Positions 1-64,000 of a stretch of 64,000 nucleotides of DNA are shown here, piece by piece; positions within the stretch are counted from its first letter, which is position 1; each line of letters begins with the position of its first letter. The DNA is taken from contig NZ_CP018171.1 in assembly GCF_001889605.1 (NCBI RefSeq), forward strand, positions 2,812,501 through 2,876,500, given 5' to 3'. Both the position numbers and the translations under genes were made by a program. The notes under the pieces were generated by a model. The model saw only the letters and a program-made list of their open reading frames with translations, was not told the DNA's origin and made no database searches. This DNA is from Aquibium oceanicum (GTDB lineage Bacteria; Pseudomonadota; Alphaproteobacteria; Rhizobiales; Rhizobiaceae).

Positions 1-345
1 GCCGAATACGAGGTGCCGGAGGATCTGGTGCGCCGGGTGGTGAAGCGCGAGAGCAATTTCCGCCCCGCCGCCTACAATCGCGGCCACTGGGGGCTGATGC
101 AGATCAAGCACGCGACCGCCCGGGGCATGGGCTATGATGGCCCGGCCGAAGGCCTGCTCGATGCCGAGACGAACCTGCGCTACGCCGTCCGCTACCTGCG
201 CGGCGCCTACATGGTCGCCGGCGGCAATCACGACCGGGCGGTGCAGTTCTACGCCCGCGGCTATTACTACGACGCCAAGCGGGCCGGCCTGCTCGACGAA
301 ACCGGCCTCGGCCGCGACCGCACGCGAAAGCGCAAGGCCGGCTGA
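1..345 (+). CDS. Lytic transglycosylase, SLT domain (5' end outside window)
   Basis: The reading frame is open from base 1, so the gene starts upstream; 114 C-terminal residues are visible. The segment KRESNFRPAAYN followed by GLMQIKHATARGMGY is the core of a Slt-type (goose-lysozyme-like) transglycosylase domain, with the Glu of RESNF as the expected catalytic acid. AVRYLRGAYMVAGGN and AVQFYARGYYY match the rest of the domain. The family cleaves the MurNAc-GlcNAc bond of peptidoglycan and leaves 1,6-anhydroMurNAc. The C-terminus is short and basic (RKRKAG). Export cannot be judged because the N-terminus is missing. The next gene begins 21 bases later on the same strand, but a functional link is not evident. 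Confidence 0.85.
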   Translation, partial: AEYEVPEDLVRRVVKRESNFRPAAYNRGHWGLMQIKHATARGMGYDGPAEGLLDAETNLRYAVRYLRGAYMVAGGNHDRAVQFYARGYYYDAKRAGLLDETGLGRDRTRKRKAG

Positions 346-365
346 CCGCGCCGCATGACACCGGC

Positions 366-1547
366 ATGACCGGCACACCATCCCCGCAGGCGGCGGAGGA
401 GGGCAGGGCGGAGGCGGTCCGCGACATCGTGCTGGTCGGCGGCGGCCACGCCCATGTTCACGTCCTGAAGGCGTTCGGAAGCCGCCCCGATCCTCGCATC
501 CGGGTGACCTTGGTGACGAAGGATCTCGACACGCCCTATTCGGGCATGCTGCCCGGTCTCGTCGCCGGCCTCTATCGCCGCGACGAGGTCTACATCGATC
601 TGGAAAAGCTCTGCGCGGCCACCGGCACGCGCCTCGTCCACGCCACCGCGACCGGTCTCGACCGCGCGGCGCGGCGATTGCTTCTCGCCGACGGCGCGAC
701 CCTGCCATACGACGTCGTCTCCCTTGACGTCGGCATCACGCCGGCGCTCGACAGGATCGCGGGTGCGGCCGAGCACGGCATCACGGTCAAGCCGATCGGC
801 AGGTTCCTGGAAAAGTTCGACGCGCTTCTGGGCCGGCTTTACGAGACCGGCGGTCCGCGACGCATCGTCGGCATCGGCGGCGGGGCAGGGGGCGTGGAAC
901 TCATCCTGTCGCTCAGGCACCGCCTGCTCCGCGACGCGCCGGCGAACGGTGTGACGCCCGACGCCTTCACCTTCGCGCTGGTGACCGGCAGCGCGATCCT
1001 GCCCACCCACAACGATCGTGTGCAGCAGGCCTTCCGCAAGACGTTCGCCGAACAGGGCGTGCGCCTGGTCGAGAACGCCCGGGTGCGCGAGGTCCGCGCC
1101 GACGCGGTGATCACCGCCGACGGAGAAGAGCTACCCGCCGACGCCGTGCTGGTGACGACCCACGCCGCTGCGCCGGGCTGGCTGCGGAACACCCGTCTCG
1201 ACCTTGACGAGAAAGGTTTCGTGATGGTCGGGCCGACCCTCCAGTCGCTCGGCGACACTACCGTCTTCGCGGCAGGCGACTGCGCGGCCCTGGTGGAAAC
1301 GCCGCGCGAGAAGGCCGGCGTCTACGCCGTGCGCGCCGGCCCGCCGCTGGCGCGCAACCTCCGCCACGTCGCACTGGGAGAGTCGCCCCGCCCGTGGCAC
1401 CCGCAGAAGCGCCACCTCGCCCTCATCTCGACCGGCGGCAAACACGCCATCGCCTCGCGCGGCTGGCTCTACGCACAGGGCGACTGGGTCTGGACCGTCA
1501 AGGAATGTAACGACCGCCGCTGGATGCGGAAATACAAGGATCTGTGA
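366..1547 (+). CDS. FAD/NAD-dependent oxidoreductase of the SelD-associated NDH-like family, standalone
   Basis: A 393-residue flavoprotein. An N-terminal dinucleotide fold, VLVGGGHAHVHVLKAFG (about residues 21-37), is followed by the second Rossmann motif GIGGGAGGVELILSLRH (about 168-184) and the late FAD motif VFAAGDCAALVE (about 300-311). The GGGHAHVxVL opening and the DRRWMRKYKDL end are typical of the domain usually fused to the N-terminus of selenide, water dikinase (SelD). Here translation stops exactly where the SelD half would begin, and the 70 bases before convergent cysQ hold no SelD remnant. It is therefore either a natural single-domain member or a trimmed fusion. The role is unproven; electron transfer from NAD(P)H to a quinone or other acceptor is inferred from the fold. 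Confidence 0.8.
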   Translation: MTGTPSPQAAEEGRAEAVRDIVLVGGGHAHVHVLKAFGSRPDPRIRVTLVTKDLDTPYSGMLPGLVAGLYRRDEVYIDLEKLCAATGTRLVHATATGLDRAARRLLLADGATLPYDVVSLDVGITPALDRIAGAAEHGITVKPIGRFLEKFDALLGRLYETGGPRRIVGIGGGAGGVELILSLRHRLLRDAPANGVTPDAFTFALVTGSAILPTHNDRVQQAFRKTFAEQGVRLVENARVREVRADAVITADGEELPADAVLVTTHAAAPGWLRNTRLDLDEKGFVMVGPTLQSLGDTTVFAAGDCAALVETPREKAGVYAVRAGPPLARNLRHVALGESPRPWHPQKRHLALISTGGKHAIASRGWLYAQGDWVWTVKECNDRRWMRKYKDL

Positions 1548-1617
1548 GGCGCGAAGGCCGATCGACGTTCGACGCTACGTCGTTTGCAGTATTCGTGGGA
1601 GGACTGGCGGTGCCGTC

Positions 1618-2451
1618 TCAACCGCCGCCGATCGAGCCCAGCAGGGCCGCATCGCCTACCGCCACGAACCATGGGTTGGCGAAATCAACGTCTTCGGCCT
1701 GCTTGCGCTTGCCGTAGACGAAAGCCCCGCCGTCGGTCAGGCGCGTCGCCCCGCCCGCCGCGCGCAGCACCGCGTCGCCCGCCGCCGTGTCCCACTCCAT
1801 CGTGCGGCCGAAGCGCGGATAGAGATCGGCCTCGCCGCTCGCGAGCAGGCAGAACTTCAGCGACGATCCGACCGAGACGGTTTCCGCGCCCGGGAACTTT
1901 TCGATGAAGGTGTCGGTCTCCGGCGTTCGGTGCGACCGACTGGCGACGACCTTCGGAGGAGTGGCGGCGGCGCGCACCGACATTTCCTCGGTCTCCTCGA
2001 TCGCGAAGGACCTGGAGACGCGGCCGTGGGTCGCATGACTCGGACGGCCGGAATAGATGTCCCCGCGCGCCGGGGCGAAGACCACGCCGATCACCGGCTT
2101 TCCATCGCGAACCAGGGCGATGTTTACGGTGAAGTCCGACTTGCGCCCGATGAACTCCTTCGTTCCGTCGAGCGGGTCGATCAGGATGAATTCGGAGCCC
2201 AGATCGCCCGGCACCGTGCCGGCCGAGATCTCTTCCTCGGCGACGCAGACGACGCCTTCCAGCCTGTCGCGCAGTCCGGCGAGGATGATCTTCTCGGCCG
2301 CGCGGTCGGCTTCGGTCACCGGCGAGGAATCAGCCTTCGTGTCGGTCACGAAGCCCGCATCGTAGACCTCCATGATCGCCTTGCCGGCCTTGAGCGCCAG
2401 TTCTTCGAACAGCGCCAGGATCGCCCCGTCGTTTCGTGCGGTGTCGCTCAT
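1618..2451 (-). CDS. cysQ: 3'(2'),5'-bisphosphate nucleotidase CysQ
   Basis: A 277-residue member of the inositol-monophosphatase fold. The metal-binding motif DPLDGTKEFIGR is present, as is the second conserved site WDTAAGDAVLRAAGG near the C-terminus; an upstream EE pair (VAEEEIS) supplies further metal ligands. CysQ removes the 3'-phosphate of PAP (and PAPS), recycling the by-product of sulfate activation. It lies four bases downstream of cysNC on the same strand, so cysD-cysNC-cysQ is very probably one operon. Length and motifs are normal for the family. Confidence 0.93.
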   Translation of the reverse strand: MSDTARNDGAILALFEELALKAGKAIMEVYDAGFVTDTKADSSPVTEADRAAEKIILAGLRDRLEGVVCVAEEEISAGTVPGDLGSEFILIDPLDGTKEFIGRKSDFTVNIALVRDGKPVIGVVFAPARGDIYSGRPSHATHGRVSRSFAIEETEEMSVRAAATPPKVVASRSHRTPETDTFIEKFPGAETVSVGSSLKFCLLASGEADLYPRFGRTMEWDTAAGDAVLRAAGGATRLTDGGAFVYGKRKQAEDVDFANPWFVAVGDAALLGSIGGG

Positions 2452-2455
2452 CGGT

Positions 2456-4363
2456 TCAGGCGATTCCCTTGTCGTTCAGCCAGGTGCCAATCTCCTCGGC
2501 GAGGTCTTCGGGCGTGCGGCCGGAGGTCTTGAGGTGGATTTCGGCGTTCTCGGGCGCCTCGTAGGGCGAATCGACGCCGGTGAAGTTGGTGATCTCGCCC
2601 TTCAGCGCCTTGGCATAGAGCCCCTTGGGGTCGCGCCGGGCGCATTCCTCGAAGGGCGTGTCGACGAAGATCTCGACGAACTCGCCTTCGCCCAAGAGTT
2701 CGCGCGCCATGCGCCGCTCCGCCCGGAAGGGTGAGATGAAGGAGACGAGCACGATCAGGCCCGCGTCGACCATCAGCCGGGCGGTCTCGGCCACGCGGCG
2801 GATGTTTTCCACCCGGTCCTCCTCGGTGAAGCCGAGGTCGCGGTTGAGCCCGTGGCGGATGTTGTCGCCGTCGAGGATGTAGGTGTGGCGACCCTCCGCG
2901 TGCAGCTTCTTCTCCAGAAGGTTCGCCACGGTCGACTTGCCGGAGCCGGACAGCCCGGTGAACCACAGCGCCACCGGCTTCTGGTGCTTCTGCAGCGCCC
3001 GCGCCTGCTTGTCGATGTCGAGCGCCTGCCAGTGGACGTTGGAGGCACGCCGCAGCGGATGACGGATCAGTCCGGCGCCCACCGTGCGGTTGGTCATCCG
3101 GTCGATCAGGATGAAGGCGCCGGTGGCGCGGTCGTCCGAATAGATGTCGAAGGCGACCGGCTGCTGCGTGGAGATGTTGCACGAGCCGATCTCGTTGAGC
3201 TCCAGCGACTTCGCCGCCTCGTGGGCGAAGGTGTTGACGTCGATCCGATGCTTGAGCGTCGTCACCGAGGCGGCGCACTGGTCGCTCTGGGTGCGCAGGA
3301 TGTAGGTGCGTCCCGGCATCAGCGGATGCTCGTCGAACCAGATGACGTCGGCGGTGAACTGGTCCGCCACGTGCGGGCGCGCCGCGGGAGCGACCAGCAT
3401 GTTGCCGCGCGACACGTCGATCTCGTCCGCAAGCACGATCGTCACGGCGTCGCCGGCGGCGGCACTCTCGCGGTCGCCGCCATGGGTGACGATGCGCGCG
3501 ACCTTCGACGCCTTGCCGGACTTCGCCACCACCACCGGATCGCCCTTCGAAACCGTGCCGGAGGCGATCGTGCCGCTGAAGCCGCGGAAGTCGAGGTTCG
3601 GGCGGTTGACGTACTGCACCGGGAAGCGGAACGGCTTTTCCGCCTCGACATGCCCGACCGGCACCTGTTCGAGATGGTCGAGCAGCGTCGGGCCGGAATA
3701 CCAGGCCATGTTGGTGGAACGGGTGGTGACGTTGTCGCCATAGCGGGCCGAGATCGGGATCGGCACGATCGCCTCGAAGCCAAGGTCCCTTGCGAACTCG
3801 AGATACTCCTCGGCGATCCGGCCGAAGACCTCCCGGTCGTAGCCGACGAGGTCGATCTTGTTCACCGCGAGCACGATCTGGCGGATGCCGAGCAGCGAGG
3901 CGATGAAGGAGTGCCGGCGCGTCTGGCGCAGGATGCCGCTGCGGGCGTCGACCAGCACGATCGCCAGGTCGGCCGTCGAGGCGCCGGTCGCCATGTTGCG
4001 CGTGTACTGCTCGTGGCCCGGCGTGTCGGCGACGATGAACTTGCGCTTCGTGGTGGCGAAGAAGCGGTAGGCGACGTCGATGGTGATGCCCTGTTCGCGC
4101 TCGGCCTCCAGTCCGTCGACCAGCAATGCGAAATCGATGTCCTCGCCGGTGGTGCCGTGCTTCTTCGAATCCTTCTCGAGCGCCGCCAGCTGGTCCTCGA
4201 AGATCAGCTTGGTGTCGTAGAGCAGCCGCCCGATCAGCGTCGACTTGCCGTCGTCCACCGATCCGCAGGTGAGGAAGCGCAGGAGCGACTTGTTCTCCTG
4301 CTCGGCGAGATAGGCGCGGAGCTCCGAGGGAACCCCGGCGGCCAGCGTGGCGCTGTCGTTCAT
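2456..4363 (-). CDS. cysNC: Bifunctional sulfate adenylyltransferase GTPase subunit / adenylylsulfate kinase CysNC
   Basis: A 635-residue fusion. The N-terminal part is an EF-Tu-like GTPase (CysN) with P-loop [12 protein letters not shown] near residue 35, DTPGHEQY and NKIDL; two beta-barrel domains follow. The C-terminal 200 residues are APS kinase (CysC) with P-loop [12 protein letters not shown] and [15 protein letters not shown]. Together with CysD it makes APS from sulfate and ATP, with GTP hydrolysis driving the reaction, then phosphorylates APS to PAPS. The frame is open further upstream, but the ATG at 4363 shares one base with the cysD stop (TGATG), which fixes the start by translational coupling; the longer frame would run through cysD. 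Confidence 0.95.
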
Positions 4364-5289
4364 CAGAAATAGCCCTCGCGCTTCTTCTTTTCCATCGACC
4401 CGGCCTCGTCGCGGTCGATCATGCGGCCCTGCCGCTCGGAGGTGCGGGCGACCAGCATCTCCTCGACGATCTCCTCCAGCGTCTCGGCCTCGGAATCGAT
4501 CGCCCCGGTCAGCGGATAGCAGCCCAGCGTGCGGAAGCGGACCTTGCGGTTCTGCACGGTCTCGCCCGGCAGCAGCTTCATCCGGTCGTCGTCGACCATG
4601 ATCAGCATGCCGTCGCGCTCGATCACCGGGCGCTCCTTCGCGAAATAGAGGGGAACGATCGGGATGTTCTCCTGCAGGATGTACTGCCAGATGTCGAGTT
4701 CGGTCCAGTTGGACAGCGGGAAGACACGGATCGATTCGCCGGGGGCGACGCGGGTGTTGTAGATGTTCCACATCTCCGGCCGCTGGTTCTTCGGGTCCCA
4801 GCCGTGCTGGCCGTCGCGGAAGGAGAAGATGCGCTCCTTGGCCCGGCTCTTCTCCTCGTCGCGCCTGGCCCCGCCGAAGGCGGCGTCGAAGCCGTATCGG
4901 TCGAGCGCCTGGCGCAGCGCCACCGTCTTCATGATGTGGGTGTGGGTGTTGGACCCGTGCGTGAACGGGCCGATGCCTTCCTTGACGCCTTCCTCGTTGA
5001 TGTGGACCAGAAGATCGAAGCCGAGATCGGCGGCCATCCGGTCGCGAAAGGCGATCATCTCCCGGAACTTCCAGGTCGTGTCGACGTGCAGCAGCGGAAA
5101 GGGCGGCTTGCCCGGATGGAAGGCCTTCATGGCCAGATGCAGCATGACGGCCGAATCCTTGCCGATCGAATAGAGCATGACCGGCTTCGACATCGTCGCC
5201 GCCACCTCACGCATGATGTGGATGGATTCCGCTTCGAGGCGCTGCAGGTGGGAGGCCACCAGGGACATATCGGCCATTCCGTTTTCCAA
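4363..5289 (-). CDS. cysD: Sulfate adenylyltransferase subunit 2 CysD
   Basis: A 308-residue PAPS-reductase-like ATP pyrophosphatase. The PP-loop appears as [14 protein letters not shown] near residue 40; [24 protein letters not shown] and the tail [24 protein letters not shown]-like ending are family hallmarks. It is the catalytic subunit that forms adenylyl sulfate, working with the CysN half of CysNC. It is the first gene of the cysD-cysNC-cysQ operon. An ATG at 5289 gives MENGMADMS; an internal ATG at 5277 would also fit, so the exact start is uncertain by four codons. Confidence 0.95.
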
Positions 5290-5611
5290 AATGAGAAAGT
5301 GCGCGCTCTATGTTCGACCTGTCCGAGATATTCAAGCAAACGATTACCGAAATGTCTCCGATTGCAGGCATCTTTGCCCGAAGACACCATTGTTTGATGT
5401 CTCGACGGCTCGGGGCGGCGGCGCATATGATCCTCGCCGCGGGAATGCTCTCTTGCGCGCCGGATCGTGGTGCGGCCTCGGCTGGCATCTGAAGGTGTAT
5501 GTGTCGCGCTATCTCGGCAGCGAGGAATTTCTCGCGACGCGGACCCTGGCCCCTGTCCGCCCCCCGCCATCCTTGTAAACCGCCGCGGCTTCGCCCATAC
5601 AGCACGAAGCC
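5290..5611. other. Intergenic region, cysD leader and tRNA-Ser upstream
   Basis: These 322 bases separate divergent cysD (minus) and tRNA-Ser (plus). They must contain both promoters. I see no convincing coding frame, no known riboswitch and no clear -35/-10 pair. The stretch from about 5290 to 5400 is richer in A and T than the genes around it, as expected for a promoter region. Confidence 0.4.
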
Positions 5612-5701
5612 GGAGGGATGGCCGAGCGGTTTAAGGCACCGGTCTTGAAAACCGGCGTGGGCGCGAGCTCACCGTGGGTTCGAATCCCACTCCCTCCGCC
5701 A
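5612..5701 (+). tRNA. tRNA-Ser (anticodon TGA)
   Basis: A class II tRNA of 90 bases including an encoded CCA (5699-5701). The acceptor stem GGAGGGA (5612-5618) pairs with TCCCTCC (5691-5697). The anticodon arm CCGGT-CTTGAAA-ACCGG gives anticodon TGA, reading UCA and other UCN codons. The variable arm is long (GTGGGCGCGAGCTCACC), as in serine tRNAs, and the T-arm TGGGTTCGAATCCCA is canonical. It marks the left edge of the 5.8-18 kb region that holds an IS remnant and the Hyu/TRAP island. Confidence 0.97.
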
Positions 5702-5867
5702 GATGGCCTGGCAAACACATTCTCCTGCTCACGCTGAAGTGGAAAATTTGTTTTTATTTCCAAGGGATATAGGGCGAGGGCTGTTCACCTCCCAATCTTC
5801 GTGAGGTGGTGCCGGTCTCCGAGACAGGGGCATAAGGTGGATCGACCGATGAAAAAGACGATCCAGG

Positions 5868-6148
5868 ATGAAGACACGCAGACGGTTCATGGCCGAATTC
5901 AAGGCGAAGGTCGCGCTTGAGGCGATCCGCGGTGAGGGGACGCTTTCGGAGCTGGCGACGAAGCACCAGCTTCATCCCACCAGATCACGCAGTGGAAACG
6001 GCAGGCCATCGAGAACCTGGCCAGAGCGTTCGACGACAAGTCTTCCGATGCGCAGGTCGGTCGGGGAGCCGAGGTGACGAAGCTGCGCGCCAAGATCGGC
6101 CAGCTCGTCGTTGAGCGGCATTTTTTGGCCAAAACCTTCGATCGCTGA
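5868..6148 (+). pseudogene. IS3-family transposase OrfA, frameshifted
   Basis: The frame opens MKTRRRFMAEFKAKVALEAI and continues GEGTLSELATKHQLHPT, the helix-turn-helix leader protein of IS3 elements. Near 5980 the expected next residues QITQWKRQAIENLARAF are in a different frame, as if one C had been lost from a CCC run. The second frame then ends KIGQLVVERHFLAKTFDR with a stop at 6146-6148. In intact elements OrfA binds the IS ends and, by -1 frameshifting with OrfB, forms the transposase. Confidence 0.75.
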
Positions 6149-6168
6149 GCCTGGATCGGAGGAAGATC

Positions 6169-6900
6169 ATGATTGATCCCGATCACCCAGGGCTTTCAAT
6201 CCGCCGCCAACGCGAACTCGTCTCGATCTCGCGGGCGTCGTTCTATCGTCAGCCGGCGGGCGAGACGCCGGAGAACCTCGAACTGATGCGCAACACCGAC
6301 GAGGCGTTCATGGAAACGCCCTGGTATGGCTCGCGCCAGATGGCGCGGCACGTGCGTCGCCAAGGCTGGTGTGACGGCCGTAAGCGAGTTCGGCGGCTGA
6401 TGCGCAGAATAGGCTTGACGTCGATCTACCAGCCACCGAAGACCAGCGAGCCGCAGCCCCGGCATCGCATCTATCCCTACCTGCTGCGGCACCGGGCGAT
6501 CGAGCGGCCGGATCAGGTGTGGTGTGCCGACGTGACCTACATCCCGATGCGACGCGGCTTTCTCTACCTCGTGGCCATCATGGACTGGTTCAGCCGCAAG
6601 AGCCAGCCCTCGGGCTTGACCCGAGGGTGCTGGCCTGGCGGCTGTCGATCAGGGGAGCCAGTTCACAAGCTTCGCCTTCACGGCCACGCTGAAGGACGCC
6701 GGCATCCGCATCTCCATGGACGGGCGCGGCCGCTGGATGGACAACGTCTTCATCGAACGGCTGTGGCGCAGCCTCAAATACGAATGCGTGTTCCTCAACG
6801 CCTTTGAAACCGGCAGCGACGCCCGCACTCGACCTTCGGCGGCAGGACACCCGACGAGGTCTATGCTACGGCGGAAATGACGGAGCGACTGGCGGAATAG
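6169..6900 (+). pseudogene. IS3-family transposase OrfB (DDE integrase core), disrupted
   Basis: The frame from ATG 6169 is intact through the HTH_21-like region and the first catalytic Asp (WCADVTYIPM) up to MDWFSRK at 6600. There a short palindromic insertion interrupts it. Afterwards LAWRLS is joined directly to DQGSQFTS, so a few tens of codons between these motifs are gone. ERLWRSLKYECVFLNAFETGS is intact, then another deletion near 6820 joins it to PHSTFGGRTPDEVYA. The stop is at 6898-6900. The three acidic motifs survive but in different frames and with wrong spacing, so the protein cannot be functional. Confidence 0.8.
6607..6627. repeat. Short palindromic repeat inserted in orfB
   Basis: Arms CCCTCGGG (6607-6614) and CCCGAGGG (6620-6627) flank the loop CTTGA. 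The pairing extends outward through CCAGC/GCTGG with a small bulge. The transposase reads correctly up to 6600 and resumes at GTGCTGGCCTGG, so about 26 bases appear added. Sequences of this kind, CCTCGGGTCAAGCCCGAGG, are dispersed palindromes in alphaproteobacterial genomes as far as I recall. Confidence 0.65.
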
Positions 6901-6961
6901 AAACCAACCCGATCCACCTTAGCCAAGCCGCCAAACTGTCTCACCAGGCGGGTCCACCTCA

Positions 6962-7302
6962 GTTCCCGGTCGAGGTATGCCAGATTAGAGCGCATGAAAC
7001 CGGCGGGCCGGTTATCGTCGTTGATTTTCCTGAGGCCGCGTCTCCGACTGACGAGCGCTCGTCACAAGCACGCTCTTTTTGCGGTAGTTGCAGAACCTAG
7101 TGGGCCTCTATGGCGGACCCTTGGCGTTGACGGTGCCGGCTGGCGGATTGACGGCAATGGCCGGTGGGCTCGGCAATCCACAGCGTGAGCTCCACTAGGC
7201 AAGATGATTCTGTGGCCGGTTGCGCGCCCATCCGCAGCGCCTGGAGCGGGCCGAGGACAGGGAAAAAAATCGTAATCCGGATTGTTGACAATCTGATCGA
7301 CA
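6962..7302. other. Intergenic region upstream of the GntR gene
   Basis: These 341 bases lie between the IS right end and the regulator gene. No frame here resembles a known protein. The only recognisable element is the candidate operator at 7281-7292. An A-rich patch, GGAAAAAAAT at 7261-7270, and the AT-rich stretch after it suit a promoter for the regulator and possibly the whole island. Confidence 0.4.
7281..7292. promoter_or_regulatory. Candidate GntR/FCD operator
   Basis: ATTGT-TG-ACAAT is a perfect 5+5 palindrome just upstream of the regulator start, and an imperfect second half-site TCGACAAT follows at 7297-7304. FadR-subfamily GntR proteins commonly bind short palindromes with TTGT and ACAA arms. 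Autoregulation is inferred, not shown. Confidence 0.4.
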
Positions 7303-8007
7303 ATGTGTCCTATTCCATCCATGGCGGATGGACTGGACATGGATCAGGCACTCGAAGTCACGTCGCGGATGGGCACCGGGGAACTCGCGCAGATCCTTCG
7401 CGACCGGATCGTGAGGGAAATCTATGTGGCCGGGCAGCGGCTGCGTGAGCGGGAGGTTTCCGAGGAGTTCGGCGCGTCGCGGGCGCAGGTGAGGGAGGCG
7501 TTCTCGCTGCTGGTCGAACGCCGCTTGATGGTGCGGGAGGCGAATGTCGGGGTGACGATAGCCCGGCTCGGCCCGCACGAGATCGTCGAACTCTACGAGT
7601 TGCGCGGCGCGGTCGAGGGGCTTGCGGCCCGCCTCGCTGCCGAGCGCGCGCCCGCGGGGGCCTGGGAAAGCCTGTGCCATGATTTCGGCGCGCCCGCCGA
7701 CCGCATGATCGAGGAGCACGACATCGATGGCTATCTCGAACTGATCGACCGCGCCTATCGCTCGATCGTTTCTTACGCCGGCAATTCGGTCCTCCAGGAA
7801 ACCATGGCGCAGATCTACGATCGCCTGGCGGTCCTGGCGCGTCGCTCGATCCTGTTGCCGGGCCGCACGGTGGAGGGGCTGCGGCTGCACCGCGAACTCC
7901 TCGCCGCCCTGGCGGCGAGGGACGGGGAGGCCGCCGAACGGATCAAGCGGGCCAATCTGAGCGGTGCCTGCGAGACGCTCCTGCGCTTCGCCAACTATGT
8001 CCGGTGA
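7303..8007 (+). CDS. GntR-family transcriptional regulator, FCD (FadR) subfamily
   Basis: A 234-residue regulator. The N-terminal winged helix is visible in ILRDRIVREIYVAGQRLRE followed by VSEEFGASRAQVREAFSLL (about residues 27-65). A helical FCD domain follows, beginning HEIVELYELRGAVEGLAARLAAE and ending with the conserved REL..ALAARDGEAAERI helix. FCD proteins sense small organic acids, often a substrate or intermediate of the pathway they control. Starts at 7303, 7321 or 7339 are all possible since none has a strong Shine-Dalgarno sequence; a later start would put the candidate operator further from the gene. It heads the island on the same strand, seven bases before hyuA, so it is the likely local regulator. 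Confidence 0.88.
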   Translation: MCPIPSMADGLDMDQALEVTSRMGTGELAQILRDRIVREIYVAGQRLREREVSEEFGASRAQVREAFSLLVERRLMVREANVGVTIARLGPHEIVELYELRGAVEGLAARLAAERAPAGAWESLCHDFGAPADRMIEEHDIDGYLELIDRAYRSIVSYAGNSVLQETMAQIYDRLAVLARRSILLPGRTVEGLRLHRELLAALAARDGEAAERIKRANLSGACETLLRFANYVR

Positions 8008-8014
8008 GGCGCAT

Positions 8015-10045
8015 ATGACGAGCGCCGCGACCTGGAATGTCGGCATAGACGTGGGTGGGACATTCACCGACATCGCCGCGGTCAACGGCGGTGACGGTCG
8101 AATGGAGGTCCTCAAGCTGCCGTCCTCGCCCTCTGATCCGGCGCAGGCCATGCTCGAGGGGCTGTCGCGGCTGGCAGAGCGGATCGGGGTCACGGGCGCG
8201 GCCTTCACGCGTGTCGCGCACGGAACGACGGTCGCGACCAACGCCCTCATCCAGGGGCGCGGGGCGCGGCTTGCCATCGTCACCACCCGCGGGTTTCGCG
8301 ACGTGCTCGAGATCGGGCGGCAAACACGCCCCCTCATGTTCGATTTCCACACCGACAGTCCTCCGCCGCTGGTTCCGCGGGACCGCCGGATCGAGGTAGA
8401 CGAACGCATCCTCGCGGACGGGTCGATCCATCGCGAACCGACTGAGGACGAGATCGCCCGCGTCGTCGAAGCGGTCGCGTCGTCTGGAGCCGACGCCTGC
8501 GCGGTGTGCCTCATTCACTCCTACCGGAACCCCGACCACGAAGCCCGCATCGGCGCCGCGCTCCAGGCGCGGATACCGAACCTCTTCCTTTCCCTCTCCC
8601 ACGAGGTCCATCCGGAATTCCGCGAGTTCGAGCGGTTCTCGACGACCTCGATCAACGGCTTCGTCCAGCCCGAGATGGCCGGCTACCTGGCCCGCCTCCG
8701 TGCAGGGCTCAAGGCGAACGGGTGCGGGGCGGAGATCGGCATCAACCAGTCGTCGGGCGGGCTGATGCCGCTTAGCCGCGCGGCGCAATTGCCGGTACGA
8801 ACGACGCTGTCGGGTCCGGCCGCCGGCATCGTCGGTGTCCTGGAAACGCTCGGCGACAGTTCGGTAGGTAATTTCATCACCCTCGACATGGGCGGGACGT
8901 CGGCCGACGTGAGCCTGGTGCGCGGATTCAAGCCGACCTTCACGTCGGAGCGCGAGATCGAGGGACGTCCCGTCAAGGTGTCGTCTATCGACATCAATGC
9001 CGTCGGCGCTGGCGGCGGGTCGATCGCCTGGATCGATACCGACGGCCTCATGAAGGTCGGGCCGCAGAGTGCGGGCGCGGTGCCGGGACCGGCCTGCTAC
9101 GGGAAGGGCGGCGATCGCCCGACCGTCTCCGACGCCAATCTCGTGCTCGGTCGATTGCCGGCGGTGCTGATCGACGGCGAGATGCGGCTCGACGAAAAGG
9201 CCGCCGCCGCCGCCATCGGCGGGCTCGCGGCCGATCTTGGTCTGCCGATGCAGGAAACCGCGCTCGGCATCATCGAAATCGTCAATGCGACGATGGTCCG
9301 CGCGATCCGGCAGATCTCGGTGGAGCGGGGGATCGATCCGGAGGGGTTCGATCTCGTCGCCTTCGGCGGTGCAGGCCCGCTTCACGGGGCGGAAGTTGCC
9401 CGCGCGCTGGGCATTCGCAGGGTGATCGTCCCGGCCCGTCCCGGACTGCTGTGCGCCCAGGGTCTGCTGAATGCTCCCTTGCGGGAGGACTACGTGGTGG
9501 CGGTCGGAAAGCGGCTCGATCCGGCGGGCATGGACGCGCTTTCCGACGGCATCGCAGCGCTCGCCGCAAAGTCAGCCGCATGGTTTCGCTCGCTCGAAGG
9601 GGAGGGCGCGGTCGCCTATTTCGCCGATCTTCGCTTCGTCGGGCAGAACTACGAACTGCGCGTCGAAGTCGAGACCCCGACCGATGAGGCCAGGCTCCGC
9701 GCCGCCTTCGTCGCCCGTCATCGCCAGATGTACGGCCATGCGGACGCGGACGCCTCCATCGAAATCGTGGCGCTTCGCGCGGAGGCGATCCTGCCATTGG
9801 ACGGCGGTCAATGGCATCCGGCCCCGTCCGCGCACGGCGAACCAGAGAGCGTCGGCAAACGGGCCGTCGTCTTCGATGCGCGCGGGAACATAGAAGCGGC
9901 GATCTATCGGCGGGAGGCGATCGGGCCGGGCGACCGCATCGAGGGGCCAGCCGTCATCGAACAGACGGATTCCACAGTGCTGGTGGGCCCCGGCGATCGG
10001 CTCAGCGCCGATGATCGCGGCAATCTCGTGATGGAGGTCGCCTGA
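8015..10045 (+). CDS. hyuA: HyuA: hydantoinase A / 5-oxoprolinase family, ATP-binding subunit
   Basis: A 676-residue protein. It opens with the actin-like phosphate motif GIDVGGTFTDIAAV, followed by HGTTVATNALIQGRGA, the second phosphate motif TLDMGGTSADVSLV near residue 290, and the C-terminal hydantoinase/oxoprolinase core (VNATMVRAIRQISVERGIDP, FGGAGPLHGAEVARALG). HyuA works with HyuB to hydrolyse cyclic amides such as N-methylhydantoin or 5-oxoproline using ATP; related pairs carboxylate ketones. The ATG at 8015 (MTSAATWNVG) lies eight bases after the regulator's stop; an in-frame ATG at 7997 is possible but less likely. HyuB follows two bases after the stop. The substrate cannot be read from sequence, but the neighbouring cyclase points to 5-oxoproline. 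Confidence 0.9.
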   Translation: MTSAATWNVGIDVGGTFTDIAAVNGGDGRMEVLKLPSSPSDPAQAMLEGLSRLAERIGVTGAAFTRVAHGTTVATNALIQGRGARLAIVTTRGFRDVLEIGRQTRPLMFDFHTDSPPPLVPRDRRIEVDERILADGSIHREPTEDEIARVVEAVASSGADACAVCLIHSYRNPDHEARIGAALQARIPNLFLSLSHEVHPEFREFERFSTTSINGFVQPEMAGYLARLRAGLKANGCGAEIGINQSSGGLMPLSRAAQLPVRTTLSGPAAGIVGVLETLGDSSVGNFITLDMGGTSADVSLVRGFKPTFTSEREIEGRPVKVSSIDINAVGAGGGSIAWIDTDGLMKVGPQSAGAVPGPACYGKGGDRPTVSDANLVLGRLPAVLIDGEMRLDEKAAAAAIGGLAADLGLPMQETALGIIEIVNATMVRAIRQISVERGIDPEGFDLVAFGGAGPLHGAEVARALGIRRVIVPARPGLLCAQGLLNAPLREDYVVAVGKRLDPAGMDALSDGIAALAAKSAAWFRSLEGEGAVAYFADLRFVGQNYELRVEVETPTDEARLRAAFVARHRQMYGHADADASIEIVALRAEAILPLDGGQWHPAPSAHGEPESVGKRAVVFDARGNIEAAIYRREAIGPGDRIEGPAVIEQTDSTVLVGPGDRLSADDRGNLVMEVA

Positions 10046-10047
10046 CC

Positions 10048-11642
10048 GTGCTCGTCCGTTCGCCCGGCCAAGAGGCTCTGTCGCCGATCCGCCTGCAGCT
10101 TCTGCAGAATGCGCTGGCCTCCGTCACCGACGAGATGTTCGCGGCACTGACCCGCACCGCTTTCTCCAGCAACATCAAAGAACGGCGGGACCATTCGACC
10201 GCGATCATCGACACGGAAGGTCGTCTGATTGCTCAGGCCGCGCACTCGCTTCCCATCCATCTTTCCGGGCTCATAGGCCTGGTCGGAGCCATCGGCGCGC
10301 GCTATCCGCTGGAGACGATCCGGCCGGGCGACATGTTCATCGCCAACGACCCGCACGAAGGCGGCGGATCGCATCTTCCCGACATCAACACCGCCGAGCC
10401 GGTCTTCGCTAACGGCAAGCTGATCTGCTTCGTCTGCACGATCGCGCATCACGCGGATATCGGCGGCGCGCGCGCCGGCTCCATGGCCTCCGGACTGACC
10501 GAAATCTACCAGGAGGGCATCCGGATACCGCTCGTTAAGCTCTTCGCGCAAGGCGAGCGCGTGGAGGACGTCTGGACGCTCATCCTGTTGAACATGCGCA
10601 TGCGCGAGGAGCGGCTCGGGGATTTCAACGCCCAGTTCGCAGCGTCGCGGCTCGGGCTCCGCAGGATGGAGGAACTGACGGCGACGACCGATCCGGAAAC
10701 ACTGCTCGCGGCCTTCGAGGGCATCCTCGCCGGCACCGAACGCCGCATGCGCCATGCGATCGCAAGCATTCCGGACGGGGTCTATGCGTTCACCGACCTC
10801 ATGGACGGCGACGGGCTGGCCGTTTTCGACATCCCGATCGCGGTGCGGATCGAAGTCGCTGGCGACGAGATCGCGCTCGATTTCGAAGGCACCGGGCCGC
10901 AGGTTCCAGGCAACATCAACCTGGTCTTCAACGGACTGCAATCCACCGTCGCCTTCGCGCTGAAGGTGCTGCTCGATCCACACGCTCCGAACAATTCCGG
11001 GCTTCTGCGACCCGTCACGATCACCGCGCCATGCGGCAGTATCGTGAATGCCACGGCGCCGGCCGCGGTCGCCCACAGGGTGCAGACCGGCATGCGGGTG
11101 GTGGACGCGATCTTCGGTGCGCTGCGGATGCCGTCACCGCGGCGTCCAACGGTTCGAACACCTCCGCGATGTTCTACGGCCGCGATCCGCGGACGGGACG
11201 CGAGTACGTCTACTTCGAGACGCTGGGCGGAGGCTCGGGGGCCCGCCGTACCCGCGACGGCAAGGACGGCGTCCAGGCCGGATTGACCAACACGTCCAAC
11301 CTCCCGGTCGAGGCGATCGAAACGGAATATCCGCTTCTGGTGGAGAACTACAATCTGATCGAGGGATCCGGCGGGGTCGGTCGCACGAGCGGCGGTCGCG
11401 GCGTAGTCCGGGCCATACGCCCGCTCGGCCACGCGACCGTGTTCTCGGGATCGGGGGAGCGGTTCCGACACCGGCCGTGGGGCATCGACGGCGGCGGTGC
11501 GGGCCGTCCGGGCCGGTTCTACGTGCTGCGGGACGGCGTCGAGGAAGCCCTTTCGGAGAAGGCGGACAGGGTCGAGGTCGGACCGGCCGACGTGCTGGTG
11601 GTCGAGACGCCCGGTGGTGGCGGATGGGGGCGGCGCGAGTGA
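10048..11642 (+). CDS. hyuB: HyuB: hydantoinase B / 5-oxoprolinase family, frameshifted
   Basis: A GTG start opens the HyuB fold: SPIRLQLLQNALASVTDEM, RDHSTAIIDTEGRLIAQA, GDMFIANDPHEGGGSHLPDI and VCTIAHHADIGGARAG, where the Asp and His residues are conserved family sites. The frame holds until FGAL at about 11123, then runs into unrelated Arg/Pro-rich sequence stopping at 11286. The expected continuation ADAVTAASNGSNTSAMFYG..., through GGRGVVRAIRPLGHATVFSG to PGGGGWGRRE, lies one base over and ends at 11642. Restoring one G near 11121-11125 would give a normal 531-residue protein. No slippery heptamer is present, so it is a point deletion or a sequencing error rather than programmed frameshifting. 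The rest of the gene shows no decay. Confidence 0.85.
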
Positions 11643-12241
11643 ACGGGGCGCTCCAAATCACCGTCGGCATCCGGCGGCTGCTAGAAGTCGCGCTGCACGC
11701 GATGGCGCTGATGGCCGGGTGGGCCTATTTCGCGACGGCCGGCTTCATCACCCTCGACGTGATCGCACGCGCCTTCTTCGGCGTTTCGTCGGGGGCGACG
11801 ACGGAAATCTCGGGCTATCTGCTCGCATTCGGCATCAGCTGGTCGCTGGCGCACACGCTCGCCGAGCGGGCGCACATCCGGATCGATCTTATGCTCAACA
11901 AGGCGCCACTTTCGGTACGGGTCTGGCTTCACCTGTTCGCCCTGCTCGCGCTTGTGGCGCTGGTGACGATCCTCTGCTGGTCGGCGGTAAACGTCATCGA
12001 GGAGACGCTCCTCTTCGATGCGCACGACCTCTCGGCGCTGCGCATTCCGATGATCGTTCCGCAAGGGCTCTGGAGTTTCGGTCTCTTCATGCTGGCTGTC
12101 TTCGCGATCGCGCTGACGGCGGAAGTGGTGCTGCTCCTCGCTCTGCGAAGGCCGGAAGAGATCGACGAACTCATGCGCCCGCACAATTCGCAGGACGAAT
12201 CGGCGGAGGCGATCCGCGCGGTCGGAGGAGACCGCCGATGA
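11639..12241 (+). CDS. TRAP transporter small permease subunit (DctQ family)
   Basis: A 200-residue membrane protein with four predicted helices, around residues 12-38, 50-70, 88-110 and 135-160. The motif TLDVIARAFFGVSSGATTEISGYLLAF and AHTLAERAHIRIDLM are typical of DctQ-type subunits of tripartite ATP-independent transporters. The subunit associates with the large permease and is needed for sodium-driven uptake of a ligand delivered by the periplasmic binding protein. The GTG start overlaps the hyuB stop (GTGA), and the stop overlaps the next ATG, so all are translationally coupled. A longer open frame upstream is not coding. Confidence 0.88.
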   Translation: MNGALQITVGIRRLLEVALHAMALMAGWAYFATAGFITLDVIARAFFGVSSGATTEISGYLLAFGISWSLAHTLAERAHIRIDLMLNKAPLSVRVWLHLFALLALVALVTILCWSAVNVIEETLLFDAHDLSALRIPMIVPQGLWSFGLFMLAVFAIALTAEVVLLLALRRPEEIDELMRPHNSQDESAEAIRAVGGDRR

Positions 12242-13593
12242 TCGCGCTCGTCGTCCTCCTGCTTTTCCTCCTGCTTTTGGGATGGCTCTGGTTGAGCGGC
12301 GCGTCGGTGGACGTCGACATCTGGCCGATCCTGGCCCTCTGCTTCCTGTTCGGAGGATTCCTGGCAGCCGGCGTCTACATTGCCGCGACGCTGGGCGTGC
12401 TGGGCGTCGTCACCGGCTTCGTGTTCTCGGACCGGCCGTTCTACAACTTCCTCGGCGCGACCGCTTGGACCACCTCGTCCAACTACGTGCTGATCGCGCT
12501 GCCGCTGTTTCTTCTCATGGGCGAGTTCCTTTTGCGGTCGGGCGTCTCGACGAAGCTCTACCGCGCGCTGAACCTGTGGCTCAACCGGCTGCCGGGCGGC
12601 CTTCTGCATACCAACATCGTCTCCTGCGCGGCGTTCTCCGCCATGTCGGGGTCCTCGATCGCAACGGCGGCGACGATGGGGTCGGTGGCACTGCCGCAGT
12701 TCGAGGACACCGCCTACGACAAGAAGGTCGTTCTCGGCTCGCTCGCGGCCGGCGGCGCGCTCGGAAGCCTGATCCCGCCGAGCACGCTGCTCATCATATA
12801 CGCGTTGCTGACCAACACCTCGGCGGGCGCGCTCTACACGGCCGCGATCCTGCCGGCACTGCTGGTGACGGTCCTTTGCCTGCTGGTCATCCTCATCCAC
12901 GGCCTGCGCCATCCGCTGCCGAGGTCGGAGATCAGGATACCGTTGAAGGAGAAGCTGAAGGGCACGGTGGGGATCATCCCGACCGTTCTCCTGATCTGCC
13001 TCGTGCTCGGGACGATCTATGGCGGCCTGGCCACGCCGACGGAGGCCGCGGCGTTCGGGGTGGTCGGCGCGGTGTTCTTCGCGGCCATCGAAGGAAAGCT
13101 CACGCTTAGAACCATCAACGAGAGCGTTCTCGCGGCCGCGCGCAGCACGGCGATGGTGGGGCTGATCCTGATCGGCGCCTTCGTGCTGAACTTCGTCCTG
13201 ACGACCCTGCGGGTGCCGCAGTCTATGGCGGCCTTCGTGGTCGACCTGCCGCTGCCCGGCTGGTCGATCATGCTGGTCATCGTGCTGGTCTACATCGCGA
13301 TGGGCACGGTCATGGAAGGCTTTTCGATGATCGTGACGACCATCCCGGTGATCTTCCCTATCGTCATCCAGCTTGGCTACGACCCGATCTGGTTCGGCGT
13401 GATGATCACGCTCCTGGTCGAGATCGCTCTCATAACGCCTCCGGACGGAACCGTGATGTACGTCCTGCAGGGCCTACGCAAGAGCGGTCCGATCACCGAC
13501 ATCTTCCAGGGAGTGCTGCCGTTCGTGGGAGCCTACTTCGCCGCGATCATCCTCCTGCTGATCTTCCCGGGCATGGCGCTGGTGCTGCTGTGA
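12238..13593 (+). CDS. TRAP transporter large permease subunit (DctM family)
   Basis: A 451-residue, strongly hydrophobic protein with around a dozen membrane segments. SAMSGSSIATAATMGSVALP, GGALGSLIPPSTLLIIYALLT and the C-terminal VEIALITPPDGTVMYV are the re-entrant-loop motifs of DctM. It forms the transport channel of a TRAP system and couples uptake to the sodium gradient. The start ATG at 12238 overlaps the DctQ stop by four bases (ATGA) and has a GGAGGAG ribosome-binding site about ten bases upstream. The matching binding protein is encoded at 15765, separated by two peptidase genes. Confidence 0.92.
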   Translation: MIALVVLLLFLLLLGWLWLSGASVDVDIWPILALCFLFGGFLAAGVYIAATLGVLGVVTGFVFSDRPFYNFLGATAWTTSSNYVLIALPLFLLMGEFLLRSGVSTKLYRALNLWLNRLPGGLLHTNIVSCAAFSAMSGSSIATAATMGSVALPQFEDTAYDKKVVLGSLAAGGALGSLIPPSTLLIIYALLTNTSAGALYTAAILPALLVTVLCLLVILIHGLRHPLPRSEIRIPLKEKLKGTVGIIPTVLLICLVLGTIYGGLATPTEAAAFGVVGAVFFAAIEGKLTLRTINESVLAAARSTAMVGLILIGAFVLNFVLTTLRVPQSMAAFVVDLPLPGWSIMLVIVLVYIAMGTVMEGFSMIVTTIPVIFPIVIQLGYDPIWFGVMITLLVEIALITPPDGTVMYVLQGLRKSGPITDIFQGVLPFVGAYFAAIILLLIFPGMALVLL

Positions 13594-14615
13594 ACGACCC
13601 AATGACGAGAGACGACCGAATGAGCAAGACCGCCGGCCCCCTGATGATTGACCTTCTTGGCGGAGCAGTCGGGCTGCTCACGCCTCCCGCCGACGAGCCG
13701 CTCGCCTATGGCCGCAAACTGCTCGATGGCGGTCTTTCCGCCGTCAACCTGACTATGGCGCTCTATGCGCGCGACATTAAGCCGGTGCTGGTCGAGTTCT
13801 TCGACTACCAGAACCTTTTCGCAGAAGCGCCGCACATGCTCCTCCACGTGAAGACAACGGAGGACATTCTCGAAGCGCGGCGCTCCGGGCGTCTCGGCAT
13901 CATCCAGGGAGTGCAGGGGCTGCATTTCATCGAGGACCAGACGCCCTATATCCAGATTCTCGCGACGCTCGGCCTTCGGGTCGCGGCGCTCACCTACAAC
14001 GAAAGCACGCAGTTCGGTGCCGGCTGCCTCGAACCCGTCGACGACGGGCTCACGCTCCTGGGGCGGCGGGCGGTTCGCGAACTGAACCGGTGCGGCATCC
14101 TGATCGACGTGTCGCATGCGGGCGAGCGCACCAGCCTGGAAATCGCGGAAATGAGCGAGACGCCCGTTGCCGCGACCCATTCGAACGCCAAGGCTCTGGT
14201 GCCGTCGGGCCGCAACCTGACAGACCCTCAGATCAAGGCGTTTGCCGCAGGCGGCGGCGTCATCGGAATTTCGCCATACTCACCGTTCTGCGGGACCGAG
14301 GCGCGCCCGACGCTCGACGACGTGCTCAAGCACTTCCGCTACGTCGCCGACCTCGTCGGACCCGAGCACGTTGCGATCGGCACCGACTTCTTCCCGCACT
14401 CCAAGATCAAGTGGGAGAACGGCACGCGCCGCATGTATCCCGAAATGGTCGGCCCCTACGTCTTCGAAACCCTCTATGCCGAAGGGCTCGCCGGGCATGC
14501 CGATCTGCCGCATCTCCCTCAGGCGCTGGAGAAGGCAGGCTTCAGCGGTCCGGAGGTCGAAGGAATCTGCGGCGGCAATGCCATGCGGGTCCTGAAGGCG
14601 GCGTGGGGGGCCTGA
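13590..14615 (+). CDS. Peptidase M19 (renal-dipeptidase-like) family protein
   Basis: A 341-residue TIM-barrel hydrolase. Recognisable M19 features are YNESTQFGAGCLEPVDDGLTLLGRRAV-type spacing, ILIDVSHAGERT, PVAATHSNAKAL followed by SGRNLTD, and the late metal/active-site Asp in VAIGTDFF. The N-terminal HxD motif (DGHND) of classical dipeptidases is absent; the equivalent place reads MIDLLGGAVG. Several bacterial M19 subgroups share this change, so activity is not excluded but may be altered. M19 enzymes cleave dipeptides, some with D-residues at the C-terminal position. GTG 13590 overlaps the DctM stop (GTGA); ATG 13602 and ATG 13620 are alternatives. In this island it probably acts in the cytoplasm on an imported compound. 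Confidence 0.82.
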   Translation: MNDPMTRDDRMSKTAGPLMIDLLGGAVGLLTPPADEPLAYGRKLLDGGLSAVNLTMALYARDIKPVLVEFFDYQNLFAEAPHMLLHVKTTEDILEARRSGRLGIIQGVQGLHFIEDQTPYIQILATLGLRVAALTYNESTQFGAGCLEPVDDGLTLLGRRAVRELNRCGILIDVSHAGERTSLEIAEMSETPVAATHSNAKALVPSGRNLTDPQIKAFAAGGGVIGISPYSPFCGTEARPTLDDVLKHFRYVADLVGPEHVAIGTDFFPHSKIKWENGTRRMYPEMVGPYVFETLYAEGLAGHADLPHLPQALEKAGFSGPEVEGICGGNAMRVLKAAWGA

Positions 14616-14617
14616 CC

Positions 14618-15742
14618 ATGCTCTTCAATCGTCCCCGCGCCGAGCGCGTCATGGAGCGTGAAGGTCTCGACGCGCTCCTCCTGGCCGATCCGCGCACCTT
14701 TATCTACGCCACGGACTTCCCGGTGCCGTCGACCTTCTCGTTCCTCGACCGGCCTTTCCTAGCGCTGGTCTTCGGCGACCGCGACCACACCGCGGCGGTG
14801 GTCCCGAGCTGGGATTTCGAGGACATGAAGCGGCGCAGCTGGGTTCCCGAAATCCTGGGCTACACGGAATTCGCGACCGACATGGACGGCGACCTCTTGC
14901 CCTCCTGGAAAGCCGCGCTCGACCGGCTGCTGCCGGCGAGCGCGCGAGTTGGCTTCGAAGAGCGCTACCTGCCGGCCTGGATCCTCTCGGCGATCGGCGA
15001 ATTGCGGCCGAACCTGCGGCTCGTGCCGGCGCAGGCGGCGATCCGGGACATTCGCTCGGTGAAGACGCCGGACGAAATCGCGCGCATCCGCGTCGCCACC
15101 ACCGCGATGGAGGAGGCGGTCGGAGACATGTTTGCGGCCACCCGGGACGGCGTGACGGAGACGCGACTCGGCCGGGTCTACGCCGCGGGCGTCGCGGCGC
15201 GGGGCTGCGAGAACATCGCCAACTTCGTGCTGGGCTTCGGCCCGGGCGGGGCCGTCAGCCATGCCGTCCCGGGCGAACGGAAGCTTCGTGCCGGCGATGC
15301 GATCCGCTTCGATCTGGGCGCCCGCTATCAGGGATACCACGCCGACACGGCGGTCACGCGCATGTGGAAATCCATGTCCACAGAGCAGGAGAACCTCTAC
15401 CTCGGATGCCTGGATAGCCAACGCGCTGCGGCGGAACTGCTGCGCGCCGGCCGCCCCGTGCGCGAGCTCTACGACGCCGCCATACGCGTGGCGCGCAAGC
15501 GCATCCCCACCTTCCGCATGGAGCATGTCGGCCACGGGCTCGGAGTGGAGCACCACGAAAGCCCTCCGCTGATCGGCGGCGGGGAAGCGGTTCTCGAAGC
15601 CGACATGGTCATCAACGTCGAGACGCTCTTCCTCGACCCGGAACACGGCGGTTTCGCGATCGAGGACACCTACCTCGTGACCGAGACCGGCGCCCAGCAA
15701 ATCACGGGTTTCGACCGCCAGCCCGTGCTGGAGCCAGTATGA
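14618..15742 (+). CDS. M24-family metallopeptidase (Xaa-Pro aminopeptidase-like)
   Basis: A 374-residue protein with the creatinase-like N-terminal domain (about 1-130) and the pita-bread catalytic domain. All five metal ligands are visible: D232 (RFDLGA), D243 (HADTAVTR), H306 (GHGLGVEHHE), E335 (NVETLF) and E349 (AIEDTYLV). Intact ligands favour an aminopeptidase or prolidase rather than metal-free creatinase. It begins two bases after the M19 stop. The open frame extends far upstream out of register with the M19 gene, but that part is shadow. It may trim an imported peptide or N-acyl amino acid before the ring-opening steps. Confidence 0.9.
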   Translation: MLFNRPRAERVMEREGLDALLLADPRTFIYATDFPVPSTFSFLDRPFLALVFGDRDHTAAVVPSWDFEDMKRRSWVPEILGYTEFATDMDGDLLPSWKAALDRLLPASARVGFEERYLPAWILSAIGELRPNLRLVPAQAAIRDIRSVKTPDEIARIRVATTAMEEAVGDMFAATRDGVTETRLGRVYAAGVAARGCENIANFVLGFGPGGAVSHAVPGERKLRAGDAIRFDLGARYQGYHADTAVTRMWKSMSTEQENLYLGCLDSQRAAAELLRAGRPVRELYDAAIRVARKRIPTFRMEHVGHGLGVEHHESPPLIGGGEAVLEADMVINVETLFLDPEHGGFAIEDTYLVTETGAQQITGFDRQPVLEPV

Positions 15743-15764
15743 GGCGGAAACACAAGAAAAGAGG

Positions 15765-16865
15765 ATGGAACACATGAAGACGAGAATGAGACATCTCATC
15801 GCGGCGTCGGTGATCGGCATCGTTGCCGCTTCCGCGGCGCATGCGCAGGACAATCCGACGCTCAGCGGCGAAGGCGACAAGTTTACGTTGAAGACCGTGA
15901 CGCAGACCCTGCCGACCCTGACGCAGTACACCAAGGTCGAAATGCCGATCTACAAGCAGGTCCCGGACTGGACGAACGGCCGGGTCGCCGTCGAACCGTC
16001 GACCTGGGCCGAATACGGAGTTCAGGCCGCCGACATCCTGAACCTCGTGCGGCAAGGCCAGGTCGATGTCGGGGCTGCTCCGCTGGCACAGGTCTCCGGC
16101 CAGGTTCCGTTCCTCGAGATCGCCGATCTCGCGGGCCTGAGCCCCGACGTGAAGACCGCGCGTTCGGTCGCCGACGCGGTGATCGACGCGTCGAACACGG
16201 AACTCGAGAAGTTCGGCATCCGCATGATCGGGACCTATCCCTTCCCGGCCAACATCATGTTCTGCAAGGATGAAGTGGACAGCCTCGCCGACCTCGAAGG
16301 CCACAAGGTCCGCACCTTCAGCCCCTCGCAGAACGATCTCGTCCAGAGCCTCGGCGGACAGACTGTCTCCATCGGCTTCCCCGAGGTCTACGGCGCGCTC
16401 GAGCGCGGAGTGGCGGACTGTGCGGTGACGGCGGCGCTGTCGGGCAACGCCGCCAAATGGTTCGAGGTGACCAACAGCATGCTGAACATTCCCGTGTCCT
16501 GGGGAACCGGCGGCTACTATGTCTCGCTCGACTGGTGGAACGGACTCGCCCCCGACGTCCAGACCTTCGTCGGCGATCTCTACGCAAAGATCGAGGACGA
16601 GCAGTGGGCATTGGCGGCCGCGGGCACCGCGGACGGCGTCGCCTGCAACTCGGGCGACGAAGCGAACTGCAAGATCGGCCAGCTCGTGTCCGCGGAACAG
16701 GCGATGAGTGTCGTGACCCCGTCAGAAGAGGACATGGCCAAGCTGCGCCAGACGCTGACGGATGTCGTGATCCCCGCCTGGGTCGCCCGCTGCGGGGAAG
16801 ACTGCGCGGCGAAGTTCGACGAGATCCTTGGCCCGGTGACTGGCCTGTCCGCTTCGACGAATTGA
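15765..16865 (+). CDS. TRAP transporter solute-binding protein (DctP family)
   Basis: A 366-residue secreted protein. The N-terminus MEHMKTRMRHLIAASVIGI followed by AAHAQ is a Sec signal peptide with cleavage after AHA near residue 28. FGIRMIGTYPFPANIMFCK, LADLEGHKVRTFSPSQNDLVQSLG and FPEVYGALERGVADCAV are the DctP core, including the Arg in KVRTF that usually binds a ligand carboxylate. It delivers a carboxylated solute to the DctQM pair encoded at 11639-13593. Two Cys pairs near the C-terminus (CNSGDEANC, CGEDC) suggest disulfides. ATG 15765 and 15774 are both possible starts; the second gives the more usual MKTR signal opening. Confidence 0.9.
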   Translation: MEHMKTRMRHLIAASVIGIVAASAAHAQDNPTLSGEGDKFTLKTVTQTLPTLTQYTKVEMPIYKQVPDWTNGRVAVEPSTWAEYGVQAADILNLVRQGQVDVGAAPLAQVSGQVPFLEIADLAGLSPDVKTARSVADAVIDASNTELEKFGIRMIGTYPFPANIMFCKDEVDSLADLEGHKVRTFSPSQNDLVQSLGGQTVSIGFPEVYGALERGVADCAVTAALSGNAAKWFEVTNSMLNIPVSWGTGGYYVSLDWWNGLAPDVQTFVGDLYAKIEDEQWALAAAGTADGVACNSGDEANCKIGQLVSAEQAMSVVTPSEEDMAKLRQTLTDVVIPAWVARCGEDCAAKFDEILGPVTGLSASTN

Positions 16866-16871
16866 TGCGAT

Positions 16872-16896
16872 GCCGGGCGGGACCTTCCCGCCCGGC
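16872..16896 (+). terminator. Strong hairpin between the binding-protein and cyclase genes
   Basis: An 11-base perfect inverted repeat, GCCGGGCGGGA and TCCCGCCCGGC, closes over a three-base loop seven bases after the DctP stop. No T-run follows, so it may be a partial terminator or an mRNA-protecting stem that lifts binding-protein output relative to the downstream cyclase gene. Confidence 0.6.
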
Positions 16897-16945
16897 CACT
16901 GACAGCCGGCGGACAGAGCCGACGAGACTTTCCAGGGAGACGAGT

Positions 16946-17968
16946 GTGGATGATGTGATAGGCGAGGCGCTCGACCGCCTCATCTGCGTGGAGATGCGCT
17001 ATGCTTCCGGGGTGCCCAGAGGCATCATTCATCGGCTCTACGATGCCGCCCGCGCGGAGGCTGGACGCCCGCTGACCACGCTTGCGACTGAACTCCTGGT
17101 GAAGGCAGTCAAGCCGGGCGATCGCGTGCTGATCGTGACCGGCGCCGGCGCTCCACCGTTTCTGCCCTACGGCGAAACGGATGGACCGCTCGGCGCGGTG
17201 GCCATCGCCCATGCGCTCGACCTCGCTCTCGGTGCGAAGCCGATTTTCCTGTCGGAGGAGCGCAATCTGGCTCCGATCGCAGCGACGGCGGAAGCCGCGG
17301 GCCTCTCCGTTCTGGCAGAAGACATGTTCGCGGCCCGGGCCGCCTCCGCCATGTGCGTTCCGCTGCTCATGGCTCCGGAGGACTGGGAGGGCCAAGCCGC
17401 CGCGCTCGTCGAGCAGCACCGTCCGGCCGCGGTGATTTTCGTCGAAAAGGGCGGGCCTAACGACAAGGGCCGCTTCCACACGATCACCGGCAACGGACGG
17501 GACCGCACCGTCATGGCCTCGGCCGACGCGCTGGCCGACGCCGCGGGCAGGGCGGGCATCCCGACGATCGGTATCGGCGACGGCGGAAACGAGATCGGCT
17601 TCGGGCGCGTCACGGAGGCGGTCGCCGAGATACAGGAATTTGGCCGGAAGTGCCGCTGCGGCTGCGGAGGCGGCATCGGGACCATCGTCAGGACCGACGT
17701 CCTGATGGTCGCCGCGATTTCCAACTGGGCCGGCTACGCGCTCGCCGCGGGCATCGCGCTGGCAACCGACCGTCCCGACGCGCTCCATGATCTGGGCATC
17801 GAGTCCGACATGCTCGCCGCCTGCGCCCGGGCGGGTGCAGTCGACGGGTTGAACGGGCGTCAGATGAGAGGCGTGGACGGAACGACGGCTGAAACGCAGA
17901 TCGCCGTCATGACGATGATCCACAACATAGTGAGCAACGCGCGCCGACCGCTGCGTCGCGAGTTCTAA
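16946..17968 (+). CDS. DUF4392 protein, D-glutamate cyclase-like
   Basis: A 340-residue protein of the family that includes the C-terminal catalytic region of mammalian D-glutamate cyclase. Diagnostic stretches are VLIVTGAGAPPFLPYGETDGPLGAV (P-loop-like binding site, about residues 55-79), VEKGGPNDKGRFHTITG, IGIGDGGNEIGFGRV and CGCGGGIGTIVRTDVLMVAAISNWAGYAL. The cyclase turns D-glutamate into 5-oxo-D-proline. The GTG start at 16946 has an AGGGAG site nine bases upstream; an open frame further up is antisense-like shadow of the DctP gene. It is the last gene of the island. Pairing with HyuA/HyuB, relatives of 5-oxoprolinase, is the strongest clue to the pathway. The DUF4392 assignment is firm; the exact reaction here is inferred. 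Confidence 0.82.
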   Translation: MDDVIGEALDRLICVEMRYASGVPRGIIHRLYDAARAEAGRPLTTLATELLVKAVKPGDRVLIVTGAGAPPFLPYGETDGPLGAVAIAHALDLALGAKPIFLSEERNLAPIAATAEAAGLSVLAEDMFAARAASAMCVPLLMAPEDWEGQAAALVEQHRPAAVIFVEKGGPNDKGRFHTITGNGRDRTVMASADALADAAGRAGIPTIGIGDGGNEIGFGRVTEAVAEIQEFGRKCRCGCGGGIGTIVRTDVLMVAAISNWAGYALAAGIALATDRPDALHDLGIESDMLAACARAGAVDGLNGRQMRGVDGTTAETQIAVMTMIHNIVSNARRPLRREF

Positions 17969-17998
17969 TCGGCGACGGCGCCTACGATTTTCTGTTTG

Positions 17999-19219
17999 TC
18001 AGGACAACACCAGGAGCCGGCACTCCTCTCCGGCTTCGGCGGGCGGTGCGAAGGGCGCGCGTACGATGAAGGCTCCGGCTTCGGCCATGACGCGGAGCAT
18101 GGAGGAATCCTGGATCATCGAGGGCGTGGCGACGATGCGGCCGTCTTCGCGGCGGATCGCGGCGCGCAGGTAGTCCTGGCGCTGGTCGTTTGCGGACACC
18201 GGTGCGCCGAGAACGCCGGTTCGCAGATCCGCCTCGTGCAGCCGGCCCGCCATGCGCGCAACCAGCGGCTTGAGGAAGACATAGGAGCAGACGAGGCTCG
18301 CTACCGGATTGCCCGGCAGACCGACGATTTTTCGGCCGCCGAGCGTTCCCGCCATGAGCGGCTTGCCGGGACGCATGGCGATTTTCCAGAAGTCGAGTTC
18401 GCCGCCGCGCGCCGTCAGCACTTCGCGCACCAGGTCGTGGACACCGACCGACGCGCCGCCGATCGTCACGATCAGATTCGCGCCCGCTTCCAGCGCCCGG
18501 TCGAGCGTGGCCGATATGGCGTCGCGGTCGTCCGCAACGATGCCGCAGTCGAGCACTCGAGCCCCCGCGGAGCGGACGATTTCGGCCACGCCGAACCCGT
18601 TCGAGGCGATGATCTGGCCCGGCCCCACGATACTGCCGGGCGGCAGCAGTTCGTCGCCCGTCGCGATGACCGCGACCAGCGGCTTCCTCACCACGTCGAG
18701 CGCGGCGTGATTGGCCGAGGCGGCAAGCGAAAGAGCCGGCGGGTCGAGCCGGCGTCCGCGGTTCAGCAACGGCTGGCCTTCGGTGAAATCGAGGCCGCGC
18801 GCGCGCACGTGGCGTCGGGCGGAGACGGTTTCCTTGGCTTCTATGACATTGTCGGCGATCGTGGTCGCGTCTTCCTGGATAAGGACGCAATCGCTGCCCT
18901 CGGGCATCGGCGCGCCGGTGAAGATGCGCACCGCCTGGCCCGGACCGACCGTGCCGGCAAAGGGCCGTCCAGCCGGGGCCGCGCCGATCACCTTCAGCCG
19001 GGCGGGCAGGCGGGAGACATCGGCCGAGCGGACCGCGTAGCCGTCCATGGCGGAGGCGTCGAAGGGCGGCTGCGTGCGCAAAGATACGATGTCAGCCGCG
19101 AGGATGCGGTCGCCGCAATCCGCGATCGGCAGGCGTTCGGCCGCCAGCGGCTCGACGCCGTCGAGCAGCAGGCGCAGCGCCTCGTCGACGGGGAGGAGAG
19201 CGGACGTTCTAGCCTGCAT
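17999..19219 (-). CDS. moeA: Molybdopterin molybdenumtransferase MoeA
   Basis: A 406-residue enzyme from ATG 19219. Family motifs are [73 protein letters not shown] and [12 protein letters not shown]. MoeA inserts molybdate into adenylylated molybdopterin to finish molybdenum cofactor. An upstream ATG at 19246 is in frame but would overlap moaC by 38 bases; the ATG at 19219 overlaps by 11 and gives the usual N-terminus [15 protein letters not shown]. It lies downstream of moaC in the trpD-trpC-moaC-moeA run. In many Rhizobiales lexA comes next; here the 3' neighbour is the convergent Hyu/TRAP island, only 30 bases away. Confidence 0.95.
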
Positions 19220-19700
19220 CGACGCGCCAGTCGCCCGATTTGCCACCAGTCTTCTCCAGCAGGCGGATGCCCGAGATGGTCATGCCGCGGTCAACCGCCT
19301 TCGCCATGTCGTAGATGGTGAGGCAGGCGACCGAGGCGGCGGTGAGTGCCTCCATCTCCACGCCGGTCTTTCCGGTCACCGACGCGGTGGCCTTCACGCG
19401 CAGCCCCGGCAGGTCCTCGTCCGGGTCGATCTCGACCGACACCTTGTTCAGCATGAGCGGATGGCAGAGCGGGATGAGCTCGTGCGTCTTCTTGGCGGCC
19501 ATGATTCCGGCAATCCGCGCCGTGCCGAGCACGTCCCCCTTCCTGGCGTTGCCGTCGAGGATCATGCGCAAGGTCGCGGGCGCCATCGTGACACAGCCCT
19601 CGGCCACCGCGACGCGTGCGGTCTCGGCCTTTGCACCGACGTCGACCATGTGCGCCTCGCCGGAGGTGCTGATATGGGTGAGGGCGGCCTTCTCGGGCAT
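19209..19700 (-). CDS. moaC: Cyclic pyranopterin monophosphate synthase MoaC
   Basis: A 163-residue protein of normal length. [25 protein letters not shown] at the start, [21 protein letters not shown] and [29 protein letters not shown] are the hallmark segments, with the His-containing HPL active-site motif. MoaC converts the MoaA product 3',8-cyclo-GTP to cyclic pyranopterin monophosphate in molybdenum cofactor synthesis. The gene starts seven bases after trpC and overlaps moeA, so the four genes are probably one transcript. Confidence 0.96.
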
Positions 19701-19707
19701 TTTGGCC

Positions 19708-20526
19708 TCAGGCCGATTTCCGGACGTCCGCCGAGCCTAGACCGAGCAGCGTTTTCGTGGCCGCCGCTACGTCGTCCTGGCGCATCAGGCTCTCGCCGAC
19801 GAGGAACGTGTTGATGCCGCGCGTTGCCAGCCGGCGGCAGTCGTCGTTCGTGAAGATGCCGCTTTCGCCGACGAGGATACGATCGTCGGGAACCATCTCG
19901 GCGAGCCGTTCCGACGTTGCGAGATCAACCTCGAAGGTCCGAAGGTTGCGGTTGTTGATGCCGATCAGCGGCGAGGAAAGGCGCAGCGCGCGCTCCATTT
20001 CCGGTTCGTCGTGCACCTCGATCAGGACAGCCATGTCGAGAGAACGGGCCGTCTCCTCCAGCGCCTGTGCCTCGCCGTCCGAGACGCTCGCCATGATGAT
20101 CAGGATGGCGTCGGCGCCCCAGTTCCGCGCCTCGAAGACCTGGTAGGGCTCGAACATGAAATCCTTGCGCAGCGCCGGCAGCGAGGTCTGCGACCGCGCG
20201 GTGGTGAGGAACTCCGGCGCGCCCTGGAACGACGGCGTGTCGGTCAGCACCGAGAGGCAGGCGGCGCCGCCGTATTCGTAGGCGCGGGCGAGTGCCGGCG
20301 GATCGAAATCGGACCGGATCAGTCCCTTGGAGGGGCTTGCCTTCTTGATCTCGGCGATCAGTGCGAAGGCGCCCGTATCGATCCTGGCGCGGATCGCGCC
20401 GGCGAAGTCGCGGGGAGGGGAGGCGTCCAGCGCGCGCGCCTGCATGTCGGCCAGCGGCACGAGCGCCTTCGCGGACGCGATCTCGTCGCGCTTGTAGGCT
20501 TCGATCCGGCGCAGGATGTCGGTCAT
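19708..20526 (-). CDS. trpC: Indole-3-glycerol phosphate synthase TrpC
   Basis: A 272-residue TIM-barrel enzyme. [20 protein letters not shown], the catalytic Lys in [40 protein letters not shown] and [12 protein letters not shown] are conserved. It closes the indole ring in tryptophan synthesis, from 1-(2-carboxyphenylamino)-1-deoxyribulose 5-phosphate. The ATG at 20526 overlaps the trpD stop by four bases. The frame remains open upstream inside trpD, but that extension is not coding. Confidence 0.96.
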
Positions 20527-21545
20527 TCGGCTCCCTCGCGGTTCGAGACGGCAACGAGCCGTTCGAGCGCCTTCTCGGCCTTGCCACCGTCGATCGCTTC
20601 TGCTGCCAGCGCGACGCCATCGTGAAGCGTCGATGCCCGTCCCGCCACGACGAGTGCAGCGGCGGCGTTCGCGAGAACGATGTCGCGGTAGGGCGACTTC
20701 TCGCCCGCCAGCACGGACCGCAGCGCCAGCGCGTTGTGGGCCGCATCGCCCCCGCGAAGGTCGGCGAAGTCGGCGCGCGGCAGGCCCGCGTCCTCGGGTT
20801 CGATGGTGAAGACGTCGACGGCTCCGTCTTTCAGCGCCGCCACTTTCGTGGAGCCCGCCGTCGTGACCTCGTCCAGGCCATCGCCGTGAACCACCCATGC
20901 GGCTTCGGCGCCGAGCGTCTTCAGTACGTTCGCCACCGGTTCGACCCACTCGGGCGCGAAGACCCCTACCAGAAGGCGTTTCACGCCGGCGGGGTTCGAC
21001 AGCGGGCCGAGCAGATTGAAGATGGTGCGTGTCCCGAGTTCCACCCGTGCGGGGCCGACATGCTTCATGGCCGAATGGTGCTTCGGCGCGAACATGAAGC
21101 CGACGCCCGCTTCGCGGATGCAGGCGGCGATGCCCTTGGGACCGATGTCGAGATCGATGCCCAGCGCCGACAACGTGTCGGCCGCGCCGGATTTCGACGA
21201 AAGGGCCCGGTTGCCATGCTTGGCGATAGGGACCCCGGCGCCGGCCAGCACGAAGGCCGCGCAGGTCGAGATGTTGTAGGAGCCCGAGACGTCGCCGCCG
21301 GTGCCGACGATATCGATGGCATCCGCGGGCGCCGCGACCGGCAGCATCTTGGCGCGCATCGTCGCGACGGCGCCGGAAATCTCCTCGACGGTTTCGCCGC
21401 GCACGCGCATGGCCATGAGGAACCCGCCGATCTGCGCCGGCGTGGCTTCCCCCGACATGACGATGTCGAACGCGGCACGCGCCTCGTCGAACGTGAGGGC
21501 GCTACCCGACGCGACCTTGGCGATGAAGGGCTTGAAGTCGCTCAT
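20523..21545 (-). CDS. trpD: Anthranilate phosphoribosyltransferase TrpD
   Basis: A 340-residue enzyme. The glycine-rich PRPP site [40 protein letters not shown]-type segment, [28 protein letters not shown] and [11 protein letters not shown] are standard. It joins anthranilate to PRPP in tryptophan synthesis. It follows ppiD by only six bases and is coupled to trpC. As in other Rhizobiales, trpD and trpC sit apart from trpE, which is not in this window. Confidence 0.96.
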
Positions 21546-21551
21546 CCCGCC

Positions 21552-23438
21552 TCAAAAGCTCAAGGCCTGCTGGATGGCGGACTGGTTGACGCGGACGTCG
21601 TAGCGGCCCCGCAGTTCGGAGACGAGTTGGTCGAGCAGATCGTCCGACCAGCCGGATTGAAGCGCCTGGCGGGTCTCCGGCGTCAGCGATTCGGCGCTGG
21701 CTCCCGCCGGCTCGAAGACTTCCGTGACCTTGTAGACGATCTGGCCGTCACCGGTAGGCGTCGGTGTCGTGCCGGTGCCGCCTTCGGCCACACCGAATAC
21801 TCCGGCGACACCCGATTCGCCGATATCGGCATCCGCCGCGCCGCGCCTGATGCCGCGCTTGACCTGCTTTTCCAGACCGAGTTCGGCGGCGATATCGTCC
21901 AGAGATGCGCCGTCGGCCACGCGCTTCCTGATTTCTTCGGCCTTTGCCGAGATGCGCGAGGACTTCTCGGCCGTCAGCCAGTCGGCGAGCACCTTCGGCT
22001 TCATCTCCTCGAGGGTGCGGTCGCGGCTGGGGGTGATTCCCTCGACCTCATAGAAGAGGAAGCCGCTGGATCCGATGTTGATCGCCGGGTTCTCGACGCC
22101 GACTTCCGTCTCGAAGACTCCGCCCAGCAGCACCGGCAGCTGCGGCACCTGCGACAGCGTCTCGCCATCCGGCCCTTGGCCCGACGAATCGATCGCCTCG
22201 ATGACCACCGTCTGGAGGCCCAGATCCGCCGCGGCTTCCTGCATGGTCGCACCCCCGGCGCGCGCGTCTTCATAGCGATCATGCACGTCTAACAGGATGC
22301 GGTTGGCCTCGGCGAGCGCGAGCTCCTGGCGGATCTCGTCCTTCACCTCCGCAAGCGGCTTCACCACTTCCGGCTTGATCTCCGTCACGCGGACGATGGC
22401 CGGACCGAAGGCCCCGTCGACGATACCGCTGACTTCGTTCGGCTGGAGCTCGAAAGCGGCGTTGGCGATCGCACGATCCGGCACGCGCGTCTTTTCGAGC
22501 GTGCCGAGCCGCACGTCCTCCAGCGTCTTTCCTTCCGCGGTGACCATCTGTTCGAACGTGGCACCTCCCGAGATGCGATCGGCGGCGATCTTGGCCGCGT
22601 CCTCGTTGGCGAACACGATCTGCTCGATCGTGCGGCGCTCGGGCGTCGTGTAGTGGCTGGCGTTGTTCTCGTAGTCCTCTGCAACCTGTTCGTCGGTGAC
22701 CGAGGACGGGTCGGCAATATCGGAGGGCTCAAGCTTGACGTAGGCGACGCGGCGGTATTCCGGTGCCGCATAGCGCGCCTTGTTGTCCTCGAAATACCCT
22801 GACAGCACCTGGTCCGAGGGATCTTCGACCGGCTCAACGAGCGTCGCGGGCAGGACGAGATATTCCGCGGTCCTGTCCTCTCCCTGATAGAGCGCCATGG
22901 CGCGCATGAAGGTATCGGGAACGGACAGTCCGTCGGAAACCGCATCCACGATCTGCTGGCGCACGGCCACCTGCTCGCGGTTCTTCAGATAGTCCTCGGG
23001 CCGCATGCCGATCTGCCGCAGGACGAACTCGAACTGGCGGCGGTCGAAGCCGCCGTTCGGTCCCTGGAACGCCGGGTCCTCCGCGGTGAGCAAAGCGAGG
23101 CGGTCCTTCGAGACCCCGAGATGCATGTTGCGCGCCTGCTCGTCCAGGACGGCACCGGCGATCACCTGCCCGAGCACCTGGTTGTCTAGGCCGAACGCCA
23201 CCGCCTGCTCCCGCGTGATGCGTCCGCCGAACTGCTGGGAGATCGCCGAGAGCTGCCGGTCGTAGGCCAGCCTGTAGTCGATCGCCGACACCGTGGTGTC
23301 TCCGGCCGTGACGACGTCGCCGCCGGTCGTCCCGGCGAGCTGGCCGGATATTCCCCAGACGGCGAAGCTGAGGACCAGGAGCAGAAGCAGGAGCTTCGCC
23401 ACCCAGGTTCCGGCCGCCGAGCGTAGTGAATCGAGCAT
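21552..23438 (-). CDS. ppiD: Peptidyl-prolyl isomerase PpiD, inner-membrane periplasmic chaperone
   Basis: A 628-residue protein, MLDSLRSAAGTWVAKLLLLL onward, with a single membrane anchor around residues 14-32, a SurA-N-like helical domain (about 35-200) and a central parvulin domain around VEDPSDQVLSGYFEDNKARY...TTPERRTIEQIVF to PNEVSGIVDGAFGPAIVRVTEI. It helps fold proteins leaving the Sec translocon. The frame extends 15 codons upstream of ATG 23438, but that ATG gives the conserved membrane-anchor start. It is the first gene of the run ppiD-trpD-trpC-moaC-moeA and diverges from tpiA. Confidence 0.93.
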   Translation of the reverse strand: MLDSLRSAAGTWVAKLLLLLLVLSFAVWGISGQLAGTTGGDVVTAGDTTVSAIDYRLAYDRQLSAISQQFGGRITREQAVAFGLDNQVLGQVIAGAVLDEQARNMHLGVSKDRLALLTAEDPAFQGPNGGFDRRQFEFVLRQIGMRPEDYLKNREQVAVRQQIVDAVSDGLSVPDTFMRAMALYQGEDRTAEYLVLPATLVEPVEDPSDQVLSGYFEDNKARYAAPEYRRVAYVKLEPSDIADPSSVTDEQVAEDYENNASHYTTPERRTIEQIVFANEDAAKIAADRISGGATFEQMVTAEGKTLEDVRLGTLEKTRVPDRAIANAAFELQPNEVSGIVDGAFGPAIVRVTEIKPEVVKPLAEVKDEIRQELALAEANRILLDVHDRYEDARAGGATMQEAAADLGLQTVVIEAIDSSGQGPDGETLSQVPQLPVLLGGVFETEVGVENPAINIGSSGFLFYEVEGITPSRDRTLEEMKPKVLADWLTAEKSSRISAKAEEIRKRVADGASLDDIAAELGLEKQVKRGIRRGAADADIGESGVAGVFGVAEGGTGTTPTPTGDGQIVYKVTEVFEPAGASAESLTPETRQALQSGWSDDLLDQLVSELRGRYDVRVNQSAIQQALSF

Positions 23439-23587
23439 CTGAGTTCCGAATTCGTGACAATTGTCGCGCAAGAAGGCGCGCATTCAGGTGAGCAAATAGA
23501 CTCCTTCGAGGCGGGTGTCGATTGCTTTATGGTGCCGATTTGGTAGGAAACCCGCGCATCTCCTCGTTTCCTATCGGGATTTCAATC

Positions 23588-24352
23588 ATGACCAAGGGCA
23601 TCCGGCCGCTCGTCGCGGGCAACTGGAAAATGAACGGGACCGGCGCCTCGCTGGGCGAGCTACGGTCGATCGGCCACGGCTTCATGAGCGGGCTGGATAC
23701 CGAGACGGATGCACTGCTGTGCGTGCCTGCCACTTTGCTGTGGCGAGCCCACGAGATTCTCTCCTCCACGCCCGTCCGCTGCGGCGGACAGGATTGCCAT
23801 GCACGCCCGAGCGGCGCCCATACCGGCGACATTTCGGCGGAGATGCTGAAGGATGCCGGCGCGAGCCACGTCATCGTGGGGCATTCCGAGCGGCGGGCCG
23901 ACCACGGCGAGACGGACGCGCAGGTCCAGCTGAAGGCCGAGGCGGCCTGGCTCGGCGGCCTGACCGCCATCATCTGCGTCGGCGAGACGCAGGCCGAACG
24001 CGACGCAGGCAGGACGCTCGACGTTCTCTCCCGGCAGGTCGCCGGATCGGTGCCGCCCGGCGCCACGCGCAAGAACACCGTCGTCGCCTACGAGCCCGTC
24101 TGGGCCATCGGGACGGGCCTGACCCCAACCGCCCGGGACGTTGCGCAGGCGCACGCGCACATCCGCGCGGAACTGGGAAAGAAGATGAACGCCGAAGCCG
24201 CCACGACCCGCATCCTGTATGGCGGTTCGGTCAAGCCCTCCAACGCGGTCGAGCTGATGTCGGTCGACAACGTCGACGGCGCGCTCGTCGGAGGAGCGAG
24301 CCTCAAGGCCTCGGACTTCCTGGGAATCGCGGAAGCCTACAGGTCGCTGTAG
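23588..24352 (+). CDS. tpiA: Triosephosphate isomerase
   Basis: A 254-residue TIM barrel. The active-site residues are visible: K14 in GNWKMNG, H99 in IVGHSERR and E169 in [11 protein letters not shown]; the phosphate loop GGSVKPSN is also present. It interconverts dihydroxyacetone phosphate and glyceraldehyde 3-phosphate. The frame is open from 23522, but the ATG at 23588 ([13 protein letters not shown]) matches the family start. tpiA and secG are close neighbours in many rhizobia, as here. Confidence 0.96.
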
Positions 24353-24514
24353 ACGGCGGGAGCGCCCGATTTCGTTTGACACGAAGGTGCGGGACACCCA
24401 CATCCCGCCGTGCCTGCGGGCACTTGCACTTGGAAACCCCGCAAAAGGCGTGTATTGAGCCGCGTCTTCTCCCAAGGCGTCGTACTTGCCGGAAAATTTC
24501 CGCGGATTGGAAAT

Positions 24515-24895
24515 ATGGAAACCATACTCGTTGTCATCCACCTGATGATCGTCCTTGCGCTGGTCGGCGTCGTCCTTCTGCAGCGTTCGGAAGGCGGCGG
24601 TCTCGGCATCGGCGGCGGGTCCGGCTTCATGACGGCGCGCGGTGCCGCGAACGCGCTGACGCGCGCGACGGCCATTCTCGCGGCAGCATTCTTCGTCACG
24701 TCGCTCGGGCTCACGTTGATTGCGCGCTACGGCGAACAGCCGATCGACATCCTCGAACGCCTGCCCGCGGGCCAGCAGCAGCAGGAAAACGGAACGGGTA
24801 GCGGCGGCGGTGTGCTCGACCAACTCGGCGGCAGCGATACGCCCGCGCCGGTCGAACCGGCGGCGCCCGCGGGTCCGCAGGTGCCCAACCAGTAG
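24515..24895 (+). CDS. secG: Preprotein translocase subunit SecG
   Basis: A 126-residue protein with two membrane helices (about residues 4-22 and 50-70) separated by the conserved LLQRSEGGGLGIGGGSGFM loop, followed by a Gly/Pro/Ala-rich tail common in alphaproteobacteria. SecG assists the SecYE channel. The ATG at 24515 is preceded by GGATTGGAA; the open frame upstream to 24410 is not part of the protein. A clear terminator follows 21 bases after the stop. Confidence 0.93.
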   Translation: METILVVIHLMIVLALVGVVLLQRSEGGGLGIGGGSGFMTARGAANALTRATAILAAAFFVTSLGLTLIARYGEQPIDILERLPAGQQQQENGTGSGGGVLDQLGGSDTPAPVEPAAPAGPQVPNQ

Positions 24896-24916
24896 TCGTC
24901 GTCTTCTGATGCAATG

Positions 24917-24940
24917 AAACGGCCGGTTGTCCGGCCGTTT
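24917..24940 (+). terminator. Rho-independent terminator of tpiA-secG
   Basis: A perfect ten-base stem, AAACGGCCGG and CCGGCCGTTT, with a TTGT loop and a following TTTCTTC-like run. It lies 21 bases after the secG stop. Confidence 0.85.
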
Positions 24941-25130
24941 CTTCATGTCGAAGGCATTTCCTTTCTTAGACTGTTGTTTTGCTGCAACCCTTTTTCCTCG
25001 GTTCGCTCTTTGGAGCTGGCGAACCGACGAAGTTCGTTGAGAAAATTGATCTTTCTCCGCTATTATGCCGCAGCTCGCGGATAGGGATTTTCCAGACCGT
25101 CCGAGCTGTAGCGAAAGATGGATCGAGACG

Positions 25131-26009
25131 ATGCGTTCAGGGCGTGTGTTGCTTGCATTGGGATTGGCCGCCGCGGTGGCGCTTGCCGCATTCGGACCGG
25201 CGCGTGCCGAAGGTGACAGGTTTCGTTTCTCTCCGCCGCCCCTGTCCCTGAAGAAGGAGCCGGCCAAGTCCGAGAAGGCAAAGCTCGCCTCGAAGGAGAA
25301 AACGAAGGCCGTTGCCGAGCGCCAGAAGGCGTCGGAAGCCCGGAAGGCGCAGCCCAGCGTTCCCGTCCCGACCGTCGCCGAGGTGGTCTCCAGCGGCAAC
25401 AACGGCGAACTGCGTAGCACCGTGGAGCAGCAGACCGGCCTGTTCGGCGGCCTCTTCGGCAGCCCGGCCTCGCGGCTGCTGCCCCAGACCGAAGCACTCG
25501 ACGGCGTGCTGGAGCAGACGCAGAAGGGCCGGAAATTCGCGGTCAAGGACGAGTTTGTTCCCCAGACCGTCGCCTTCTCCGGATATCAGCGCGGAACCAT
25601 CGTGATCGATACGGGCAAGCGCTTCCTCTATCTGGTGGAAACGCCGACCAGCGCCCGCCGATACGCCATCGCGGTCGGACGGGAAGGCCTGGAGTTCAAG
25701 GGTACGGCCAAGGTCGGCGACAAGCAGGAATGGCCGCGCTGGATCCCGACGCTCGACATGCAGAAGCGCGAGCCGAAGAAGTACGGGCAGTACAAGGACG
25801 GCATGCCCGGAGGTCCAGCAAATCCGCTCGGTGCGCGCGCCATCTACCTCTACCAGGGCAAGAAGGACACGCATATCCGTATCCACGGCACGAACCAGCC
25901 GCAGACCATCGGCACCAATTCGTCGAACGGCTGCTTTAGGATGATCAACGAGCACGTGATGGACCTTTACGGCCGCGTGCGGGTCGGCACCGAAGTCGTG
26001 GTGCTCTGA
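25131..26009 (+). CDS. L,D-transpeptidase (YkuD domain), exported
   Basis: A 292-residue protein. The signal peptide is MRSGRVLLALGLAAAVALAA with cleavage after ARA near residue 25. A Lys/Ala/Glu-rich linker (about 40-80) precedes the YkuD domain, which begins TIVIDTGKRFLYLVE. The catalytic signature is HIRIHGTNQPQTIG followed by SSNGCFRM, with C268 as nucleophile. Such enzymes make 3-3 cross-links in peptidoglycan or attach proteins to it. The ATG at 25131 gives a clean signal peptide; the open frame back to 25065 does not. Transcription is likely independent of secG because of the terminator between them. Confidence 0.9.
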   Translation: MRSGRVLLALGLAAAVALAAFGPARAEGDRFRFSPPPLSLKKEPAKSEKAKLASKEKTKAVAERQKASEARKAQPSVPVPTVAEVVSSGNNGELRSTVEQQTGLFGGLFGSPASRLLPQTEALDGVLEQTQKGRKFAVKDEFVPQTVAFSGYQRGTIVIDTGKRFLYLVETPTSARRYAIAVGREGLEFKGTAKVGDKQEWPRWIPTLDMQKREPKKYGQYKDGMPGGPANPLGARAIYLYQGKKDTHIRIHGTNQPQTIGTNSSNGCFRMINEHVMDLYGRVRVGTEVVVL

Positions 26010-26018
26010 CAGAGTTCC

Positions 26019-26043
26019 CGCGGCCCGCATCCGCCGGGCCGCG
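26019..26043 (+). terminator. Hairpin after the L,D-transpeptidase gene
   Basis: A nine-base perfect stem, CGCGGCCCG and CGGGCCGCG, with a seven-base loop, ten bases after the stop. No good T-run follows, so its strength as a terminator is uncertain. Confidence 0.5.
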
Positions 26044-26098
26044 ACCTTCGACTGTTTAAGACCCGCATCGTGACCTGTCGCGGCTTGGCTGGAGAAGT

Positions 26099-26347
26099 TT
26101 ACGCTGGCCGCGCGCGCTCTGCGATTGCCTGCACATCGACACCCTTCGGCAGGTTACCGAAAAAGTGGCCCCATTGCCCGGCGAGGCGTGACACGCAGAA
26201 CACTTCCGCCACCGCAGCCGGCGCGTGCCTGACGAGCAGGACGCCCTGAAGCACGGCCATCCTCCGCGCGCACGATCGGTGACGAGGAGATCAACATCTT
26301 CCAGGTCGGGCGGCTCCGTGGGACTCGAAGGAGGGTAGGGCGGTCAT
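26099..26347 (-). pseudogene. Remnant of an aidB-like acyl-CoA dehydrogenase gene (ends only)
   Basis: On the minus strand from 26347 an ATG with a good AGGAGG site opens MTALPSFESH, and one base over the frame reads EPPDLEDVDLLVTDRA, resembling the N-terminus of AidB-type proteins. From 26260 another frame reads MAVLQGVLLVRHAPAAVAEV followed by FCVSRLAGQWGHFFGNLP, KGVDVQAIAERA and a stop at 26099; LLVRHAP.AVA..F..SRL and FG.LP.G.D..AI are the usual AidB C-terminus. So both ends of a gene of about 550 codons seem joined after loss of the middle. AidB-type flavoproteins take part in the response to DNA alkylation. The C-terminal match is good; the N-terminal one is weaker. The rest of 26348-26546 holds only the pyrG promoter region. 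Confidence 0.6.
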
Positions 26348-26534
26348 CGAGTTTCCTCCTCACTTTCATTTTCGTTTCCGCGCCCCGGAGAGCTAAACCG
26401 GAGCGTTCGCCCTCGGTGGAACGACATATTCCAACCATCGCCGATCGCGCTTGCCGACGCAGGTCCGAAAGCAGCCGGGGGAAAGGTGGGCGGCGGGGAT
26501 TTTTCCTCTGGCGGAATCGTGCTGCCAGCGTTAA

Positions 26535-28175
<1,641 letters not shown>

Positions 28176-28203
28176 CGTCCCGGCGAAGTGACGGCGGCAG
28201 CCG

Positions 28204-28228
28204 CCGGTGCCCTGATATCCGGCACCGG
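28204..28228. terminator. Hairpin between convergent pyrG and the orphan membrane gene
   Basis: Arms CCGGTGCC (28204-28211) and GGCACCGG (28221-28228) with a nine-base loop, placed between two convergent genes. No T-run is seen on either side, so it is only a candidate bidirectional terminator. Confidence 0.45.
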
Positions 28229-28244
28229 CCGCGGGCGTCGGCCG

Positions 28245-29081
28245 CTATTCCAACCGGATGCTGATCGCCTCGAGCAGGAACGTGTTGCCGGTCTCCTCGG
28301 GATCCGGCAAGATGCCGATGAAGTCGCCTAGATAATTGACCGCCGGCGGGACCTGGTAGGTGAAGGATGCACGATTAGCATCGGCGCCGACATCGAGCTT
28401 CTTCCATCCGCTGTTTCCCACTTCGTTCGTGGAATAAGCGACCCAGATCGTGCCTGGCTTGTCAGCCGTGCCGAGGATGGTGATTGTCGCTGATTTGCCG
28501 GAGGCTTGCAGTTCGATCTCGTGCGGAAGCGCAAGGGAAACTCCAGTGGTCCTGCCCGTCGGCACAGCACCTTCAAGATAGCCGGACAACGACAGGGCGG
28601 TTTCCTCCCGGCCGACCGAAAGGCCTTCGGGGACGATTATCGTCCCCTGCGGAAAATCCCCGGCGGTCATGAGGTAGTCGCCCTCCGCCGTTGACGTGAA
28701 ACTTGCTTCCGGTATGGCGTTTTCGACTTGGTAGAGCCACCAGGAGGCCGTGGCCGTACCGAGGATGAGGATCGCCGCCAGGCCGGCGAATAACACCGAT
28801 GCCCGCCCGGGTACGCGCCGCTCTCGGCGCGGGCGCTCCGCCTCCGGGGCATCGTGCTCGGGACCCGCCATTTCTTCGGGGACATCCGGGGCATGCTCCC
28901 TTTCGAGATCGGCGATGACTTCCTCCAGAATCGCGATGTGTTCGGGAGAATTCTCGGTGATGGTCTTGCGAGCACGGGCATAGATTGCATGGCGGTATCG
29001 GGGGGCTTGGTCAGGCAGGCGCCGCAACGCCGTCTCGATACTGTTGCGAATGACCGAATCAGGAGTGCCAGGAATGTTCAT
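28245..29081 (-). CDS. Single-pass membrane protein of unknown function
   Basis: A 278-residue protein I do not recognise. Residues 1-75 are charged and helical (VIRNSIETALRRLPDQAPRY, ILEEVIADLEREH), followed by an acidic/basic linker, one membrane helix near 95-115 (VLFAGLAAILILGTATASWW) and a beta-rich C-terminal part, GDFPQGTIIVPEGLS to TFLLEAISIRLE. The positive-inside rule (RRERRVPGR before the helix) puts the C-terminal domain in the periplasm. The layout resembles anti-sigma or envelope-sensor proteins but no signature motif is present. The ATG at 29081 has an AAGGAAAC site; the frame is open upstream without reason to use it. It diverges from the subtilase gene, which may be its partner. 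Confidence 0.7.
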   Translation of the reverse strand: MNIPGTPDSVIRNSIETALRRLPDQAPRYRHAIYARARKTITENSPEHIAILEEVIADLEREHAPDVPEEMAGPEHDAPEAERPRRERRVPGRASVLFAGLAAILILGTATASWWLYQVENAIPEASFTSTAEGDYLMTAGDFPQGTIIVPEGLSVGREETALSLSGYLEGAVPTGRTTGVSLALPHEIELQASGKSATITILGTADKPGTIWVAYSTNEVGNSGWKKLDVGADANRASFTYQVPPAVNYLGDFIGILPDPEETGNTFLLEAISIRLE

Positions 29082-29415
29082 CGTTTCCTTCGAGCCATTC
29101 CGGTTTACGTTTCGTCCACTCTTTCCGCCTTTGCATAAATTGCACCGAAAAGCGCGCGGGCAAGGTTCTAATGGTGCGAATCGGGGATCTTCCTTGCGAG
29201 TCGACGTTGTGGCCTCCGGCTGCAACCGTAGGTGAGGCATTAAGATTCATTTTTGCAATCAATAATAGGGCTTCTCGATCCCGCGGCTCAACTGATGTTA
29301 TCCTTAATCGCCTTCAACACTTTGCGAATGTACCCCGTCCCCACATAATTCCTTGTTAATTTTGGCGCGCTTCTGATAACTTCCTCTGGGGCAAGATTGA
29401 TAGAGGAGGTGGGAG
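29082..29415. other. Divergent promoter region, orphan membrane gene and subtilase
   Basis: These 334 bases contain no supported gene. The half next to the subtilase is AT-richer than the surroundings. TTGTTA (29354-29359) and TGATAA (29375-29380), 15 bases apart, are a weak promoter-like pair. A very strong ribosome-binding site, GAGGAGGT at 29403-29410, sits five bases before the subtilase ATG, suggesting high expression. Confidence 0.4.
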
Positions 29416-32400
29416 ATGCTATTTTCAATAGTATCGAAGACCCTGAGGCGCACGCTGGCTGCGGCGCTGTTGATGACAACGGCCAGCGGGTTCGCATTAT
29501 CGGCCGAGTCAGGGCTTTCAAGCGCTGCGATGGGCAAGCTGGTCGAAGCCGACCAGGTTCTCGCAAAAATTTCGGAAAACAGCGGCAAGGTTCGGGTAAT
29601 TGTCGAGTTCGGCATGCCCCAGGCTGCCGGAGCGTCCGCAAGCGCTGCGGCGGATGACGAGGCGGTTACCTCGGCCGTGCATCAGAAGCAGGACGAGATC
29701 CTGGGCCGCGTGTTCGCGGCGCAGGGTGGCCTGTCCGGCGCGATGGCTTCGGACGACCTCGGCATCAAGAGAATGGACTTCTCGCCGATGTTCGCGGCAA
29801 CCGTCGACGAGGCTACGCTGGAGAAGCTCGCCGCCGACCCGGCGGTGGTACGCATTCACGACGATGCGCTCGCCAAGCCGGATTTGCTGCAGTCGCTTCC
29901 GCTGATCGGCATGCCGAACGCCTACGCGGCCGGCGCGACCGGCAGCGGCTGGTATGTGGCCGTGCTCGACACGGGTGCGCGCCGGTCGCACGAATTCCTG
30001 ATCTCGAGCGTCGGCTCGGCGGCGTGCTACAGCACGAACAACTCAAGCTATCCGTCTTTCAGCTACTGCCCCGGCGGTGTGGGCGCTTCGACGGACATCA
30101 ACTCAGCGCTGGACTGCGACCCGGCGACGGTCTACGGGTGCGGCCACGGTACCCACGTTTCGGGCACCGCAGCTGGCTTCAACACCAGCCAGAGTTCTGG
30201 AGAGCCTACGAACGGCGTGGCCCGCAACGGCAAGCTGATTACCATCAACGTCTTCTCTCGGTTCACGACCTCCTCGAGCTGTGGCTCGAGCATCCGGTCC
30301 AACGGCTGCGTGCTGGCCTACACCTCCGACCAGATCAAGGGTCTGGAGCGTGTGTATGCGCTGCGCAACACCTACAAGATCGCCTCGGTGAACATGAGCC
30401 TTGGCGGCGGACAATATTTCTCCGCCTGCGATACGCAACCACATAAGCCGATCATCGACCAGTTGCGCGCCGCTGGCATCGCCACCGTGATCGCCGCGGG
30501 CAACAGCGGCTACAACACCAGCGTCGGCGCCCCCGGCTGTATCTCGAGCGCGATCACGGTCGCGTCCTCGACCAAGTCGGACGTGCGTTCCTCGTTCTCG
30601 AACTGGGGCTCCCTGATCGACGTGGTGGCTCCCGGTTCCTCGATCCTGGCGTCCTATGTAAGCGGATCGAGCAACTCTTTTTATAGCTCCCTGAGCGGCA
30701 CCTCGATGGCCTCTCCGCACGTCGCGGGTATCTTCGCGGCGCTGAAGTCCGCCAAGCCCACCGCCACGGTCACGCAGATCGAGACGGCTTTGGAAGCCAC
30801 GGGCGTCAACATCTCCTCGTCGGGCACGACGAAGCCCCGCGTGAAGGTAGACAGCGCCCTGACGTATCTGGGCGGCGGTGCCACGGCCAAAGCGGTGATG
30901 ACCTCGCCGACGCCGGGCTCGACGCTCGGTTCTTCGGCGACGTTCGTGTGGACCGCCGGTACCGGCGTTTCGCAGTACTGGCTCTACGTCGGGTCAACCG
31001 GCGCGGGCTCGACCAACATCTACCAGGCCAGCCAGGGCACGAGTAAGTCGAAGACCGTGACGGGGCTTCCCTCCACGGGCACGATCTACGTGCGCCTGTG
31101 GTCGCTGTTTAGCGGCACGGGCTGGCAGTACAACGACTACACCTACAAGACCGGCGGCGGCGTGAAAGCCGTCATGACCTCGCCGACGCCGGGCTCCACG
31201 CTCGGTTCCTCGGCGACGTTCGTGTGGACCGCGGGTACGAACGTCAACTCGTACTGGCTCTATGTCGGTTCCACCGGCGTGGGTTCGTACAACATCCTGA
31301 ACTCCAGCAACGGTACGAGCACGACGCGTACGGTGACGGGTTTGCCGTCCACGGGCACGATCTACGTGCGGCTGTGGTCGCTGATTTCCGGCGCCTGGCA
31401 GTCCAACGACTACACCTACAAGACCGGCGGCGGCGTCAAGGCGGTCATGACCTCCCCGACACCGGGTTCCACCCTCGGTTCCTCGGCGACGTTCGTGTGG
31501 ACCACGGGTACGAACGTCAACTCGTACTGGCTTTATGTCGGTTCCAACGGCGTAGGTTCGTACAACATCCTGAACTCCAGCAACGGTACGAGCACGACGC
31601 GTACGGTGTCTGGCCTGCCGTCCACGGGCACGATCTACGTGCGGCTGTGGTCGCTGATTTCCGGCGCCTGGCAGTCCAACGACTACACCTACAAGGCCGG
31701 CGGCGCCGTCAAGGCCGTCATGACCTCTCCGACGCCGGGCTCCACCCTCGGCTCCTCGGCGACGTTCATGTGGACGACGGGTAGCGGCGTTAGCTCCTAC
31801 TGGCTCTATGTCGGCTCCACCGGTGCGGGTTCGTACAACATCCTGAACTCCAGCAACGGTACGAGCACGACGCGTACGGTGACGGGTCTGCCGTCCACGG
31901 GCACGATCTATGTGCGCCTGTGGTCGCTGATCACCGGCACCGGCTGGCAGTACAACGACTACACCTACAAGGCCGGCGGTGCGGTCAAGGCCGTCATGAC
32001 CTCTCCGACGCCGGGCTCCACCCTCGGCTCCTCGGCGACGTTCATGTGGACGACGGGTAGCGGCGTTAGCTCCTACTGGCTCTATGTCGGCTCCACCGGT
32101 GCGGGTTCGTACAACATCCTGAACTCCAGCAACGGTACGAGCACGACGCGTACGGTGACGGGTCTGCCGTCCACGGGCACGATCTATGTGCGCCTGTGGT
32201 CGCTGATCACCGGCACCGGCTGGCAGTACAACGACTACACCTACAAGGCCGGCGGCGGCGGGACGAAGTCCGTCCTTCTCTCACCGGCGAACGGAAGCAA
32301 ACTGGCGACCTCTCAGAAGTTTACGTGGTCGGCGGTCAGTGGTGCTTCGCAGTACTGGATCTACTTCGGTTCGACCGTCGGTGGACAAAATTACTATAGC

Positions 32401-32613
32401 GCCACGCAGGGTACGACGACCACGAACACGTTCAACTTCAACAACTTCAACGGCCAGGCCATCTATATGCGGCTCTGGACGCTGTACAACGGAACGTGGG
32501 CATACAACGACTACAACTTCGTTGCACCTGGCGGGACGACGGGATCATCGGTATCCTCAGCGAACGGAACACCATCGGTATCCGCAGCCTTGACGCAGAG
32601 TTCGCTTCAGTAG
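29416..32613 (+). CDS. Secreted subtilisin-like serine protease (S8) with six C-terminal repeats
   Basis: A 1065-residue protease. A signal peptide covers about residues 1-30 (RTLAAALLMTTASGFALSAE). An inhibitor-like propeptide follows (VRVIVEFGMPQ to AADPAVVRIHDD, about 57-155). The catalytic triad is visible: D185 in VAVLDTGARRSHEF, H244 in GCGHGTHVSG and S430 in LSGTSMASPHVAG; the oxyanion Asn lies in VIAAGNSG. Paired cysteines suggest disulfides. From residue 492 six repeats of 91-93 residues begin VMTSPTPGSTLG and end W.YNDYTYK; the sixth (from 951) is divergent. The repeats look like beta-sandwich binding modules seen in secreted bacterial proteins. There is no autotransporter barrel, so release is by another route. 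The tail is Ser/Thr-rich. Confidence 0.92.
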   Translation: MLFSIVSKTLRRTLAAALLMTTASGFALSAESGLSSAAMGKLVEADQVLAKISENSGKVRVIVEFGMPQAAGASASAAADDEAVTSAVHQKQDEILGRVFAAQGGLSGAMASDDLGIKRMDFSPMFAATVDEATLEKLAADPAVVRIHDDALAKPDLLQSLPLIGMPNAYAAGATGSGWYVAVLDTGARRSHEFLISSVGSAACYSTNNSSYPSFSYCPGGVGASTDINSALDCDPATVYGCGHGTHVSGTAAGFNTSQSSGEPTNGVARNGKLITINVFSRFTTSSSCGSSIRSNGCVLAYTSDQIKGLERVYALRNTYKIASVNMSLGGGQYFSACDTQPHKPIIDQLRAAGIATVIAAGNSGYNTSVGAPGCISSAITVASSTKSDVRSSFSNWGSLIDVVAPGSSILASYVSGSSNSFYSSLSGTSMASPHVAGIFAALKSAKPTATVTQIETALEATGVNISSSGTTKPRVKVDSALTYLGGGATAKAVMTSPTPGSTLGSSATFVWTAGTGVSQYWLYVGSTGAGSTNIYQASQGTSKSKTVTGLPSTGTIYVRLWSLFSGTGWQYNDYTYKTGGGVKAVMTSPTPGSTLGSSATFVWTAGTNVNSYWLYVGSTGVGSYNILNSSNGTSTTRTVTGLPSTGTIYVRLWSLISGAWQSNDYTYKTGGGVKAVMTSPTPGSTLGSSATFVWTTGTNVNSYWLYVGSNGVGSYNILNSSNGTSTTRTVSGLPSTGTIYVRLWSLISGAWQSNDYTYKAGGAVKAVMTSPTPGSTLGSSATFMWTTGSGVSSYWLYVGSTGAGSYNILNSSNGTSTTRTVTGLPSTGTIYVRLWSLITGTGWQYNDYTYKAGGAVKAVMTSPTPGSTLGSSATFMWTTGSGVSSYWLYVGSTGAGSYNILNSSNGTSTTRTVTGLPSTGTIYVRLWSLITGTGWQYNDYTYKAGGGGTKSVLLSPANGSKLATSQKFTWSAVSGASQYWIYFGSTVGGQNYYSATQGTTTTNTFNFNNFNGQAIYMRLWTLYNGTWAYNDYNFVAPGGTTGSSVSSANGTPSVSAALTQSSLQ
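30889..32540 (+). repeat. Six tandem 273-279 base coding repeats
   Basis: Units start at 30889, 31165, 31438, 31711, 31987 and 32266. Each begins with an AAA/AAG codon followed by a GCN-GTN-ATG-ACC stretch and encodes YWLYVGS, TVTGLPSTGTIYVRLWSL and YNDYTYK. The units at 31711 and 31987 read identically over about 270 bases, while the first and last are diverged. All lie in frame, so copy-number change by recombination would keep the protein open. Confidence 0.9.
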
Positions 32614-32993
32614 CTCGACTGCAACCGTACCAACTCGACGCGATGCGGCGGCCACTCCGGTGGCCGCCGTTTCCTTTCCAGTTACCTTCCCGAAGCGTGC
32701 TTTCGGACCGGTTCTCGCTCTCCGCGCGATGCGCGGCATCGACCGCACTTGGAGTTTGGGGCCGGGCCTGTTTCCAGGCGTCCAGCCCGCGAAGTTGTCC
32801 CCGCTTTCTGGACAAGCGACGTCTTGTCACAATATCGCCCCGTTCTCGCCACAAGAGCTTTACAGGCTGCTAAACAATTTCGGTCTATGGATTACGTGCC
32901 GGTCATGGCGACTTGGGGGGTTCCCATCCGGCGCGTTGCTGTCTTAGGTTCGCGCCTGACAGCGTCTTGCAATGAGGGACTTCGGGGACGCCA
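32614..32993. other. Intergenic region between subtilase and rlpA
   Basis: About 380 bases with a terminator at 32646-32669 and the promoter region of rlpA. Short open frames here have no recognisable protein content. No tRNA, repeat or regulatory RNA is apparent. Confidence 0.4.
32646..32669 (+). terminator. Terminator of the subtilase gene
   Basis: A ten-base stem, CGGCGGCCAC and GTGGCCGCCG, with loop TCCG, followed by TTTCCTTTCC. It lies 32 bases after the stop. Confidence 0.8.
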
Positions 32994-34241
32994 ATGATGC
33001 AGAGACGGACGACCAGGCGCGTACTTCGCGCGACGTCCCTGACATGTGTTGCGATGGCGGGTGTGGTGCTCACCTCCTGTGCCTCCCAGCCGACTCCGAA
33101 GGCCAAGCTAGCCAAGTCGAAGGAATACTTCGCCGAATCCGAGTACGGCGTGAAGGCGAGCCCCCGGGTGACGTCCACGAAGGCATTGCTGCCGCGCGGC
33201 GGCGGTCGCGACCAGATCGGCAAGCCCTACAAGGTCAAGGGCAAGTGGTACAAGCCGAAGGAAGATCCGGATTACGTGAAGGTTGGCAGGGCGTCCTGGT
33301 ACGGCGACGCGTTCCACGGCCGGCTCACCGCCAATGGTGAAATATACGACATGACGCACCTGACGGCCGCGCATCCGACGATGCCGTTGCCGAGCTATGC
33401 GCGGGTCACCAATACGAAGAACGGCAACTCCGTCATCGTGCGCGTCAACGACCGCGGCCCGTTCGCCAACGACAGAATCATCGACCTTTCCAAGCGCGCA
33501 GCCGACCTGCTTGACTACACGCATTCCGGCATCGCACAGGTGAAGGTCGAATATGTCGGACGGGCGCCGCTGCACGGCCAGGATGACCGTTTCCTGATGG
33601 CCTCCTACAGGCCGGGCGGTGCGGATCCGGTTCCGGGCGGAGAGATCGCCACCGGCGTGATGATCGCAATGAACGGTCCCACACCCACCGCCCCATTGCC
33701 GACCACCTCCGTGGCCTTCGCCGGATCGCTCGGCACCCCGCCGGCTCAAACGACGCTGGCGCAGCCGGCGCTGGCCACCGCCAATCCATTGCTGCCGGCC
33801 GTCGATGCGGCTGATCCGTCACTGCCGTCGGTCGGTCCCGCAGTTCCCGAACGTCCCGCGTACGCCGGCGACCTGCCCGTCAGGATGGCCTCGCTGTCCT
33901 ATGCCGAAGAACGGGTAAGCCGTGCCAACGAACCGTTCGGCGCGTTCGCCACCGGCATGACACCGGCGCAGATCGTCGCGTCGTGGGAGCGAGGGCAGGG
34001 GGGTGCTGTCGCGGCGGGCGGTGAGTACCTTGCCATCGGCACCTATGCCGATCGCGCCGAAGCGGATGCGATTGCAGGTGTCCTGTCGGAATTCGGCCGG
34101 CCAGAGATCGTCGCCGAACCGTCAGATGGCGCGGTCTGGTACACCGTCAACCTCCATGCCGACAGCCGCGAACCGCTCGACCGGATGCTGTCGCTTGCCT
34201 GGGCGTCCGGCGCCGCCGATGCCATCCCGGTCCGCGACTGA
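32994..34241 (+). CDS. rlpA: Septal ring lytic transglycosylase RlpA-like lipoprotein
   Basis: A 415-residue protein. The N-terminus is a lipoprotein signal (VAMAGVVLTSCAS; the lipobox Cys is near residue 28). The double-psi beta-barrel follows around residues 95-190: GRASWYGDAFHGRLTANGE, MTHLTAAHPTMPLPSYARVTN and VIVRVNDRGPFANDRIIDLS. A long Pro/Ala-rich linker leads to a C-terminal SPOR-like domain (EYLAIGTYADRAEADAIAGV, VWYTVNL). SPOR domains bind denuded glycan at division septa, and RlpA enzymes cleave it there. The gene starts ATGATG at 32994; either ATG could serve. dacC follows after 135 bases, consistent with a cell-wall cluster. Confidence 0.88.
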   Translation: MMQRRTTRRVLRATSLTCVAMAGVVLTSCASQPTPKAKLAKSKEYFAESEYGVKASPRVTSTKALLPRGGGRDQIGKPYKVKGKWYKPKEDPDYVKVGRASWYGDAFHGRLTANGEIYDMTHLTAAHPTMPLPSYARVTNTKNGNSVIVRVNDRGPFANDRIIDLSKRAADLLDYTHSGIAQVKVEYVGRAPLHGQDDRFLMASYRPGGADPVPGGEIATGVMIAMNGPTPTAPLPTTSVAFAGSLGTPPAQTTLAQPALATANPLLPAVDAADPSLPSVGPAVPERPAYAGDLPVRMASLSYAEERVSRANEPFGAFATGMTPAQIVASWERGQGGAVAAGGEYLAIGTYADRAEADAIAGVLSEFGRPEIVAEPSDGAVWYTVNLHADSREPLDRMLSLAWASGAADAIPVRD

Positions 34242-34376
34242 GCAGACCTCGATTGCGGTCGCCGCGATGAGACGTTGATTCCCCTTCCGCGACCTTGCTA
34301 GGTTGGACAATGATGAATGGGCCGGCTGCCGGTCCGTCATCGCGTGTCTGATCGTCCAAGTCACAGGATCGCGTAC

Positions 34377-35534
34377 ATGCCCCTTCTCCTGAAGGCGATC
34401 GCAGCCTTCGCCGCTATGGCTCTGCTGTCTTGCGCACCCGCGCGCGCGCAACTGTTCGAGACGCGGGCCGAGCAGGCCTTCGTGATCGACGCCGAGACGG
34501 GCACGATCCTGTTTGCCAAGGATCCGGACAAGCTGATACCGCCAGCCTCGCTCGCCAAGCTGATGACGATGGAAGTCGTCTTCCACGCGCTGAAGACCGG
34601 CCGTCTGTCACTGGACGACCAGTTTCTGGTCAGCGAGAATGCCTGGCGCACTGGCGGAGCGCCATCGGGCACGTCCACCATGTTCGCGGAGCTGAAATCA
34701 TCCATTCCGCTCAGGGACCTGATCCAGGGCGTCATCGTTCAGTCAGCAAATGACGGCTGTATCGTCATCGCGGAGGGGATGGCCGGGTCGGAGGCGAACT
34801 TCGCCCAGCTCATGACCGAGCGCGCGCGTCAGATCGGCCTCAGCAAATCGGTTTTCAAGACCGCGACGGGACTTCCGGCGGAAGGCCAGGTGGTCACGGT
34901 TCGGGAGCTGGCAATGCTCGGGCTGCACATCTGGCGAGAATACCCCGAGTTCTACAAGTACTACTCGCAGCCGGATTTCACCTGGAACGGCATCCGGCAG
35001 TCGAACCGCAATCCGCTGCTCAAGATGGACATCGGGGCGGATGGCATGAAGACGGGCTACACGGAAGAGTCCGGCTACGGCATCGTGGGCTCCGTGGAGC
35101 GCGACGGGCGCCGGCTCTTCGCCGCGCTGAGCGGCATGTCCAGCGAAGCCGTCCGCGCCGAAGAGGCCAGGAAAATCCTCGATTGGGGCATGCGGGCCTT
35201 CGACAAGCTGGAGATTTTCGGCGCGGACGAAGTGGTCGGCGAAGCCAAGCTCTATGGCGGTGCCAAGGGCGGCGTGGAACTCAAGGCGAAGCAGCCGATC
35301 GCGATATTCGTACCCATCACCAATCGCGACCGGTTGATCGCGAGGATCGTCTATGAGGGGCCGGTCGAGGCGCCGGTGGAGGAGGGGACGCCGGTCGGCG
35401 CCCTGAAAGTCTGGATCGGCGAGACGCTGAGCCAGGAGACGCCGCTCTACGCCGCCGAAAGCGTGGGCACGGGACCGCTCTACAGCCGCGCGATCGACGC
35501 CGTCGAGGAACTCATGGTCGGCTGGCTGCGCTGA
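34377..35534 (+). CDS. dacC: D-alanyl-D-alanine carboxypeptidase (DacC/PBP5 type, S11)
   Basis: A 385-residue penicillin-binding protein with signal peptide ([22 protein letters not shown]). The active-site triad of motifs is complete: S58-x-x-K in [11 protein letters not shown] in QSANDGC and KTG in [13 protein letters not shown]-terminal beta-rich PBP5 domain follows ([16 protein letters not shown] to [10 protein letters not shown]), ending in an amphipathic helix that usually anchors to the inner membrane. It trims the terminal D-Ala from peptidoglycan stem peptides. The frame is open from 34317, but ATG 34377 gives the signal peptide. Confidence 0.93.
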
Positions 35535-35607
35535 ACCGTGCCGGCGTGGACCTTCGGCCCCAGCGGGACTATGTAGACGGCATGGCTTGGTGCCGAGGGA
35601 TCGCCGT

Positions 35608-36267
35608 TTGCAACGCGGACTGTTCATAAGTTTCGAAGGCGGCGAAGGCGCGGGGAAGTCGACGCAGATCCGCCGCCTCGCCGAGGGGCTGCGCGCCCGG
35701 GGCTTCGACGTCGTCGTCACGCGGGAACCAGGCGGCTCGCCGGGCGCCGAGGCCGTACGCCACGTTCTCCTGTCGGGCGCGGCCGAGCCGTTCGGGTCGA
35801 AGATGGAAGCCGTGTTGTTCGCCGCCGCACGCTCCGACCACGTCGAGCAGGTCATCCGCCCCGCCGTCGAGCGCGGCGCCGTGGTGCTGAGCGATCGTTT
35901 CCTCGATTCCTCCCGCGTCTACCAGGGCGTCACCGGCGGTATCGATGGCGGCTTCATGCAGGCGCTCGAGCGGGTCGCGATCAATGGCATGATGTCCGAC
36001 CTCACTCTAATATTAGACCTCGACCCGGCGGAAGGCCTGCGGCGGGCAGCCGAGCGTCGGGGCGACGAGACGGCCGACCGCTTCGAAAAGGAGACGCTGG
36101 CGATCCACGAACGGCGGCGGGAGGCGTTCCTCGATATCGCGCATCTCGAACCGGAACGCTGCGTCGTCGTCGATGCCGCGCGAAGCGAGGAGGAGGTCGC
36201 CGGGCGCATCGCAGCGGCGGTCGATGCCCTCATCGAAGGGCGTCAGGAAAAGGAAGCCGCCGAATGA
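35608..36267 (+). CDS. tmk: Thymidylate kinase
   Basis: A 219-residue P-loop kinase: [18 protein letters not shown] at the N-terminus, [25 protein letters not shown] and the LID segment [13 protein letters not shown]. It phosphorylates dTMP to dTDP. I place the start at TTG 35608 ([11 protein letters not shown]), which has a GAGGGA site eight bases upstream; TTG 35587 and GTG 35590 are possible alternatives, and there is no suitable ATG. The stop overlaps the holB ATG (ATGA). Confidence 0.92.
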
Positions 36268-37328
36268 TTTTCGAGAGGATGGCGCCGGAACAATTCGACA
36301 CCCTGGCCGAGGTTCCGGAGCCGGCGGAAAACCCGGTGCTCGCCGGCCATGAGGCACAGGCGTCGCAACTCGCTTCCGCCTACCGGTCCGGGAAGCTCCA
36401 TCACGGGTTGATCCTTTCGGGGCCGCGTGGCGTCGGCAAGGCGACTTTCGCCTTCCATCTCGCCCATCACATGCTGAAACATCCCGACCGCACAAGGGCG
36501 CCCGAGCGCTTGGCCGTGCCCGACCCTGCTTCCTCGCTGTTTCGCATGATCGCCGGCGGCAGCCATCCCGGTGTGCTCTATCTGACGCGGCCCGTGAACG
36601 AGAAGACCAAGGCCTTTCGGGGAGCGGTTACGGTGGAGGAGATCCGCAGGGTCAATCGCTTCCTGTCGATGACCGCACACGACGGCGGCTACCGCATCGT
36701 CATCATTGATCCGGCTGACGACATGAACACCAACGCCGCCAACGCGCTCCTGAAGAGCCTGGAGGAGCCGCCGGGGCACACCGTCTTCATGCTGATCTCC
36801 CACGCCGCGGGCGGGCTCCTCCCCACGATACGTTCGCGCTGCCAGACGGTGCGATTTCATGGCCTGTCGGCCGACGAGGTCGCGGCGGTGCTCGCGCGTC
36901 TGGGAATGGCCCAGGGAACCGACGCTGGAGCGCTCGCCGCACGCACCGGCGGAAGTATCCGCGAGGCGATCCTGCTCACCGAGTATGGCGGGCTGGAGAT
37001 CGCAGGCGCGATGGAAGGCCTCGTCGGCGCGAAATCGTTCGACACCGCCGCCGCCTGGAAGCTCGCCGACGCCGTCTCGGGGCGCGACCAGTCCATCCAG
37101 TTATCGCTGTTCAACCGGCACGTGCTCGATCATCTCGGCGCGCATGCCTCGGCCGCCGCGCTGGCGGGCGAACTCGGCCGGGCCGAAAAGATATCGGCGA
37201 TGTGGCAGGAGGCGAGCCGCACCATCGGCGAGACAGAGACCTACAATCTCGACAAACGCCAGCACGTCGCTGGCCTGGTCCGGCGCATGCACGAGGTGCT
37301 CGGCGCCGACACGCGCCGGCAGGGATAG
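36264..37328 (+). CDS. holB: DNA polymerase III delta' subunit
   Basis: A 354-residue AAA+ clamp-loader subunit. [21 protein letters not shown] is the P-loop region, [47 protein letters not shown] is the diagnostic central stretch (read in two parts here: [10 protein letters not shown] and [16 protein letters not shown]), and [18 protein letters not shown] is the sensor segment with SRC. The four-Cys zinc module of E. coli HolB is not visible, which is usual in this group. It overlaps tmk by four bases and is followed by metG after 57 bases. Confidence 0.93.
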
Positions 37329-37385
37329 AATTCGCCGCCGCGATGCGCTATCTGCTCGGCTCCACCCGCGAAGCCGCCCGGTAAG

Positions 37386-38933
37386 ATGTCCAGAGAAAAA
37401 TTCTATATCACGACCGCGATTTCCTATCCGAACGGCAAGCCGCATATCGGCCATGCCTACGAGATGATCGCCACCGACGCGATTGCGCGGTTCCAGCGCC
37501 TCGATGGCAAGGACGTCTATTTTCAGACGGGAACGGACGAGCACGGCATCAAGATGTTCCAGACGGCGCGCAAGGAAGGCATTCCCACGCGCGAACTGGC
37601 CAGCCGCAATTCCGACGAGTTCGAGCGCATGGCCAAGGCGCTGAACGTCTCGCACGACTGCTTCTTCCGCACGACGGAGAAGCGCCATTACACCGCGAGC
37701 CAGGCGATCTGGAGCGCGATGGCGGCCAATGGCGACATCTACAAGGGCGGCTATGCCGGCTGGTACTCCGTCCGCGACGAGGCCTATTACGGCGAGGAGG
37801 AGACCGAGGTGCGCGAGGACGGCGTGCGCTACGGTCCGCAGGGAACGCCGGTCGAATGGGTCGAGGAGGAGAGCTATTTCTTCCGGCTTTCGGCCTATCA
37901 GGAGCCGCTGCTGAAGCTCTACGACGAGCGTCCGGACTTCATCGCGCCGCCCGAGCGCCGCAACGAGGTGATGAGCTTCGTGAAGTCGGGGCTGAAGGAC
38001 CTCTCCATCTCGCGCACGACCTTCGACTGGGGCGTGCCGGTTCCGGGCGACGAAAAACACGTCATGTATGTGTGGGTCGACGCGCTCACCAACTACATCA
38101 CCGGCGTCGGCTATCCGGACAGGGACGCCCCGATGTGGGAGCGCTGGCCGGCCGACGTGCACGTCATCGGCAAGGACATCGTCCGCTTCCATGCGATCTA
38201 TTGGCCGGCATTCCTGATGTCGGCCGGGGTTGAGCTCCCCAAGCGTGTCTTCGGCCACGGCTTCGTGTTCAACCGCGGGGAGAAGATGTCGAAGTCCGTC
38301 GGCAACGTCATCGATCCGTTCGCTCTGGCCGAGCACTACGGCCTCGACCAGATGCGCTATTTCCTGCTCCGCGACATCCCGTTCGGTCAGGACGGCAGCT
38401 ACAGCCATGACGCGATCGTGGCCCGCACCAATGCCGATCTCGCCAACGGCATCGGCAACCTGGCGCAACGCTCGCTGTCGATGATCGCCAAGAACTGCGA
38501 CGGAAAGGCGCCGCAGAAGGGCGAACTCGCCGCAGAGGACGAGGCGATCCTGGCCGTATTGGCAAACGCGGTCGCGTCGTCGCGCAAGGCGATGGCCGAG
38601 CAGGCGATCCACCGGGCGCTTGCGGAGGTGATCGAGATCGTCGCCGAGGCAGACCGCTACTTCGCGGGCCAGGCGCCCTGGGCATTGCGCAAGACCGATC
38701 CGGCCCGCATGGAGACGGTGCTGTGGACCACAGCGGAGGTGGTGCGCCGCATCGCCATCCTGCTGCAGCCCTACGTGCCGGACTCTGCGGGCAAGCTGCT
38801 CGACCTGCTGGCGGTGGCCGGCGACAGGCGCGGCTTCGATGCGATCGGCGAGGCCGACGCGCTGGTTCCCGGTACGCCGCTTCCGGCGCCGGCCGGCGTC
38901 TTCCCGCGTTACGTCGAAACGACCGACGGCTGA
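37386..38933 (+). CDS. metG: Methionyl-tRNA synthetase
   Basis: A 515-residue class I synthetase. The HIGH motif is [10 protein letters not shown] at the N-terminus and the KMSKS motif is [10 protein letters not shown] near residue 300. [22 protein letters not shown] and [17 protein letters not shown] are conserved core segments. There is no C-terminal tRNA-binding (EMAP-like) domain, as in other short alphaproteobacterial MetG proteins. It charges tRNA-Met. tatD starts five bases after the stop. Confidence 0.96.
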
Positions 38934-38937
38934 CGGC

Positions 38938-39732
38938 ATGCTGGTCGACAGCCACTGCCATCTGGATTTCCCCGATTTCGCCCAGGAGCGCGAGGCCGTG
39001 ATCGCGCGCGCGCAAGCCGCGGGCGTCGACCTCATGGTGACGATATCGACGCGCGTAAAGCGGTTCGACGAGATACGCGCAATCGCCGAGGCGCATGACA
39101 GCGTCTGGTGCTCCGTCGGCACCCATCCGCACAACGCGGCCGAGGAACTCGACGTCACCACCGAAGACCTCGTGCGCCTGTCTGCGCATCCGCGCGTCGT
39201 GGCGATCGGCGAGGCGGGGCTGGACTACTTCTACGACCGCTCGCCGCGTGAGGCGCAGGCCGAGGGCTTTCGGCGCCACATTGCAGCGGCGCGCGAGACC
39301 GGGCTGCCGCTGGTCATCCATTCGCGCGATGCCGACGACGACATGGCGGACATCCTGGAGGAGGAGACGGGGAAGGGGCCCTTCCCGTTCATCCTGCACT
39401 GCTTCTCCTCCGGCCGGGCTCTTGCCGATGCCGGCGTGCGGCTCGGCGGATACGTCTCCTTCTCAGGCATCCTCACTTTCAGGAAATCGACGGAACTGCG
39501 TGTAATCGCAGCCGGAATCCCGCGAGACCGTCTGCTCGTCGAGACCGATGCGCCTTATCTGGCACCCATGCCGCACCGCGGCAGCCGCAACGAACCGGCC
39601 TTCGTCGCCAACACCGCAGCCGTACTTGCGGAAACGCTCGGCGTCACACCGGACGAGATCGCGCGCCAGACGACCGAAAACTTCTTCCGGCTCTTTCAGA
39701 AGGTGAAGCGGCCCACGGGCGCGGACGCCTGA
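38938..39732 (+). CDS. tatD: TatD-family hydrolase (metal-dependent DNase-like)
   Basis: A 264-residue TIM-barrel metalloenzyme. Metal ligands are visible in DSHCHLDF, GEAGLDYF, VIHSRDADDD, LHCFSS and ETDAPYLAP. Family members act as 3'-5' DNA/RNA exonucleases; the local subgroup (YcfH-like) is usually next to metG and holB, as here. The ATG at 38938 lies five bases after metG; upstream open frame is metG shadow. The stop shares a base with the next ATG (TGATG). Confidence 0.93.
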   Translation: MLVDSHCHLDFPDFAQEREAVIARAQAAGVDLMVTISTRVKRFDEIRAIAEAHDSVWCSVGTHPHNAAEELDVTTEDLVRLSAHPRVVAIGEAGLDYFYDRSPREAQAEGFRRHIAAARETGLPLVIHSRDADDDMADILEEETGKGPFPFILHCFSSGRALADAGVRLGGYVSFSGILTFRKSTELRVIAAGIPRDRLLVETDAPYLAPMPHRGSRNEPAFVANTAAVLAETLGVTPDEIARQTTENFFRLFQKVKRPTGADA

Positions 39733-40553
39733 TGGCCGGCGCCGACGTATTGCGCCTGACCATTCTCGGCTGCGGCTCTTCGCCGGGTACACCGCACATC
39801 ACCGGCGATTGGGGCGCCTGCGACCCCGCCAATCCAAGGAACCGGCGCAGCCGCGCCTCCGCGCTGGTGGAACGCATCACGGCGAAAGGCCGGACGACCG
39901 TGGTGATCGACACGGGTCCCGATTTCCGCGAGCAGATGATCCGCACCGGCGTGCGTCGGCTCGATGCCGCGATCTTCACCCACCCGCATGCCGACCATAT
40001 CCACGGCATCGACGACCTGCGCGGCTATGCGCTGGCGCAGCGCCGGCTGATGGACGTGCATGCCGACAAATACACCATGGAGCGGCTTCAGCACGGGTTC
40101 GGATACTGCTTCGAGACGCCGCCCGGCAGTTCCTATCCGCCGATCCTCAAGCCGGTGCGTATCGCCCATGACGTGCCGTTCGCGATCGAAGGAGAGGGCG
40201 GTTCCCTCACCTTCGCGCCGCTGCCGCAGATTCACGGCGACATTCTTTCGCTCGGCTTCCGCGTCGGTGACATCGCCTATTGCCCCGACGTCAGCGACAT
40301 CCCGCCCGAGACCGCCGCTCGGCTCCAGGGCCTCGATACGCTGGTCATCGACGCGCTCCAGTACGAACGCCATCCCTCGCATCTTTCGCTTGAACAGGCG
40401 CTCGGCTGGATCGACCGCCTGAAGCCGAAAAACGCCGTGCTGACGCACATGCACATCCCGCTCGACTACGACACCGTGATGCGGGACACGCCTGCAGACG
40501 TGGTACCGGGATTCGATGGCATGGTAATCGAGGTTCCGGCTCCTAACAATTGA
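39732..40553 (+). CDS. MBL-fold metallohydrolase (PhnP-like phosphodiesterase family)
   Basis: A 273-residue metallo-beta-lactamase-fold protein. LGCGSSPGTPHITGDWGACDP at the start and the metal motif THPHADHIHGIDDLR (HxHxDH) are typical of the PhnP/cyclic-phosphodiesterase subgroup; further ligands are DTGPDF, PDVSDIP and THMHIPLDY. The physiological substrate is unknown; relatives cleave cyclic phosphates or phosphodiesters. It is translationally coupled to tatD, a pairing conserved in Rhizobiales. Confidence 0.9.
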   Translation: MAGADVLRLTILGCGSSPGTPHITGDWGACDPANPRNRRSRASALVERITAKGRTTVVIDTGPDFREQMIRTGVRRLDAAIFTHPHADHIHGIDDLRGYALAQRRLMDVHADKYTMERLQHGFGYCFETPPGSSYPPILKPVRIAHDVPFAIEGEGGSLTFAPLPQIHGDILSLGFRVGDIAYCPDVSDIPPETAARLQGLDTLVIDALQYERHPSHLSLEQALGWIDRLKPKNAVLTHMHIPLDYDTVMRDTPADVVPGFDGMVIEVPAPNN

Positions 40554-40578
40554 ATCGCTTGGATATTCCGGAGGCACG

Positions 40579-41049
40579 ATGAGCAAGAGCGTGGAACGGG
40601 TCCGCCAGGCCGCTGCGGCCAAGGGACTGAAGGTCGAGGTGCGCCGCATGGGCGAATCGACCCGCACCGCCGAGGAAGCCGCCGCGCAATGTGGCGTCGG
40701 CGTCGGTCAGATCGTCAAGTCGCTGATCTTCAAGGGCTCCGAGAGCGAAAAGCTCTATCTCTTCCTAGTTCCCGGCGACCGGCGGCTCGACCAGGAAAAG
40801 GCCGTGGCACTGGTCGGCGAAGCGCTGGTCCGCGCCGATCCGCGCGAGGTTCGCGAGCGCACCGGCTTCGCCATCGGCGGCGTGGCGCCGATCGGACACA
40901 CGGGTCCGGTCGAAGCCTTCGCCGACGGCCGACTGGCGTCCTACGACATCGTGTGGGCGGCGGCCGGCGCGCATGACGCGGTGTTCTCATGCGAACCCAA
41001 GACCCTGATCGAGGCGGCCGGCGCTCAGGTCGCCGACATTGGCGTCTGA
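40579..41049 (+). CDS. ybaK: YbaK/EbsC-family aminoacyl-tRNA deacylase
   Basis: A 156-residue protein. CGVGVGQIVKSLIFKGSES, LVPGDRRLDQEKAVALVGEA and FAIGGVAPIGHTGPVEAFAD form the editing-domain core. YbaK-like enzymes remove Cys from mischarged tRNA-Pro or, in related forms, Ala. The gene follows the MBL gene by 25 bases with a GGAGG site before the ATG. The following 259 bases before the convergent FAH gene show nothing recognisable. Confidence 0.9.
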   Translation: MSKSVERVRQAAAAKGLKVEVRRMGESTRTAEEAAAQCGVGVGQIVKSLIFKGSESEKLYLFLVPGDRRLDQEKAVALVGEALVRADPREVRERTGFAIGGVAPIGHTGPVEAFADGRLASYDIVWAAAGAHDAVFSCEPKTLIEAAGAQVADIGV

Positions 41050-41308
41050 GCCACGGCGCTGTTTAGAACGGACACCACAGTGCCGGGGACGGCCACGAAA
41101 CCGCACATTTCCGGACTTTCGCCACAGCCAAAAGTTCCATAATCTATCTTATGCGGCAAAGCTATGTGCGCAATGGTGGCGCGGTATCGCTCCCGCTGGC
41201 TCCACATTGGCTGGCCCTCTCCCCGCCAATCCTCGCCCGAACCGCCCTCGCGGCGACGGAACTGGCCGACGCCATTTCCAGGCGCCCGGCGTTCCCCTCG
41301 CTGCTGCG

Positions 41309-42004
41309 TCAATCCGGATCGCCGATGGTCAGCGCGATGTCCGAAAGTCCGTCGATGCCGCCGGTGATGCGATCGCCAGGGTTCACCGGTCCGACGCCGG
41401 CCGGCGTTCCGCTCATGATCAGGTCGCCGGGCCGCAGGTGGTAGAAACCGGAGAGATGGCTGACGATCTCGTCGACCTTCCAGATCAGCTCCGAGAGCCG
41501 CGCGTCCTGCCGTGGCGTGCCGTTCACCTCGAGATGGATACACTGCTCGCCGATCACGCCGAAATCGTCGCTCCGGGTGATCGGCGCCATGACCGCGGAG
41601 CCCTCGACGTCCTTGCCCAGATCCCAGGGCCGCTGCTTTTGCCGTGACGCGATCTGGAGGTCGCGACGCGTCATGTCGAGCCCGCAGCAGTAGCCGTAGA
41701 TCGCATTCATCGCCGCAGCGCGTTCCACACGGAAAGCCGGCGCGCCGATCGCCAGCACGAGTTCCATCTCGTGGTGGAAGTCCTCCGTACCGGGCGGATA
41801 CGGGATCGTTGTGCCCGTCGCCTGCAACGCCTGCGCCGACTTGGTGAAATAGAACGGCGCCTCGCGGTCGACTTCGAACCCCATCTCGGCGGCATGGGCG
41901 GCGTAGTTGCGCCCTACACAGAAGATGCGCCGCACCGGGAACAGAGACCCCTCCCCGATCACGGGTACGGCCGCGATCTCCGGCGGGTCGAACAGATAGC
42001 GCAT
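41309..42004 (-). CDS. Fumarylacetoacetate hydrolase-family protein (fumarylpyruvate hydrolase-like)
   Basis: A 231-residue protein from ATG 42004. FCVGRNYAAHAAEMGFEVDR, the metal-binding HHEMELVLAIG, GLDMTRRDLQ, KDVEGSAVMAPI and MSGTPAGVGPVNPGDRI match the FAHD1/fumarylpyruvate hydrolase subgroup. Such enzymes cleave acylpyruvates or decarboxylate oxaloacetate. The frame is open upstream to 42190, but the AGGAGG site at 42011-42016 sits six bases before this ATG; a nearer ATG at 42010 touches the site and is unlikely. Confidence 0.9.
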   Translation of the reverse strand: MRYLFDPPEIAAVPVIGEGSLFPVRRIFCVGRNYAAHAAEMGFEVDREAPFYFTKSAQALQATGTTIPYPPGTEDFHHEMELVLAIGAPAFRVERAAAMNAIYGYCCGLDMTRRDLQIASRQKQRPWDLGKDVEGSAVMAPITRSDDFGVIGEQCIHLEVNGTPRQDARLSELIWKVDEIVSHLSGFYHLRPGDLIMSGTPAGVGPVNPGDRITGGIDGLSDIALTIGDPD

Positions 42005-42010
42005 CGTCAT

Positions 42011-42016
42011 CCTCCT
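42011..42016 (-). promoter_or_regulatory. Ribosome-binding site that sets the FAH start
   Basis: AGGAGG on the minus strand, six bases upstream of ATG 42004. It argues against the longer in-frame starts at 42010 and 42190. Confidence 0.75.
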
Positions 42017-42122
42017 GATTTGCCGGCGGCGTCGACGCCCGGCACGCGACTCCATAGGCCGTTTGGCTCCGCCGTGCGCAAGCAAAAAACGTCGATAAAC
42101 AGTCGACTGCATTACCGCCCCA

Positions 42123-43418
42123 GTGGATGCGACCCTGAATTCGATCGACCCGAGGGAGATAGTCGAGCCGACCATGTCGCAAATTGGCATTCAAGCGCGC
42201 AGACACCCCGTTGCTGTACTCCGGGCCGTGTGCAAGAACTGCCATCCTTTCGCTGATCTGGCTATGAAATGCATGGCTCCCCGGCTTCTCGTTATCGACG
42301 ATCGCACGCCAACGCCCGACCAGGACAGCGGATCGGCCTGTACATTCTCCTACCTCCAGATTCTCGCGGGAGCGGGCCTGGATTTGACGTTCCTGCCCTC
42401 CGTACTGGGTGATGCCGGCCACTACTCGGACGCGATCCGTGCCCTGGGCGTTGAAGTGCCCAAGCCGGCGACATATCCCTCGCTGGAGGCAGCGGTCGAT
42501 CAACTCGCGCCCAAATCGGACCTCGTCATCATCTTCCGCGCACCCATCGCGCAACGGGTGTTCGACCGCATCCGTCACGCCGCCCCCAGGGCGAAGATCA
42601 TCTTCCACACCGTCGACCTTCATCATCTGCGCATGCGCCGGCAGTCGGAACTCGCTGGCGATCCGGAAATGGCAAACGCATCCGATGCAATGCGGCTCAT
42701 CGAACTGGATATCGTCGCGCGCGCCGATGCAACCATCGTCGTCAGCAGCTTTGAAGATGTCATGCTTCGCGGCCTCGTCGCCGACGCAGACATCCGACAT
42801 ATCCCGCTCTTGCGCGAAGTGCCCAAGCGTGTCGGAGGCTGGTCAGCCCGGCTTTCTGGCCTTTTCCGTAGGCGGGGTCCACTCTCCTCACGCCGAGACA
42901 TTGTATTCGTTGGAGGATTCGAGCACGCACCGAATGGGGACGGCGTGCACTGGTTCGTCTCGCAGGTATGGCCGAAGGTCTTGAACGCGGAACCTGGCAG
43001 CAGGCTTGTGGTGGCAGGGTCCAACCTCACCGCTGATATCGCTGCGCTGGCGTGCGAGACAATCACCCCTTTAGGACATGTACGGGATCTCGGTGCTCTG
43101 TTTTCGACCGCCCGCATGAGCATTGCCCCACTCCGCTATGGCGCCGGCGTCAAAGGCAAGATCGTCTCGAGCTTGAGCTACGAAGTTCCGGTCGTGGCAA
43201 CACGGATCGCAGCCGAAGGCACGGGCTTGGTGGATGGCGTGAACGTTTTGATCGGCGACGACCCGCAGGAAATGGCAGATGCAGTCGTTCGCCTCCTTCG
43301 GGACGACGACTTGTGGCGGCGTCTCTCCAAGGCAGGATACCGGACCTTCATCGACGTCCATTCGCATACTGCGGGACGGCCAAAGATCATGAAGCTCGTC
43401 GAAGATCTCTTGCGATAG
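42123..43418 (+). CDS. Glycosyltransferase, GT4-like
   Basis: Up to 431 residues. The N-terminal domain begins PRLLVIDDRTPTPDQDSGS (about residue 53) and includes IFHTVDLHHLRM and DATIVVSSFEDVML. The C-terminal GT-B domain reads IVFVGGFEHAPNGDGVHWF, RLVVAGSNLTADI, LGHVRDLGALFSTARMSIAPLRYGAGVKGKI and SYEVPVVATRIAAEGTG, the usual nucleotide-sugar site of family 4. It probably adds a sugar to an extracellular or capsular polysaccharide; donor and acceptor are unknown. Starts at 42123, 42174 or the later in-frame ATGs at about 42264 (MKCMAPRLLV) are possible, and the last would give the usual GT start. No other glycan gene is nearby, so it is an isolated transferase. Confidence 0.8.
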   Translation: MDATLNSIDPREIVEPTMSQIGIQARRHPVAVLRAVCKNCHPFADLAMKCMAPRLLVIDDRTPTPDQDSGSACTFSYLQILAGAGLDLTFLPSVLGDAGHYSDAIRALGVEVPKPATYPSLEAAVDQLAPKSDLVIIFRAPIAQRVFDRIRHAAPRAKIIFHTVDLHHLRMRRQSELAGDPEMANASDAMRLIELDIVARADATIVVSSFEDVMLRGLVADADIRHIPLLREVPKRVGGWSARLSGLFRRRGPLSSRRDIVFVGGFEHAPNGDGVHWFVSQVWPKVLNAEPGSRLVVAGSNLTADIAALACETITPLGHVRDLGALFSTARMSIAPLRYGAGVKGKIVSSLSYEVPVVATRIAAEGTGLVDGVNVLIGDDPQEMADAVVRLLRDDDLWRRLSKAGYRTFIDVHSHTAGRPKIMKLVEDLLR

Positions 43419-43486
43419 ACCGTCCACAGCCAGAATTTTGCGTGTCGCTGGCGGCATAAGGTGGCTGGTTCATGGGAAAAAATGTT

Positions 43487-43560
43487 TGGCTGGGGAACCT
43501 GGATTCGAACCAGGACTAACGGAGTCAGAGTCCGTGGGTCTACCGTTAACCTATTCCCCA
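43487..43560 (-). tRNA. tRNA-Gln (anticodon CTG)
   Basis: On the minus strand the acceptor stem TGGGGAA pairs with TTCCCCA, with G as discriminator and CCA encoded (43487-43489). The anticodon arm ACGGA-CTCTGAC-TCCGT gives CTG, reading CAG. The T-arm CCTGGTTCGAATCCAGG is regular. Length 74 bases. Confidence 0.95.
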
Positions 43561-43891
43561 GCACGCGGCTTGCGCCGCTCCGTGCCTGGACGAGCCGTCC
43601 CGGCACGGGTATTGGCGGGCCTTTTAACACATCCGGTCGGGCGATCAAGGCAAAATCACCCTGCCAGCGCCACCGGAAATCATCCTCTTGAAAAGCCCGA
43701 CGAAGGTCAAACCCCGTCGGGCCTAACGAAGTTCCATCCGTCTTATTCGACCCCGAACACCGTCGCGTAGCCCGCGACCACACGAGGCCGAGCTCCACCA
43801 GTCTTCTCATCATGGTCTTTCTGTGCCCTGCCCCAAGCTCTATGCTCGGCTCCAATGCCCCGGGCAATGCGGGAAAAAGAGGTCGCGAAGC
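43561..43891. other. Intergenic region between tRNA-Gln and the cNMP-binding gene
   Basis: These 331 bases hold a minus-strand terminator (43691-43722) for the cNMP/ABC genes and the tRNA-Gln promoter. Short open frames on the plus strand are not supported by any recognisable content. Confidence 0.4.
43691..43722 (-). terminator. Terminator of the ABC/cNMP gene pair
   Basis: On the minus strand GCCCGACG and CGTCGGGC form an eight-base stem followed by TTTTC. It lies about 170 bases after the stop at 43892 and would end transcripts from the ABC and cNMP-binding genes. Confidence 0.75.
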
Positions 43892-44350
43892 TCAGTGACG
43901 CGCCGCCCGCTCCGCCGCGGCGAGGTCGGCCGTGGTCTTGGCGAGCCGGAAGGCGAGTTCCCGGATGATGCGGCTTGCGAGCTCGGGAAACTCCTTGATC
44001 AGCTCGAGGAAGTAGCCCTTACCGATCTTCAGCGCCGTCAGCCTGCCGTTCGCCCTCACGGTAGCCGAGCGCGGGATGTCGCAGAAGACCGACATCTCGC
44101 CCAGCAACGCATGGTCCCGCAACTGCGCCACAACGACCTCCGTTCCGCCCGATTCGGAAATGATGTCGGCAACCCCGCTCAGCACGATGAAGGCGCTGTC
44201 GCCGGCGTCGCCTTGACGAAACAGCACCTGCCCGTGCTCGAACTCCACCTTGTCCGACGCATAGGCCAGGAGCTTGAGCTTGGCCGGATCCATCGCCGCA
44301 AAGAGCGGGATCTTGCGAAGAACCTCCACCTCGTCCCTCAGAGTACTCAT
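43892..44350 (-). CDS. Cyclic nucleotide-binding domain protein, no DNA-binding domain
   Basis: A 152-residue single-domain protein. It has the Crp-like beta roll: KIPLFAAMDPAKLKLLAYAS, GQVLFRQGDAGDSAFIVLSGVADII, and the phosphate-binding cassette LLGEMSVFCDIPRSATVRA. The remainder is a helix (EFPELASRIIRELAFRLAKT) with no helix-turn-helix, so it is not a transcription factor. It is 13 bases downstream of the unusual ABC exporter gene on the same strand, so the two are probably co-transcribed and the protein may regulate the transporter in response to cAMP or cGMP. ATG 44350 gives MSTLRDEVEVLRK; the frame is open upstream into the ABC gene. Confidence 0.88.
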   Translation of the reverse strand: MSTLRDEVEVLRKIPLFAAMDPAKLKLLAYASDKVEFEHGQVLFRQGDAGDSAFIVLSGVADIISESGGTEVVVAQLRDHALLGEMSVFCDIPRSATVRANGRLTALKIGKGYFLELIKEFPELASRIIRELAFRLAKTTADLAAAERAARH

Positions 44351-44363
44351 CACCGGTGCCCTT

Positions 44364-47147
44364 TCAGTTGGCCGCTCCCGCGAGCGAGCCGTCGGCTTCT
44401 GCCTCCCCGCGATCAGTCGGCGTCGATGCCTCGATCTCGTGGAAGGCTCCATTGGAGAATGTCAGAACACGGTCGAATTGTTCCGCGAGTTCGTCGTCGA
44501 GCAGCACGCACACATAGCCGGGCGACCAGTCCTGACCGGGAAGCAGCGGCCGGGAGAGCAGCCGCTGCATGATATCGCGACGTCCAGGTCCGTCCATCGA
44601 ACCCAGCACCTCGTTGAGGATGATCATGTCCGGCTTCTTCAGCAGCGCGCGCGCGACGTGCAGCTTCTGGCGCTGTGTTTCGGAGAGCCGCCGGCCGCCA
44701 TTGCCCATCTCGAAGTTCAGGCCGACGCGCAGCAGCCCGCCAGAAATGCCGGTCTGCCCGACGAGCTGCTGGACGGCGGCCAGCACCTTCTCCTTGCCGT
44801 CGACGACCGTCGACGAGATGCGGCCGAGCAGGATGTTGTCGAGCACGGTGGCGGTCGGGTTGTAGCGGTCGGGATCGTGGAAGAAGACCGGCGCGACGTC
44901 CATGCCGGCGATCTCCTCGCGCAGGTCGCGGCGGGCGGACAGGATCTTTTCCTCGGTCGCGGCGTCGAGCACGCCGAAACGGCTCTGCGCCTCGCAATAG
45001 CCGAAGGCGAGCTTGAAGACCTCCTGCCGGTCGTCGCTGCCGCGCGAGGACTTGCCGCGCGCCTTCTCGGTCTTGCTCTCGCGTCCGGGCTCCTGCCGCT
45101 CCGCCATCTTCAGGCGCGCGACGATCTCCTTGAGGCGGGCGACCTCCTCGAAGCTCACGTCGGCCACCGTCTCGAAGATCTTGCTGTCGGGCGCGAGGTC
45201 GCCGAAGAGCTCGATCCTCGCCTCCGCGATGCGCTGGCCCATCTCCTGGAAGGCTGTGCGCAGTCCGTGCCTGTCGAGAACCTCCAGCACCACCGGATTG
45301 CTGTTGAGGTTGGCGGGCGCCCAGGCGGGATCGCTCGCGGTGCCGAACAGAAGGTTCTCGCCGATCGTCGCTTGGGCGTTGTAGAGATCGGGGTCGAATG
45401 ACTGGACGATGCCCTCCACGCCGAGACTGCCGGCGTTCTGGCGGAATTCGTGCCGCACCTCGACAATCTTGTCGCAGAAGACCGGGCTTTCCGCCGGATC
45501 GACGGTGCCGATGAGGCCGAGGTCCTGGATCTGCCGCGACAGGCCGGACAGTTCGAGCACGTCCGAGACATGCCGGTCGAGCGCTTCGGCGCCTTCGAGC
45601 CCGAGGTCGTCGAGGTTGATCCATTCCGCATTCGCGTCCGGGGGGACCTCGTTGAGCATTCCGGCCGAGACCTTTCGCGGCGGTGGCTCGCGTCCCGATG
45701 CGGACCCGACCGGCTGGTTCTTCACCACCATCAGCAGGTTGTCGTTGATCGTGCCCGCGGGGAAGTAGCTGCCGCTGTCGGCATAACCGATCCGGCGGCC
45801 CGTCAGGCTTTCGGGATGGTCCTCGAGCGATCGGCTCTCCAGCGCGATCGTGCCGGCGGCGGGCTGCACCAGCCGCACCAGCGAGGCGGCAAAGACGTTG
45901 GCGGCCGTGCGGGCCGCATCCTGGCCGTTGGTCACGATCGCGATCCGGTCGGACGGCGAAATCCGCATACGCAGATTGTCTGCGACGGTGCGGCCGGTCT
46001 CGTCCTCCAGCCGCACGTGGTCGAGTTCGAAACCCTGCGAGAGGCGCGGCACCGGCTCGTGCGGCATGCGCTGGAGCTCCGCCCCGATCAGCCCGTCGTC
46101 GCGGAAGCTGTCGATCGTCTGCTCGTAGCGCGCCTCGTTCATCAGCCGGATCTGGTCGTAGTCGATCAGCCCCTTGATCGGCCCGGGAAGGTCCTTGTAG
46201 GCGGCGATGACGGCCACGAGCTGGCCAATATCGAGCCGCCCCGTGATGACGAAATAGCCGCCGAGCAGATAGAACAGGAACGCCAGGAACTGCATCAGGA
46301 GGTTGTTGATGTACTTGACCGTGAACTTCCGCTGGTAGAGCTCGAAGCGGATGTCCAGGATCGACTGCAGCAGCCCGTAGTGGCGCGCGCGGGCGAAATT
46401 CGACATGTCGTTGACGTGGATATCGGCCGCCATGTCGACCGTCTCGGCCACCTGCCCCGACAGCCTGCGCGCCTGCATCTGCCGTTGCCGGCCGAGCACG
46501 ATCAGCTTGCGGCGCATGCGCGGGATGATCCAGATCTGGAAAGCCACGATCGCGATGGTCAGGAGTCCGAAGTAGACCGACTGCAGGAACAGGAAGAGAA
46601 GCCCGGTGATCGCCTGTCCGCCCAGGAACAGCGGCAGCGAAAAGGCATCGCCAACGAACTCGCCGAGCGGCTCGACCTCGTCCTTGATGACCGAGGAAAC
46701 CTCGGCCCCCTTGAGGTTGCGGAAGCGGGCGACGCGATAGCGCAGTACCCGGTCGAGCAGCGTGTAGCGCAGCTGGCGCAGCACTTCCTCGCCGAGCTTT
46801 CCCTTGTAGGTGTTGGTGTAGAGCTTGAACCAGCCGTTCAGGAAGACGAAGAACATGAACGCCGCGCAGAGCGCGAAGAGCATCTCGATGCGGCCGAACT
46901 GGAACCCATCGAACAGGATCACTTCGCGGCCGAACAGCGTCTCGCCGTATGGCATGGGAATGCGCAGGAAGGGCTGGGTCGCGTCGATCGCGTCGAAGTT
47001 TTCGCCCTGGATCGGCCCGTTGACGATCTGCTTGGGCAGTTCGAGCGACAGGAAATAGAACGGCATGGAGGCGACGATGACGAAGAGCAGCCACGCCTGC
47101 TTCAGACGCGAGTTCTTCCAGATGAATTTGAGAAGATTGCGTTCCAA
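44364..47147 (-). CDS. ABC exporter-like protein with degenerate, expanded nucleotide-binding region
   Basis: About 927 residues. The N-terminal half has an exporter-type membrane domain with helices near residues 15-35, 90-115, 185-230 and 285-310. The ATPase half is abnormal: the Walker A site reads IAIVTNGQDAARTAAN (about 401-417), lacking the GxxGxGK(S/T) lysine. The signature-like LSETQRQKLHVARALL and Walker-B-like MIILNEVLGSMD (expected Asp replaced by Asn) come only about 400 residues later, instead of about 120. In between are three copies of an exporter loop motif: GTINDNLLMV, ATIGENLLFG and TVLDNILLGR. ATP hydrolysis is doubtful. I choose TTG 47147 (LERNLLKFIWKN); GTG 47195 is possible but has no ribosome site. 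It is paired with a cNMP-binding protein gene. Confidence 0.8.
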   Translation of the reverse strand: MERNLLKFIWKNSRLKQAWLLFVIVASMPFYFLSLELPKQIVNGPIQGENFDAIDATQPFLRIPMPYGETLFGREVILFDGFQFGRIEMLFALCAAFMFFVFLNGWFKLYTNTYKGKLGEEVLRQLRYTLLDRVLRYRVARFRNLKGAEVSSVIKDEVEPLGEFVGDAFSLPLFLGGQAITGLLFLFLQSVYFGLLTIAIVAFQIWIIPRMRRKLIVLGRQRQMQARRLSGQVAETVDMAADIHVNDMSNFARARHYGLLQSILDIRFELYQRKFTVKYINNLLMQFLAFLFYLLGGYFVITGRLDIGQLVAVIAAYKDLPGPIKGLIDYDQIRLMNEARYEQTIDSFRDDGLIGAELQRMPHEPVPRLSQGFELDHVRLEDETGRTVADNLRMRISPSDRIAIVTNGQDAARTAANVFAASLVRLVQPAAGTIALESRSLEDHPESLTGRRIGYADSGSYFPAGTINDNLLMVVKNQPVGSASGREPPPRKVSAGMLNEVPPDANAEWINLDDLGLEGAEALDRHVSDVLELSGLSRQIQDLGLIGTVDPAESPVFCDKIVEVRHEFRQNAGSLGVEGIVQSFDPDLYNAQATIGENLLFGTASDPAWAPANLNSNPVVLEVLDRHGLRTAFQEMGQRIAEARIELFGDLAPDSKIFETVADVSFEEVARLKEIVARLKMAERQEPGRESKTEKARGKSSRGSDDRQEVFKLAFGYCEAQSRFGVLDAATEEKILSARRDLREEIAGMDVAPVFFHDPDRYNPTATVLDNILLGRISSTVVDGKEKVLAAVQQLVGQTGISGGLLRVGLNFEMGNGGRRLSETQRQKLHVARALLKKPDMIILNEVLGSMDGPGRRDIMQRLLSRPLLPGQDWSPGYVCVLLDDELAEQFDRVLTFSNGAFHEIEASTPTDRGEAEADGSLAGAAN

Positions 47148-47283
47148 AACCGCGGTGCCTTCGCCCCCATCCCCGACGGGCGCCCTAATGTGCACGATGC
47201 AGGAAGGAGTTCAACCGGGATCGCGATACGGCTGCGCGTGACGAACGATCAGTCGGGAGAACGTGCGTGTCGGCGCCGCCCGC

Positions 47284-47577
47284 TCAGCCGAAGAGCCGCT
47301 CGCCCTGCTCGTCGATCATCTGGCGCGCCTTGCGGAAGGATACATCGACGGCGTCGTCCAGCGAAGCGAAACGGTCGGCGCGAATCAGCCGGTGTTCCCT
47401 CGCCTGCCCGCCGACCTCCTTCGAGAGCACCGCGCAGGTCTGGTACTGGCCGTCCGCCTTGAACGGCGTGGCGCGGATCAGGAACCCCTTGTACTCCTGC
47501 TCACCCGCAGTCGCCGCTTCCTCTGGCCCGGCATCGCTTCCGCCGCCGATGCCGAACAGCCGTTTCAACAGAGACAT
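47284..47577 (-). CDS. HlyU-family protein
   Basis: A 97-residue protein. After a short N-terminal segment MSLLKRLFGIGGG the conserved HlyU core reads EYKGFLIRATPFKADGQYQT, LSKEVGGQAREHRLIRAD and DDAVDVSFRKARQMIDEQGERLF. The family is named for a Vibrio haemolysin activator, but rhizobial members have no known role. The ATG at 47577 gives the usual start; the frame is open to 47619. Confidence 0.85.
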   Translation of the reverse strand: MSLLKRLFGIGGGSDAGPEEAATAGEQEYKGFLIRATPFKADGQYQTCAVLSKEVGGQAREHRLIRADRFASLDDAVDVSFRKARQMIDEQGERLFG

Positions 47578-47629
47578 CGGCGCCCTCTCCTCTTCATGCC
47601 GGTCCAGCCCGCCTCGCAAAACGCGCCGG

Positions 47630-48052
47630 TCATTGCGTCAAGTGTAGCACGATCTCGCGCCGGTGTGGCCGGGAGCGATGCTCGAACAGGTAGATGCCCT
47701 GCCACGTTCCGAGAAGCATGCGGCCGCCGGCGACGGGGATGGAAAGCGAGGTCTGCGTCAACGCCGCCTTGATGTGGGCCGGCATGTCGTCGGGCCCCTC
47801 AGTCGTATGCACGATCCAGCGCATGGACGGATCGTCGGCGGGTGGCACGAGACGCCGGAAGAATTCCTCCAGGTCGCGCCGCACGTCGGGATCGGCATTC
47901 TCCTGGATCAGGAGCGAGCAGGAGGTGTGGCGCACGAAGACCGTCAGCAACCCCTCCTCCACGCCCGTCTCGCGCACGAACGCCGCCGCGCGGTCGGTGA
48001 TTTCGGTCAGGCCGGGGCCGTTGGTGGAGATCGTCAGGCGGGACTGGGGCAT
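47630..48052 (-). CDS. YjbQ/UPF0047-family protein
   Basis: A 140-residue protein of normal length. VRHTSCSLLIQENADPDVRRDLE and GGRMLLGTWQGIYLFEHRSRPHRREI are the family signatures, with the HTS.. and EHR residues at a metal/phosphate site. Some members can make thiamine phosphate in vitro (secondary thiamine-phosphate synthase), but the real role is unclear. It lies 52 bases upstream of hlyU on the same strand. Confidence 0.88.
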   Translation of the reverse strand: MPQSRLTISTNGPGLTEITDRAAAFVRETGVEEGLLTVFVRHTSCSLLIQENADPDVRRDLEEFFRRLVPPADDPSMRWIVHTTEGPDDMPAHIKAALTQTSLSIPVAGGRMLLGTWQGIYLFEHRSRPHRREIVLHLTQ

Positions 48053-48111
48053 GCGGGCATGGGATCGGTACGTGTGAGGGCTCGGGGTGGATTACCCAGG
48101 CAAAAAATGGA

Positions 48112-48729
48112 TCACGGCTCGGATCGCGCCGCCCGGAAATCCGCCATCCTCATCTCGAGGTCCGGCACGTTGAGTGCGCTGAGTGTCTGATCCGGGCTGA
48201 CGTCGGACACCTGCCGGTATCCAGTAGGGGTCGGCAGGCGATGGACAGTCGTTCCGAGGCCATCTGCGTCGATCACCCAGAGTTCGGCAATTCCGAAACC
48301 GGCGTAGATAAGCGCCTTGCGTCCCGTGTCATAGGCAAAGCTCGTGTCGCCGATCTCGACCGCCAACAGGCAGGTTCCGCCGTTCAAGCCTTCCAACCCG
48401 ACGGCTGTCTCATAGATCACGAAATCCGGTTCAAGGAAGGTATCGACGGATAGCCGTAGCGTCGTCTCGGGAGTGAAGCCGACACTCTCAGGCAGCTTCC
48501 GCGCCAGTGTCATCATCACCCATGTCTTCAGCCGCTCGTGTCGAATGCCCTTGGGCGACATCGGCACCGCCTCCCCCCCGATAAGTTCGAAGCGCTCATC
48601 CGCCGCGATGATGCCGGCCGCAACCGCGGCCTCGATTTCTGCGACGGTGAAGGGCCGCCGGCGCAAGCCCTCGGCGGCCTGCGTGGTCGGGGCGGCGATT
48701 GGCGCCGCAATGTGGAAGCGCTCGTTCAT
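48112..48729 (-). CDS. Uma2-family (DUF820) endonuclease-like protein
   Basis: A 205-residue protein. The PD-(D/E)XK nuclease core is visible: EPDFVIYE, then LLAVEIGDTSFAYDTGRKALIYAGFGIAELWVIDA, where Asp, Glu and Lys would form the active site. FTVAEIEAAVAAGIIAADERFELIGGEAVPMSPKG is the usual N-terminal lead. Uma2 proteins are abundant in cyanobacteria and scattered elsewhere; their function is unknown. It may be a solitary transposon-derived nuclease. Confidence 0.85.
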   Translation of the reverse strand: MNERFHIAAPIAAPTTQAAEGLRRRPFTVAEIEAAVAAGIIAADERFELIGGEAVPMSPKGIRHERLKTWVMMTLARKLPESVGFTPETTLRLSVDTFLEPDFVIYETAVGLEGLNGGTCLLAVEIGDTSFAYDTGRKALIYAGFGIAELWVIDADGLGTTVHRLPTPTGYRQVSDVSPDQTLSALNVPDLEMRMADFRAARSEP

Positions 48730-48794
48730 GAGAAGGAAGGTATCACTGTGAGTTGTCGTTGCGAAGCGATTGAGAAACGCATGCGCGTCCGCGG

Positions 48795-50741
48795 CTAGCT
48801 GTTTTTCTTTCTGCTAGCCTCCTGCCACTCAATCTCCAGTCGCGTCAGATGATATTCAAGGTAAGCGCGAAGTTCTGGTACTGAACTGGAGAACCCCATA
48901 ATGGAGCTGAGATTGTCCCGGAAGAACGCGAGCATGCCGACTACCGCCAAGTTAACCGGAAGACCAACCAGCGCGAGGCGGCCAGCTATTCTCTCGGCCG
49001 CCCCTAACGCATTGGCGCCGAAAATGATGAGATTCCTAATGATTGGATACCCAATCGTAGCAAGGTGTTCACTACTTTCGGATGTCATGACCAAGAGGCG
49101 ATCGACTTCCTCGAATAACGACCGTACTCGATCGGACATCGCGAATTGATCGCTTTCGAGCATCCAACGGACAATCGATCGTTCATATTCGAAGAGCTTC
49201 CTGAACTCTTCCGCCGTCAGAAGGGGGATGCCCGACTTCTCGGCCAGTTCCCGACCTTTTGCGAACCCCATTACGAGCGCGCCGTGTAGCCTGGCTATCT
49301 CTCCGAGTAGCGCTTGCAGTTGTGGCTCTAGAGGCTCCGTCACCTGCTTGGACGGATCAAGAGCTGCGAACGAACGCGCTTGAGCGATGAGGCCCGCACC
49401 GCTGATCCAGAGGTCATCTATATCCAACGCTGAGATTTCGTCGCATGCGATGGCGCTTCGATAGTCACTTAGAACATCGTCGAGTTGTGAGTAGCGGCCC
49501 CGCGCGTTTCCCAATCCCCTCAGAAGGGAATCCAAGCGCTTCTTTATCCTCTCATGCAACTTATGGAGTGTCGTATTCTCATGCTCGTTCGCACTGGGAA
49601 AACTGGGTACCCGTGCGAGTTCGCCGGCAACCCCAGCAAAGATTGGCCCGGTACCCTGTTTGACCGCGGACGGGGGTTGATGAACTTCGCTCGTGTGGAC
49701 GGCTGCGTATACGCCGGTTCTCACGCGTTCAATGCGCCCCGCCATCGCAAGGCGGCTCAGTTCGCCTCGCATAGTCTTGTCGATCACGCGGTAATCGGCC
49801 GATATAAAGGCTTGCCTGATCTCCTCGATCGTCGCTGGTTCTTCACGCGACTCAAGGAAATCTATGATGAACGCAGCAATGGTCCTGTCAGGCTTCCTTC
49901 GCGCCTTTCCCTCGACGATCTCCGCAACCTCGTCCATGATCCGGTCAGCGCTGCGCGCCTCCGTCACCGTCCAGAATTCATCCGGCTGAGTTGCAATGGC
50001 GATGTCGGCTGATTCGCCGAACAGGCTGCGCGGCTCGGCGTGGCGTGTGTTGGGCAGGATGGCGCGATACCAATCGTGGATCAGCTTCCATGACGTTTCA
50101 CGCGCGAAGTTGTCTTTGGCAATGGCATCCAGCGGCGCCCGCATCCACAACGGCAGATTCGCGAGGTACCGTTCGTCGCTGCGGACATCGATGAGCCAGA
50201 GTCGCTGGTCGATCAGTCGACCATCTTCTCGGTTCTGCTCCAGCCAGGCACAATCGGCGGAAACAGCGCTCCATACGGCGTCGGCGACGCCGTGGGTGTC
50301 GGCGGCGTTGGCGGCGGAGGCGGCGGCGGCGGCGGAGGCGGCGGCGTCGGAGGCGTCGGAGGCGTCGGAGGCGGCGTCGGCGGCGGCGGCGGAGGCGGAG
50401 GCGGCGGAGGCGGCGTAGGCGGCGGCGGAGGCGGAGTAGAGGGCGTCGGCGGCGGAGGCGGCGGAGGCGGCGGCGGAGGCGGTCATTTCATGCGCTGGAT
50501 ATTTGCGCGCAGCCCATGAAATGAAGATCGCCCGCCACGATTGCAGGATCAAGCCCTGCTTTCGGACGAGATCGAGGCGAACGTCCGGCAGGTCCATGAC
50601 AGTGAATGCCACCGGAAAGCCCCGCAATGCGATCCGCGCCGCGATGGCCTGCGCCCAATCATCCGGTTTCCCAGCGAGCCACTTCCGAAGATCTTTCGGC
50701 GACGCGAATTCCGGCACGGCCTCAATACTCCTCCCGCTCAT
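48795..50741 (-). CDS. Unknown protein with N-terminal Ala-rich tract
   Basis: A 648-residue protein I do not recognise. Residues 1-85 are globular ([41 protein letters not shown]). About 86-152 is low-complexity, made of Ala with Ser, Asp and Tyr (for example [16 protein letters not shown]). A middle domain contains [12 protein letters not shown], seen in other rhizobial hypothetical proteins. Around 280-340 a winged-helix-like stretch reads [20 protein letters not shown]...[22 protein letters not shown], as in DNA-binding Fic-associated or replication-control proteins. The C-terminal third is helical and has one or two hydrophobic segments near 570-600. The ATG at 50741 lacks a strong ribosome-binding site. 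Confidence 0.75.
50288..50483 (+). repeat. GGC/GGA trinucleotide-rich tract inside the unknown gene
   Basis: On the plus strand this stretch is nearly all GGC, GGA and GTC triplets, about 65 in a row. It encodes the Ala/Ser/Asp tract on the minus strand. It is strongly purine-biased and G-rich on one strand, and prone to in-frame slippage. Confidence 0.85.
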
Positions 50742-50814
50742 CACACCGTGGCAAACCAAAGCGAGCTGATCAAGCGCTCATGCAACTCCGGCAGCATGGC
50801 TTCAAAACGAAAGA

Positions 50815-50834
50815 ACCCGGCGTCGCCGCCGGGT
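50815..50834 (-). terminator. Terminator of rpoD
   Basis: On the minus strand ACCCGGCG and CGCCGGGT close over a four-base loop, followed by TCTTTCGTTTTG. It lies 26 bases after the rpoD stop. Confidence 0.85.
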
Positions 50835-50860
50835 CCCTTAGTTTCGATCTCCAACACCCC

Positions 50861-52885
50861 TCAGCTGTCCAGAAAGCTCCTGAGCTTCCTCGATCTCGAC
50901 GGATGCTTCAGTTTCCTGAGCGCCTTCGCCTCGATCTGGCGGATGCGTTCGCGGGTGACAGAGAACTGCTGGCCGACCTCTTCGAGCGTGTGGTCGGTGT
51001 TCATGCCGATACCGAAGCGCATCCTGAGCACGCGTTCCTCGCGCGGGGTGAGCGAGGCGAGCACGCGGGTGGTGGTCTCGCGCAGGTTGGCCTGGATCGC
51101 CGCGTCGATCGGCAGGATGGCGTTCTTGTCCTCGATGAAGTCGCCCAGATGCGAATCCTCCTCGTCGCCGACCGGCGTCTCGAGGCTGATCGGCTCCTTG
51201 GCGATCTTCAGCACCTTGCGCACCTTTTCGAGCGGCATGGCGAGTTTCTCGGCCAGTTCCTCCGGCGTCGGCTCGCGGCCGATCTCGTGCAGCATCTGGC
51301 GCGAGGTGCGCACGATCTTGTTGATCGTCTCGATCATGTGAACCGGGATGCGGATGGTGCGCGCCTGGTCGGCGATCGAGCGGGTGATCGCCTGCCGGAT
51401 CCACCATGTCGCGTAGGTGGAGAACTTGTAGCCCCGGCGATACTCGAACTTGTCCACCGCCTTCATCAGGCCGATGTTGCCTTCCTGAATGAGATCAAGG
51501 AATTGCAGGCCGCGGTTCGTGTATTTCTTGGCGATCGAGATGACGAGACGGAGGTTCGCTTCCACCATCTCCTTCTTGGCAATCGCCGCCTCGCGCTCGC
51601 CCTTCTGGACCTGGTTGACGATCTTGCGGAACTCGCCGATCGAGATGCCGGTCTCCTGCGCCAGGTTCTGGATCTCGGCGCGCAGGTTGCGGATCGAATT
51701 GCCCTCGTTGCGGGTGAATTCCTTCCAGCCGCGCGTCGACAGGTTGCCGATGGCGCGTGTCCAGTTCGGGTCGAGCTCGGTGCCCTGGTACTCGCGCAGA
51801 AACTCCTCGCGACGCACGCCGTAGCTTTCGGCGAGCCTGAGCAGCCGGCCCTCGTTCTGCACCAGGCGCTTGTTGATGTCGTAAAGCTGCTCGACCAGAG
51901 CCTCGATGCGGTTCTGGTTGAGCGACAGCGACTTCACCGCCGTGATCAGCTCTTCCTTGAGCTTCTTGTAGGAACGCTCCTGGCTGGACGACAGGTTTCC
52001 GGCCGCCGCGAGACGCGCCTCGACCTGCTGGTCCTGCAGCTTGCGCAGCTTCTTGTAGGTGGCCGCGATCAGGTCGAGCGTCTCCATGACCTGCGGACGC
52101 AGTTCCGCTTCCATGGCCGCCAGCGACAGGCTCGCCTCGTCGTCCTCGTCGTCATCTTCCTCGACGCGGGATTCGCCGCCGACATTGGTGATGTCGTCGT
52201 CCTCGCGCGGCCCGCTGGAGCGGCGGCCGCGTTCGTCCACCTTGGGCTTGGCTTCCTCCTCGACCCGCTCGACCGCAGGCGCCTGCTTGGCCTCGGGGCC
52301 GGCATAGGTGGTCTCGAGATCGATGATCTCGCGCAGCAGGATCTTGGCTTCGTTCAGCTCGTCGCGCCAGATGATGATGGCCTGGAAGGTCAGCGGGCTT
52401 TCGCACAGCCCCGCGATCATCGTCTCGCGGCCGGCCTCGATGCGCTTGGCGATGGCGATCTCGCCCTCGCGCGACAGGAGTTCCACCGAACCCATCTCGC
52501 GCAGATACATGCGCACCGGATCGTCGGTGCGGTCCGTCGGTTCCTTCTTGGTGACGGTCGCGACCGCGCTGCCGGTCTGCTCGGCGACCTCGGTCGCCTC
52601 TTCCTCGGCGTCGGCCGCCTGTTCGCCCTCGGCGTCGTCGCTGGTCTCGTCGTCCTCGACCACGTTGATGCCCATGTCGGACAGCATCGCCATCGTGTCT
52701 TCGATCTGCTCGGAGGTCACTTCCTCGGACGGCAGGACGGCATTGAGCTCGTCCATCGTCACGTAGCCGCGCTTCTTGGCGACCTTGATCATCTTCTTGA
52801 CGGCATCGTCGGAAAGATCGAGCAGCGGACCGTCGGCAGCGCCTTCGCGTTCGTTCTCGACCTCTTCCTTTTCTTTCGTCGCCAT
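50861..52885 (-). CDS. rpoD: RNA polymerase primary sigma factor RpoD
   Basis: A 674-residue sigma-70. Region 1.1 is at the start ([21 protein letters not shown]), followed by an acidic insert, region 1.2 ([20 protein letters not shown]), a non-conserved region, region 2 ([44 protein letters not shown], read across several motifs), region 3 and region 4.2 ([39 protein letters not shown]). It directs transcription of housekeeping genes. The length and the DDEDD-rich insert are usual in Rhizobiales. dnaG is 290 bases upstream on the same strand; that gap has no clear promoter that I can mark. Confidence 0.97.
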
Positions 52886-53175
52886 GCTTTCCTGTCTCCA
52901 ACGTGAGAGGACGGCTGGACGGCCATTCTAGCTTGCCGTCAACGGACGTCGATGCGCCCGCCCCGTCTCAGCGAGTACCGATCTCGCGTAAATACACCAT
53001 TAACCGTGTCTTACCAGCGCGCTGTGAGCCCTGCGCCGGTATCGGCATGGCCGCGCGGTTGCGCCGGCATGCTTTCCACCCCGATCGGAACGATCGCGAA
53101 ACGTCCTGATTCCGTCATTTCGCCGTCAGGTCAAGCCGCCCTTGCACGATTCGTCGCGAAAACGCCAACAACGCG

Positions 53176-55104
53176 TCAGCTTCTCGCGACCCTCCCGGAC
53201 GACACTCCGAAGCCTTCTATCAGCGCCTCGGTAGCCTGCACGTCGCGAAACTGTATCTGGACCTCGAGGAGCTGCCGGTAGTTTTCCTCCGTCGGATCCG
53301 CGGCGAGCGCCGCTTCGGCCGCTCTGAGTTCCTTATGTAGAACGCCGGCTGACTGGTGCAAGTGCAGAGCCTGGCTGAACGCGTCGCGGGCGTCGTCGAG
53401 GGCCGCATCCTCCAGAGCCGGCCATTGCCTGGCCCGCCGGACGAGCGCGACGGCGTTCTCCATCACCGTGTCCAGCCTCGCCTGGCTCAGCCAGGCCAGA
53501 ATGGCGTCGCGGTCCGTCGCCTGCCCTTCGGCGATGGCGTCGAGCAGCCCGGCATGAAGCCGGCGCAGGTCCGGGTGCTTCAGATCCAGCCGTTCTATCG
53601 CCTCGAAGTGCTCGTCGATCAGCAAGGGATGGTTGATGAGCGCAACCATGATCACCGTCTCGCGCATCGGCATGGTTCCGGCCGAACTGCGCACCAGCGA
53701 GGACCGCGCGAGGCTGTCGGAGACGGCAAGGCGTCCCGGCGTCTGCCCTTGCCGTCCGCGACCATGCGCACCGTTTCGATCGCCCTTCTGGTTGGGATAG
53801 TTCTTCCTCTGCTGCCGCGCCGAGCCGAAGAAGGCCTCGATCCGTTCGCGCATCTCCTGGCCGTAGTGCCGACGCACGTTATCGTCGCGGATGCGCGAGG
53901 TCAGCTCTCGCAGCGACTTCTCCAGCACCGAACGCCGCTCCGGCGTGTCGAAGACCCCGCCCGAGGTCTCGCGCAGCCACAAGAGTTCCGACAGAGGGCG
54001 GGCGTCGGCGATCACGCTGCGAAACGCCTCCGGTCCGCCTTCCTTCACCAGATCGTCGGGGTCCTGACCCTGCGGCAAAAGCGCGAAGCGGACCGTGCGC
54101 CCGCCCTGGATCGACGGTAGCGCGAGGTCGGCCGCGCGCCAGGCCGCCTTCAGGCCGGCGGGGTCGCCGTCGAAACACAGCACCGGCTCCGGTGCCATGC
54201 GCCACAGGAGCTCCAGCTGGTTCTCGGTCAGCGCGGTACCGAGCGGGGCGACGGCGTTGGCGAACCCCGCCTGCGCCAGCGCGATCACGTCCATGTAGCC
54301 TTCCACGGCGATGACGGCGCCTTCCCTGCCCTGCCCCTTGCGCGCCCGGGCGAAGTTGTAAAGCACCTCGCCCTTGTGGAAGAGCTCGGTATCAGGTGAG
54401 TTCATGTACTTGGCCGCGACGTCGGGCGACATTGCGCGACCGCCGAAAGCGATGACCCGTCCGCGCGCATCCTCGATCGGGAACATGATGCGGTCGCGGA
54501 ACCAGTCGTAGGAGACCGGGATGTCGTCGCCATGCCGCACGAGCCCACAGGCCTCGATCTGCTCCTTCGCGACTCCCTTGCCGGCAAGGTGTTCCTTCAG
54601 CGCGTTGCGCGATTCGGGGGCGTAGCCGAGGCGGAAGTCCTGTTGGGTGGCCGAGGCGACGCCGCGCTCGCGCAGATAAGCGCGCGCCTTCGCGCCGGCG
54701 GACGCCTGCAGCTGTTCCTGAAAGAAGCGCGTCGCCATCTCCATGACGTCGTGCAGGCTGGCGCGCTGCTTCTCGCGCTTCTCCATCTCCGGGTCGCGTG
54801 CCGGCATCGGAACCCCGGCCAGCTCCGCGATCCGCTCCACCGCTTCAGGAAACCCGAGGCCGTCGAGTTCGGTGAGGAAGCGAAAATGGTCGCCCGAGAC
54901 GCCACAGCCGAAACAGTGGTAGCGGCCCTTCTTGTCCTCGCAGTGGAAGCTCGGCGACTTCTCGCCATGGAAGGGGCAGCAAGCCCACCAGTCGCCCCGC
55001 GAGGCGTTCGTCTTGCGCTTGTCCCACGACACGCGCTGCCCGATCACCGAGGATATCGGGACACGGTCGCGTATCTCATCGAGGAACTGGTTCGAAAAGC
55101 GCAT
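53176..55104 (-). CDS. dnaG: DNA primase DnaG
   Basis: A 642-residue primase. The CHC2 zinc finger is visible near residue 40 (CPFHGEKSPSFH, KKGRYHCFGCGVSGD), followed by the primase catalytic core with TOPRIM segments (VIAVEGYMDVIALAQAGF, LCFDGDPAGLKAAWRA). The C-terminal helicase-binding region extends from about 470. It makes RNA primers for replication. It precedes rpoD, the common alphaproteobacterial order. An ATG at 55104 (MRFSNQFLDEIRDRVP) matches family starts. Confidence 0.97.
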   Translation of the reverse strand: MRFSNQFLDEIRDRVPISSVIGQRVSWDKRKTNASRGDWWACCPFHGEKSPSFHCEDKKGRYHCFGCGVSGDHFRFLTELDGLGFPEAVERIAELAGVPMPARDPEMEKREKQRASLHDVMEMATRFFQEQLQASAGAKARAYLRERGVASATQQDFRLGYAPESRNALKEHLAGKGVAKEQIEACGLVRHGDDIPVSYDWFRDRIMFPIEDARGRVIAFGGRAMSPDVAAKYMNSPDTELFHKGEVLYNFARARKGQGREGAVIAVEGYMDVIALAQAGFANAVAPLGTALTENQLELLWRMAPEPVLCFDGDPAGLKAAWRAADLALPSIQGGRTVRFALLPQGQDPDDLVKEGGPEAFRSVIADARPLSELLWLRETSGGVFDTPERRSVLEKSLRELTSRIRDDNVRRHYGQEMRERIEAFFGSARQQRKNYPNQKGDRNGAHGRGRQGQTPGRLAVSDSLARSSLVRSSAGTMPMRETVIMVALINHPLLIDEHFEAIERLDLKHPDLRRLHAGLLDAIAEGQATDRDAILAWLSQARLDTVMENAVALVRRARQWPALEDAALDDARDAFSQALHLHQSAGVLHKELRAAEAALAADPTEENYRQLLEVQIQFRDVQATEALIEGFGVSSGRVARS

Positions 55105-55195
55105 GGGACGTATGTAGGCTGCCTCGCCTCGGCAAGCGAGACCTCCTCGCGGCTGTCACCGAGTTTCACAGCCTCAGCGAGCCCGAAACAGCAGA

Positions 55196-55227
55196 AAACC
55201 CCGCGGCCATCGTGGCTCGCGGGGTTT
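55196..55227 (-). terminator. Terminator after the BMP transporter operon
   Basis: AAACCCCGCG and CGCGGGGTTT form a ten-base stem with a 12-base loop, and on the minus strand TTTTCTGCTG follows. It lies between the binding-protein stop (55309) and dnaG. Confidence 0.8.
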
Positions 55228-55308
55228 CCATGGAACATTAGCTGGGACGATTTCCGGACACGGACCGGCCCGCCGGCTTGTCCTTCTCCGTTGCCGTCCG
55301 CCGCGGTC

Positions 55309-56388
55309 TTACTGCGGCAACTGGTCGTCCACACCCTCGACGTAGAAATTCATGCCCAGCAGCGTGCCGATATCGGCGGTCTCGCCTTCCTTCAGCCACT
55401 CGGAGCCGTCCTGTTTGTTGATCGGTCCCGTGAAGGGATCGAGTTCGCCGGACGTAATCTTGGCTTCGGTCTCCTCGGCGAGCGCCTTCACGTCGTCGGG
55501 CATGTTGGTGTAGGGCGCCATAACGACGTGGCCGTCGGCCATTCCGCCCCAGACGTCGACTTGCTCCCAAGTGCCGTCCATCACCGCCTTGACGCGCTCG
55601 GCGTAATACGGGCCCCAGTCGTCGACGATCGAGGTGAGCTGGGTCTCGGGACCGAACTTGATCATGTCCGAGGCCTGGCCGAAGGCCTTGATGCCACGCT
55701 CATGAGCGACCTGCATTGGCGCGGTCGAATCGGTGTGCTGGGTGATGATGTCGACGCCCTGGTCGATCAGCACCTTGGCGGCGTCGGCTTCCTTGCCTGG
55801 GTCGAACCAGGTGTTGGCCCATACCACCTTGACCTTGAAGTCGGGATCGACCGACTGCGCGCCGAGGACGAAGGAATTGATGCCCATCACCACTTCCGGG
55901 ATCGGGAAGGAGGCGATGTAGCCGGCGACGCCCTTCTCCGAGAGGCTGGCGGCGATCACGCCCTGCACGTAGCGGCCTTCATGGAACTTCGAATTGTAGG
56001 TCGCGACGTTCGGATGCTCGCGCTTGAAGCCGGTGGCATGCTCGAACTTCACGTCTGGGAACTTGGCCGCGACCTTGTTCGTGGCATCCATGTAGCCGAA
56101 GGAGGTGGTGAAGACGATGTTGCAGCCCGACCGGGCGAAGCGCTCGATGGCGCGCTCGGCGTCGGCGCCCTCGGGCACGCTTTCCAGATAGGCGATCTCG
56201 ACCTTGTCCTCGCCGCCGAGCTCCTCCTGCATTTCCAGCGCGCCCTGGTGGTGTTGATAGGACCAGCCGAAGTCGCCGATCGGGCCGACATAGATAAAAC
56301 AGGCCTTGGTCTTGTCCTGCGCCAGCGCGGTTCCCGCCGACATCAGGGCCGTCGCGGCGGCCAGTGCCAGTATCGTTCTTTTTTTCAT
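55309..56388 (-). CDS. BMP-family ABC transporter substrate-binding protein
   Basis: A 359-residue exported protein with signal peptide (MKKRTILALAAATALMSAGT, cleavage after ALA near residue 23). The PnrA/BMP core is clear: CFIYVGPIGDFGWSYQHHQG, FARSGCNIVFTTSFGYMD, HEGRYVQGVIAASLSEKGVAGYI, VDIITQHTDSTAPMQVA. Family members bind purine nucleosides; the F.GW.Y stretch stacks on the base. The gene is last in an operon ATPase-permease-permease-binding protein, so the system likely takes up nucleosides or related compounds. No lipobox is seen. Confidence 0.92.
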   Translation of the reverse strand: MKKRTILALAAATALMSAGTALAQDKTKACFIYVGPIGDFGWSYQHHQGALEMQEELGGEDKVEIAYLESVPEGADAERAIERFARSGCNIVFTTSFGYMDATNKVAAKFPDVKFEHATGFKREHPNVATYNSKFHEGRYVQGVIAASLSEKGVAGYIASFPIPEVVMGINSFVLGAQSVDPDFKVKVVWANTWFDPGKEADAAKVLIDQGVDIITQHTDSTAPMQVAHERGIKAFGQASDMIKFGPETQLTSIVDDWGPYYAERVKAVMDGTWEQVDVWGGMADGHVVMAPYTNMPDDVKALAEETEAKITSGELDPFTGPINKQDGSEWLKEGETADIGTLLGMNFYVEGVDDQLPQ

Positions 56389-56439
56389 TTGTTCATGTCC
56401 TCTGTTGGTTTCGAAAACGGGGAATTCGTCCGGGTGGAT

Positions 56440-57414
56440 CTAGCGGTCCGGCACGAACGGCCGCCCCAGGGAAGCCGGAGTGTTCATCATCGTCAGCCGC
56501 CTGTTCCTGGAGATTAGAACGAGAACGACGATGGTTGCCAGATAGGGGAGCGAAGAAAGGAATTGCGACGGCACCGCCTTGACGAGACCGGCCAGCCAGT
56601 AGAGCAAACTGGGAAGTCCGGCCAGATCGGCGAGGTTGGTCGCCTGGATGTGCAGTTGGGCGATGGTGATGGCACCAAAGAGGTAGGCGCCGGCGAGCAC
56701 CCGCCACGGGCGCCAGGAAGCAAAGACGACCAGCGCCAGCGCGATCCAGCCGCGGCCGGCGGTCATGTTCTCGATCCACTGCGTGGTGTAGACCAGAGAC
56801 AGTTGGGCGCCCGCGAGCCCGGCGCAGAACCCGCCGAACATCACTGCCATGTAGCGGATCGCGATGACCTTGATGCCGAGCGCATGGGCCGAGGTATGGC
56901 TGTCGCCGACGGAACGCAGCGTGAGACCGGCGCGGGTGCGGAACAGGAACCACATGACGCCGGCCGTGAGCAGCAGCGAGATGTAGAACATCGGGTCCTG
57001 GCCGAACAGGAGTCGGCCGACCAGCGGAATGTCCGTCAGTACCGGAATGTCGAGTGCGCCGAGCTTGACGCCCGGCTGGCCGACGAAGGCCTCGCCGATC
57101 ATGCCGGACAGACCGATGCCGAGCAGCGTGAGAGCGAGCCCGGTCGCGACCTGGTTGGTGACGAGCGTCAACGCCAGGAAGCCGAAGAGCAGCGAGAACA
57201 GCATCCCGGCAATGGCGCCGGCAAGGACGCCGATCCAGGCATTGCCCGTCATGTACGCCATCCCGAAGGCCACGACCGCGCCCATCAGCATCATGCCTTC
57301 GACGCCGAGGTTGAGCACGCCTGAACGCTCCACGACGAGTTCGCCGATCGCGGTAAGGAGCAGCGGCGTCGCCGCCGTCGCGATCGTCAGCAGGATCGCC
57401 TCAGCCATGCCCAT
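56440..57414 (-). CDS. ABC transporter permease, BPD_transp_2 type (nucleoside uptake)
   Basis: A 324-residue permease with eight to ten membrane helices. ATPLLLTAIGELVVERSGVLNLGVEGMMLMGAVVAF is the signature opening, and LRSVGDSHTSAHALGIKVIAIRYMAVMFGGFCAGLAGA carries the coupling-helix region. With the adjacent permease it forms the channel of the BMP transporter. The starts at 57414 (MGMAEA) and 57408 (MAEA) both overlap the end of the upstream permease. Confidence 0.9.
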   Translation of the reverse strand: MGMAEAILLTIATAATPLLLTAIGELVVERSGVLNLGVEGMMLMGAVVAFGMAYMTGNAWIGVLAGAIAGMLFSLLFGFLALTLVTNQVATGLALTLLGIGLSGMIGEAFVGQPGVKLGALDIPVLTDIPLVGRLLFGQDPMFYISLLLTAGVMWFLFRTRAGLTLRSVGDSHTSAHALGIKVIAIRYMAVMFGGFCAGLAGAQLSLVYTTQWIENMTAGRGWIALALVVFASWRPWRVLAGAYLFGAITIAQLHIQATNLADLAGLPSLLYWLAGLVKAVPSQFLSSLPYLATIVVLVLISRNRRLTMMNTPASLGRPFVPDR

Positions 57415-58519
57415 GGGCGGTCTCCAGTGCCGGGGCGGCGGGCGCGGTTGCCGGTGCCGGACGCACGAGGCGGACGCGGTAGTGGATCAGCGTGTCGCAG
57501 GCCAGAACGAAGAACAGGAGCATGCCCTGGAAGGCGCGCACTGTCTTGTCGGTGACGCCGATGGCGATCTGTGCTGCCTCGCCGCCGAGATAGGAGAGCG
57601 CCAGCACGAAGCCGGCCGCCACGATGCCGAGTGGATTGAGCCGCCCGAGGAAGGCCACGATGATGGCCGCGAAGCCGTAGCCGGGCGAAATCGAGGGCTG
57701 CAGCCGGCCGATGGCGCCGGAGACCTCGGTGATGCCCGCCAAGCCGGCGAGCGCGCCCGAGACGAGGAAGGCGAAGATGATGGTCTGGATCGTCGAAAAG
57801 CCACCGAAGCGCCCTGCCCGCGGGCTCTGGCCGATCACCTTCACCTCGAAGCCCTTGAGCGTTCGAGACATCATGAACCAGATGCCGATCGCCGCGATGA
57901 TCGCGAAGACGATGCCCCAGTTGGCGCGGCCCGACATCGGGAAGAGCTCCGGCACGATCGCCCAGGAATGGAACGGCGGCGCCTGGGGGAAACTCATTGC
58001 CGCCGGGTCTCGCCACGGTCCGCGCACCAGCCAGTCGAGGATCAGCTGGGCGACGTAGACCAGCATGAGAGACGTCAGGATCTCGTTGGTGTTGAAGCGT
58101 GCCTTCAGGATCGCGGGAATGCCCGCGTAGAGTGCGCCGCCGACGGCGCCGAAGATCAGCATTAGCGGCAGGACCGCCGCGTTCTGGAAATCGGGGAAAT
58201 AGAGCGGGATCATGCTGCCCGCGATCGCGCCCATGGTGAATTGGCCCTCGGCGCCGATGTTCCAGTTGCTGGACAGGAAGCAGACGGACAGGCCGACGGC
58301 GATCAGGATCAGTGGCGCGGCCTTGATCGCCAGTTCGTGCAGCGACCAGACCTCGGTGAGCGGATCGATGAAATAGGCATAGAGGCCGACGACCGGGTTC
58401 TTGCCGAGTGCGGCGAAGATGATGGCGCCGGCAACGACCATGAGCGCGAAGGCGATGAAGGGAGAAAGCGCGGAGAAGAGCTTCGATTGCAGCGGACGGC
58501 GGACGAGTTCGATGCGCAT
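57401..58519 (-). CDS. ABC transporter permease, BPD_transp_2 type (nucleoside uptake)
   Basis: A 372-residue permease. KAAPLILIAVGLSVCFLSSNWNIGAEGQFTMGAIAG is the family signature; FNTNEILTSLMLVYVAQLIL and LKGFEVKVIGQSPRAGRFGGFS are also conserved. A short His/Pro/Ala tail ends the protein (ALETAHGHG). The ATG at 58519 shares one base with the ATPase stop (TGATG); the open frame further upstream runs through the ATPase gene and is shadow. Confidence 0.9.
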   Translation of the reverse strand: MRIELVRRPLQSKLFSALSPFIAFALMVVAGAIIFAALGKNPVVGLYAYFIDPLTEVWSLHELAIKAAPLILIAVGLSVCFLSSNWNIGAEGQFTMGAIAGSMIPLYFPDFQNAAVLPLMLIFGAVGGALYAGIPAILKARFNTNEILTSLMLVYVAQLILDWLVRGPWRDPAAMSFPQAPPFHSWAIVPELFPMSGRANWGIVFAIIAAIGIWFMMSRTLKGFEVKVIGQSPRAGRFGGFSTIQTIIFAFLVSGALAGLAGITEVSGAIGRLQPSISPGYGFAAIIVAFLGRLNPLGIVAAGFVLALSYLGGEAAQIAIGVTDKTVRAFQGMLLFFVLACDTLIHYRVRLVRPAPATAPAAPALETAHGHG

Positions 58520-60093
58520 CAGGCCGGCTCCGTCGCGTGATCGTGGACATGGCCAGGCTCGGCGCCGCCCATCAGGAGGCCGATCTTCTCGAAGGTGGCC
58601 TCGGCGCGCGGCAGCGGCTTCGACAGTTCGCCATTGTGCATGACGGCGATCGCGTCGGAGATCTCGAAGAGTTCGTCCAGGTCTTGGCTGATCACCAGCA
58701 CGGCCGAGCCGGCGCGGGCGAGTTCGATCAGCGCTTGGCGGATGCGGGACGCCGCACCCGCATCGACCCCCCATGTCGGCTGGTTGACAACCAGCACGGC
58801 GGGCTTGCGGTCGAGTTCGCGCCCGATGATGAATTTCTGCAGGTTGCCGCCCGAGAGTGCGGAAGCCGGCGGGTCTTCCGCGCTCTTGCGCACGTCCATC
58901 TCCTGGTTGATGCGCTTGGCGGCGGCCGACACCGCGCTCGCGCGAATCGTACCGGCCGCGCCTAGGTAGGCGCCACGGTCCGTCGCGTGGCGCGAAAGGA
59001 GCAGGTTGTCCGAAAGCTTCATGGCAGGTGCCGCGCCATGGCCGAGCCGCTCCTCGGGCACGAAGGCCGCCCCCATCATGCGTCGAGCCGAAATGCCGTC
59101 GCGCCCGGCGGGCTTGCCCCTGACCGTCACCGTCTCGGGCCGGTCCTGCACGACCTCGCCGGAGATCGCCTCGAAGAATTCGCCCTGGCCGTTTCCAGCG
59201 ACGCCCGCGATGCCGATGACTTCCCCCGCCCGTACATTCAGCGAGATGTCGCGCAAGGGAATGGAAAACGGCGTGGCCGGCGTGCGGCTCAGCCGATCGA
59301 TGCGCAGAAGCACCTCGGCGCCCGCGATGGCTTCGGAATGCTCGCGGACGACCGCGTGCACCTCGCTACCGACCATCATGTTCGCGAGCGATGAGGCGGT
59401 TTCCGCGCGGGGGTCGCAATGACCGACCACCTTGCCGTGGCGCAGCACAGTGGCACGGTCGCACATACGCTTCACCTCCTCGAGGCGATGCGAGATGTAG
59501 AGGATCGACTTGCCCTCGCCGCGCAGCCTTTCCAGGGTCTCGAAGAGCTTGTCGGCCTCCTGCGGCGTTAGCACCGAGGTGGGCTCGTCGAGGATGATCA
59601 GCTGCGGTGTCTGGAGCAGGCAGCGGATGATCTCGATGCGCTGACGCTCGCCGACCGACAGGTCGCCGACCATGGCGTAGGGGTCGAGCGGGAGGCCGTA
59701 GCTGTAGGATAGAGCCTGTGCCTTGGCGGCAATCGTGGAAATCGGCGTCTTGTCGTCGAGCGACAGTGCGATGTTCTCGGCGGCCGTCAGCGCCTCGAAC
59801 AGCGAAAAGTGCTGGAAGACCATGCCGATGCCGAGCTTTCTGGCTTCGCTGGGGCTGGTGATGCGCACCGGACGGCCTTCCCAGCGGATCTCGCCCGCGT
59901 TCGGCTCCAGCGAGCCGAAGAGCATCTTGACCAGCGTGGACTTGCCGGCGCCGTTCTCGCCGAGCAGGGCATGGATCTCGCCGCGCGCGATGTCGAGATC
60001 GATCCCGTCGCACGCCTTCAGGCTGCCGAAGATCTTCGTGAGACCGCGGACATCGAGAAGGGTCACGCCCCCTTGAGCGCCTTCGTCCGCCAA
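58519..60093 (-). CDS. ABC transporter ATP-binding protein, double-cassette (nucleoside/sugar uptake type)
   Basis: A 524-residue protein with two ATPase cassettes. The first is complete: Walker A GENGAGKSTLVKML, Q-loop VFQHFSLFEALT, signature LSVGERQRIEI, Walker B LIILDEPTSVLTPQE. The second has a modified Walker A (GVAGNGQGEFF), signature LSGGNLQKFIIGREL and VLVVNQPTWGVDAG in the Walker B place, as in RbsA/MglA and BMP-type ATPases where only one site is fully active. It powers the two permeases downstream. The start is TTG 60093 (MADEGAQGG); GTG 60066 is an alternative. The 113 bases after qor may hold its promoter. Confidence 0.9.
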   Translation of the reverse strand: MADEGAQGGVTLLDVRGLTKIFGSLKACDGIDLDIARGEIHALLGENGAGKSTLVKMLFGSLEPNAGEIRWEGRPVRITSPSEARKLGIGMVFQHFSLFEALTAAENIALSLDDKTPISTIAAKAQALSYSYGLPLDPYAMVGDLSVGERQRIEIIRCLLQTPQLIILDEPTSVLTPQEADKLFETLERLRGEGKSILYISHRLEEVKRMCDRATVLRHGKVVGHCDPRAETASSLANMMVGSEVHAVVREHSEAIAGAEVLLRIDRLSRTPATPFSIPLRDISLNVRAGEVIGIAGVAGNGQGEFFEAISGEVVQDRPETVTVRGKPAGRDGISARRMMGAAFVPEERLGHGAAPAMKLSDNLLLSRHATDRGAYLGAAGTIRASAVSAAAKRINQEMDVRKSAEDPPASALSGGNLQKFIIGRELDRKPAVLVVNQPTWGVDAGAASRIRQALIELARAGSAVLVISQDLDELFEISDAIAVMHNGELSKPLPRAEATFEKIGLLMGGAEPGHVHDHATEPA

Positions 60094-60206
60094 ACTGCCT
60101 ACCCCATTCTTTTTCTTTGTGTTCCCGTCCGCGATCGTAGGCGCGCCCCTCGCGCCGCGGAAAGCGACCTGCTCATTGAAAGAGCTTCAACAATTCCGGC
60201 ACAATA

Positions 60207-61184
60207 TCAAGGCAGGAGTATCGTCGTCCCCGTTGTCTTGCGGTTTTCGAGGTCGGTATGGGCTTGCGCGGCGTCCTTCAGGGCGTATCGCTGGTTCACT
60301 TCGACCTTCACGATGCCCCTTGCCACCATGTCGAACAGGTTGGCCGCCATGGATTCCAGGTCCTCGCGTCGCGCCGCGTAGGTGAAGAGCGTCGGCCGCG
60401 TGGCGAACAGCGAGCCCTTCTGCGACAGGATGCCCATGTTGAACGGCGGGATGGGGCCGGACGACTGGCCGAAGCTGACGAAGAGCCCAAGCGGGCGCAG
60501 GCAGTCGAGGGAAGCCGGGAAGGTGTCCTTGCCGACGGAATCGTAGACGACGTCGCACTTTTTGCCGCCGGTGATGGCCTTCACCTCCTCGACGAAATCC
60601 TGCGAATTGTAGTCGATGACGTGATCGAAGCCGTGCGCCTTGGCGAGCGCGGCCTTTTCGGGACCGCCGGCCGTTCCGATGACGGTGGCGCCGATATGTT
60701 TCGCCCACTGCCCGACCAGAAGGCCGACACCACCCGCGGCCGCGTGGTAGAGGATCGTGTCGCCGGGCTTCACCTTGAAGGTGCGGTTGAGCAGGTACTC
60801 CGCCGTCATGCCCTTCAGCATCATGGCGGCTGCCTGCTCGTCGGCTACGCCCTCGGGCACCTTGACGAGCGTCGCGGCCGGCATGACCCGCGCCTCGCAA
60901 TAGGATCCGATCGGGCCGGCATAGGCGACGCGGTCGCCCGGCCGCAACCAGTCGACGCCATCGCCGACCTCCTCGACGACGCCCGCTGCCTCGTTGCCCG
61001 CGACCAGTGGCAGACCGTTCGGCGCCGGATAGAGGCCGCTGCGAAAATAGGTATCCAGGAAGTTCACACCGATTGCGGTGTGCCTGACCCGAACGTGACC
61101 CGCTGCCGGCGAAACGACGTCCACGTCTTCGTAGACCAGGACTTCCGGGCCGCCGTGATTGTGAACCCTCACTGCTTTAGGCAC
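60207..61184 (-). CDS. NAD(P)H:quinone oxidoreductase, zinc-free MDR family
   Basis: A 325-residue medium-chain reductase. HNHGGPEVLVYEDVDV, GVNFLDTYFRSGLYP, LVAGNEAAGVVEEVG, AMMLKGMTAEYLLNRTF and the nucleotide motif YHAAAGGVGLLVGQWAKHIG match quinone oxidoreductase (QOR). No zinc ligands are present. It reduces quinones with NADPH, usually in detoxification. The start is GTG 61184 with an AAGGAG site eight bases upstream; a longer frame to 61205 is open. It overlaps the end of pcs by eight bases. Confidence 0.92.
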   Translation of the reverse strand: MPKAVRVHNHGGPEVLVYEDVDVVSPAAGHVRVRHTAIGVNFLDTYFRSGLYPAPNGLPLVAGNEAAGVVEEVGDGVDWLRPGDRVAYAGPIGSYCEARVMPAATLVKVPEGVADEQAAAMMLKGMTAEYLLNRTFKVKPGDTILYHAAAGGVGLLVGQWAKHIGATVIGTAGGPEKAALAKAHGFDHVIDYNSQDFVEEVKAITGGKKCDVVYDSVGKDTFPASLDCLRPLGLFVSFGQSSGPIPPFNMGILSQKGSLFATRPTLFTYAARREDLESMAANLFDMVARGIVKVEVNQRYALKDAAQAHTDLENRKTTGTTILLP

Positions 61185-61959
61185 TCTTTGAACTCCTTGC
61201 TCCAAGATTCGGAAATAGCTGCATTATCCCGCCAATGACGAAGAGATATATGCCGGTCACCGCGATGCCGATCTTGACCAGATCGTAGGCCTGCATGTCC
61301 TGCACGAGAGCCACGGCTCCGAAGGCGCACCAGGCGAAGAAGATCGGCAGGTTGATGTTGCGCAGCCGCTGGACGCGCACCGGGTGCAGGAAATTGATGG
61401 GCAGGAAGGTCAGAATGCCGGCAAAGACCACGACGGCGAACGACACCCATTCGCCCGGCTGGATGACGAAGAGGGTGAATACGACCATGTTCCAGACGAC
61501 CGGGAACCCCTTGAAGAAGTTCTCCTTCGTTTTGATGCCGGTGTCGGCGTAGTAGATGGCGCTGGAGACCACGATGATGGCGGCCGACAGGAAGGAGAGC
61601 CCCTCGCCCATGAAACCGCGCTGGTAGAGCGCGAAGGCCGGTATGAGCACGTAGGTGACATAGTCGATGATGTTGTCGAGCATGTCGCCGGACCAGGTGG
61701 GGAGAATCTCCTTGACCTGGAGCTTGCGTGCGATCGGGCCGTCGATCCCGTCGACGAAGAGCGCCAGGCCCAGCCACCAGAACATGGCCGTCCAGCGCTC
61801 CTCGCTCGCGGCGACGAGCGACAGGAAGGCCAAGAACGAGCCGGATGCCGTCAGCAGATGCACCGAAAAGGCGCGCGCCTGCGGCCACGTCACCTTCTTG
61901 CGGCTCAGGGGGATGCGTTCGGCCAGCTTGCGGCCGATGATGTTCTTGTTCACTGCCAA
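61177..61959 (-). CDS. pcs: Phosphatidylcholine synthase
   Basis: A 260-residue membrane enzyme with about seven helices. The CDP-alcohol phosphotransferase motif is complete: DGIDGPIARKLQVKEILPTWSGDMLDNIIDY, read as DG..G..AR, then G...D...D. Pcs condenses CDP-diacylglycerol with choline in one step to make phosphatidylcholine. This route is typical of rhizobia, Brucella and Agrobacterium, and is one of the clearest taxonomic signs in the window. ATG 61959 is the natural start. It is divergent from the ubiH-like gene. Confidence 0.95.
   Translation of the reverse strand: MAVNKNIIGRKLAERIPLSRKKVTWPQARAFSVHLLTASGSFLAFLSLVAASEERWTAMFWWLGLALFVDGIDGPIARKLQVKEILPTWSGDMLDNIIDYVTYVLIPAFALYQRGFMGEGLSFLSAAIIVVSSAIYYADTGIKTKENFFKGFPVVWNMVVFTLFVIQPGEWVSFAVVVFAGILTFLPINFLHPVRVQRLRNINLPIFFAWCAFGAVALVQDMQAYDLVKIGIAVTGIYLFVIGGIMQLFPNLGARSSKSA
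61193..61198 (-). promoter_or_regulatory. Ribosome-binding site that sets the qor GTG start
   Basis: AAGGAG on the minus strand, eight bases upstream of GTG 61184 and inside the last codons of pcs. It indicates coupled translation of pcs and qor and a start downstream of the open frame's first ATG/GTG. Confidence 0.7.
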
Positions 61960-62224
61960 TGCCGGTCCCGTGTCGAATTGACTGCCAATTGTTTGTAACG
62001 CCGCGAAACGGTCGAGCGATCCAGCGATCCTCCCGGTTTGTCCGCCGTGCTTCGGCGCCGCGCAGCCATTCGTCCCCTATCCTCCCATGGATTCTCGGCG
62101 GGACAGTACAAGCAGCGCCGTCCGCCACACAAGCCATGATGCATTGCGCCGCGTTGATTGGAGGCGGTCGGCCGCCATATAGGTTACCGTACAGAGACGT
62201 GAGCGGAAGGACGGAGTACGGGCC

Positions 62225-63436
62225 ATGGATCATGCGGACGCGAATGACATCATCGTCGCCGGCGCGGGACCGGCGGGACTGATCGCGGCGCTGGCGCTTG
62301 CCGATGCCGGCTTCGGCGTAGAGCTGATCGGGCCGGCCCCATCGACCGAGGATCGCCGCACGACGGCCCTGATGATGCCGTCTCTGGCTTTCCTCGACGA
62401 CCTCGGCCTGAAGGACGCCGTTCTGGCGCATGGCGCGCCGCTGCGGGCGATGCGCATCGTGGACGCGACGCGCCGCCTGCTGCGCAGCCGACCCGTCTCC
62501 TTCCATGCGAGCGAAATGGGGGAGGACGCCTTCGGCTGGAACATCCCCAACGGCGCGCTTGTGCGCGAACTCGAAGCCGCGGTGGTGGCGCGGACCGCGA
62601 TCAACTGGACGCGCGAGGCGGTGTCGCGCTGGCAGGCGGCCGACGATGCCGTCGAGGCATTTCCCGCGGAGGCTGCGCCGATCACGGCCCGGCTGGCGGT
62701 CGCTGCCGACGGCCGGAACTCGAAGGCGCGAGAAGCCGCAGGGATCCGCGTCGCGACGCATTCGTACCGTCAGGCGGCGCTGGTGTTCAACTTCGCCCAT
62801 GGGCGCCCGCACGGCGACATCTCGACCGAATTCCACACCGAGACCGGACCGTTTACGCAAGTGCCGTTGCCCGGCCAGCGATCGAGCCTGGTGTGGGTGC
62901 TCCGCCCCGAGCGCGCGGAGCAGCTGGCCGAGACCGGCGACGAGGAATTGTCGGCGCTGGTCGAGGAACAGATGCAGTCGATGCTCGGCAAGGTTTCCGT
63001 GGAGCCGGGCCGCCAGGTGTATCCGCTGTCCGCTGCGCTACCGTCGAGTTTCGCCAGGAAGCGCGTGGCGCTTGTCGGCGAGGCGGCGCATGTCTTTCCG
63101 CCGATCGGCGCCCAGGGGCTCAATCTCGGCATCCGCGACATCCGCGATCTCGCCGCGACCGCGCAGCGGCATGCGGAGGATCCCGGCTCGGGGGCGGCAC
63201 TGCGCGCCTATTCGCTGCGCAGAGGCCCCGACATCCTCGCCCGCACCGGCGCGGTCAACGCGCTCAACCGTTCGCTGCTGTCGAACTTCCTGCCGGCGCA
63301 GCTTGCCCGCTCCGCCGGACTGGGCATCCTGTCGGCATCCGCGCCGCTGCGGGCCATGTTCATGCGCGAGGGCCTGGAGCCGGGTTCCGGCCTCAGGAGC
63401 GCCTTCTCAGGTCGACGGGAAGAGGTCGGGCGGTAG
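62225..63436 (+). CDS. UbiH/UbiF/Coq6-family FAD monooxygenase
   Basis: A 403-residue flavoprotein. The FAD site is IIVAGAGPAGLIAALALADAG; the mid-domain has AADGRNSKAREAAGI, and the second FAD motif is ALVGEAAHVFPPIGAQGLNLGIRDI. These enzymes hydroxylate the ring of ubiquinone precursors. Which carbon is modified cannot be read from the sequence. The ATG at 62225 has no strong ribosome site but gives the standard start. The stop at 63436 lies inside the convergent AEC gene. Confidence 0.9.
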   Translation: MDHADANDIIVAGAGPAGLIAALALADAGFGVELIGPAPSTEDRRTTALMMPSLAFLDDLGLKDAVLAHGAPLRAMRIVDATRRLLRSRPVSFHASEMGEDAFGWNIPNGALVRELEAAVVARTAINWTREAVSRWQAADDAVEAFPAEAAPITARLAVAADGRNSKAREAAGIRVATHSYRQAALVFNFAHGRPHGDISTEFHTETGPFTQVPLPGQRSSLVWVLRPERAEQLAETGDEELSALVEEQMQSMLGKVSVEPGRQVYPLSAALPSSFARKRVALVGEAAHVFPPIGAQGLNLGIRDIRDLAATAQRHAEDPGSGAALRAYSLRRGPDILARTGAVNALNRSLLSNFLPAQLARSAGLGILSASAPLRAMFMREGLEPGSGLRSAFSGRREEVGR

Positions 63437-64000
63437 GAAACCGCTCTTGATGAGATAGAGAAGCCCGGTGACGGTGAAGACCGACAGCACCGTCGTGATC
63501 AGGACGCTCGCCGACGCCCGCTCCATCCACACCCCGTACTGCTGTGCGATGACGAAGACGTTGGTCGCGGTCGGAAGACCGGCGAGCAGCACGGCGGTGT
63601 AGACCCAGACCGGATCGAAATCACCGACTGCGCTGAGCACCAGGTAGCAGAGCACGGGATGCAGGATGAGCTTGATCCCGGCGATCGGCGCCATAGCACG
63701 GGGAACGCGCTTCAGCGGCCGCAGCGCCAGCGTCACGCCCATGGTGAAGAGCGCGCAGGGTGCGGCGGCCCGGGCGAGCATCTCCAGGAGCCTCTGGAGA
63801 GATTCGGGTGGCGTCCAGGCAAAGGCGGCGGCGCAAACCCCGACGGCGGTGGCTATGATGAAGGGATGCAGCACGATCCGCTTCACGACATCGACGACCA
63901 GCGATCCGAACGATCGCTTCTCGCCGCCCGACAAGGCCATCATCATCGGCGCGATGGCGAAGTGCATGATGTTTTCGAAGCAGAAGATGAGCGCAACCGG
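63407..64000 (-). CDS. AEC (auxin efflux carrier) family transporter, 5' end outside window
   Basis: About 198 C-terminal residues with six membrane helices. IATAVGVCAAAFAWTPPESLQRLLEMLARAAAPCALFTMGVTLAL, read as several helices, and LPTATNVFVIAQQYGVWMERAS are the AEC signatures; the last stretch includes the conserved NV.V.A..YG region. The frame is open to base 64000, so the gene begins beyond the window. Bacterial AEC carriers export or import organic acids such as malate. Its end overlaps the end of the ubiH-like gene by 30 bases, tail to tail. Confidence 0.88.
   Translation of the reverse strand, partial: PVALIFCFENIMHFAIAPMMMALSGGEKRSFGSLVVDVVKRIVLHPFIIATAVGVCAAAFAWTPPESLQRLLEMLARAAAPCALFTMGVTLALRPLKRVPRAMAPIAGIKLILHPVLCYLVLSAVGDFDPVWVYTAVLLAGLPTATNVFVIAQQYGVWMERASASVLITTVLSVFTVTGLLYLIKSGFLPPDLFPST

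Follow-up and report, generated by a model that had tools for sequence, protein, structure and literature searches.

The closest described relatives of the locus reported here come from vertebrates, an archaeon and bacteria. The mouse D-glutamate cyclase contains both a DUF1445 and a DUF4392 domain (PMC5339696, in part), and the chemistry of each half of the vertebrate enzyme is unsettled in the literature (PMC5339696 and PMC5132392, both in part). A stand-alone DUF4392 protein, TON_0340 of Thermococcus onnurineus, was reported as a weak Mn2+-dependent phosphatase, and six metal-site acids of DUF4392 are conserved in an alignment that includes the human protein (PMC5132392, in part). Caprolactamase CapAB represents the ATP-dependent hydantoinase/oxoprolinase family (PMC8453981, in part). 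In Bordetella pertussis, the TRAP receptors DctP6 and DctP7 have a eukaryotic-type 5-oxoprolinase gene nearby (PMC13274462, in part), and pyroglutamate was reported in two B. pertussis DctP structures in the excerpted literature.

The window analyzed here is a 64,000-nucleotide stretch of Aquibium oceanicum DNA (NZ_CP018171.1, positions 2,812,501 to 2,876,500). It contains a row of nine genes (7303-17968), all on the plus strand, for a GntR/FCD regulator, HyuA, HyuB, DctQ, DctM, an M19-like protein, an M24 protein, DctP, and a DUF4392 protein (Table 1). Adjacent genes overlap or lie 2-22 bases apart. The gene families, single strand, coordinates, and tight spacing given in a preliminary description were borne out by Pfam and by the open reading frames. 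HyuB, listed there with no mention of a break, was found to consist of two pieces in two frames, with the frame change near 11,120.

Table 1. Features of the nine-gene island and its borders (window positions)
Feature	Coordinates	Strand	Basis and remarks
tRNA-Ser (TGA)	5612..5701	+	ARAGORN; left of island
Decayed IS3-family transposase pieces, broken frames	5850..6810 (limits approximate)	+	NCBIfam transpos_IS3 and three-frame readout; match covers 6169-6807, score under model cut-off
GntR/FCD transcriptional regulator	7303..8007	+	Pfam GntR and FCD; 71% identity to L019 counterpart
HyuA, ATP-binding subunit, hydantoinase/oxoprolinase family	8015..10045	+	Pfam, PDB search, motifs
HyuB piece 1	10048..11286	+	Pfam Hydantoinase_B positions 2-370 of 519, L019 comparison, motifs
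HyuB piece 2, C-terminal third, different frame	11124..11642	+	Pfam Hydantoinase_B positions 346-518 of 519 (frame of 11031-11642); 80% identity to L019
DctQ, small TRAP membrane subunit	11639..12241	+	Pfam DctQ; GTG start overlaps HyuB end
DctM, large TRAP membrane subunit	12238..13593	+	Pfam DctM
M19-family protein	13590..14615	+	Pfam; 86% identity to L019
M24-family protein	14618..15742	+	Pfam; prolidases are nearest solved relatives
DctP, TRAP solute-binding protein	15765..16865	+	Pfam DctP; PDB alignments
DUF4392 (PF14336) protein	16865..17968	+	Pfam E 1.2e-58
moeA, right border	17999..19246	-	Name from reading of translation; similarity to relatives ends here

All nine genes were found in identical order in Acidimangrovimonas sediminis (locus L019), a member of a different order of bacteria, with 65-86% identity and the M19-family protein the best conserved of the set. 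Such conservation of content and arrangement across bacterial orders means that these genes are not together by mere chance. Recurrence elsewhere, which the preliminary description had named as a check on its reading, was thereby seen in one other genome; the whole set was found in no further genome among those searched, giving two in total, the window's and that of L019. The island genes were absent at the moeA border in all five relatives examined, and the cluster was probably acquired horizontally.

HyuB is unbroken in L019. In the window, piece 1 follows the HyuB frame to about 11118 and is off frame beyond that point. By hand count, the window DNA falls a dozen-odd bases short of the intact L019 relative at the break. 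This makes a single-base sequencing error an unlikely cause, as judged from the sequence, though re-sequencing would be needed for certainty. Both halves showed purifying selection in the comparison with L019, indicating that the break is young. A decaying passenger, an imported catabolic island that this strain is losing and that has no role at present, seems rather improbable, and is compatible with the other readings, which concern the original purpose of the operon. The broken HyuB, the decayed IS3 pieces and tRNA at the left, and the absence of the genes from the moeA border of the five relatives agree with such decay. The remaining genes, by contrast, are all open frames, and dN/dS against L019 was 0.11-0.35 across all nine genes, although this ratio measures the long past and not the present.

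HyuA carries the motifs DVGGTFTD (12), DMGGTSAD (291), and GAVPGP (354), matching the ATP-site motifs DxGGTxTD, DxGGT, and GxxPGP of the HyuAB/caprolactamase family (PMC8453981, in part). The Asp-His-Asp-His metal site of HyuB is kept in piece 1 (D48, H109, D112, and H134; alignment and motifs). The island therefore has both the HyuA ATP motifs and the HyuB metal site in common with CapAB, but its HyuB is frame-broken and its HyuA score is far under the caprolactamase cut-off (488 of 1000 bits, caprolactamase being the best NCBIfam model). The best solved relative of HyuA in the PDB search was an N-methylhydantoinase (E 1e-141). 5-Oxoproline is a candidate substrate of this HyuAB, and further HyuAB copies exist in the A. 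oceanicum genome.

In DctP, Arg183 sits where the carboxylate arginine of DctP proteins belongs, a residue with a carboxylate-binding role (PMC4646407, in part). It is present in every aligned DctP row and in all five PDB alignments shown. The island DctP has six cysteines, of which most DUF1445-linked members of its broad subfamily keep four. The structures 2pfy and 2pfz, which we take to be the Bordetella pyroglutamate-binding receptors DctP7 and DctP6, ranked 2 and 3 of 74 solved relatives in the profile search, behind 4n4u, and 2 and 13 of 48 in the single-sequence search. 2pfy is distant in sequence, and its alignment covers two of the six cysteine positions, neither of which is a cysteine in 2pfy. 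As with B. pertussis DctP6/DctP7, the island joins a TRAP receptor to an oxoprolinase of the HyuAB kind, the B. pertussis 5-oxoprolinase presumably being linked by family to HyuAB. The B. pertussis systems are distant from the island in sequence, and DUF4392, M19, and M24 are unmentioned in the excerpts of PMC13274462.

The DUF4392 protein, whose true start is possibly a GTG at 16946, stands alone as TON_0340 does. All six metal-site acids are present (E104, D106, E194, D239, E243, and D338) and invariant in 24 aligned sequences, the window's included. Its structure model (pLDDT 92) gave good matches to TON_0340 structures only (Foldseek E 2e-19 at best; TM-score by target length 0.79-0.87). 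It is predicted to be a metal enzyme. TON_0340 differs in being an archaeal, weak Mn2+-dependent phosphatase with no tie to uptake genes reported in the excerpts of PMC5132392. The vertebrate D-glutamate cyclase (9030617O03Rik / C14orf159; PMC5339696, in part) has the DUF4392 domain in common with the island and also has DUF1445, which the island and its genome lack: DUF1445 (PF07286) had no match in the whole genome. PxpA was likewise not found in this genome. The D-glutamate cyclase role first proposed for the DUF4392 protein is compatible with the six metal acids and weakened by the missing DUF1445 half and by the phosphatase reported for TON_0340.

Elsewhere, DUF4392 genes were found beside TTT or amino-acid ABC transporters and SelA-like and UbiD enzymes; with company so varied, the substrate may be something else. 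In the family of L019, two of 13 stronger DUF4392 matches lay ≤10 kb from this DctP type and one of 13 near DUF1445. It is possible, though we hold it the less probable course, that the operon serves another lactam, cyclic imide, or hydantoin carboxylate (e.g., N-methylhydantoin or a cyclised N-acyl amino acid), with DUF4392 a hydrolase or phosphatase of an intermediate, unrelated to D-glutamate. This would fit the many unlike enzymes found with DUF4392, the activity of TON_0340, and the N-methylhydantoinase and caprolactamase matches of HyuA; the transporter context, described below, speaks against it.

DUF1445 is the other half of the vertebrate D-glutamate cyclase and the partner domain of DUF4392. 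Across 394 genomes of the Acidimangrovimonas family, 70 of 85 DUF1445 copies lay ≤10 kb from a DctP of the same broad subfamily as the island's, on the same strand in all 70, and with the matched stretches ≤150 bases apart in 67. Thirty-eight transporter loci were fetched, 18 of them picked by DctP score alone and not for DUF1445 or HyuAB. HyuAB was found on the same strand and ≤271 bases from this transporter type in 11 of the 38, and beside the transporter in seven of the 18. Locus L149 has the order HyuA-HyuB-DctQ-DctM-DctP, as in the island. Four loci (L151, L153, L154, and L156) read LysR-DUF1445-DctPQM-HyuAB; they have the broad DctP subfamily, the HyuAB family, and the single strand in common with the island, which has DUF4392 for DUF1445 and GntR for LysR, and they lack M19. 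DUF4392 takes the place of DUF1445 in four other loci (L020-L022, of one genus, and L048), arranged as DUF4392-DctPQM with a divergent LysR. DUF1445 adjoins DUF4392 in three (L028, L029, and L123), the last being DctPQM-ALDH-PLP enzyme-DUF4392-DUF1445. DUF2848, alone or together with an amidase, was matched in 14 of the 38 loci, usually without HyuAB, and eight contained none of the tested partners. PF07286 was also matched in one of 14 control genomes, that of Bacillus subtilis, whose YcsI we take to be a DUF1445 protein. The ycsI gene lies within the B. subtilis pxpABC 5-oxoprolinase operon (PMC10448178, in part). The link of DUF1445 to the transporter, together with the three loci in which it adjoins DUF4392, points to the D-glutamate cyclase pair.

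Two elements of the M19 metal site, the N-terminal HxD and the Glu, are missing from the M19-family protein in both the window and L019; among six aligned relatives Glu was absent in all, and HxD in all five that reach the N-terminus. The family assignment in the preliminary description stands, but as we take HxD and the bridging Glu to be the binuclear metal-site residues of M19 dipeptidase, the protein is apparently not a canonical dipeptidase. The M24 protein has five metal-ligand motifs (positions 231, 240, 305, 333, and 347; alignment to prolidase), corresponding to what we assume are the ligands D, D, H, E, and E, and its closest solved relatives are prolidases (5giu, E 3.6e-30, vs. 3.5e-9 for creatinase). 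Peptide scavenging is another reading: a pyroglutamyl or wall-derived peptide would enter through the TRAP system and be trimmed by M19 and M24, leaving the freed ring to HyuAB/DUF4392. It could account for these M24 features and for the conservation of both genes with the set in L019. We regard it as the least probable of the readings: M19 and its judged relatives lack the metal-site residues, and at E 1e-10 the M24 query matched one of the 38 transporter loci (L168) and the M19 query none. A further M24 gene lies in L153 (E 6.8e-10, also a Pfam match). The earlier proposal that the peptidases trim an imported peptide is weak, the M19 protein being no canonical dipeptidase.

As far as can be judged from sequence, the best reading, with an even chance of being right, is that the operon is an acquired catabolism of a small lactam or amide carboxylate, most likely of the 5-oxoproline/D-glutamate kind. 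The original D-glutamate/5-oxoproline reading is in keeping with the DUF1445/HyuAB context and the DctP relatives; the lack of DUF1445 and PxpA and the broken HyuB count against it, as do the varied gene neighbours of DUF4392, the transporter loci that have DUF2848 or none of the tested partners, the four-cysteine DctPs, and the distance of 2pfy. In the acquired catabolism, the GntR/FCD regulator would sense the compound, DctP would hold its carboxylate via Arg183, and DctQM would import it. DUF4392, in the place of DUF1445 in related operons, may make or open the ring or treat the imported acid before HyuAB, which with ATP would open the lactam to an amino acid. As the weakest step, M24 and the M19-like protein may act on the substrate in an N-acyl or imide-linked state. 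In this strain, the operon's HyuAB step would be recently lost, or covered by one of the other HyuAB copies. More speculatively, and with a low probability, DUF4392 alone would be a Mn-dependent enzyme of D-glutamate/5-oxo-D-proline interconversion able to replace DUF1445 in operons with a transporter. The operon would then couple uptake to a D-glutamate/5-oxo-D-proline pathway, with HyuAB opening the ring of the D form, and the vertebrate D-glutamate cyclase would be a fusion of two bacterial enzymes each able to work alone.

The island is a whole gene set common to two orders, one subunit of which has since been broken, and it places DUF4392, which corresponds to one half of a vertebrate enzyme, alongside a dedicated importer. 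Operons in which one position next to this importer subfamily is taken by either DUF1445 or DUF4392, in many cases together with HyuAB, offer a direct route to the substrate. If D-glutamate or 5-oxo-D-proline were confirmed, the island would represent a route by which bacteria use a D-amino acid from the cell wall, or the lactam of that acid.

The nine genes form a genuine, coherent operon, which adds a novel form to the TRAP plus oxoprolinase-type uptake operons; its HyuB is broken in the Aquibium oceanicum strain. All of the families that the preliminary description had placed in one single-strand row were present (see the table), and the genes overlapped or lay 2–22 bases apart, an operon-like spacing. 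The genome carrying the window comprises 5.32 Mb in two contigs. A tRNA-Ser gene followed by decayed pieces of an IS3-family transposase lies on the left, and moeA, trpC and trpD, named by reading their translations, lie on the right. Eighteen other genomes had a match at the moeA border, and five of them were fetched. In these five relatives, similarity to the window started at moeA and continued onwards, and island genes were absent at the border in all five, although L117 and L119 were visible for only 4 and 7 kb past moeA because of the contig end. This pattern looks like that of an acquired island. A repeat search yielded nothing useful.

Features of the island, its flanks and compared loci (window positions unless a locus is named; identity by tblastn to the A. 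sediminis locus L019)
Feature	Position	Strand	Identity
tRNA-Ser, then IS3-family transposase pieces	5612-6810		
Nine-gene island, in the order below	7303-17968	+	
GntR/FCD regulator		+	71%
HyuA		+	72%
HyuB		+	83% and 80% (two halves)
HyuB piece 1	10048-11286	+	
HyuB piece 2	region to 11642	+	
DctQ		+	65%
DctM		+	77%
M19 family		+	86%
M24 family		+	75%
DctP		+	66%
DUF4392		+	74%
Start of similarity in relatives (moeA)	17998-18258		
moeA/trpC/trpD	right flank		
HyuA and HyuB in one frame	L151:3909-7484		
HyuA and HyuB in one frame	L153:12358-16248		
HyuA and HyuB in one frame	L154:12383-16243		
DUF2848 and amidase	L159:12542-14556		
Tandem DUF4392, one long open frame	L121:9441-11612		
Tandem DUF4392	L051:5114-7372		
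Tandem DUF4392	L041:7916-10053		

When named genomes were scanned with the DUF4392 protein, a procedure that detects close relatives only, one relative emerged from 29 candidate stretches, the locus L019 of Acidimangrovimonas sediminis MS2-2. It carries all nine genes in identical order with HyuB intact, and dN/dS between the window and L019 was 0.11–0.35 over all genes. The complete set, which the preliminary description suggested looking for in other Rhizobiales, thus does recur, but in a member of Rhodobacterales, and no other genome among those searched was found to hold it. DUF4392 matches occurred in at least 14 of the 297 genomes covered in the window's order and at least 9 of the 385 in its class (own genome counted in both), and in at least 19 of 394 genomes of the Acidimangrovimonas family (L019 genome counted). 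The survey counts here and below are lower bounds, since only the best 5 or 6 candidates per genome were scored for DUF4392 and the DctP profile, and the best 9 for DUF1445. Among the matches listed in the order, class and family surveys, no DUF4392 relative besides the window and L019 exceeded 50% identity, and no M19 relative exceeded 39% among 100 other genomes searched in the window's family.

A HyuB family gene is present as first described, but in two pieces in two frames rather than as one open gene. Piece 1 covers positions 2–370 of the 519 of Hydantoinase_B and piece 2, in a different frame, positions 346–518; by manual count, the window lacks a dozen-odd bases at the junction relative to the intact L019 gene. 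The severed portion is the C-terminal third. Four HyuB-type metal ligands are reported for caprolactamase (PMC8453981), and piece 1 retains them as D48, H109, D112 and H134. The two halves gave dN/dS values of 0.15 and 0.11 against L019, indicating purifying selection on both; because these values are low, the break appears recent on the scale of window–L019 divergence. The genome gave 11 HyuB matches, two of them the broken pieces and the remaining 9 complete genes, and therefore HyuB chemistry may still be available to the cell. HyuA and HyuB were also seen within a single open frame of 1191–1296 residues in three loci of other genomes.

The only clear solved relatives of the DUF4392 protein were structures of the stand-alone archaeal protein TON_0340, and no other fold relative was convincing in a structure search; the AlphaFold model had a pLDDT of 92. 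TON_0340 is reported to be a weak Mn2+-dependent phosphatase, and its metal-holding acids (E59, D61, E115, D157, E161 and D246; PMC5132392) correspond to E104, D106, E194, D239, E243 and D338 in the window, and all six were invariant in 24 of 24 aligned sequences, window included. A mouse protein that combines DUF1445 and DUF4392 is reported to convert D-glutamate to 5-oxo-D-proline (PMC5339696). DUF1445 and PxpA were both absent from the window's whole genome. A cysteine-rich CxC/CxCxC stretch preceding a GGGIG- or QGGIG-like motif was observed in the DUF4392 proteins of the window, L019, L049, L051, L123 and L124 and not in others, and tandem DUF4392 copies occurred in three loci.

The M24 protein keeps its ligand motifs, and its nearest relatives are prolidases, which scored far better than creatinase or ectoine hydrolase and so ruled these out. 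The nearest solved relative of the M19 protein was 2i5g, annotated as an amidohydrolase. In its branch (12 loci tried, 6 yielding a sequence through the motif filter), aligned members lack the Glu of the dipeptidase site, and HxD is also missing wherever the N-terminus is visible. A working dipeptidase was therefore ruled out, and the peptide trimming first proposed for the two proteins is not supported for M19 and is a candidate role for M24. No paper on PA5396, presumably an M19 relative, and none combining hydantoinase, TRAP transporter and peptidase M24 was found in the open-access literature of PubMed Central. In that literature DUF4392 is named in 2 papers and DUF1445 in 5, and the one paper that combines D-glutamate, TRAP transporter and 5-oxoprolinase describes a different system.

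The island DctP belongs to a subfamily that includes the DctPs of L019, L020-L022, L048 and L123 (29–66% identity). Of 74 solved relatives found with its profile, 4n4u ranked first, 2pfy second and 2pfz third, while a single-sequence search placed 2pfy second and 2pfz thirteenth of 48. We take 2pfy and 2pfz to be the pyroglutamate-binding DctP7 and DctP6. Two Bordetella pertussis DctPs are reported to have been solved with pyroglutamate, with a eukaryotic-type 5-oxoprolinase gene near (PMC5812351, PMC13274462, PMC12344293).

At E 1e-50, the DctP profile matched at least 107 places in at least 92 of the 394 genomes of the Acidimangrovimonas family. Only 2 of the 13 stronger DUF4392 matches (E below 1e-20; seven weak rows of 20 dropped) lay near an island-type DctP, and the six-cysteine DctP was rejected as a marker of DUF4392 operons. 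DUF1445 was found in at least 85 places in at least 82 genomes. For 70 of the 85 listed copies an island-type DctP lay no more than 10 kb away, in every case on the strand of DUF1445, and for 67 the gap was at most 150 bases; both distances were measured between matched stretches rather than whole genes. DUF1445 and such a DctP occurred together in 72 genomes versus 19 expected. This link was not found described in the portions of literature searched.

Among 18 loci chosen by DctP score alone (the top-ranked matches for which a locus was obtained, without G940 and G773; L148 spans only 4 kb), 7 had HyuAB beside the transporter. Another 20 were taken by DUF1445 E-value (G1134 and G923, with no such DctP near DUF1445, and G1044 and G874 skipped), and all carry DUF1445 because they were selected for it. 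Across the 38, DUF1445 was accompanied by HyuAB in 8 (one also with DUF2848), by DUF2848 in 13 and by neither in 6; HyuAB occurred without DUF1445 in 3, and none of the three in 8. In all 11 HyuAB-bearing loci it lay on the same strand, 76–271 bases from the transporter. Chance would place HyuB in about one of the 38 loci (667 kb), on the basis of its density in the genome that carries the window (10 loci in 5.3 Mb) and not in the 394 genomes. The order HyuA-HyuB-DctQ-DctM-DctP of L149 is that of the island, and a LysR-DUF1445-DctPQM-HyuAB operon recurs in L151, L153, L154 and L156. Four DctP cysteines were kept in all 38 loci, all six in only 18, and most DUF1445-linked DctPs had only four. 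In several DUF1445 operons, the place of HyuAB after DctPQM is taken by DUF2848 and an amidase (PF01425), identified by Pfam in L159 and counted by tblastn matches to its proteins elsewhere (similar matches in L164, L165 and L167-L169). YcsI is presumably the DUF1445 protein of Bacillus subtilis. The reported presence of ycsI within the pxpABC operon (PMC10448178) is a precedent for an association of DUF1445 with 5-oxoproline.

In the island, DUF4392 directly follows DctP and HyuAB is retained. Elsewhere DUF4392 accompanies TRAP genes (L020-L022, L048, L123, and L053 with another DctP type), a TTT transporter (L041, L042, L045), amino-acid ABC genes (L043, L044, L046) or a different ABC system (L047). 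In L020-L022 (one genus) and L048, with LysR on the opposite strand, it takes the place of DUF1445 before DctPQM. It adjoins DUF1445 in L123, L028 and L029 (match weak in L029, E 6.1e-7), where the two domains of the vertebrate protein thus stand unfused. Its other partners are diverse (SelA-like, aldehyde dehydrogenase, UbiD), and therefore DUF4392 need not act on one substrate only. HyuAB beside DUF4392 was rejected as a general rule: apart from the window and L019, just two of the 29 loci compared (L045 and L023) had it, explicable by chance because the HyuAB family is so common. In L043, L044 and L046, from a Paraburkholderia plasmid and two nodule-isolate plasmids, two DUF4392 genes flank a PLP gene resembling 'selenocysteine synthase', whose match in L046 overlaps two hypothetical genes. 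Genes for aldehyde dehydrogenase and an amino-acid ABC system lie close by. A UbiD decarboxylase adjoins DUF4392, with an ABC transporter, in L025-L027 and L047, the last also annotated with UbiX, an aminotransferase and an Asp/Glu racemase.

DUF1445 and DUF4392 each occupy a place beside one importer subfamily, and thus both domains fused in vertebrates are tied by association to that importer, itself tied to lactam-opening HyuAB. These ties give the D-glutamate/5-oxoproline theme of the preliminary description its strongest support, independent of the island itself, but they are guilt by association, weakened by the breadth of the DctP subfamily, the four cysteines of most DUF1445-linked DctPs and the small share of DUF4392 genes of the Acidimangrovimonas family that lie near such a DctP. 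DUF2848 with amidase is another frequent follower, so the shared theme may be wider, namely acidic amino acids in amide or lactam form and not 5-oxoproline in particular. The best reading of the putative function of the operon is in the 5-oxoproline/D-glutamate area.
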